In this document: in pieces, positions 1-33,636 of the stretch
How positions within the stretch are numbered: the first letter of the stretch is position 1
Layout: the number at the start of each line of letters is the position of its first letter
From: Bacteroidaceae bacterium
GTDB lineage: Bacteria; Bacteroidota; Bacteroidia; Bacteroidales; Bacteroidaceae
NCBI GenBank assembly: GCA_017642425.1
Contig: JAGCPB010000048.1
Location: 1-33,636, forward strand
Reading direction: 5' to 3'
Length of the DNA stretch: 33,636 bases
Notes under the pieces: generated by a model
Told to the model about the DNA's origin: nothing
What the model saw: the letters and a program-made list of their open reading frames with translations, nothing else
The model's database searches: none
Position numbers and translations under genes: made by a program

Positions 1-58
1 GAAGTTAAGCCCGTTCACGCCGATGGTACTGCGCAAGTGGGAGAGTAGGTCGCCGCCG
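1..58 (+). rRNA. rrf: 5S ribosomal RNA, 3' part (5' end outside window)
   Basis: The first ~58 bases match the conserved 3' half of bacterial 5S rRNA: GAAGTTAAGC, then GCCGATGGTACTGC, then GTGGGAGAGTAGGTCGCCGCC, in the expected order and spacing. The 5' half lies before the window, so this is the distal end of an rRNA operon reading to the right. A terminator follows directly. The exact 3' end is taken by analogy with other 5S genes. Confidence 0.93.
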
Positions 59-66
59 TTTTTCAG

Positions 67-103
67 GAGAGCTTCAGGCTTAGAGTCTGAGGCTCTTTTT
101 TTA
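67..103 (+). terminator. Intrinsic terminator of the rRNA operon
   Basis: AGAGCTTCAG and CTGAGGCTCT form a ~10-bp stem with one G-U pair and a short loop, followed by a run of T (positions 96-102). It lies a few bases after the 5S 3' end, where an rRNA operon terminator is expected. Confidence 0.85.
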
Positions 104-180
104 TGTGTTGCGCAGTACCATTTACCTTGTTTTAGTTCCGCCTACGCGGAACGGGGCAAGTGGGAGAGTAGGTGCGTAGG
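104..180 (+). repeat. Rearranged partial copy of the 5S 3' end
   Basis: Positions 156-173 repeat 18 bases of the 5S gene exactly (33-50, GCAAGTGGGAGAGTAGGT). Positions 108-121 are the exact reverse complement of 5S bases 23-36. Between them GTTCCGC (135-141) and GCGGAAC (146-152) form a perfect 7-bp hairpin, extended by G-U-rich pairing of CTTG (126-129) with CAAG (157-160). The 5' domains of 5S are absent, so this is not a second functional 5S gene. It may be a recombination scar, or part of the structured RNA that follows. Confidence 0.6.
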
Positions 181-194
181 TTTCCTTTTGCAGG

Positions 195-393
195 AGCTGG
201 ACATCCGTTTCTGGGACCATCAGTGTAGGGCGTGAGCGGAGCGCCCCGAAAGCCCGTTAAGAATATCGTTGCGTTCAACGACGGTTAGGCCCCGTAGGGG
301 ACTAAGACGGAGGCGATCGATGTTTAGGCCTTGGAGGGAGTGCGTAGTAGCCCGGAACGTTGGTCCCAGAAACGGATGTCCAGGGCTTTTTTT
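195..393 (+). ncRNA. Candidate structured RNA closed by a 23-bp perfect stem, with terminator
   Basis: Bases 197-219 and 361-383 are perfect reverse complements (23 bp) and are followed by seven T residues (387-393), so the closing stem can act as an intrinsic terminator. The 141-nt interior can fold further: GGGCG 228-232 with CGCCC 242-246; CGTTG 267-271 with CAACG 276-280; and TTAG-G-CCCC 285-293 with GGGG-A-CTAA 297-305, one G.A mismatch. CCGTT 254-258 can pair with GACGG 306-310 and enclose the last two hairpins. No protein reading frame here is convincing. The RNA class is not recognised. A short inverted-repeat element (MITE) is an alternative, but no target-site duplication is visible and the T-run favours an RNA. 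Confidence 0.6.
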
Positions 394-435
394 GTGCTTT
401 TTGGGGGTAGATGTGTGGGTAATTGATAATTTGAT

Positions 436-443
436 TATATTTG
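436..443 (+). promoter_or_regulatory. Bacteroidales -7 box upstream of the SASA esterase
   Basis: TATATTTG fits the TAnnTTTG -7 consensus. TGTG at 412-415 sits 20 bp upstream as an imperfect -33. A transcript start near 450 leaves only a few bases before the ATG at 454, which is why the ATG at 466 is preferred. Confidence 0.5.
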
Positions 444-465
444 CTCAATTATAATGGTGCTTATG

Positions 466-1506
466 AATAAAAACTTCTTCACTAAGTATTTTGCTATAAT
501 TATTGTGTTCGCAGCGCAATTGTCGGGCTTTGGCAGATTGTCCGCTCAGGAGCCTGATCCGGATTTCTTTGTCTTTCTGGGCATTGGGCAGTCCAATATG
601 CAGGGTAAGGCGCCTATTGAGTATAGTGATAAGTACAGTACCAATGATTTCACTGACGCTGACTGGGCAAGGTACAAGAAGATGATAATTGTGGACAGCA
701 ATTCGTCCAAGATAGGTACCTGGGCTACCGCCAAGCCACCTATCGTACGTCCTGATACCCAGTTGGGCGTAACTGATTATTTTGGCAGGACTCTTGTCAA
801 GGGGCTTGATGAGCGCTATAAGATTGGTGTTGTGGTAGTGGCGGTTGACGGGTGTCAGATTGAGGCTTTCAGCAAGAATCAGACTACCGCCAAGAATTAT
901 ATAAATGATAGTGGAACCGGTGATTGGGTTAAGAACGCGGCTGCGCAGTATGGAAACTACCCGTACGGGAAACTGGTGGAGATGGCCAAAAAGGCACAGG
1001 AATCAGGTGTAATAAAAGGCATTATTTTCCATCAGGGAGAGTCGGGAGCCAACGGGACTACTTGGTTGCAGGATGTTTACACTCTATATACCAATCTGCT
1101 TGAGGACCTGAACCTGTCTATTGATTCGGTCCCTTTCATTGCGGGTGAACCGTTGCGTTTTTATAACGGATATCCTGCACCTGCATCGGGAGCAAGACAG
1201 TACATTGATATGATTCCCGATTATTTCAAGCAGCAGTCTGGCAAGGATATAGCATACGTGGCATCATCGGAGGGACTTACCGCTTATGATGAGTATCATT
1301 TTTCATCGGCGGGGTACAGGACTCTGGGTAAACGTTACGGTGAGATCATGCTTCCGTTGCTGATTAAGCAGGGTGCGGTGCCAAGCACTGTGGTTTCTGT
1401 TGCCGGTGACAATAAGGACGTGATATATGATCTGTTGGGACGCAGGCTAGATGCTCCTCAGAAGGGTATCAATATTATAAACGGCAAAAAAGTGATAATA
1501 AAATAG
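466..1506 (+). CDS. Secreted SASA-family carbohydrate esterase (sialate O-acetylesterase / CE6-like)
   Basis: The 346-aa product starts with a signal peptide (basic residues, a hydrophobic run, then LSAQ near residue 29), so it is exported. It has the SGNH/SASA blocks: GQSNM with the putative nucleophile Ser44, HQGES at 189-193, and DEYH at 275-278 supplying the Asp/His pair. The family removes acetyl groups from sugars such as xylan or sialic acid; the substrate here cannot be told. The last ~30 residues (YDLLGRRLDAPQKG, then INGKK) resemble the short beta-rich tails on many secreted Bacteroidetes enzymes, possibly a sorting or anchoring tail. An in-frame ATG at 454 would add four residues. 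No terminator is clear downstream. Confidence 0.82.
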   Translation, partial: NKNFFTKYFAIIIVFAAQLSGFGRLSAQEPDPDFFVFLGIGQSNMQGKAPIEYSDKYSTNDFTDADWARYKKMIIVDSNSSKIGTWATAKPPIVRPDTQLGVTDYFGRTLVKGLDERYKIGVVVVAVDGCQIEAFSKNQTTAKNYINDSGTGDWVKNAAAQYGNYPYGKLVEMAKKAQESGVIKGIIFHQGESGANGTTWLQDVYTLYTNLLEDLNLSIDSVPFIAGEPLRFYNGYPAPASGARQYIDMIPDYFKQQSGKDIAYVASSEGLTAYDEYHFSSAGYRTLGKRYGEIMLPLLIKQGAVPSTVVSVAGDNKDVIYDLLGRRLDAPQKGINIINGKKVIIK

Positions 1507-1610
1507 TGCCGTGGCCTGAAAAAAAACGGTCAAATTCACTAATCGTCGTAGTGAGAGACGGAATCCGGTTAGAGTTAATTAATACATAAAGGACAAATAA
1601 ATAAAAGCTT

Positions 1611-3833
1611 ATGGGTAATTATGATTGGCAATTTTCCACGATAGGTGGAAAGAACCGCGTAAACATAAAGAGCGGTGAGGACATTAAGCATCTGGGTGAA
1701 CTTGACCAGAAGTTATGGACGGTATTGAGCAGTCCTGTAACAGGTCTGGAGTTCGATGCCAAGACTCTTAAGATGCTGGATTATAACAATGACGGCCGTA
1801 TACACGTTCATGAAGTAGTTCAGGCAGCAGAGTGGATAACCTCTATCCTGAAGGATCCCGATATGCTCCTTAAGAAAGAGGACACTCTGCCTCTTTCTGC
1901 TATCAACACCGATAATCCTGACGGTGCAAGGTTGCTGGCATCGGCCCAGCAGATACTTAAGAATCTGGGGCTGGAGAAGGATAGCATTTCGGTTGCCGAT
2001 GCTGATGACAGTGTGGCAATCTTTGCCAAGACGGGCCTGAACGGCGATGGAATCATTACGGTTCAGTCAACAGAAGATGAGGAATTGCAGAAGACTATCG
2101 AGGCTTGTGTGGCTTCGGTAGGCGGCAAGACTGACCGCAGCGGGCTGCAAGGTGTTGATGCAGATCTGCTGGAAGCTTTCTATAAGGCTCTTGCCGATTA
2201 TTCCGCATGGCAGAAGAAGGCGGCCGATGACAAAACTGTTTTTGCATTCGGTGACAATACCGCCGCAGTTTATGATATAGTCAATCAGATTAAGGCAAAG
2301 GTTGCCGATTACTTTATGCGTTGCAAGCTGGCTGCGTTCCATGCAGGCAGTGTTACGGCTTTGGATGTATCGGTTGCCCGTATTGAGACTATCAGTGATA
2401 AGGATCTGTCACAGTGTGCCGATGAGATTTCAAATTACCCGTTGGCCCGTATATCGGCTAATAATACCATGCCTATTGATGAGCGTATCAATCCGGTTTG
2501 GCAGGCAACTATAGGCAAGCTCAAGGCTTTGGCTCTTGACAAGGAGTTTGAGGGCGCATCAGAGATTACCGAGGAACAGTGGAATGCATTTGTTGCCAAA
2601 CTTGCTCCGTATGAGGCTTGGTTGGGTGAAAAGGCCGGCGCCCAGGTTGAAGCTCTGGGTCTGGATCAGGTGAATGCAATCCTTAAGGCAGACCGCAAGG
2701 CTGACCTGCTCAAGATTATCGATGATGACAAGGCTCTGGAGGCTGAGTCTCTCTCTATTGATGAAGTGGCAAAGCTGCTGCATCTGTATCGCGACTTCTA
2801 CACATTCCTCTGCAACTTTGTATCATTCCGCGATTTCTACGATCCGGATGGCAAGGCAATTTTCCAGGCCGGTGAACTCTATATCGATGAGCGTTGCTGC
2901 GAGCTCTGTATCAAGGTTCCCGATATGGGACCTCACGCATCGGCAACTGCCATAAGCGGAATGTTTATCCTCTACTGCAACTGCGTTGACAAGATCACAG
3001 GCAATACTATGATCATTGCAGCCATTATGACCGATGGTGATGTGGCAGACCTGCGTGAGGGCAAGCATGGCCTGTTCTACGACCGTAAGGGTGTGGAGTG
3101 GGATGCTACCGTATTCAAGATTGTTGAGAATCCTATCAGCATACGTCAGGCCTTCTGGGCTCCTTACCGTAAGATTGGCCGCTACATTGAGACAACGATC
3201 GAGAAGCGTGCCGCCGAGAAGGACAACAAGGTTATGGCCGATATGACCGCAAAGGTTGACAATGCCGGAAAGGATGGCGCTGCCGGGGCCGAAAAGAAGA
3301 AACCGTTTGACATTGCGGCATTTGCCGGTATCTTTGCAGCCATTGGCCTGGCTGTAAGCGGCCTGGCTGCAGCTTTGGCTAAAATGTCTGATTCCGTTTC
3401 TGACTGGGCATGGTGGAAGTGGCTCATTCTGGTAGTAGTTATCATGCTTGTCATTTCAGGCCCGTCCATGATACTGGCATGGCTCAAGATCCGCAAGCGC
3501 AACCTGTCTCCGCTGCTCAATGCCAACGGATGGGCAATCAACGCCTCTGTCAAGGTTAATATGACATTCGGTGCTACACTTACTGAGGTTGGTAAGAGCC
3601 CGCTTAAGGCTGAGCCCGATCCGTTTGCCGACAAGACTCCGTGGTGGAAGAAACTCATATATTGGCTCCTTGGTATTGGACTGGTATTCTGGATCTGCTA
3701 TTCCAACAACTGGATAGAGAAATGGACCGATAATGCCAAATGGCACTACGAGAAGAAGGACAAGAAAACTGAGGCTCCGGCCGAGAAAGCTGAGTCTATG
3801 ATAATACTTACATCAGACGCCTTCCGCGCTTAA
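1611..3833 (+). CDS. 740-aa EF-hand-containing membrane protein of unknown function
   Basis: I do not recognise a named family. The N-terminus has no signal peptide and carries a canonical EF-hand loop (D57, N59, D61, G62, I64, E68) and a weaker second loop around GLNGDGIITV near residues 143-152. The long middle part (about 160-540) looks soluble and mostly helical. Near the C-terminus are three hydrophobic stretches (about 570-590, 603-626, 682-698), and the tail after ~700 is lysine/glutamate rich. This suggests a large cytoplasmic Ca-binding-like head anchored in the inner membrane by its C-terminal part. The gene stands alone: 104 bp from the esterase and ended by the shared hairpin at 3847-3904. 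Coding is well supported by length and codon pattern; function is open. Confidence 0.8.
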   Translation: MGNYDWQFSTIGGKNRVNIKSGEDIKHLGELDQKLWTVLSSPVTGLEFDAKTLKMLDYNNDGRIHVHEVVQAAEWITSILKDPDMLLKKEDTLPLSAINTDNPDGARLLASAQQILKNLGLEKDSISVADADDSVAIFAKTGLNGDGIITVQSTEDEELQKTIEACVASVGGKTDRSGLQGVDADLLEAFYKALADYSAWQKKAADDKTVFAFGDNTAAVYDIVNQIKAKVADYFMRCKLAAFHAGSVTALDVSVARIETISDKDLSQCADEISNYPLARISANNTMPIDERINPVWQATIGKLKALALDKEFEGASEITEEQWNAFVAKLAPYEAWLGEKAGAQVEALGLDQVNAILKADRKADLLKIIDDDKALEAESLSIDEVAKLLHLYRDFYTFLCNFVSFRDFYDPDGKAIFQAGELYIDERCCELCIKVPDMGPHASATAISGMFILYCNCVDKITGNTMIIAAIMTDGDVADLREGKHGLFYDRKGVEWDATVFKIVENPISIRQAFWAPYRKIGRYIETTIEKRAAEKDNKVMADMTAKVDNAGKDGAAGAEKKKPFDIAAFAGIFAAIGLAVSGLAAALAKMSDSVSDWAWWKWLILVVVIMLVISGPSMILAWLKIRKRNLSPLLNANGWAINASVKVNMTFGATLTEVGKSPLKAEPDPFADKTPWWKKLIYWLLGIGLVFWICYSNNWIEKWTDNAKWHYEKKDKKTEAPAEKAESMIILTSDAFRA

Positions 3834-3846
3834 TATGTATTAGTCT

Positions 3847-3904
3847 ATCCTCCGCAACAAAGAAAGAGGTCTCACACGAGACCTCTTTCTTTGTTGCGGA
3901 GGAT
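3847..3904. terminator. 27-bp perfect inverted repeat, bidirectional terminator covering the tRNA 3' end
   Basis: Bases 3847-3873 and 3878-3904 are perfect reverse complements around a 4-base loop (ACAC). The inner part is AAAGAAAGAGGTCTC paired with its complement, giving A-rich and T-rich flanks suited to termination in both directions: for the 740-aa gene (plus) and tRNA-fMet (minus). The outer 11 bp of one arm (3894-3904) are the 3' end of the tRNA itself. Confidence 0.75.
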
Positions 3905-3965
3905 GGATTCGAACCACCGACCTTTAGGTTATGAGCCTAACGAGCTACCTCTGCTCCACTCCGCG
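3894..3965 (-). tRNA. Initiator tRNA-fMet (anticodon CAU)
   Basis: The minus strand folds into a full cloverleaf: acceptor CGCGGAG with CTCCGCA, D-stem GAGC/GCTC, anticodon stem TTAGG/CCTAA with loop CTCATAA, 5-base variable loop, T-stem GGTGG/CCATC with loop TTCGAAT. The unpaired C1.A72 at the acceptor end and A11-U24 in the D-stem are hallmarks of the bacterial initiator rather than elongator Met or Ile-CAU. Only two G-C pairs close the anticodon loop (29-41 is A-U) instead of the usual three. CCA is not encoded (CAA follows the discriminator A). Length is 72 nt because of a short D-loop. Confidence 0.95.
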
Positions 3966-3983
3966 ATATCTGTTTTGCGAGTG

Positions 3984-4015
3984 CAAAGGTAGCTCTTTTG
4001 TGTATTACAAGCAAA
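3984..4015 (-). promoter_or_regulatory. Promoter of tRNA-fMet
   Basis: On the minus strand TTTG (complement of 4012-4015) and TACCTTTG (complement of 3984-3991) are separated by exactly 20 bp, a textbook Bacteroidetes -33/-7 pair, placing the transcript start about 10 bases before the tRNA. Confidence 0.8.
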
Positions 4016-4026
4016 TCTTTTAATGT

Positions 4027-4061
4027 AAAAGTACTTTTATTACACATTTTTTGTACTTTTG
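4027..4061 (+). promoter_or_regulatory. TetR-gene promoter with candidate operator palindrome
   Basis: TACTTTTG at 4054-4061 fits the -7 consensus and would start a transcript ~18 bases before the ATG at 4079. Just upstream AAAAGTACTTTT (4027-4038) is a perfect 12-bp palindrome, and its half GTACTTTT recurs overlapping the -7 box (4053-4060). Binding of the TetR product here would give autorepression; this is inference. Confidence 0.45.
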
Positions 4062-4078
4062 TAACCCTATTGAAAGAT

Positions 4079-4684
4079 ATGGAAAATCCAAAGACAAGAC
4101 TTCAGTTCATCAGCGCCGCCAAGAACCTTTTTGTACGTAAGGGTTATGATGAGACAACGATGATAGATATTGCCCAGGAGGCAGGTTTGAGCCGCCGTAC
4201 CCTGTATGCTTATTTTGAAAGTAAGGTAGAGGTGTTCCAGGCGGTAATCAACAGTGAGGTTGAGAAGGTGCTTGTTCAGTTATCGGCAATAGCCAAACAG
4301 AATTTGCCGCCTCAACAGAAGATTGTTGAGTTTGTGTTCGGATATTTCAGACTTGTCAAAGAGACGGTTGACCGTAACGGAACGTTAAGGTCCGGTTTTT
4401 TCCGCAACATCTGGGGGCTTGAGCATTTCCGTAAGGGGTTTGACCTTAAGCAGAAACAGATGCTGCAGGATATAATCACGGAAGGAAAGACATCGGGCAT
4501 TTTTGATGTGGTGAGTGTGAGGCGTACAGCCGAGATTATGCATAACTGCATGCGCGGTTTCGAGGCTCCATATATCCGTGGCAAACTGTGGCAGGGCAAT
4601 ACCAGGGAGGAGATCCGTTTTGAGGCACGCCGTCTGATCTACGGTGCGCTGGGATATAATAATACTGATTCTAACAAACAATAG
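4079..4684 (+). CDS. TetR/AcrR-family transcriptional regulator
   Basis: The product is 201 aa from the ATG at 4079; this start is chosen because the longer frame from 3998 would run through the promoter. The first ~50 residues form a TetR helix-turn-helix (RLQFISAAKNLFVRKGYDET, then IAQEAGLSRRTLYAYFESK), which binds operator DNA. The C-terminal ~140 residues are the variable ligand-binding and dimerisation domain; its ligand cannot be inferred from sequence. It is first in an operon with fabG (5-base gap) and a pseudouridine synthase, so it may control the fabG-like reductase and itself. Confidence 0.88.
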   Translation: MENPKTRLQFISAAKNLFVRKGYDETTMIDIAQEAGLSRRTLYAYFESKVEVFQAVINSEVEKVLVQLSAIAKQNLPPQQKIVEFVFGYFRLVKETVDRNGTLRSGFFRNIWGLEHFRKGFDLKQKQMLQDIITEGKTSGIFDVVSVRRTAEIMHNCMRGFEAPYIRGKLWQGNTREEIRFEARRLIYGALGYNNTDSNKQ

Positions 4685-4689
4685 TCATA

Positions 4690-5439
4690 ATGGGAAAACT
4701 TGCAGGAAAGACGGTGCTCATTACAGGAGCAACGCGTGGTATAGGTCTGGCTATGGCCCGGCTTTTTGCGGCTGAGGGTGCAGACCTGGCATTCGTATAT
4801 ATAAACAGTGTTGAAAAGGCTGAGGCATTGGAGAAGGAACTGGGTGCCAATGGCGTCAAGGTAAAGGGTTACCGCGTGGATGTGTCCAGTTATGAGGGTG
4901 CCGCACAGATGGTAGATGAGGTGGTCAAGGAGTTTGGCCGTATAGATATTCTGGTTAACAATGCAGGTATCACCCGTGACGGGCTGATGATGCGCATGAA
5001 CGAGCAGCAGTGGGATGAGGTGATTGATACCAATCTCAAGTCTGCTTTCAATTTCATCAAGGCCTGCACTCCGCAGATGATGCGTCAGCGCAGCGGCAAT
5101 ATATTGTGTGTATCATCTGTAGTGGGACTTCACGGAAATGCAGGTCAGACCAATTATTCGGCGTCAAAGGCCGGTATTATAGGATTGACCAAGTCTGTTG
5201 CCAAGGAGATGGCATCCCGTGGTATCCGTGCCAACGTGATTGCCCCCGGATTTGTGTTGACCGAGATGACCACCGGCAAGATTCCTGAGGATAAGTTGGC
5301 GGAGTGGTGTAAGTCCATTCCTCTGCAGCGTGGCGCCCAGGTTGAAGAGGTGGCCAAGGCTGCCCTTTTCCTGGTGTCCGATGACAGTTCATACGTGACC
5401 GGACAGGTACTTCAGGTGGACGGCGGAATGAGCATGTGA
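4690..5439 (+). CDS. fabG: 3-oxoacyl-ACP reductase, short-chain dehydrogenase
   Basis: This 249-aa cytoplasmic SDR reduces 3-oxoacyl-ACP to 3-hydroxyacyl-ACP with NADPH in fatty-acid elongation. It has the Rossmann motif TGATRGIG (12-19), NNAG (90-93), the catalytic Ser143/Tyr156/Lys160 set (SSVVG, YSASK) and the family's C-terminal GQVLQVDGGMSM. Length and ending match FabG closely. It lies between a TetR regulator and an RluA-type enzyme, not in a fab cluster, so it could be a second FabG or an SDR acting on another 3-keto substrate. Its stop overlaps the next start by one base (TGATG), indicating translational coupling. Confidence 0.88.
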   Translation: MGKLAGKTVLITGATRGIGLAMARLFAAEGADLAFVYINSVEKAEALEKELGANGVKVKGYRVDVSSYEGAAQMVDEVVKEFGRIDILVNNAGITRDGLMMRMNEQQWDEVIDTNLKSAFNFIKACTPQMMRQRSGNILCVSSVVGLHGNAGQTNYSASKAGIIGLTKSVAKEMASRGIRANVIAPGFVLTEMTTGKIPEDKLAEWCKSIPLQRGAQVEEVAKAALFLVSDDSSYVTGQVLQVDGGMSM

Positions 5440-6122
5440 TGCAGGTTCTTTACGAGGATAATCATATAATCATTGTCTCCAAGCGGGCTGGTGAGATAGT
5501 GCAGGGTGACAAGACCGGCGATATTCCGTTGTCGGAGACCGTTGCCGCATACCTTAAGGAGAAATACTCCAAGCCCGGTAATGTATTTGTAGGTGTGCCG
5601 CACCGCCTGGACCGTCCGGTAAGCGGGGTGGTGGTGTTGGCCAAGACCAGCAAGGCGCTTGCAAGACTTAATGAGATGTTCCGGGTAGGAAGTGTCGACA
5701 AGCGTTATCTGGCCATTGTCAGGAACAAGCCCCAGGAGCCCGAGGGCAGGCTTGAGAACTGGCTTGTACGCAATGAGAAGCAGAACCGCTCATATGCATA
5801 TGACCATGAGGTCCCCGGCAGCAAGCAGGCCGTTCTAAACTATAGATTAGTGGCAAGCTCAGTCAATTATCACTTGATTGAGGTGGAGCTGCTTACAGGC
5901 CGGCATCATCAGATACGCTGCCAGCTGGCCAAGATGGGTTGTCCTATCAAGGGCGACCTGAAGTATGGTGCAGAGCGCTCAAATCCTGACGGAAGCATAT
6001 CGTTACACGCGTTCCATGTCACGTTTGATCATCCCGTTTCGCATGAGATGATTGATGTAAAAGCACCTCTGCCACAGGATTCCCTATGGCAGAGTTTCAA
6101 AGAAGCTGCAGAAAACCTGTAG
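5439..6122 (+). CDS. RluA-family RNA pseudouridine synthase
   Basis: The 227-aa enzyme converts specific uridines in rRNA or tRNA to pseudouridine. The catalytic motif HRLDRPVSGVVVLAKT carries the conserved Asp, and the downstream TGRHHQIRCQL motif is typical of RluA/RluC/TruC-like members. There is no N-terminal S4 domain, so it resembles short forms. The ATG at 5439 overlaps the fabG TGA by one base; a GTG one codon earlier is also in frame. The target uridine cannot be assigned. The gene ends two bases before the convergent PPIase gene, with no room for a separate terminator. Confidence 0.87.
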   Translation: MQVLYEDNHIIIVSKRAGEIVQGDKTGDIPLSETVAAYLKEKYSKPGNVFVGVPHRLDRPVSGVVVLAKTSKALARLNEMFRVGSVDKRYLAIVRNKPQEPEGRLENWLVRNEKQNRSYAYDHEVPGSKQAVLNYRLVASSVNYHLIEVELLTGRHHQIRCQLAKMGCPIKGDLKYGAERSNPDGSISLHAFHVTFDHPVSHEMIDVKAPLPQDSLWQSFKEAAENL

Positions 6123-6124
6123 AT

Positions 6125-7012
6125 TTATTCCTGTGCCGGAGCGGCACCATCCTCCAGAACGTATGCCTTTATGATCTTGACATCGGGGTTGGGACGTCCG
6201 TTCTTGCCCGTTGCGGGTAGCAGGGAGATGGCCTCGACCACATCCATGCCCTCGATAACCTCACCGAATATTGTGTAGAGTCCGTCAAGGTTAGGTGCTC
6301 CACCTATCTCGCCGTATTGCTTGATCTGTTCCTGGGAGTATTCAAATGCCTTGCGGGTTTTCATTATGGCATCGGCCTGGTCATTGAGCTGGTCGTTCAA
6401 CTTGCTTATCTTCTTTTTCTCACCGTATTTCTGCCAGGTAAGGATGTCCTTGGCGTGCGGCTGTGTGATGGAGTCCTTAACGGCCTGACGGTAACGCTTG
6501 TTTATTACCTTTTCCTGGGCAGGAAGAGTATTGGTCTTGACCTTGCTGCCGGTTATGATGTAGAACTGCTGGCTGGTGGAGTATTTGAACTGTACCGTGC
6601 TGGCCTGACCCACGGCTCCGCGCTTGTGATAAAACTTCCATGGATTGACCTCGGATGCGATGGTGTCGCCGTCCTCATCATCTATGCCGATCTCCTGGGT
6701 GGGTTTGGCGTTCTTGGACTTGACATCGCCGCACTGAACCTTGTATCCTTTCTTGATGCCAAAGAACAGCTGGTCGTCATAGAAACCCTTTCTGGCCAGA
6801 CGTACCATGTTGTGACGGTGGAGCGGGGTTTCACGATAGAGTTTGATCGTAAAATTGCCCTTGGTGGTCTCAAAACGGACGTACTGGTCGGCATCCAGTA
6901 TTATTGTGTCGGCATCAACCTCCTCTACTACGGCGTTGCCCTGATTGTTCTTGCAGTTTGTGGCCATCAACAGTGCCAGAACTAACGGAATTCCTATGAT
7001 ATACTTTTTCAT
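6125..7012 (-). CDS. Cyclophilin-type peptidyl-prolyl isomerase lipoprotein
   Basis: The 295-aa product has a lipoprotein signal with the lipid-modified Cys at residue 20 (LMATNC), so it is anchored in an envelope membrane. The cyclophilin fold is seen in VRFETTKGNFTIKLY, KVQCGD, GAVGQAS, STSQQFYIITGSK and LDGLYTIFGEVIEGMDVVEA. A ~70-residue lysine-rich insertion (about 165-235) separates the halves, as in Bacteroidetes homologues. In the catalytic stretch, normally FHRVIxGFMIQGGD, this protein reads FFGIKKGYKVQCGD, so the Arg essential in classical cyclophilins is Gly85. It may be a poor isomerase acting more as a chaperone. A weak -7-like box (complement of 7031-7038) lies upstream. Confidence 0.86.
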   Translation of the reverse strand: MKKYIIGIPLVLALLMATNCKNNQGNAVVEEVDADTIILDADQYVRFETTKGNFTIKLYRETPLHRHNMVRLARKGFYDDQLFFGIKKGYKVQCGDVKSKNAKPTQEIGIDDEDGDTIASEVNPWKFYHKRGAVGQASTVQFKYSTSQQFYIITGSKVKTNTLPAQEKVINKRYRQAVKDSITQPHAKDILTWQKYGEKKKISKLNDQLNDQADAIMKTRKAFEYSQEQIKQYGEIGGAPNLDGLYTIFGEVIEGMDVVEAISLLPATGKNGRPNPDVKIIKAYVLEDGAAPAQE

Positions 7013-7063
7013 AACCTTGTTATTTGAATGCGAATATAGGTATTTTTCATGGGAAAAATAGTG

Positions 7064-7071
7064 TAACTTTG
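7064..7071 (+). promoter_or_regulatory. -7 box of the nucleotidyltransferase operon
   Basis: TAACTTTG matches TAnnTTTG; no good -33 lies 20 bp upstream. The transcript would start ~40 bases before the ATG at 7119 and could run through the five same-strand genes up to 15822. Confidence 0.5.
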
Positions 7072-7118
7072 CGGTCTATTAATTCGAAGAATTAAAACGT
7101 AAACAAATATACAAAGAA

Positions 7119-8024
7119 ATGAAACCTGCTCTTGTAGTTTTGGCAGCCGGTATGGGCAGCCGTTACGGTGGACTCAAGCAACTTGATGCTCTTGGTCCCA
7201 GTGGTGAAACAATCATGGATTACTCGGTATTTGATGCTATCCGCGCCGGATTCGGCAAGGTGGTGTTCATTATCCGTAAGGACTTTGAGGATGATTTCCG
7301 TCGTCTGGTACTCAAGAAATATGAGGGTCATGTTCAGACTGAGGTCGTTTTCCAGAGCATCAATGACCTGCCCGAGGGCTTTACCTGCCCTGAGGACCGC
7401 ACCAAGCCTTGGGGTACCAACCACGCTGTGCTAATGGCAAAGGATGTAATAAACGAGCCTTTCTGCGTAATCAATGCCGATGACTTTTACGGTCGTGACT
7501 GCTTTGCAGTGATGGGCAAGTTCCTGAGCGCACTGCCCGCAGGTTCCAAGAACGTTTATTCAATGGTAGGCTTCCGTGTTGCCAATACCCTGAGTGAGAA
7601 TGGCAAGGTTTCACGTGGAGTATGTGAGGTCAATGCCAAGCGTCATCTTACCACCGTAGTGGAGCGTACCGAGATTATCCGCCGCGAGAACGGCGTATGC
7701 TACAAGGACGGTGATGACTGGGTCCGTATTGAGGATAACACTCCGGTTTCAATGAACGTATGGGGATTCACCCCTGACTATATGAAGTACTCAGAGGATT
7801 TCTTCAAGGGCTGGCTCAAGGCCAATATCAATGTACCCAAGTCAGAGTATTTCATACCGCTCATGGTGAATGAGCTTATTAATAGCGGTACAGCCACTTG
7901 TGAGGTGCTTGACACTACATCAAAGTGGTTCGGCGTGACATACGCCGAGGACCGTCAGGGTGTGGTTGACAAGATTGCAGAACTTGTAAAGGAGGGCGTA
8001 TATCCCGTCAAGCTGTTTGCATAA
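7119..8024 (+). CDS. Sugar-phosphate nucleotidyltransferase
   Basis: The 301-aa protein begins with the nucleotidyltransferase signature LAAGMGSRYGGLKQ, which binds the NTP phosphates, and has the metal/sugar region VINADDFYG near residue 118. The family (NTP_transferase) makes NDP-sugars from NTP and sugar-1-phosphate. The substrate is not evident. Related Bacteroidetes genes are often beside an aminoglycoside-phosphotransferase-like sugar kinase, but none is present here. It is the first gene of a same-strand run, six bases before the ABC-F gene. Confidence 0.82.
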   Translation: MKPALVVLAAGMGSRYGGLKQLDALGPSGETIMDYSVFDAIRAGFGKVVFIIRKDFEDDFRRLVLKKYEGHVQTEVVFQSINDLPEGFTCPEDRTKPWGTNHAVLMAKDVINEPFCVINADDFYGRDCFAVMGKFLSALPAGSKNVYSMVGFRVANTLSENGKVSRGVCEVNAKRHLTTVVERTEIIRRENGVCYKDGDDWVRIEDNTPVSMNVWGFTPDYMKYSEDFFKGWLKANINVPKSEYFIPLMVNELINSGTATCEVLDTTSKWFGVTYAEDRQGVVDKIAELVKEGVYPVKLFA

Positions 8025-8030
8025 GAGAAA

Positions 8031-9956
8031 GTGTTTTCGGTAGAGAATCTTAAGGTTGAGTTCGGGGCCCGCCCCCTGTTCCATGATGTCAGCTACGTGG
8101 TAGGTGACAAGGACCGTATTGCCCTGGTGGGTAAGAACGGTGCGGGCAAATCGACCATGCTTAAGATCATTGCCGGATTGCAGCAACCTACATCGGGCAC
8201 TGTTTCAATACCCAAGGAGATGACCATAGGTTATCTGCCTCAGGTTATGAAACTGGCCGATACACGCACCGTCAGGCAGGAGGCCGAAACAGCCTTTGAG
8301 GATATCCATAAACTGAAGGCCGAAGTTGAGCGCCTGAACAACCAGATGGTGGAGCGCACGGATTATGAGAGTGAGGATTACCACGCTCTCATTGACCGGT
8401 TTACCCGTGAGAGCGAGCGCTACCAGATGATGGGAGGCGGTAATTATCAGGCTGAACTTGAACAGGCCCTGCTGGGTCTGGGATTCCGCCGTGAGGATTT
8501 TGACCGCCCCACAAGCGAGTTCAGCGGCGGCTGGCGTATGCGCATAGAGCTGGCCAAGATACTGTTGCGTCACCCTGACGTGCTGCTTCTGGACGAGCCT
8601 ACCAACCACCTTGACATAGAGAGCATTCAGTGGCTTGAAGAATTCCTTGCAAAGCGTTGCAACGCAGTGATTCTGGTTAGTCATGACCGCGCCTTCATAA
8701 ACAATGTGACCACCCGTACCATAGAGATATCGTGCGGTGTGATATATGACTACAAGGTCAAGTACAATGAGTTTGTGGTATTGCGTCAGGAGCGCCGCGA
8801 GCAGCAGATGCGTGCCTATGAGAACCAGCAGAAGGAGATAGCCGATGCCCGTGAGTTCATAGACCGTTTCCGCTATAAGCCTACCAAGGCCGTTCAGGTA
8901 CAGAGCCGCATCAAGATGCTGGAGAAGATAGTGCCCATTGAAATTGATGAGGTGGACAACAAGACCATGCGCCTTAAGTTCCCGCCCGCCATCCGCAGCG
9001 GCAACTATCCTGTAATCTGTGAGGGTGTGGCCAAAAGCTATGGTGAACACTGTGTTTTCAGCGGAGTTGATCTGACTATCAAACGCGGTGAGAAGGTGGC
9101 ATTCGTGGGACGCAACGGTGAAGGCAAGACAACTCTGGTAAAGTGCATTATGGGTGAGATCCCGTTTGACGGAACGCTTACCATAGGGCACAACATACAG
9201 ATTGGCTATTATGCACAGAACCAGGCTCAGCTGCTGGATGAGGAGATTACGGTACACGACACAATAGACAATGTGGCTACCGGACCTATCCGTACCCGCA
9301 TAAACGATATATTGGGCGCATTCATGTTCGGTGGTGAGGCAGGGCAGAAGAAGGTCAAGGTACTTTCGGGCGGTGAGCGTTCACGTCTGGCTATGATACG
9401 CTTGCTGCTTACGCCTAACAACCTGCTGATTCTGGATGAGCCTACCAACCATCTGGATATGGCATCCAAGGATGTGCTCAAGGAGGCAATCCAGGCCTTT
9501 GACGGCACTGTGATTGTGGTAAGCCATGACCGTGAGTTCCTGGACGGACTGGTGAGCAAGGTCTATGAGTTTGCCGATGGCCATGTTCGTGAACATCTGG
9601 GCGGTATCTATGACTTCCTGCAGAAGAAGAATCTGGACAGTCTGGCCGATATAGGCCGAATGAAAGGAGCGCCAGCCCAGCCTGTGCAGCAGGACAAGGC
9701 ATCGGCCGGAAAGGAGGATTATGAGGCCAAGAAGGAGCAGGAACGCCGCAAGCGTAAGGCTCAGAAAAGGATTGATGACTGCGAGAAAGAGGTTGAACGC
9801 ATATCGAAAGAGATTAAGGAAATAGAAGAGTGGCTTTCTACTCCAAGCGGTGCGCAGAATCCTGCCATGTTCGAGGCTTACGGCAAGCTCAAGAATGACC
9901 TTGCTGAGGCGGAGAAACGCTGGGAGGAGGCTATGATGGAAGGAGAGAATTTATAA
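8031..9956 (+). CDS. ABC-F family ATPase (ribosome-associated)
   Basis: The 641-aa protein has two ABC ATPase domains in one chain and no membrane segments, as in ABC-F translation factors such as Uup/YdiF. Domain 1: Walker A GKNGAGKST (34-42), signature SGGWRMR from 165, Walker B LLLDEPTNHLD with D188/E189. Domain 2: GRNGEGKTT from 360, signature SGGERSR from 446, a second LILDEPTNHLD. The inter-domain linker is basic and helical (YENQQKEIADAREFIDRF). After ~560 follows a charged linker and a C-terminal coiled coil (KKEQERRKRKAQKRIDD). Start is GTG at 8031; the next ATG would cut into the first ATPase domain. Confidence 0.92.
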   Translation: MFSVENLKVEFGARPLFHDVSYVVGDKDRIALVGKNGAGKSTMLKIIAGLQQPTSGTVSIPKEMTIGYLPQVMKLADTRTVRQEAETAFEDIHKLKAEVERLNNQMVERTDYESEDYHALIDRFTRESERYQMMGGGNYQAELEQALLGLGFRREDFDRPTSEFSGGWRMRIELAKILLRHPDVLLLDEPTNHLDIESIQWLEEFLAKRCNAVILVSHDRAFINNVTTRTIEISCGVIYDYKVKYNEFVVLRQERREQQMRAYENQQKEIADAREFIDRFRYKPTKAVQVQSRIKMLEKIVPIEIDEVDNKTMRLKFPPAIRSGNYPVICEGVAKSYGEHCVFSGVDLTIKRGEKVAFVGRNGEGKTTLVKCIMGEIPFDGTLTIGHNIQIGYYAQNQAQLLDEEITVHDTIDNVATGPIRTRINDILGAFMFGGEAGQKKVKVLSGGERSRLAMIRLLLTPNNLLILDEPTNHLDMASKDVLKEAIQAFDGTVIVVSHDREFLDGLVSKVYEFADGHVREHLGGIYDFLQKKNLDSLADIGRMKGAPAQPVQQDKASAGKEDYEAKKEQERRKRKAQKRIDDCEKEVERISKEIKEIEEWLSTPSGAQNPAMFEAYGKLKNDLAEAEKRWEEAMMEGENL

Positions 9957-9967
9957 CTAACATAATT

Positions 9968-12001
9968 ATGAAGAAAGTAACTTTATTTACAATTGCATTT
10001 GCAGGAATGGCTATGATGTCATGTAACAATTCAAAGCAGGGCATTGGTATCAAACTTGAGAATCTTGATACCAGCGCAGTACCCGGTGATGATTTTTTCC
10101 AGTTTGCTGACGGCGGTTGGAACGCCGCTCACCCGCTTACTGACGAGTATGCACGTTTTGGCAGTTTTGACCAGCTGGCCGAGGATAACCGTGAGCAGCT
10201 TAAGGGTCTGATTGATGAGATTGTGGCTGCAGATAATGAGCCCGGCACCAATGCCCAGAAGATAGCTGACCTCTACAAGCTTGTACTTGACACCGCCCGT
10301 CGTGACAAGGAGGGTCTGGCTCCGCTCAAGCCTTGGATTGAAAAAATAGAGGCTGTAAAGGATCGCAAGGAGGTGTTCCCGCTTATGGTTGAGTTGGATC
10401 TGAACGGTCTTACCGGAAACTATTTCGGAGTAGGAATTGGGGCTGATATGATGGACAGCAAGTCAAACATAGTAAGCATAGGTCAGGGCGGCCTGTCACT
10501 TGGTGAGAAGGAGTATTATCTTGATACCGATGAGGCTACCACCGCCATCCGTGAGGCTTTCAAGAAGCACATTGTACGTATGTTCACCCTTTGTGGATTC
10601 GATGCCAAGACCGCTCAGAAGAAGATGGAGGATGTGATGCTTATTGAGACACGCATTGCTGAGAAGTCATACAGTGCCGTACAGCAGCGTGATCCCGCTG
10701 CCAACTATCACAAGATGACATTTGAGCAGCTCAAGAAGGATTACAAGGGCATTGACTGGCAGATGATGTTTGATGCCATCGGTATAGGTGACTGCGAGGA
10801 GGTTGATCTGGGTCAGCCTGAGCCTATCCATGAGGTGGAGGCTATTCTGGCCAAGGTTCCGGTTGAGGCTCACAAGTCATATATGGAGTGGCAGCTTATT
10901 GACAATGCCGCTTCAAAACTTACCACAGAACTTGATGAGGCTAACTTTGATTTCTATGGCAAGGTTATGAGCGGACGTCAGGAGCAGCAGCCCTGGTGGA
11001 AACGTGCCACATCAACTGTAAGCGGTGTGTTGGGTGAGGCAATAGGTCAGCTTTATGTCGAGAAGTATTTCCCTGCAGAATCAAAGGAGCGCATGACCAC
11101 CTTGGTCAAGAACCTTCAGATAGCTTTGGGCGAGCGCATAGATGCACAGGATTGGATGAGCGAAGCCACCAAGGCCCGTGCACATGAGAAACTGGATGCA
11201 TTCTATGTAAAGATTGGTTATCCTGACAAGTGGAAGGATTACTCAAAACTTGTGATTGATCCCAGCAAGAGCCTGTTTGAGAACAATATAGCAGTGGCTC
11301 ATTACTTCCTTCAGGATATGATTGACCGTAAGTACAAGAAGCCGGTTGACAATACCGAGTGGTTCATGACCCCGCAGACTGTCAATGCATATTACAATCC
11401 TACTACAAATGAGATATGCTTCCCCGCCGGTATCCTGCAGTATCCGTTCTTTGATATGAGTGCTGATGACGCTTTCAACTACGGTGCCATAGGCGTTGTC
11501 ATCGGACATGAGATGACTCACGGATTTGATGACCAGGGACGTCAGTTTGACAAGGACGGTAACTTTAGCGACTGGTGGGCAGAGGGTGATGCCGACAAGT
11601 TTAAGGAGCATGTACAGGTTATCGTGGATCATTTTGACGGCATCAAGGTGCTGCCTGACCTGAACGGCAACGGTTCACTCACATTGGGTGAGAATATTGC
11701 TGACCACGGTGGTTTGATGGTCGCCTATCAGGCATTCAAGAACGCCACAAAGGATGCTCCCCTGAAGACCGTGAACGGTTATACCCCTGAGCAGCGTTTC
11801 TTCATGGCATATGCAGGCGTATGGGCAGGCAATATCCGTGACGAGGAGATTCGTAACCGTACCAAGAGCGATCCTCATGCACTGGGCCGCTGGCGCGTGA
11901 ACGGTACACTGCCTCATATCGATGCATGGTATGATGCATTCAATATCACACCTGACAACAAGCTTTATCTGGCTCCTGATAAGAGAGCAAGAATCTGGTA
12001 A
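9968..12001 (+). CDS. M13-family zinc metallopeptidase, lipoprotein (PepO-like)
   Basis: This 677-aa neprilysin-like endopeptidase has a lipoprotein signal (Cys19 in AMMSC), so it acts at the envelope. The N-terminal M13 domain runs to about residue 440. The catalytic domain has HEMTH at 514-518 (two zinc His and the catalytic Glu515) and ENIAD with the third ligand Glu575 and Asp579. The C-terminal region has the conserved RVNGTLPHIDAWYDAFN, and the protein ends RARIW, as M13 enzymes usually end near a conserved W. It is followed after five bases by a second M13 gene, evidently a tandem duplicate. Confidence 0.93.
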   Translation: MKKVTLFTIAFAGMAMMSCNNSKQGIGIKLENLDTSAVPGDDFFQFADGGWNAAHPLTDEYARFGSFDQLAEDNREQLKGLIDEIVAADNEPGTNAQKIADLYKLVLDTARRDKEGLAPLKPWIEKIEAVKDRKEVFPLMVELDLNGLTGNYFGVGIGADMMDSKSNIVSIGQGGLSLGEKEYYLDTDEATTAIREAFKKHIVRMFTLCGFDAKTAQKKMEDVMLIETRIAEKSYSAVQQRDPAANYHKMTFEQLKKDYKGIDWQMMFDAIGIGDCEEVDLGQPEPIHEVEAILAKVPVEAHKSYMEWQLIDNAASKLTTELDEANFDFYGKVMSGRQEQQPWWKRATSTVSGVLGEAIGQLYVEKYFPAESKERMTTLVKNLQIALGERIDAQDWMSEATKARAHEKLDAFYVKIGYPDKWKDYSKLVIDPSKSLFENNIAVAHYFLQDMIDRKYKKPVDNTEWFMTPQTVNAYYNPTTNEICFPAGILQYPFFDMSADDAFNYGAIGVVIGHEMTHGFDDQGRQFDKDGNFSDWWAEGDADKFKEHVQVIVDHFDGIKVLPDLNGNGSLTLGENIADHGGLMVAYQAFKNATKDAPLKTVNGYTPEQRFFMAYAGVWAGNIRDEEIRNRTKSDPHALGRWRVNGTLPHIDAWYDAFNITPDNKLYLAPDKRARIW

Positions 12002-12006
12002 AAAAA

Positions 12007-13974
12007 GTGGGTACATCGGCCGGTGTTAGAGAGGACTATCTGGACCGGAGCGTAAGCCCCGGCCAGGATTTCTACCGATTCAGTTGCGGAGGATGGCTTG
12101 ACGCCAATCCTCTGCCCGATGAATATCCCAGCTACGGAACATATGATGAGTTGGCAGAGCAGAACCGCCGCCGGCTCAAGGATCTTATAGACGGCATCAT
12201 TGCAAAGGAGCATACTCCCGGCAGTGATGCCGCCCGTATTGCAGACCTCTACAATCTGGTAATGGATGTGGAGCGTCGCAATAGTGACGGGCTGGCTCCT
12301 ATCAGACCTTATATGGATCGTGTCAAGGCCATAAGCAGCCGTCAGGAGCTGATAGATGCCATGATAGAACTGGACTCTTATGGAGTGACAGGTTATTTTG
12401 ATGTGGGCATAGGGCCGGACTTGAAGGACAGTAAAAACAATATCGTTGGGTTGAGTCAGGGCGGACTTACCCTTGGCGACAAGGAGTATTATACAGACCG
12501 TGACCGTCAGACCCAGAATATACGCAAGGCCTTTAAAAAGCACGTTGTGCGTATGCTTATGCTGGCCGGTTATAGCAGGTGGGAATCGCGTTCCCGCATG
12601 CGCACTATCTGGCGTATAGAGAAACGCCTGGCAAAGGCTTCACGAAACAATGTACAGTTGCGTGACCCGGCTGCCAACTATCACAAGATGTCCATGGACC
12701 AGCTCTATGAACGGTTGCCGGGACTGGATTGGAAGAGTTTCTTCAGCAAACTGGGCCTTGATGGAGTGGATTGGGTTGACGTGGGCCAGCCCGAGGCAAT
12801 AGCCGAGGCTATCCGCGTACTCAACGAGGAGCCGCTTGAGGACCAGAAGATACTCATGGAGTGGCAGATGCTGGACTCAAACGGAACCAGATTAGGGCAG
12901 GAGGCCGATGATGCCGACTTTGATTTCTACGGCCGCACCTTGAGCGGACAGAAAGAGCCCAAGCCTATGTGGAAACGTGCCACAGCCGCTGTCAGCGGCA
13001 CGCTTGGTGATGCTATCGGGCGGCTGTATGTTGAGAAGTATTTCCCGGCCGAGGCCAAGGAACGCATGATCCGGATGTTCCATAATCTTAAGAATGCGCT
13101 GGCGAACCGTATCCAGGCACAGGACTGGATGAGTAAAAAAACCAGACAGCTTGCGCTTGACAAACTGGATGCGTTCAAATTCAAGATAGGTTACCCCGAC
13201 AAGTGGCGTGACTACTCCAAAATGGAGATAGATTTCAATAAATCCCTGTTTGAGAACAGCGCCGCAATAAGCCGTTTCTTCTGGAACGATATGGTGGAAC
13301 GCAAGTTCAAGAAACCGGTTGACCTTACCGAGTGGTATATGAACCCGCAGGAGATCAACGCCTATTACGATGTCTCAACCAATGAGATATGTTTCCCAGC
13401 CGGAATACTTCAATATCCGTTCTTCAGCCTGGAGGCTGATGATGCCTTTAACTACGGTGCCATCGGCACTATCATGGGTCATGAGATGACCCACGGGTTT
13501 GATGATGAGGGGCGTCAGTTTGACAAGGAGGGTAATATGTGTAATCTCTGGAGCGCAACTGATACACGCCGTTTCAACCGCCGCGTCAAGGTTCTGACCG
13601 ACTGGTTTGACAGCATGGAGGTGCTGCCCGGAATCAGGGCCAACGGCAAGCTTACATTGGGCGAGAATATTGCCGATCACGGTGGGCTTACGGTGGCTCT
13701 CGAGGCTTTCCGTGAGGTTTGTAAAGAGAATCCCGGTAAGGAGGAGATGGGCTTTACACCACTGCAGCGTTTCTTTATAGCATACGCCTGTACGTGGGCT
13801 GAGAACTGCCGTGACGAGATGGTGCTGCAGCAGACCAAGAGTGACGAGCACTCTCTTGCCCGTCTGCGCGTGAACGGTGCCCTGCCGCACATAGACGAGT
13901 GGTATCAGGCATTTGGAATAACAGAAGACGATCCCATGTACATTGCCCCCAAAGAGAGGGTGCATATCTGGTAA
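12007..13974 (+). CDS. Second M13-family metallopeptidase, lacking a signal peptide
   Basis: The 655-aa paralogue of the preceding gene aligns with it along its whole length. The active site is intact: HEMTH at 492-496, ENIAD from Glu553, RVNGALPHIDEWYQAF, ending RVHIW. It begins directly with the mature M13 domain (YLDRSVSPGQDFYRFSCGGW) and has no lipobox or signal sequence. The only upstream start is GTG at 12007, five bases after the first gene's stop, in a different frame, so translation is probably coupled. It is therefore predicted cytoplasmic, unlike its neighbour, unless export is unconventional. Confidence 0.88.
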   Translation: MGTSAGVREDYLDRSVSPGQDFYRFSCGGWLDANPLPDEYPSYGTYDELAEQNRRRLKDLIDGIIAKEHTPGSDAARIADLYNLVMDVERRNSDGLAPIRPYMDRVKAISSRQELIDAMIELDSYGVTGYFDVGIGPDLKDSKNNIVGLSQGGLTLGDKEYYTDRDRQTQNIRKAFKKHVVRMLMLAGYSRWESRSRMRTIWRIEKRLAKASRNNVQLRDPAANYHKMSMDQLYERLPGLDWKSFFSKLGLDGVDWVDVGQPEAIAEAIRVLNEEPLEDQKILMEWQMLDSNGTRLGQEADDADFDFYGRTLSGQKEPKPMWKRATAAVSGTLGDAIGRLYVEKYFPAEAKERMIRMFHNLKNALANRIQAQDWMSKKTRQLALDKLDAFKFKIGYPDKWRDYSKMEIDFNKSLFENSAAISRFFWNDMVERKFKKPVDLTEWYMNPQEINAYYDVSTNEICFPAGILQYPFFSLEADDAFNYGAIGTIMGHEMTHGFDDEGRQFDKEGNMCNLWSATDTRRFNRRVKVLTDWFDSMEVLPGIRANGKLTLGENIADHGGLTVALEAFREVCKENPGKEEMGFTPLQRFFIAYACTWAENCRDEMVLQQTKSDEHSLARLRVNGALPHIDEWYQAFGITEDDPMYIAPKERVHIW

Positions 13975-13980
13975 ACCGTT

Positions 13981-15822
13981 ATGAAAGAGGCCAGGAGCAT
14001 AGAACTGCTTTCGCCCGCAAAGAATCTGGAGTGCGGCATTGAGGCAATCAAACATGGAGCCGATGCTGTCTATATAGGTGCGGGTAGGTTCGGTGCGCGT
14101 CAGGCGGCAGGCAACAGTATAGATGATATATCGAAACTTACGCGGTTTGCCCATTTCTACGGCGCAAAAGTCTATGTGACCGTAAACACAATACTTAAGG
14201 ACAGTGAACTGGCCGATGCAGAGAAACTGATTTGGCAGCTCTATGAGGCTGGGGCAGATGCTCTATTGGTCCAGGATATGGCGGTTCTGCGCATGAAACT
14301 GCCTCCCATTGCGCTGCATGCCAGTACCCAGTGTGATGTACGCGGTGTGGAGAAGGTTCGGTTTTTGGCTTCCTGCGGATTTACCCGTGTTGTCCTGGCC
14401 CGTGAACTTTCACTTGATGAGATACGTGCCATACATGAGGCCTGTCCCGATGTGGAGTTGGAGTGCTTTGTGCACGGCGCCCTGTGCGTGAGTTACAGTG
14501 GGCAGTGCTATGCCTCTCAGTACTGCTTTGGCCGCAGTGCCAACCGCGGTGAATGCGCCCAGTTCTGCCGTCTCAAGTTTGACCTTGTCGACTCAGATGA
14601 CAACGTAATAGTCAAGGGCAGGCATCTGCTCTCATTGCGTGACATGAACCGTATGGAGAGCCTTGAGGAACTTATGGACGCAGGTGTCTGCTCGTTCAAG
14701 ATAGAGGGACGCCTTAAGGAGACATCATACGTCAAGAACGTGACTGCCGCTTACAGCCAGGCGGTGGACAGGATACTGGAGTGCAGAAAGGAATTCCGTC
14801 GCGCATCATCGGGACATAGTTCTGTCATGTTCAACCCCGATGTAAACAAGAGCTTCAATCGCGGATTCACCGATTATTTCCTGCATGGCAGGAGTGCAGA
14901 TATATGGTCGCCAAATACTCCAAAGTCCATGGGTGAGCTGATGGGGCAGGTACGCATAACGGGCCGTGGTTTCATAACCATTACCGGAAGCAAATCCTTC
15001 CATAACGGTGACGGACTCTGTTACATAGGTGCTGACGGAGAGCTTAAGGGCTTCCGTGTGAACCGCGTTGAGAACGGCCGCATATTCCTCTATCTGGAGA
15101 GCGGAGAGATGCCTTCAATCCCGGCAGGTACGGATATATACCGCAATTTTGACCAAGAGTTTGAGAAGGCGCTTGCCAAGGAATCGGCAGTAAGGAAGAT
15201 AGGTGCGGATATCCTGTTTGAGGAGACTACGGACGGCTACCGGGTGAGTATGACCGATGAGGATGGCAATGCGGCAAGGGTGGAATCTGACTGGAAGAAG
15301 GAGAATGCACGTACGCCGCAGGAGAGTAATATCCGAACACAGTTGGGCAAGTTGGGCAACACCCGTTTTGAGGTCCGGTCTATCAAAGTCAGGCTGGACG
15401 GTGAAAGGTTTATCCCCTCATCGCTGTTGTCTGATATGCGCCGTCAGGTGACATCGGAACTTGAGAAGGCCCGCATGGATTCTTATGTGCGTCCCGCTGT
15501 CGGTATGGCATCGGACACGGTTCCGGCTTATCCTGTAAAGGAACTTACATATCTGGGTAATGTCATGAATGCCCAGGCCAGGACTTTTTATCAGGACCAT
15601 GGTGTCGCCAGCATTGATGATGCGTTTGAAAAGCGCGCCCCTGATAATGCTGTGATAATGTTCTGCCGTCATTGCATAAAGAACTCGCTGGGACTTTGTC
15701 CAAAGGAGCGAAAACGTGACCTGAAACCGCATGAGCCGCTGTTCCTGGTTCTGCAGGATGGCCGCCGTTTCGGTCTGCGTTTTGATTGTTCACATTGCCG
15801 GATGGAAGTTTTGGCGGAGTGA
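13981..15822 (+). CDS. U32 'peptidase' family protein, RlhA/TrhP-like RNA hydroxylation factor
   Basis: The 613-aa protein carries the U32 signature ELECFVHGALCVSYSGQC (159-176) followed by RGECAQFCR (189-197). Cys169, Cys176, Cys192 and Cys196 are the expected cluster ligands. E. coli family members are now linked to hydroxylation of 23S rRNA C2501 (RlhA) or tRNA U34 (TrhP) rather than proteolysis. The long C-terminal extension after ~400 matches the larger RlhA-type architecture better than TrhP, so rRNA hydroxylation is the favoured guess. Two CxxC/CxxxxxC pairs near the C-terminus (FCRHCIKNSLGLCPK, DCSHCR) suggest a further metal site. It starts six bases after the second M13 gene. Confidence 0.85.
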   Translation: MKEARSIELLSPAKNLECGIEAIKHGADAVYIGAGRFGARQAAGNSIDDISKLTRFAHFYGAKVYVTVNTILKDSELADAEKLIWQLYEAGADALLVQDMAVLRMKLPPIALHASTQCDVRGVEKVRFLASCGFTRVVLARELSLDEIRAIHEACPDVELECFVHGALCVSYSGQCYASQYCFGRSANRGECAQFCRLKFDLVDSDDNVIVKGRHLLSLRDMNRMESLEELMDAGVCSFKIEGRLKETSYVKNVTAAYSQAVDRILECRKEFRRASSGHSSVMFNPDVNKSFNRGFTDYFLHGRSADIWSPNTPKSMGELMGQVRITGRGFITITGSKSFHNGDGLCYIGADGELKGFRVNRVENGRIFLYLESGEMPSIPAGTDIYRNFDQEFEKALAKESAVRKIGADILFEETTDGYRVSMTDEDGNAARVESDWKKENARTPQESNIRTQLGKLGNTRFEVRSIKVRLDGERFIPSSLLSDMRRQVTSELEKARMDSYVRPAVGMASDTVPAYPVKELTYLGNVMNAQARTFYQDHGVASIDDAFEKRAPDNAVIMFCRHCIKNSLGLCPKERKRDLKPHEPLFLVLQDGRRFGLRFDCSHCRMEVLAE

Positions 15823-15846
15823 ATCACATTATATTGGAACTTTGCT

Positions 15847-15854
15847 TATTTTTG
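15847..15854 (+). promoter_or_regulatory. -7 box of the beta-barrel protein gene
   Basis: TATTTTTG fits TAnnTTTG, ~33 bases before the ATG at 15887. No good -33 is seen; CTTTG at 15840-15844 is an alternative -7 core. Confidence 0.4.
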
Positions 15855-15886
15855 CGAAAGCGAATAACCTTTTAAACTCAATAATT

Positions 15887-16381
15887 ATGAAAAGATTTGG
15901 AAAGATTCTCATGATTGCCGCTCTGGCAATGGCATCTTACAGCTCACATGCTGAACTTGCTCCCCAGTGGTCAAAGGGTACAATGATGGCTAATGCAGAG
16001 CTTGGCGTTTCACCCGGTTTTGGCGGTGCAGTATCATTGGATTATGTTCTTTTTGATGATTGGTGGAAGGGACATTTCACTGTAGGTGGTGAGATTGATT
16101 TCAGCAGACCTTATAAACATGAGTCAGCTTTTGGCCTTACTCCCCGTGCTACATACGGCCTTAATATTACAGAAGAATTTGAGGTACATGCTACTGCAGA
16201 GTTGGGTATGGGATTCTGGAAGTACAATTATGATGGTGTCCATAATGATGACACTTTCATTCTCCATAGCGAGATGGTGGGTTGCCGCTACTTCTTTACA
16301 GACGGTATTGCTGTAATGGCTGAGACCGGTTATGCCAACTGGTTCCCTGAGCTTCGCGTAGGTGTGACATTCATGTTCTGA
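15887..16381 (+). CDS. Small outer-membrane beta-barrel protein
   Basis: The 164-aa product from the ATG at 15887 has a signal peptide (MKRFGKILMIAALAMA, cleavage after SSHA near residue 22). The rest is a series of amphipathic strands rich in Gly and aromatics, ending in LRVGVTFMF, whose C-terminal Phe is the usual signal for insertion of outer-membrane barrels. The size fits an 8-stranded barrel. The role is unknown. A longer frame from 15731 would overlap the U32 gene and is rejected because it hides the signal peptide. A clear terminator follows. Confidence 0.82.
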   Translation: MKRFGKILMIAALAMASYSSHAELAPQWSKGTMMANAELGVSPGFGGAVSLDYVLFDDWWKGHFTVGGEIDFSRPYKHESAFGLTPRATYGLNITEEFEVHATAELGMGFWKYNYDGVHNDDTFILHSEMVGCRYFFTDGIAVMAETGYANWFPELRVGVTFMF

Positions 16382-16400
16382 AATAGACACTTATCAGATA

Positions 16401-16431
16401 AAAAGGAGCGGAGTTTTCCGCTCCTTTTTTT
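16401..16431 (+). terminator. Intrinsic terminator after the barrel protein
   Basis: GGAGCGGA (16405-16412) pairs with TCCGCTCC (16417-16424) around GTTT, extended by A4/T4, then a run of T to 16431. Confidence 0.92.
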
Positions 16432-16445
16432 ATCTTCGCGGTGTT

Positions 16446-17945
16446 ATGAGAAAAATCGCTTTTGTTTTGCTGGCTCTGTTGTGCATGACGGGCCGCGCTG
16501 AGAGTATCACTGTTAAAGTGTCAATGGACAATGCCATCCAAACCAACGGAGGACGTTGGGAGGGGTGGGGCACCAGTCTCTGCTGGTGGGCCAACCGCAT
16601 AGGCTATAATGAAACACTGACAGCCAAGAGTGCGGAGCTGTTCTTTGATGCCGATAAAGGTCTTGGCCTGAACATAATGCGCTACAACGTGGGCGGAGGC
16701 GATGATCCTACTCACCACCACATAACCCGCACTGACAGCGATGTACCAGGCTGGATGTATATAGATGAGGACGGCAATCGAAAGTATGACTATACGGCCG
16801 ATGCCCGCCAACTGAATGTGGTAAAAGCCGCTATGAAAGCCGCCGGCCAGGATGCCTACCTGGAGATATTCAGCAACTCTCCGCCTTACTTTATGACCAA
16901 CAGCGGCTGCTCTACCGGCAACTTCAAGGCCGAGGAGAACAATATCAAGGATGATGAATATGACGATTTTGCCGAGTATATGGCTCATGTAGCCAACTAC
17001 ATGACGCGCAATATGGGTCTCAAGGTCAAGAGCGTATCGCCCATGAATGAACCCAACACCAACTACTGGCCCGCCATGAACTACAAGCAGGAGGGTTGCC
17101 ATATAGACGCCGGTGAGGCTCAGTCCAAACTCCTGGTACTGACCAAAGAGGCTCTTGGACGTTACGGCTTGAACGATATCATCCTTACCACCAGCGATGA
17201 GACCAACCCCGGCAAACAGATAGAAGAGATCCAAACCTTAACCCCTGATGCCCGTGCCGCCATAAACCGCATCAGCGTACACACCTACGGCACCAACAGT
17301 ATCCGCGAGATGGGCCAGTTGGCCAAAGATGAGAAAATCAATCTCTGGATGAGTGAGGTTGACGGCAACGGCACTGCCGGACAGAACGCCGGAGAGATGG
17401 CAGCCGGACTCTGGCTTGCCGAAAAGATAATAACCGATATCCAAGCCCTTGAACCATCGGCCTGGGTGCTCTGGCAGGTAATAGATACTCACATAAGTAA
17501 GGAAGGCTACAAAGGCCGCCGCGACGGAGGCTCCCTGCGCACCGCCGGAGGCTATTGGGGAACCGCCTGTGCCAACCACGACACAAATGAGATTCTCTTA
17601 ACCCAGAAATACTACGCATTCGGCCAGTTCAGCCGCTACATCCGTCCCGGCTCCACCCTTATCAACTGCCCCACCGACCGCCGCTCTGGCTGCAAAGTTC
17701 TTGCTGCAAAAGACAAAAAGACTCTGACGCTGGTCTGCACCAACTCTACCGCCCAAGAACAGCCTATGTCTTTTGACCTGTCAGACTTCAAGGTTAAAGG
17801 CAAGGTGCGCCAAATAAGAACCGCCGGACAGTTTGCCGACGGTGAACATTGGGCCGAAACCGACCTTGGTAAAATCAAGGAAAAAAAGTTGGAAGTCACT
17901 TTGACTCCCAACTCCGTCACGACTTTTGTGGTCGGCGTAAAATGA
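16446..17945 (+). CDS. Secreted GH30-family glycoside hydrolase
   Basis: The 499-aa enzyme has a signal peptide (MRKIAFVLLALLCMTGRA). The GH30 TIM barrel is recognised by GWGTSLCWWAN (about 41-51), IMRYNVGGGDDP, SPMNEPN with the acid/base Glu202, and LWMSEVDG with the nucleophile Glu304. The C-terminal ~90 residues form the beta-sandwich side domain common in GH30. The overall pattern (long N-terminal CWWAN region, GGGDDP) resembles endo-beta-1,6-galactanase-type members, but the substrate is inferred only. It starts 14 bases after the preceding terminator and has no polysaccharide-utilisation partners (no SusC/D) nearby. Its 3' end overlaps the convergent small frame at 17917-18114 by 29 bp. 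Confidence 0.88.
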   Translation: MRKIAFVLLALLCMTGRAESITVKVSMDNAIQTNGGRWEGWGTSLCWWANRIGYNETLTAKSAELFFDADKGLGLNIMRYNVGGGDDPTHHHITRTDSDVPGWMYIDEDGNRKYDYTADARQLNVVKAAMKAAGQDAYLEIFSNSPPYFMTNSGCSTGNFKAEENNIKDDEYDDFAEYMAHVANYMTRNMGLKVKSVSPMNEPNTNYWPAMNYKQEGCHIDAGEAQSKLLVLTKEALGRYGLNDIILTTSDETNPGKQIEEIQTLTPDARAAINRISVHTYGTNSIREMGQLAKDEKINLWMSEVDGNGTAGQNAGEMAAGLWLAEKIITDIQALEPSAWVLWQVIDTHISKEGYKGRRDGGSLRTAGGYWGTACANHDTNEILLTQKYYAFGQFSRYIRPGSTLINCPTDRRSGCKVLAAKDKKTLTLVCTNSTAQEQPMSFDLSDFKVKGKVRQIRTAGQFADGEHWAETDLGKIKEKKLEVTLTPNSVTTFVVGVK

Positions 17946-18114
17946 TTTTTGGTGGATAGTGGATATCCTCATAATCTGCTACCAGATTTGAAAGACGAAC
18001 AAGTTCTATGCTATTCTTATCGTTAGCAGGAGTATTATTGTCAACTACCTTAAGCAGTTCTTCAATGCGCTTCATTGCGCAATTGTACTGTATTTCATTT
18101 TCAATTGCTGTCAT
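17917..18114 (-). pseudogene. Truncated HigA-type antitoxin: N-terminal region only
   Basis: The 65-aa product (KRIEELLKVV, NTPANDKNSIEL, LVADYEDIHYPP) resembles, from memory, the N-terminal leader of Bacteroidetes HigA/XRE antitoxins. In those an HTH domain follows directly; here the frame ends after ~10 unrelated residues that overlap the antisense of the GH30 3' end, so the DNA-binding half is missing. There is no HigB toxin nearby. It starts 30 bases after the mazG stop on the same strand, so it could be co-transcribed. It may be a remnant broken by rearrangement or a small stand-alone protein; the conserved start favours real ancestry. Confidence 0.6.
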
Positions 18115-18144
18115 ACTATTAGTTTTTAATTGTCCAAAGACGGC

Positions 18145-18930
18145 TTAGAGGCCTTTAGCTTTGGCTTCGTTCCAGAGGGAGTCCATTTCCTCTAGTGTCA
18201 TGTCTTTGAGTTGGCGGCCCTGGTTGATTGCCGCTTCTTCGACGTAGTTGAAACGGCGTATGAATTTCTTGTTGGTACGCTCCAGAGCATCATCGGGATG
18301 GATTTTGTAAAGTCGTGCAACGTTGATTATTGAGAATAGCAAGTCTCCAAGTTCCTGCTCGGCTTTCTCTTTGTCAGCAGCAGCAATCTCATCCTTAAGT
18401 TCTGCATACTCCTCCTTAACCTTATCAAGAGCGCCTTCAGGAGTATCCCAGTCAAAGCCCACATGAGCCGCTTTCTCCTGAATACGGAAAGCTTTGATGA
18501 TTGAGGGTAGGGCGTCGGGTACGCCGGCCAGCACACGCTTGTTGCCGCCTTTCTCCTTGAGTTTGAGTTGCTCCCAGTTCTGGAGTACCTGCTCCTCATC
18601 GTTTACATTGGTTGTGCCGTATATATGAGGATGGCGGTAGATGAGCTTGTCACAAAGTTTGTCACAAACATCCTTAATATCAAAGTCATTTGTCTCACTA
18701 CCAATCTTTGCATAGAAGACTACGTGTAGCAGGACGTCACCAAGCTCCTTGCAGATATCGGCCTTGTTGTCCTTCATGATGGCATCACAAAGCTCATAAA
18801 CCTCCTCGATGGTATTCTGGCGCAGTGAGTCATTGGTCTGTACACTGTCCCAAGGGCATTTCTCCCTCAGTTCATCCATTATGTCAAGCAAGCGGCCAAA
18901 GGCCTGCATCTTCTCCTCTTTTGTGTGCAT
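18145..18930 (-). CDS. mazG: Nucleoside triphosphate pyrophosphohydrolase MazG
   Basis: The 261-aa product hydrolyses (d)NTPs to (d)NMP and pyrophosphate, a house-cleaning activity tied to nutritional stress. Two MazG domains are visible. The N-terminal one has LREKCPWDSVQT, EEVYELCDAI and KELGDVLLHVVFYA (the ExxE...ExxD metal set). The C-terminal one has KVKEEYAELKDEI and EQELGDLLFSIINVARL. Size matches the usual ~263 aa. The start at 18930 is chosen because it begins the conserved region and lies just below a -7 box; the longer frame to 19185 crosses the promoter and the palindromes. Confidence 0.92.
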   Translation of the reverse strand: MHTKEEKMQAFGRLLDIMDELREKCPWDSVQTNDSLRQNTIEEVYELCDAIMKDNKADICKELGDVLLHVVFYAKIGSETNDFDIKDVCDKLCDKLIYRHPHIYGTTNVNDEEQVLQNWEQLKLKEKGGNKRVLAGVPDALPSIIKAFRIQEKAAHVGFDWDTPEGALDKVKEEYAELKDEIAAADKEKAEQELGDLLFSIINVARLYKIHPDDALERTNKKFIRRFNYVEEAAINQGRQLKDMTLEEMDSLWNEAKAKGL

Positions 18931-18947
18931 ATCGTGTAGTTTTGCTG

Positions 18948-18955
18948 CAAAGTTA
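18948..18955 (-). promoter_or_regulatory. -7 box of mazG
   Basis: The minus strand reads TAACTTTG, matching TAnnTTTG, 17 bases above the mazG ATG. No clear -33 is seen. Confidence 0.5.
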
Positions 18956-18989
18956 ATAGTTTTATACCTATTCTGTATTAATGAAATAT

Positions 18990-19051
18990 GTTTATTGCGA
19001 TAAACAAAATATAAGAAAATTTGTTTATTCCGATAAACAATTGTATAATTG
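18990..19051 (+). promoter_or_regulatory. Twin palindromic operators and promoter of the DUF4143 ATPase gene
   Basis: GTTTATTGCGATAAAC (18990-19005) and GTTTATTCCGATAAAC (19023-19038) are two near-identical imperfect palindromes 33 bp apart (three helical turns). The second fills the spacer of a good promoter: TTTG at 19020-19023, 20 bp, TATAATTG at 19044-19051. A protein bound there would block transcription. The upstream copy could also affect divergent mazG. Confidence 0.65.
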
Positions 19052-19066
19052 CAGAAAAATAGGATT

Positions 19067-20278
19067 ATGGAACTTTTATTTGAGCGACACGCAGAGTATC
19101 TAACAGATGTACCCACATCTTTTGAGCGGGAACTGATGCAAACCATAGACTGGGATTCAAGACTCATTCTGATACGTGGTCCCAAGGGCGTTGGAAAGTC
19201 AACTCTGATGCAGCAGTATATACTGAATCATTATGATGTTACAGACCGTCATGCGCTTTACTGCACGGCGGACTCATCGTATTTTGCCACGCATACGTTG
19301 GTAGATACTGCCGCTTCTTTCGTTAGACAGGGCGGTAGCCATCTGTTCATTGACGAGATACACAAGTATGATGGCTGGAGCAGCGAGATAAAGGAGATAT
19401 ATGACCTGTATAAAGGCTTGAGAGTGGTATTGAGCGGTTCATCACTTATTCAACTAAATGACGGACAGGCTGATTTGTCTCGGCGTGAGGACGTATATGA
19501 TATGCCGGGACTTTCATTCAGGGAATACTTGTGGTTCAGGACCGAAAAAAAAGCGGCTCCGGTAAAACTAGACTATTTGCTCAGTAATGCCGGATCTTTC
19601 TGCACACATATTCGTTCTCTATATCGGCCATTGGAATATTTCAATGATTATCTACGTATGGGATACTATCCTTTCTCGTTCGAAAAGAAAAAAACATTCA
19701 GGATGCTTATAGAAAATGTGACGGGTTATATCATAGATTCAGAACTTACAAAATACCGTGGAGTAAGCCCGGAAAACACACGTAAGATAAAAGCTCTTCT
19801 TCAGGTAATAGCCGAAATGATTCCATATCAGGTTGACATCTCTAAACTGTCGTCGTGTGTGAGCATAGACCGTGTTACGCTTATCCGCTATTTAAGATAT
19901 TTGAATGAGGCAAAACTCTTAAAGAATCTGTTTACGGAACTGGATAAGATAACTGACCTTCAGAAACCGGATAAGATTCTACTTGACAACCCCAATCTGA
20001 TATATGCCTACAGCATAAAGGAACCGGAAATAGGAACGGTACGGGAAACCTTCTTTTGCAACCAGTTGACATCGGCCGGTCACAGAGTGGAATATGGTGG
20101 TATTAAGACGGGTGATTTTAGGATTGATAAGAATCTGGTAATTGAGGTGGGTGGCGCCGGAAAAGATTTCTCCCAGATAAATGATGAAGATATAAATAAT
20201 GCAGCTCTTGCTTTAGACAACATTGATATAGCAAGTCCAAAGAAAATACCTCTTTGGGCATTTGGCTTCCTTTATTGA
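19067..20278 (+). CDS. AAA ATPase with winged-helix and DUF4143 domain
   Basis: The 403-aa protein starts at the ATG 19067; a TTG at 19049 lies inside the -7 box. The AAA domain has Walker A GPKGVGKST (38-46) and Walker B LFIDE (D96/E97), then LRVVLSGSS as sensor-like strand. A winged-helix-like segment follows (IKALLQVIAEMIPYQVDISK, then SSCVSIDRVTLIRYLRYLNE). The C-terminal DUF4143 part contains DFRIDKNLVIEVGGAGK, reminiscent of a PD-(D/E)xK nuclease-like core. This family is very common in Bacteroidetes and archaea and its function is unsettled. Base composition is more A+T-rich than the genes to its left, hinting at transfer. The wHTH and the operators suggest autoregulation. Confidence 0.85.
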   Translation: MELLFERHAEYLTDVPTSFERELMQTIDWDSRLILIRGPKGVGKSTLMQQYILNHYDVTDRHALYCTADSSYFATHTLVDTAASFVRQGGSHLFIDEIHKYDGWSSEIKEIYDLYKGLRVVLSGSSLIQLNDGQADLSRREDVYDMPGLSFREYLWFRTEKKAAPVKLDYLLSNAGSFCTHIRSLYRPLEYFNDYLRMGYYPFSFEKKKTFRMLIENVTGYIIDSELTKYRGVSPENTRKIKALLQVIAEMIPYQVDISKLSSCVSIDRVTLIRYLRYLNEAKLLKNLFTELDKITDLQKPDKILLDNPNLIYAYSIKEPEIGTVRETFFCNQLTSAGHRVEYGGIKTGDFRIDKNLVIEVGGAGKDFSQINDEDINNAALALDNIDIASPKKIPLWAFGFLY

Positions 20279-20320
20279 TTTGGCACTTAACATTTATTGG
20301 TGGATTGGTTTCAAACTATG

Positions 20321-20380
20321 TTTGTCCCATTTTTGTCCCATCGGCTTTTTTGATTTTTAGTGGGTTAATGCATACTTTTG
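20321..20380 (+). promoter_or_regulatory. Promoter of the TPR regulator with paired TTTGTCCCA repeats
   Basis: TTTGTCCCA occurs at 20321-20329 and again at 20332-20340 (11-bp period). Downstream lie TTTG (20349-20352), 20 bp, TACTTTTG (20373-20380), a perfect -33/-7 pair. The second repeat starts 41 bp before the -7 box. The repeats end ~9 bp above the -33, typical of an activator site. Confidence 0.78.
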
Positions 20381-20404
20381 CCCTAACCATATCTGTGGCG
20401 ATAT

Positions 20405-22003
20405 ATGAATAGGGTTAGGTTGGTATTCTATACTGTATTGATTGCGATAATCCCAATCAGTGTCGTTTCCTGTTTACATGATAATGGCCGATTGCGGGAG
20501 GCTGAGTTGCTGATGGAGACTGACCCCAAGGAGGCGGATTCAATTTTAGTTTCTATGACGGAGCCTACATCCCGTAGAGACCGCGCATGGTATGTTGTTC
20601 TCAAGTCCCTGGCTGATTGCAAGAATGACAGGATTATCACATCGGACAGTCTGATACGTACGGCAACAGACTATTATGGCTCTCTACATAAGAATTACCG
20701 TGCTGCGGTAGCATGGTACACCCATGGATGTGTGTATACACATTTGGGAAATGATCATTCGGCAATATATGCTTTCCTAAAGGCAAAGGATCTTTTTCCC
20801 GATACTCTGGTGCATTATTATGCACTTACGGAATATAAGTTGGGAACCCGGTATCAGAATATGAAGATGTACAATCAGGCAATGGTTCAGCTCATGAACA
20901 GCAGCATCAATGCCGATAGATTGCAGGATACAGTAACGTCATATAAGTCAAACCTAATGTTGTTTGAATGTGCATTGCGACTTGGAGAGGAAGATGCTTC
21001 AAATCAGTTTTTCAATACAATTTTGTCAAGGCAAGATTATATCCATGAAACATTTTCGGACGATACATTGTTTGACGGGACAAGACTAAGATATTACATA
21101 GTAGGAGATAAAGGCGATTATTCATTGCCTGAGGGAGCTGATTATCCTTTCAAGGCAAAGATGTATTTAATGAAAGGAATATATGATTCTGCCTACTTCT
21201 ATTACCGGAAAGCCTTGGAAAACACAACGTATTTGTATGGAAAGCAGAATCTTGCCGATAATCTGACAAAGGTATCTGTATTGATGAACAATCAGGATGA
21301 AGCCATGTATTGGCACGATTATTATGGCCGGTTAAGCGATTCCATAAGGATTGCAGAGAAAACGGATACCAAGGATATCACTGACCTGCAAAATGTACAT
21401 CTTCAGGAATTAACTGAAGAGAGAATGTGGAATAGGCACAAACGCTTTATGATATTAGGATTATCCTCATTGCTATTGTTTGTGGCATTGACGTTACTTG
21501 CTTATATGATGTTCAAGAATAGGGAAAAGAAAAGGATAATCCTCAGGCAAGAGGATTTACTAAATATGGAACAGGAGATACGCAAGGGGAGTATAGCTAT
21601 CCTGGAATCGCAGGTAAGAGAGCAGTCGCAAACCAATCCGCAGGCGCGGACAGCATTGCTAAATCTATATGCCCATAGACTACAGATGGGCAGTGATTAT
21701 TTCCGTAAGACTAATGAATATAAGAGTTTGCTATCGGCTGCATCCGGTAGCATTCTGAGCGCCGAAGAAAAGGCCATTGCTATGGCTGCATTGGAGCAGT
21801 CATTCAGCGATACCATTGTGGATATGCAGACGGAATACCCGGGTATGGATAAGGAGGAGTCATTGACTCTGATCCTGTCATCACTTGGTTTTAAGAACGA
21901 ACTGATTGCAGAACTGTTCGGCAATGTTACAGCCGAAGCCATCCGGAAGAGAAAGTACAGGTTCGGTAAGGCTAATCCCGAATTCTTTGCCTTGTTCCGT
22001 TAA
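20405..22003 (+). CDS. Membrane-bound TPR regulator with C-terminal helix-turn-helix
   Basis: The 532-aa protein begins with a lipoprotein-like signal (Cys23 in PISVVSC). Residues ~30-340 are helical TPR-like repeats (AVAWYTHGCVYTHLGNDHSA, AYFYYRKALENTTYLYGKQN) expected in the periplasm. One strong transmembrane helix follows at ~348-368 (LGLSSLLLFVALTLLAYMMF), then a ~160-residue cytoplasmic part with a coiled coil and a terminal LuxR/sigma-4-like HTH (ESLTLILSSLGFKNELIAEL, then TAEAIRKRKYRFGK). This fits a one-component sensor that reads an envelope signal and binds DNA from the membrane. It is followed by two MG2-type secreted proteins, the first with matching promoter repeats, so these are likely targets. 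A+T content is higher than in most of the window. Confidence 0.82.
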   Translation: MNRVRLVFYTVLIAIIPISVVSCLHDNGRLREAELLMETDPKEADSILVSMTEPTSRRDRAWYVVLKSLADCKNDRIITSDSLIRTATDYYGSLHKNYRAAVAWYTHGCVYTHLGNDHSAIYAFLKAKDLFPDTLVHYYALTEYKLGTRYQNMKMYNQAMVQLMNSSINADRLQDTVTSYKSNLMLFECALRLGEEDASNQFFNTILSRQDYIHETFSDDTLFDGTRLRYYIVGDKGDYSLPEGADYPFKAKMYLMKGIYDSAYFYYRKALENTTYLYGKQNLADNLTKVSVLMNNQDEAMYWHDYYGRLSDSIRIAEKTDTKDITDLQNVHLQELTEERMWNRHKRFMILGLSSLLLFVALTLLAYMMFKNREKKRIILRQEDLLNMEQEIRKGSIAILESQVREQSQTNPQARTALLNLYAHRLQMGSDYFRKTNEYKSLLSAASGSILSAEEKAIAMAALEQSFSDTIVDMQTEYPGMDKEESLTLILSSLGFKNELIAELFGNVTAEAIRKRKYRFGKANPEFFALFR

Positions 22004-22006
22004 TCA

Positions 22007-22066
22007 TTTGTCCCTTTTTTGTCCCAGTCTTAATAATGGGGTTATTGGAATTAATGCCTATATTTG
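22007..22066 (+). promoter_or_regulatory. Promoter of the first MG2 gene with paired TTTGTCCC repeats
   Basis: TTTGTCCCT (22007-22015) and TTTGTCCCA (22018-22026) repeat with an 11-bp period, and TATATTTG (22059-22066) is the -7 box, 41 bp from the start of the second repeat, exactly as at 20321-20380. The -33 position (22035-22038) reads AATG, a poor match, so this promoter may need the activator. Confidence 0.75.
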
Positions 22067-22086
22067 AAAGTGTAAAACTAATTATT

Positions 22087-24906
22087 ATGAGAAGGGCTTG
22101 TCTGTTTGCTTTTGCTATTGTTTCGGCGCTTGGTCAGGTTGTGGCCGGAAATGATGCGCTGATACGGTTTGCGGGAAACATTCATCAGTTCAATGAGTTG
22201 TTTCCACAGGAGAAGGTATATCTGCAGTTTGACAATACCGCTTACTTTCAGGGCGATGATATCTGGTTCAAGGCGTTTGTGGTAAAGTCGGCCAATCTGG
22301 ACCGGACGGAATCAGGGGTGCTGTATGTGGATTTGCTGTCTCCCAATGGGGTGTTGCTCCAACAACAGAAACTCAAGATTGTAGCCGGACAGGCCGATGG
22401 ACGCATACAGTTGGTGGATTACGCTACGGAGCAGGCTCGTGAACTGCGGGGAGTTCGTCCATATCCCAGCGGGTATTATGAGATAAGGGCTTATACGCAG
22501 TATATGCTGAATTTTGATCCGGACATTATATTCTCACGTGTGCTGCCGGTGTATCAGACTCCCGATAAGGAGGGTGACTACAGTAATCCGGTCATAACAT
22601 CGGACTCTACCATGTACAGCCAGAACCGCCCGCAGCAGGAGAGACTGCGTAAGGTAAATGTGGCGTTCTATCCTGAGGGCGGCAATATGGTGCGTGGCCT
22701 GCCTTGCCGCGTGGCGTTCAAGGTTACTGACGGTAACGGGGTGGGTATAAACGGTAAGCTGACAGTGGTGCTTGAGGACGGCAGTAAGGTTGTGGCCGAG
22801 AGCGGACATGAGGGTATGGGGTCGTTTGAATTCACGCCCGGCAAGAAGAGTGCGGATGCAACGTTTGAATATGGCGGAAAACGGTACTCTGTAACGTTAC
22901 CATTGGCACAAAACAACGGCTATACAATGATGGCCGATATGACCGGCAGGAAGAACAGCCTGCATATTGATGTGAACCGTACAGCGTCTCGTTCAGAGGA
23001 GACTATAGGAATGACAGTTACCTGTCGTGGTGAGTTGGTGATGTTTGAGGAACTGCCCATGAAAGGTAATGGCGGAGATTTCTCTTTTGATACAAAGCAA
23101 TGGCCGGCAGGAGTGTGCAGGATAGTGCTGTTCACTGACAAGGGCGAGGTGCTGGCGGCTCGAAGCGTATATAACGGCAATCTTAAGTATGTGCCGCCTA
23201 CGATAGAGGTCAAGCCCGATAAGCGGCGTTATGATGCGTTCGGCAAGATGCACCTTTCATTGCAGCTTAAGGGTAGGGACGGCAAGCCTTTCCGTGACCG
23301 TTTCTGCATATCGGTGCGTGATGCAAGTGATTATGGTACACAGTATGCCGATAATCTGCTCACTGATTTCTTACTGTCATCTGACCTTAAGGGATTCATT
23401 CATAATCCGTCATACTATTTTGAGTCATCGGACAAACAGCATCTTAGGAATCTGGACCTGCTATGCATGGTACAGGGTTGGGAACGTTATGACTGGGAAT
23501 ACATGACTGACAACAAGGTGTTTAAGGAAACACGCCGTATGGAGACCAGCCTGAGCCTTAACGGAATGATAATGACCAACCGTATTACCAGAGACCGCGC
23601 TATGGATGATGTCAAGGTATATGTGGCAGTTTCTCCACGTGACGGCGAGTATGTGGAATACGGTCAGGCGGTTACTGACAAGAACGGATACTTTGGGTTT
23701 GACATGAGGGATTTTTATGGCAAGGTTGATGTGACTATGCGTCTTACCAAGGCCAGGAATACAACAGAGCCAAGTGCCAAGATACGTCTGGAACGTGCCC
23801 AACTCCCTGCGCTTAGGGCTTACAGCAAGCAGGAACTGTTGCCGGGTTGGTCTGTGAAGAAACCGTCTGCCAATACTACTGGTACTGCCGAATCTGCAGG
23901 GGGTGCAACACTCAAGGATTATCCTGCTATAATAAATGAGTCAGAAGGTCTTGTTTTGCCCACGGTAAGGATTGACGGTGACAGGAAGTATGTGGATTAT
24001 TTCACATTCAAGTCTTTTGATGTGGAGAAGGATGTGGATGCTGTACTGGATCTGGGTAACCACTCCACTGATTTGACAGGGTATCTGATAGATAAGGGAT
24101 ACTCCGTCTATAACCCCATAGATGTAAGTGCTATCTGGCTGTATCTGAATAGTGATGAGTATATCTATAACCATTATATCAACTATCTGGATTACAATTA
24201 TGACACTCATCTGGCGGGTGAGGATTTCTTGCCGCAACATGTAGACTATGATCGCTATATTTACCAGTATATGTATCCAGAGGTTTATGATATGCCGGAA
24301 CTGGATATGCATTTCAGTGACAGACTGCCGGATAACAACTATTTCCAATTGAACGGGAATCCTGTTATCTGTTATGTGCATGATGACAGGGGTTTCTACA
24401 CCAATGGTAAATACTCACAACCTTGGAGGATTGATACGCGGGATATAGAGAGTCTGCTCATCTTTGATGACCTTCACAGCATGTCTGAGATTGGTGATTA
24501 CGCTCCCGATTATCTGAACTATCTTAAAAGCTACAGTGCTGTACCGACCATGATATCAAACAGGACAGGCAAATTCAGTGACCGCATGGTTCTGCTGGAT
24601 ATAAAGCTTAAGGATAATCACCGTATGACCGATAACCCGGACCGTTTCAACCTGGGCAAGAGAGTGACAACGATGCAGGGTTTCAGCCGTAGCCATGAGT
24701 TCTATGCTCCTGCATATCCCGACGGCGCCATTGTGGGTGATGTGGATTACCGTCGTACCCTCTACTGGAATCCCAATGTGATAGCCGATGAGAACGGTCA
24801 CGCTGAGATAGAATTCTACAACAACTCATACAGCACAAAGTTCAACGTAAGCGGTGCAGGCATTACCGCCTCCGGTCAGCCATACGTTTTGGACAAGGAG
24901 TTTTGA
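22087..24906 (+). CDS. MG2-domain (alpha-2-macroglobulin-like) secreted protein, paralogue 1
   Basis: The 939-aa product has a signal peptide (MRRACLFAFAIVSALGQVVA), with the start placed after the promoter at 22059-22066. The N-terminal part, FPQEKVYLQFDNTAYFQGDD then IWFKAFVVKSANLD and LYVDLLSPNG, is the macroglobulin MG2 domain as found in large Bacteroidetes cell-surface proteins. Further Ig-like beta domains follow, including a carboxypeptidase-regulatory-like segment (LNGMIMTNRITRDRAMDDVK). The C-terminal DYRRTLYWNPNVIADENGHA, then EFYNNSYSTKFNV, is typical of these proteins. A Tyr-rich insertion (about 678-745) is absent from paralogue 2. No thioester motif is seen, so a protease-trapping role is not supported; a surface or periplasmic binding role is likelier. 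Confidence 0.8.
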   Translation: MRRACLFAFAIVSALGQVVAGNDALIRFAGNIHQFNELFPQEKVYLQFDNTAYFQGDDIWFKAFVVKSANLDRTESGVLYVDLLSPNGVLLQQQKLKIVAGQADGRIQLVDYATEQARELRGVRPYPSGYYEIRAYTQYMLNFDPDIIFSRVLPVYQTPDKEGDYSNPVITSDSTMYSQNRPQQERLRKVNVAFYPEGGNMVRGLPCRVAFKVTDGNGVGINGKLTVVLEDGSKVVAESGHEGMGSFEFTPGKKSADATFEYGGKRYSVTLPLAQNNGYTMMADMTGRKNSLHIDVNRTASRSEETIGMTVTCRGELVMFEELPMKGNGGDFSFDTKQWPAGVCRIVLFTDKGEVLAARSVYNGNLKYVPPTIEVKPDKRRYDAFGKMHLSLQLKGRDGKPFRDRFCISVRDASDYGTQYADNLLTDFLLSSDLKGFIHNPSYYFESSDKQHLRNLDLLCMVQGWERYDWEYMTDNKVFKETRRMETSLSLNGMIMTNRITRDRAMDDVKVYVAVSPRDGEYVEYGQAVTDKNGYFGFDMRDFYGKVDVTMRLTKARNTTEPSAKIRLERAQLPALRAYSKQELLPGWSVKKPSANTTGTAESAGGATLKDYPAIINESEGLVLPTVRIDGDRKYVDYFTFKSFDVEKDVDAVLDLGNHSTDLTGYLIDKGYSVYNPIDVSAIWLYLNSDEYIYNHYINYLDYNYDTHLAGEDFLPQHVDYDRYIYQYMYPEVYDMPELDMHFSDRLPDNNYFQLNGNPVICYVHDDRGFYTNGKYSQPWRIDTRDIESLLIFDDLHSMSEIGDYAPDYLNYLKSYSAVPTMISNRTGKFSDRMVLLDIKLKDNHRMTDNPDRFNLGKRVTTMQGFSRSHEFYAPAYPDGAIVGDVDYRRTLYWNPNVIADENGHAEIEFYNNSYSTKFNVSGAGITASGQPYVLDKEF

Positions 24907-24907
24907 T

Positions 24908-24985
24908 TTTTAGGGAAATCCCCCTTTAATTTTAGGGAATTTCCCCATATCATGTTGGAAGTCAATAAGTAATTTTACATGTTGC
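24908..24985 (+). promoter_or_regulatory. Intergenic GGGAA-CCCC repeats before MG2 paralogue 2
   Basis: TTTTAGGGAAATCCCC (from 24908) and TTTTAGGGAATTTCCCC (from 24930) are two dyad-like repeats 22 bp apart (two helical turns). No good -7 box follows; TACATGTTG (24976-24984) is the nearest. They could be a variant of the TTTGTCCC regulatory site, or an unrelated operator or attenuator between the paralogues. Confidence 0.5.
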
Positions 24986-24997
24986 TTATTATACTCT

Positions 24998-27706
24998 ATG
25001 CTTATGAGACGGTTGGGATTATTGTTTGTATTTGCGGCGCTTCTTGTTTCCGGTGGGGTAAAGGCCGGTAATGATGAACTGATGCGTTTTGCCGGGAATA
25101 TCCATCAGTTCAATTCCATTTTCCCGCAGGAGAAAGTGTACCTGCAGTTTGACAACACTTCTTATTACACGGGTGAGACCATCTGGTTCAAGGCGTTTGT
25201 TACCAGCGCATCGGACCTGATGCGGGCTCCGAGCAAGGTGTTGTATGTGGATTTGGTATCACCGGGCGGGCAGGTGCTAAAACAGCAGAAACTGATGATT
25301 GTGGCCGGTCAGGCCGATGGCTCATTGCCTCTGCTTGACGGTTCTACAGCCCAGGCTCGTGACAAAAGAGGGGTGCTGGAATACCCCAGCGGATTCTATG
25401 AGGTTCGTGCCTATACCAGCAATATGCTCAATTTTGACGAGCGTATTGTGTTTTCACGTGTATTTGCGGTATTTGAAAAGCCTAAGAAAGACGGCGATTA
25501 TTATGGCTCCAGCCCCGTGGTAAAGATACGCAAGGGGGAGGATATGGATCCACGCCCCAAAATGGAGAAGACAAAAGAGATAAACGTGTCATTCTACCCT
25601 GAGGGCGGGCACCTGATAATGGGTAAGCCTTGCCGTGTGGCTTTCAAGGTGACCGATGAGACTGGATTCGGCATAGATGCACAGGGTTCTGTAGCGGACG
25701 GCGCGATATCATTCTCAACTGTTCATAACGGAATGGGGGAGTTCACATTCACGCCAGGACAGAAACGTAATCAGGCAGTTATTACGGTTGACGGCCAGTC
25801 ACGCAAGTTTGACCTTCCGCAGGCAGAGACATCGGGATTGGTACTGAGGGCAGAGCCATCCGGCACAGATGATCTGACTGTTACGGTTGATGCAACAGAT
25901 GATTTTACAGGTACCACTCTTGGTCTGACCATTACCTGCCGCGGAGAACTGATGGACTTTGTGACCATTGAGACGGGCTCCGGGCAGACAGAGAAGGAGC
26001 TGTCACTTGTAGGGGTGCCTGAGGGCGTGTGCAGGATTCATCTGTTTGACAGTAACGGTACGCTTTATGCAAGCCGGTCATTCTATCACCATAACCAGAT
26101 CATGAAATCACCTGTACTGGATGTTACAGCCGATAAGAGCAGCTATGGTCCGTTTGACAAGGTGTCACTCTCATTCAAACTGGAGGACGGTAACGGGAAT
26201 CCGTTCCGTGACCGTTTCTGCCTGTCGGTCCGTGATGTCCGCAGTCATGGAAACCCGTTTGCTGATGATTTGCGCACGTCAATGCTGCTGTCATCAGACC
26301 TTCGTGGTATGATTGAATCACCGTCCTGGTATTTTGATTCGGATGATGCTGAGCGTGACCATGCGCTTGATCTGCTCTGCATGATTCAGGGCTGGGAACG
26401 TTATGACTGGGCTACCATGACCGGCCAGAAGGAGTTTACTGAGAGACATCGTATTGAGGAGAGCCTGACCGTGAACGGATGGGTTATGAATTCATCGGGC
26501 AACAAGCCGCTCAAAAACGCCGAGGTCAATGCATCTCTTGTGCCCGAGGACAAGAAACTTACTGAGCTTTATTCTTACAAGACCGATTCTACGGGATATT
26601 GGGGCTTTGATCTGGGTGTCAACTTCTATGACAAGGCAAAATTCACCATTGGAGCTTCTACGGGCAAGAAACGTATTATCGGCCCTGATGCAAGGATTGT
26701 GTTTGAACGCTCTATCCAGCCTTCCATCCGCGCTTTTAATCCGGAGGAACTGGTTGTAAAAAGCAATCAGATAAAAAAGAAGAGAGTTGAAAGCAGTCAG
26801 GCTGCTCCTGATGAAGATGACGGTCTGCCGGCTGTGGTCAGTAAAGAGAAGGGCTTTGTGCTGCCCGAGGTAGATATTGAGGAGGACCGCATGTACATAG
26901 ACTATTTCACTTTCAAGGCATATGATGTGATTTATGATACGGAACAGGAACTTGACAAGGGGGAATATTCCACAGACCTGTACGGGTATTTAAGGAATAA
27001 GGGTTATGAAATAGCGGATACCTGCTTTGGTGATTTCAATGCTGATTCTGTAATTATAAACGGGTTCAAGGCATTCTTCTACATCCATGATGCCAAGACC
27101 TACTATGACAAGGGGATATCAGACTATCCGTTCTCAATAGATGCTCAGGACATAAGGAGCATTATTGTTTATGACAGACCAATGCTTATGACTGAGATCA
27201 TTCAGGTTTGCCCATTGTTCGATGATTTCCTGGGCAAAGGTATGTTGACTATGCTTGGATCTGAAAAAACAGACTATAGGGATATGTTGATGGATGACAT
27301 GCCTAACGATTTTGTCGTTAGCGATGCCTTCCCTGGAAGAATCATTAACAATCCACGAAGAAATGCCCAACAACTTGAGCGAAGAAAGATACTGATTGAC
27401 ATTCAATTGAAAGAGAAGACGGAGATGAGTACGCACTCTGATCTGTTCAGGTTGGACCGTCGCGTGACTACTGTTGACGGTTTTTCCAGGCCGTACAGTT
27501 TCTACGCACCGGAATACCCCAATGGACCCATTCCCGGTGATGTGGATTACCGTCGCACTATCTACTGGAATCCCAATGTCATAGCCGATGAGAACGGCCA
27601 TGTGGAAGTTGAATTCTACAACAACTCATACAGCACAAAGTTCAACGTAACAGGTGCCGGCATCACCGCCTCCGGTATGCCCTACGTTTTGGACAAAGAC
27701 TTCTAG
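24998..27706 (+). CDS. MG2-domain (alpha-2-macroglobulin-like) secreted protein, paralogue 2
   Basis: The 902-aa product is a tandem paralogue of the preceding protein, with a signal peptide (LMRRLGLLFVFAALLVSGGV) and the same order of parts: NDELMRFAGNIHQFN, FPQEKVYLQFDNTSYYTGET, IWFKAFV, the SLTVNGWVMNSSGNKPLKNA Ig-like domain and the C-terminal DYRRTIYWNPNVIADENGHV block. It lacks the Tyr-rich insertion of paralogue 1 and has a shorter segment there. A stretch of 40 bases near the 3' end (27611-27650) is identical to 24811-24850 in paralogue 1, showing recent duplication or gene conversion. It may be read from the upstream promoter or from the repeats in the 91-bp gap. A second ATG at 25004 is also possible. 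Confidence 0.8.
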   Translation: MLMRRLGLLFVFAALLVSGGVKAGNDELMRFAGNIHQFNSIFPQEKVYLQFDNTSYYTGETIWFKAFVTSASDLMRAPSKVLYVDLVSPGGQVLKQQKLMIVAGQADGSLPLLDGSTAQARDKRGVLEYPSGFYEVRAYTSNMLNFDERIVFSRVFAVFEKPKKDGDYYGSSPVVKIRKGEDMDPRPKMEKTKEINVSFYPEGGHLIMGKPCRVAFKVTDETGFGIDAQGSVADGAISFSTVHNGMGEFTFTPGQKRNQAVITVDGQSRKFDLPQAETSGLVLRAEPSGTDDLTVTVDATDDFTGTTLGLTITCRGELMDFVTIETGSGQTEKELSLVGVPEGVCRIHLFDSNGTLYASRSFYHHNQIMKSPVLDVTADKSSYGPFDKVSLSFKLEDGNGNPFRDRFCLSVRDVRSHGNPFADDLRTSMLLSSDLRGMIESPSWYFDSDDAERDHALDLLCMIQGWERYDWATMTGQKEFTERHRIEESLTVNGWVMNSSGNKPLKNAEVNASLVPEDKKLTELYSYKTDSTGYWGFDLGVNFYDKAKFTIGASTGKKRIIGPDARIVFERSIQPSIRAFNPEELVVKSNQIKKKRVESSQAAPDEDDGLPAVVSKEKGFVLPEVDIEEDRMYIDYFTFKAYDVIYDTEQELDKGEYSTDLYGYLRNKGYEIADTCFGDFNADSVIINGFKAFFYIHDAKTYYDKGISDYPFSIDAQDIRSIIVYDRPMLMTEIIQVCPLFDDFLGKGMLTMLGSEKTDYRDMLMDDMPNDFVVSDAFPGRIINNPRRNAQQLERRKILIDIQLKEKTEMSTHSDLFRLDRRVTTVDGFSRPYSFYAPEYPNGPIPGDVDYRRTIYWNPNVIADENGHVEVEFYNNSYSTKFNVTGAGITASGMPYVLDKDF

Positions 27707-27734
27707 TTTTTCCCTAATAATGAGAAAAAAGAAG

Positions 27735-27742
27735 TACCTTTG
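27735..27742 (+). promoter_or_regulatory. -7 box of the valS operon
   Basis: TACCTTTG matches TAnnTTTG and predicts a start ~25 bases before the valS ATG. The -33 region is only T-rich (27707-27711). No T-box leader is present. Confidence 0.6.
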
Positions 27743-27772
27743 CAGTCAATTTGGAAAAATAGGTATTTCTTT

Positions 27773-30463
27773 ATGGAATTAGCAAGCAAATACAACCCCG
27801 CCGATGTTGAGGGAAAGTGGTACAAGTACTGGGAGGATGGTAAGTTTTTTCACTCAGAACCCGATGGCCGTGAACCTTATACAATAGTCATTCCGCCACC
27901 AAACGTGACCGGTGTGCTGCATATGGGTCACATGCTTAACAACACCATTCAGGATATTCTGGTGCGCCGTGCCCGTATGATGGGCAAGAACGCTCTGTGG
28001 GTACCCGGAACTGACCATGCTTCAATCGCTACCGAGGCTAAGGTTGTAGGTAAGCTTGCAGCCCAGGGAATCAAGAAAACTGACCTCACCCGTGAGGAGT
28101 TCCTAAAGCACGCATGGGCATGGAAAGAGGAGCACGGAGGCATAATCCTTAAGCAGTTGCGCCGTCTGGGCTGCAGCTGTGACTGGGACCGCACCGCATT
28201 CACAATGGATGACCTGCGCTCTGAGAGCGTAATCAAGGTGTTTGTTGACCTCTACAACAAGGGTCTGATTTACCGCGGCGTACGTATGGTAAACTGGGAT
28301 CCCAAGGCTCAGACCGCTCTGAGTGACGAGGAGGTGGTTTACAAGGAGGAGCACAGCAAGCTGTACTACCTGAAATACTATGTTGCCGATGCTGCTGAGA
28401 ACCCTGTTAAGACTACCGGTGCTGAGGGTGAGGTTGTACACAAGGACGCCAAGGGTTATTATGCAGTGGTTGCTACCACACGTCCCGAGACCATCATGGG
28501 TGATACCGCAATGTGCATCAACCCGGCCGATCCCAAAAACGGCTGGTTGAAGGGCCACAAGGTTATCGTTCCTCTGGTAAACCGCGTAATACCTGTAATT
28601 GAGGATGATTATGTTGACATTGAGTTCGGTACCGGATGTTTGAAGGTTACCCCCGCTCACGATGTCAATGACTATATGCTGGGTGAGAAGTACAACCTGG
28701 AGACCATCGACATATTCAACGACAACGGTACTCTTAGCGAGAAGGCCGGCCTTTACATCGGTATGGACCGCTTTGCCGTAAAGAAGCAGATTGCCATTGA
28801 CCTGGATAACGCCGGTCTGCTGGAGAAGATGGAGGACTACACCAACAAGGTTGGCTACAGCGAGCGCAACCCGGACACCGTTATTGAGCCCAAGCTCTCA
28901 ATGCAGTGGTTCCTCAAGATGAAGCACTTTGCCGATATGGCTCTGCCTCCTGTAATGAACGATGAGCTCAAGTTCTATCCGCCCAAGTACAAGAATACCT
29001 ACCGCAACTGGCTGGAGAACATCAAGGACTGGTGCATAAGCCGCCAGCTCTGGTGGGGACACAGAATTCCGGCTTACTTCATGCCCAAGGGTGGATTCGT
29101 AGTTGCTGAGACAATAGATAAGGCAGTTGAGCTGGCCCGCGCCAAGAGCGGTGATAACAGCCTTACTGCTGCTGATTTGCGTCAGGATGAGGATGTGCTG
29201 GATACATGGTTCAGCTCATGGCTCTGGCCTATCAGCCTGTTTGACGGCATCAATAACCCCGATAACGAGGAGATCAAGTACTACTATCCTACAAATGACC
29301 TTGTGACCGGTCCGGATATCATATTCTTCTGGGTGGCACGTATGATCATGTCGGGTTACGAGTACAGACACGATATGCCTTTCCGCAACGTTTACTTTAC
29401 CGGTATCGTCCGTGACAAGCTGGGCCGTAAGATGAGTAAGTCACTCGGTAACTCACCTGATCCCATAGGTTTGATTGAGCAGTACGGTGCCGATGGCGTA
29501 CGTATGGGTCTTATGCTCTCTGCTCCCGCAGGTAACGATATCCCGTTTGATGAGGCTATATGCGAGCAGGGCCGTAACTTCAACAACAAGATATGGAATG
29601 CGTTCCGTCTTACACAGACCTGGACTGTGGCCGATATAGAGCAGCCCGAGAGTGCAAAGGTTGCAGTGGAATGGTTTCGCAGCAAGTTGAACAGCACAGC
29701 TGCCGAGATGGATGACCTGATGTCAAAGTACCGTATAAGCGAGGCCCTGATGGCTGTCTATAAGCTGTTCTGGGACGAGTTTGCAAGTTGGTATCTGGAG
29801 ATAATCAAGCCCGTTTACGGTCAGCCCATCGACTCAAAGACTTATGATGCCACACTTGAGATGTTTGAGCAGCTGCTTATGCTGCTGCATCCGTTCATGC
29901 CGTTCATCACTGAGGAACTTTGGCATGCAGTACGCGAGCGCAAGGATGGTGAGAGCATCATGAACCAGAGCATCGTAAACCTTGTTAAGGGCAAGGCTGA
30001 TTCCAAGCTGCTTGCTCAGTTTGAGGATGCCAAGCAGATTGTGACTGAGATACGCTCGGTGCGCAAGGCCAAGAACATCGGCCCGCGTGAGCCGCTTACA
30101 GTTGAGGCTGTGGGTAGCAACCCGCTTGCCTCTATGAACAGCGTGATTCTCAAGATGGCCGGACTGGATGAGATAGTTGTAGTGGCTGCCAAGAGCGAGG
30201 GCACTGCCGCATTCATGATAGGAACCCAGGAGTATGCAGTACGTCTGGGCGGACTGATTGACGTGGAGGCCGAGCTTAAGAAGATGCAGGCCGAGCTGGA
30301 GCACCTGGAGGGATTCCTCAAGGGTGTGAATGCCAAGCTGCAGAATGAGAACTTTGTGGCACACGCACCTGCCGCCGTGGTCGAGAACGAGCGCAAGAAG
30401 CAGGCCGATGCCACTCAGAAGATTGCAACCATAAAGGAGAGCATGGCCGCTCTCAGGAAATAA
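27773..30463 (+). CDS. valS: Valyl-tRNA synthetase
   Basis: The 896-aa class I synthetase charges tRNA-Val. The HIGH motif is HMGH (50-53, after PPPNVTGVL), KMSKS is at 553-557 ([14 protein letters not shown]), and the editing domain contains [12 protein letters not shown] and the ATPAHD-type sequence VTPAHDVND. The C-terminal ~70 residues form the valyl-specific coiled coil ([20 protein letters not shown]). The start at 27773 is chosen over a TTG at 27740 that overlaps the promoter. The stop codon is followed with no gap by the next gene's ATG. Confidence 0.96.
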
Positions 30464-31363
30464 ATGGAAGAAGAAAACAAGAAATCCGGTAAGACAGGGC
30501 TTATTATAGCCATAGTAGCCATCGTTTTGCTGGCCGGGGCTGTAGCATATCTGTTCAAGGACGGAAAGGACAAGGGTCGTGAGATTGAGGAGATGACCCA
30601 GCTCTTTGAGATTGAGAAGGAGGAAATGGAGAATGAGTATTCCGGATTTGCCGTCCAGTATGACGAGATGCAGAGACATATCTCAAACGATTCTTTGATA
30701 CGTCAGCTTGACAGGGAGAAGCAACGTACCCAGCAGCTGCTTGAGGAATTGCGCCAGACCAAGGCTACCAATGCCGCCGAGATTACGCGACTCAAGAAGG
30801 AACTGGCCACCGTGCGCCAGGTGATGCGTACATACGTAATCCAGATAGACTCACTTGACCAGATAAACAAACAGTTGGCTAAAGAGAATACCCGCGTTCG
30901 CCAGCAGTATCAGGAGCAGACCAAGGTGGTTGAAAAGCTTACTGTAGAAAAGGAAAAGGCCGAAGAGAAGGTTGCTTTGGCATCACAGCTTGACGCTGCC
31001 GCAATCACGGTTACCCCACACAACAAGCGCGGCAAGGAGGAGCATAAGGTCAAGAACGTGACGCAGTTCATGGTGAACTTTACCATTGTCAAGAATATAA
31101 CCGTCCAGACCGGCGAGAAGACCGTCTATCTGCGCATAACCAAGCCCGACGGCACTCCGTTGGTCAAGGATGCCAGCAACACATTCCAGTATGAGAATGT
31201 GGCTCTGGAATACTCTGCCAAGAAGTATATAGAATATACCGGCGAGCAGCAGGAGGTAACCATGTACTGGGACGTTGAGGAGTATCTCAGCGCCGGTACA
31301 TACACCGCTTACCTGTTTGTGGACGGTGTGATGATAGGCGAGCAGAGCGTAACACTTAACTGA
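30464..31363 (+). CDS. Membrane-anchored coiled-coil protein of unknown function
   Basis: The 299-aa protein has a single N-terminal transmembrane helix (residues ~11-30, GLIIAIVAIVLLAGAVAYLF), a long coiled coil (~37-172, Glu/Lys/Gln-rich) and a C-terminal beta-rich domain (~180-299). With a short charged N-tail it would be anchored in the inner membrane with the bulk outside the cytoplasm. Similar Bacteroidetes proteins are often loosely labelled as chromosome-partitioning proteins because of the coiled coil; nothing here supports that. Its ATG follows the valS TAA directly, so it is co-transcribed and probably translationally coupled. Confidence 0.8.
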   Translation: MEEENKKSGKTGLIIAIVAIVLLAGAVAYLFKDGKDKGREIEEMTQLFEIEKEEMENEYSGFAVQYDEMQRHISNDSLIRQLDREKQRTQQLLEELRQTKATNAAEITRLKKELATVRQVMRTYVIQIDSLDQINKQLAKENTRVRQQYQEQTKVVEKLTVEKEKAEEKVALASQLDAAAITVTPHNKRGKEEHKVKNVTQFMVNFTIVKNITVQTGEKTVYLRITKPDGTPLVKDASNTFQYENVALEYSAKKYIEYTGEQQEVTMYWDVEEYLSAGTYTAYLFVDGVMIGEQSVTLN

Positions 31364-31380
31364 TTTTCCCTTTTCATTTA

Positions 31381-33396
31381 ATGAGCACTTTCCGCGAACT
31401 TGGGGTATCGGACCGGATACTCAAGGCAATTGAAGAGTTAGGATTCGAGAACCCCATGCCCGTGCAGGAGGCGGTAATACCGTATCTCTTGGAGGAGGGC
31501 AGCGGTGATGTGGTGGCATTGGCCCAGACCGGAACCGGCAAGACTGCAGCATACGGCATACCCGTAATCCAGCGTACCAATGTGGACAGCAAGGATGCAC
31601 AGTTCCTGATACTGAGCCCCACGCGCGAACTTTGCGTGCAGATAGCCAGTGATTTGGCCGATTTCTCACATTATATTGAGGGCCTGCACGTTATCCCTAT
31701 GTACGGAGGCTCATCGATAGAGAACCAGATACGCAACTTCAAGCGCGGCGCACATGTGATTGTGGCCACTCCGGGCCGTCTGATTGACCTTATGGAGCGT
31801 GGTGTGGTAAGTCTTGACACCATCCGCACCGTCATCCTTGATGAGGCCGATGAGATGCTCAATATGGGATTCAGTGAGGATTTGGAGAAGATCCTTTCAT
31901 CGGTCCCCGTGGAGCGCAAGATGCTCATGTTCTCGGCCACCATGAGCAATGAGATCCAGGCCATTTCAAAGAAATATCTTCACGATGCCCGCGAGATTGT
32001 GATTGGCACACGTAATGAGGGCGCCGAGAACGTGAACCACGTCTATTACATGGTTCATGCCAAGGACAAGTACCTGGCCCTTAAGCGCATAGTTGACTAC
32101 TATCCTTCCATTTACGCAATCATATTCTGCCGCACCCGTTTGGAGACGCAGGAGATTGCCGACAAACTGATGCAGGACGGCTATAACGCCGATTCACTGC
32201 ACGGCGACCTTTCACAGGCGCAGCGTGACCTGACCATGAACAAGTTCCGCAAGCGCCAGCTTCAGCTTTTAGTGGCTACCGATGTGGCAGCACGCGGACT
32301 GGATGTGGACAATCTGACTCACGTAATCAACTTCGGGCTGCCCGATGATATTGAGAACTATACCCACCGCAGCGGACGTACGGGGCGTGCAGGCAAGACC
32401 GGCACATCGATATCGATTGTAAACCTGCGTGAGAAGGGTAAGATACGTTTCATTGAGAAGGCCATAGGCAAGCAGTTCGTGCAGGGCACCATGCCTACAG
32501 GGGCACAGATTTGCGAGAAGCAGCTTTATAAGGTGATAGATGACCTGGAGCGCATTCAGGTGGATGAGGAACGGATTGAGGGTTTCCTGCCCGAGATATT
32601 CCGCCGTCTGGACTGGATGGACAAAAACGATATCATAAAACGTATCGTTACCCGTGAGTTCGGACGTTTTGTCCGCTACTACCAGGATGCTCCGGAGCTG
32701 GAGGAGGTTACCCGCAGCGATGCCGATGCCGAGAAACGCAAGAAAAAGGACCGCCGCCGCGCGCAGAAGGGTTATACCCGTTTCTTTATCAATATAGGAA
32801 AGAAGGATCACGTTCAGCCTGTCCATATCATTGAGATGCTCAATCGCAATGTGGCCGGACGCGTGGATGTGGGCCGTATTGACCTTATGCAGAACTTCTC
32901 ATTCTTTGAGTGCCCTGAGGAGTATACCGAGGAGATTGTCATCGGCATGGACGGCGTAAACTACAAGGGGCGTCAGGTACATGTCGAGGTGGCCGAGACA
33001 CGATCGGAGGATGGTGAGGAGAAGCCTGTACGTGTTGAGAAAAAGGCTCGTCGTGAAGAAAAACCCCGTCGTAAAGAGAAACCTTCAAGGGAGCGTAAGC
33101 CGAGCAAGGAGGAGAAACCAGTCCGCAAGGAGAGTAAACCAACCCGTGAGGAGAGAGCCTATCGGGAGGAAAAGACTTCACGAACTCCCAAGCGTGCCCC
33201 GCAGGTTCAGATTGCCCAGGATGATGATTTCTGGAACAACTTCGAGAATGAGGATTGGCACCAGTTCTTCCGCAGCGAGGGTGTAGGCACGTCAAAGAAG
33301 AAGGCATCGGCCCGAAAGGTGAAACCCGCCCGTAAGGAGAAACCCGCCCGCAAAGAGAAGGTCAACGGCCGTAAAGCCGCCCGCACTCGCCGCTAA
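31381..33396 (+). CDS. DEAD-box ATP-dependent RNA helicase with DbpA-like RNA-binding domain
   Basis: The 671-aa protein has all DEAD-box motifs: GFENPMPVQ (Q motif), AQTGTGKT (48-55), PTRELC (80-85), TPGRLIDL, DEAD (154-157), SAT, ATDVAARGLDV and HRSGRTGRAG. A DbpA/CsdA-type RNA-binding domain follows near 465-545 (YTRFFINIGKKDHVQPVHII then YKGRQVHVEVAE). The tail (~548-671) is a low-complexity K/R/E region with repeated KPxRxE units, interrupted at ~614-633 by an acidic-aromatic stretch with FWNNF and DWHQFF. Likely roles are ribosome assembly or cold-adapted RNA unwinding. It begins 17 bases after the previous gene. Confidence 0.93.
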   Translation: MSTFRELGVSDRILKAIEELGFENPMPVQEAVIPYLLEEGSGDVVALAQTGTGKTAAYGIPVIQRTNVDSKDAQFLILSPTRELCVQIASDLADFSHYIEGLHVIPMYGGSSIENQIRNFKRGAHVIVATPGRLIDLMERGVVSLDTIRTVILDEADEMLNMGFSEDLEKILSSVPVERKMLMFSATMSNEIQAISKKYLHDAREIVIGTRNEGAENVNHVYYMVHAKDKYLALKRIVDYYPSIYAIIFCRTRLETQEIADKLMQDGYNADSLHGDLSQAQRDLTMNKFRKRQLQLLVATDVAARGLDVDNLTHVINFGLPDDIENYTHRSGRTGRAGKTGTSISIVNLREKGKIRFIEKAIGKQFVQGTMPTGAQICEKQLYKVIDDLERIQVDEERIEGFLPEIFRRLDWMDKNDIIKRIVTREFGRFVRYYQDAPELEEVTRSDADAEKRKKKDRRRAQKGYTRFFINIGKKDHVQPVHIIEMLNRNVAGRVDVGRIDLMQNFSFFECPEEYTEEIVIGMDGVNYKGRQVHVEVAETRSEDGEEKPVRVEKKARREEKPRRKEKPSRERKPSKEEKPVRKESKPTREERAYREEKTSRTPKRAPQVQIAQDDDFWNNFENEDWHQFFRSEGVGTSKKKASARKVKPARKEKPARKEKVNGRKAARTRR

Positions 33397-33434
33397 CCCC
33401 CACTCATTCAGAAAAACCCTCGACCTGCGTATCC

Positions 33435-33636
33435 CCCCCTGACCTTAGGGAGTCAGAACGCACACAGGGCCATTTCTCTCCCTAAGGTGGGTAGGAAATA
33501 CGCTCGCACCTTCGTTACCCCCTGACCTTAGGGAGTCAGAACGCACACAGGGCCATTTCTCTCCCTAAGGTGGGTAGGAAATACGCTCGCACCTTCGTTA
33601 CCCCCTGACCTTAGGGAGTCAGAACGCACACAGGGC
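33435..33636. repeat. 83-bp tandem repeat array (at least 2.4 units, running off the window)
   Basis: Units start at 33435, 33518 and 33601 and look identical over their visible length, period 83 bp. Each unit holds an 11-bp inverted repeat, ACCTTAGGGAG (33442-33452) with CTCCCTAAGGT (33478-33488), and a competing pair AAGGTG (33484-33489) with CACCTT (33507-33512). A shorter dyad CTGAC/GTCAG (33439-33443 and 33452-33456) overlaps the first arm. No reading frame or spacer variation is seen, so it is not CRISPR. The array continues past the window end. Confidence 0.85.

Follow-up and report, generated by a model that had tools for sequence, protein, structure and literature searches.

Tandem repeats at a fixed distance from two promoters as the putative operator of a TPR-TM-HTH regulator and its neighbouring surface gene in Bacteroidales

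Two promoters on either side of a membrane regulator gene in an uncultured Bacteroidales bacterium carry, each at the same distance from the -7 box, a tandem pair of the repeat TTTGTCCC, and these pairs are probably the operator by which the encoded TPR-TM-HTH protein activates its own gene and a neighbouring MG2-like gene. The whole stretch of DNA analysed, here called the window, is 33,636 nt of a Bacteroidaceae bacterium (GCA_017642425.1, JAGCPB010000048.1, positions 1 to 33,636, forward strand). The case is built on the sites, their locked spacing to the promoter, their conservation, their co-occurrence with the regulator, the covariation of repeat and HTH and the domain order of the protein, all of which come directly from computation.

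The regulator gene (20405..22003, + strand, as are all features of the locus given here) encodes 532 aa and is preceded by the first putative operator, TTTGTCCC-N3-TTTGTCCC at 20321..20339; the second, of the same form at 22007..22025, lies 5′ of the first MG2-like gene. Both can be read directly, with single units at 20321-20328 and 20332-20339 and at 22007-22014 and 22018-22025, so that the 11-bp period noticed in an earlier sequence-only reading is there at each promoter. So is the equal distance which that reading gave, as the second repeat begins 41 bp before the -7 box in both cases (20373 − 20332 = 22059 − 22018), the boxes being TACTTTTG at 20373..20380 for the regulator and TATATTTG at 22059..22066 for the MG2-like gene. 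A -33-like TTTTTTG at 20346..20352, 20 bp 5′ of its -7 box, is present at the regulator promoter, while at the MG2-like gene TTG is absent at -33 spacing. The ORF of the latter is listed from an ATG at 22036, which is 5′ of the gene's own -7 box, and the ATG at 22087 is the likely start as it fits both the promoter and a signal peptide, giving a first secreted protein encoded by 22087..24906. A second MG2-like secreted protein (24998..27706) is perhaps co-transcribed with the first; TAnnTTTG is absent from the gap between the two genes. Two inverted repeats built as AGGGAAATCCCC / AGGGAATTTCCCC are present in this gap (24907-24950). Elsewhere in the window, an AAA_14/DUF4143-type ATPase gene (19049-20278) is immediately 5′ of the regulator, and its end recurs before the orthologous regulator of genome G019; adjacent ORFs of 677 and 655 aa within 9968-13974 have translations that look closely alike by eye and may form a tandem pair of peptidases.

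A lipobox, a TPR solenoid, a single TM helix and a C-terminal HTH follow one another along the regulator. The lipobox cysteine, Cys23, is at least 90% conserved in 52 sequences, and by author-defined rules a lipobox is present in 76 and a TM in all of the 82 family ORFs of at least 480 aa (82 of 91 being kept when shorter ones were dropped). In the AF2 model of the protein (pLDDT 86.7) the TM, at about 348-370, is within a single long helix, 297-408, and the C-terminal end has helices at 498-505 and 510-523; the C-terminal part modelled alone reaches a pLDDT of 93.6. Its profile matches EvgA and NarL-type HTHs, the best E value being 0.0018 (EvgA). At E values up to 0.1, matches to GerE and Sigma70_r4_2 are found in 2 and 7 of 45 members respectively, and at the curated cut-off no family member was seen to match GerE. 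In its TPR part the protein is similar to Rap, PlcR and LGN, so that a peptide or a protein ligand is possible. The genome of 2.62 Mb has seven full-length members of the family.

Within the window TTTGTCCC-N3-TTTGTCCC has just the two matches, with none further even when up to three mismatches are allowed; shuffling gives 0.23 expected matches, with two or more in one of 100 shuffles. As the motif was picked after the sequence had been seen, the comparative test outweighs these window statistics. The sequence-only reading had proposed a motif search of the genome and of the surroundings of orthologous regulators, and in the genome this yields three exact pairs, the two at the locus and a third on contig 53, immediately 5′ of a paralogous regulator. 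Since that regulator shares the TTTGTCCC repeats, there may be cross-talk between the two. Allowing two mismatches adds three matches: an alternative register of the contig-53 array, one at C53:44172 that precedes a secreted-protein gene with the box missing at the right place, and one at C24:234 without a box.

A scan of 37 genomes of the genus found 23 exact matches in 13 genomes (22 places, one three-repeat array being counted twice), and none for the reversed pattern used as control in the same 37. A perfect TAnnTTTG is downstream of 18 of the 23, in 13 cases 40-42 bp away, counted from where the second repeat begins, and in five cases 51 bp away, where an extra, mostly degenerate, repeat unit follows and puts the last unit at 40 bp. 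Four more have a near-box at 40-42 bp, so that the spacing is locked in 22 of 23; the single site lacking a box is in G030, a genome with no family member. A second scan, for TGTCC pairs 26-49 bp from a box in the loci collected by then, placed all 21 distinct promoters at 40-42. Eighteen of the 23 exact sites have a family member at most 1 kb away and five do not: one (G022:C88) stands at the head of five genes in a row on one strand, the regulator and the MG2-like gene among them, one (G026:C8) precedes a lone MG2-like gene, two, both in G018, precede other secreted-protein genes, and the fifth is that of G030. Genes that share the predicted operator are mostly for secreted proteins other than MG2.

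Orthologs were taken as full-length proteins with the helix GNVT(A/D/P)(E/D)AIRKRKYR or a near form, of which there are eight (G000, G019, G005, G020, G021, two in G022 on C37 and C88, and G026:C4), regulator fragments in G026:C2 and G006 being left out. Loss of the motif at orthologous loci had been named as what would speak against the proposal; it is kept at all eight, G021 and G026:C4 having one mismatch and the other six none, the repeat standing at the regulator, at the next gene or at the head of the regulator's gene run. In G000, G019, G005 and G020 it is found both upstream and downstream of the regulator. The first operator is kept with identical spacing in G019 and G005 and with one mismatch in G020, and the second is identical in G019 and G020; downstream in G005 the repeat is followed by a TATATTGC box and a gene that is not MG2-like. 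At G022:C37 and in G021 the repeat is again on both sides, the upstream copy being without a good box, and at G022:C88 and G026:C4 it heads the gene run. In G026:C2 (L048) the upstream site is kept in front of a 96% identical regulator copy that breaks off after about 167 residues, and another gene comes next.

Both -7 boxes of the locus fit TAnnTTTG, the -7 promoter consensus given in PMC7366714, and in this respect the promoters are like those of sigma-ABfr (-33 TTTG, -7 TAnnTTTG). The -33 TTTG is seen at the regulator promoter and is missing at that of the MG2-like gene, and unlike sigma-ABfr promoters both have the additional tandem repeat at a fixed upstream place. That the MG2 promoter has no good -33, which the sequence-only reading had taken as the expected state of an activator-dependent promoter, holds in the window and less well outside it, as TTG is present at 19 bp in the G019 ortholog, and among 17 typed promoters (the 21 of the TGTCC-pair scan minus four near-duplicates) TTG at 18-23 bp is present in seven and missing in ten.

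Sister clades have other repeats in the same position. With a strict rule (a direct repeat with 7/8 or more bases alike, at a period of 11 or 12, whose second copy lies 37-43 bp 5′ of the box), a repeat accompanies 16 of 43 boxes located 0-260 bp past the stop of a family member and 11 of 73 TAnnTTTG boxes upstream of its start, as against seven of 300 other TAnnTTTG boxes at those loci (Fisher 3e-11 and 8e-5, respectively, for sequences that are related and not independent). Eleven of the 16 post-stop repeats differ from TTTGTCCC and include TTGTATAC, GTATAC, AGTCC, TTTTTCCG, TTGGGACA, TTTGGACA, TTGGGACG, GTGACGTT and GGACGCTT. Ordering by the HTH tree brings out groups: period 11 goes with RKRK helices, whose repeats are TTTGTCCC or TTTTTCCG, and with SGxRxxK helices, whose units are TTGGGAC-like, and period 12 goes with KQR/KKR helices, whose repeats are GTATAC, AGTCC or GTCCA. 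In the DVTDGC-helix clade, TGTCACGG units are spaced by about two turns. Among 14 representatives, repeat distance follows HTH distance (Mantel r 0.71, p 0.0002) more closely than TPR distance (r 0.40), and the partial correlation with the HTH on TPR distance is still 0.64 (p 0.0002), the p value in each case being the floor of 5000 permutations. The units compared were typed by the author from related sequences, with two (L053 and L057) below the strict rule and with L026 (6/8) and regulators without detected repeats left out.

The repeats of individual paralogs seem to be private ones. Single occurrences in the genome of the TGTATAC pair and of the TTGGGACA pair are each directly after the pair's own regulator, and elsewhere in the genus the TGTATAC pair adjoins orthologs in two genomes and is an orphan in G017. 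At that orphan locus (L140, G017:C1, 1340-1520), a TGTCCCAA pair and a TGTATAC pair are separated by 160 bp; a family regulator is not found close to them, and they are perhaps remnants. Under the strict rule four of the seven members in the genome have repeats (contigs 42, 53 twice, and 105) and none was found for those on contigs 86, 10 and 2. Counted over the family, the rule is satisfied by 24 of 91 ORFs, the other 67, some of them at contig ends, being without a repeat, and repeats are absent from the largest clade (CTSRSNMRSIKSR helix) and from the NRSxSYSGRLKQY clade. The tandem-repeat rule thus belongs to part of the family.

Genes downstream of family regulators encode secreted or surface proteins. 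The two in the window score 14 and 24.9 bits with MG2 (PF01835), both below the cut-off of 32.8, and for that reason are termed MG2-like only. Other downstream products are small DUF3244 proteins and proteins with DUF3244 together with S74 and T9SS-tail domains. DUF3244 (PF11589) is not in either MG2-like protein among Pfam matches with E up to 0.1 and is found beside sister regulators: all three matches in the genome, one of them below cut-off, directly follow a family regulator, and so within 1 kb downstream do 18 of 32 in the genus, or 14 of 19 when DUF3244 is in an ORF of at most 160 aa. In other families of the order, where 29 loci (L149-L177) of 48 matches were inspected, a family member is at five, in four directly upstream; one of these, L154, has a clean 7/8 repeat at 41 bp and so matching geometry, and the remaining three have a 6/8 repeat at 40-41 (L149), a period-13 repeat nearer the box (L150) and none. 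A C10 cysteine peptidase with a Spi inhibitor domain is encoded two genes past the contig-105 regulator (L037, 4638-5855, − strand), and at L040, L046, L070, L075 and L047 a regulator clade is directly behind genes whose ends look by eye like those of BspA-type surface proteins with leucine-rich repeats.

The sequence-only reading put forward the TPR-TM-HTH protein as the candidate binder, and four independent computational lines now support it. The sites adjoin the regulator or head its operon at the eight orthologous loci; an RKRK-type recognition helix is found in 14 of the 37 genomes (fetched loci) and exact sites in 13, with 12 in common (Fisher p 6e-7); paralogs with other HTHs carry other direct repeats at the equivalent position; and repeat spacing is locked to the promoter. 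Binding of the regulator to the TTTGTCCC repeats is strongly indicated by the sequences, and activation by it, and the signal to which it would respond, are proposed at one further remove. A different regulator could read TTTGTCCC, with the TPR genes merely among its targets, and the five exact sites more than 1 kb from any family gene would suit this, but the covariation of repeat and HTH across paralogs, the RKRK helix in 12 of the 13 motif genomes and the private repeats of other paralogs make it a quite unlikely explanation. Even less credence is due to the idea that the 19-bp copies flanking the regulator are ends of a recombination unit or mobile element and not operators; direct copies on both sides of a gene, and genes after the regulator that vary between strains, are what such an origin would leave, but single-copy sites, sites at operon heads and the locked distance to the promoter box make it very improbable.

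How the bound protein acts is a separate matter. The HTH could be a repressor or dual regulator at TTTGTCCC, giving negative autoregulation and a surface protein silenced until the signal comes; a location upstream of -33 is no proof of activation, and the promoter of the regulator gene itself, with its fair -33, might need no help. However, the repeats stop about 9 bp short of the -33 region on its upstream side and so are not over the promoter, which is the mark of an activator, as are the locked spacing to the -7 box and the ten of 17 promoters without TTG at 18-23 bp, and repression is an improbable reading, though a less remote one than either of those just considered.

In the favoured reading, that of an activator, the regulator would be anchored at the inner membrane, its TPR part reaching into the periplasm, where an envelope signal may free or orient the cytoplasmic HTH. 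The HTH would then occupy the two or, in some cases, three repeats head-to-tail at a spacing of one helical turn and, being directly upstream of the -33 region, recruit RNA polymerase to the -7 promoter. In this way the regulator would turn on its own gene or operon, whose promoter retains a basal -33, together with the MG2-like surface gene beside it, whose promoter has none; the head-to-tail mode, the topology and the positive feedback that self-activation would bring are all proposed from the arrangement. Other clades of the family may act alike with private repeat sequences and private secreted targets.

In membrane one-component regulators of the ToxR/CadC type, one chain joins a periplasmic sensor through a single TM helix to a DNA-binding domain in the cytoplasm. 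Sensor, TM and DNA-binding parts are in one chain here too, with a topology that is predicted, and the differences are the reversed domain order with the HTH C-terminal, the TPR sensor, the lipobox and the type of HTH. The TPR solenoid is shared with the RRNPP receptors (Rap, NprR, PlcR), which are soluble cytoplasmic proteins whose HTH, if any, is N-terminal; in contrast, the regulator has a signal/lipobox, a TM helix and an HTH at its C-terminus. For that HTH the nearest known counterparts may be those of LuxR/NarL-type regulators (EvgA, NarL, LiaR), with the profile matches to EvgA and NarL-type HTHs and no match to GerE seen at the curated cut-off. It would seem to work like a membrane one-component regulator, with the reversed order, the TPR sensor and the lipobox as new features. 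An account of the family or operator was not found in the literature searched, which took in few subscription papers.

The sequences as a whole point to a family of surface-protein switches, each of them private. A rather speculative extension, doubtful as it stands, is that the switches are mutually insulated and self-amplifying, with every regulator recognising a tandem operator of its own and the TPR part sensing the switch's own secreted product (DUF3244 or MG2-like) or the state of the outer membrane, which the lipid might reach, and that the outcome is a bistable choice of surface coat within a single genome. TPR-TM-HTH proteins are abundant in Bacteroidales genomes and annotated merely as TPR proteins. 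For one clade of them there is now a predicted DNA code, comprising a repeat per recognition helix, a promoter distance and secreted targets, that opens the way to regulon prediction and a binding test. The family also offers natural regulator-operator pairs that are seemingly orthogonal, and DUF3244, a domain of unknown function, gains a genetic context.
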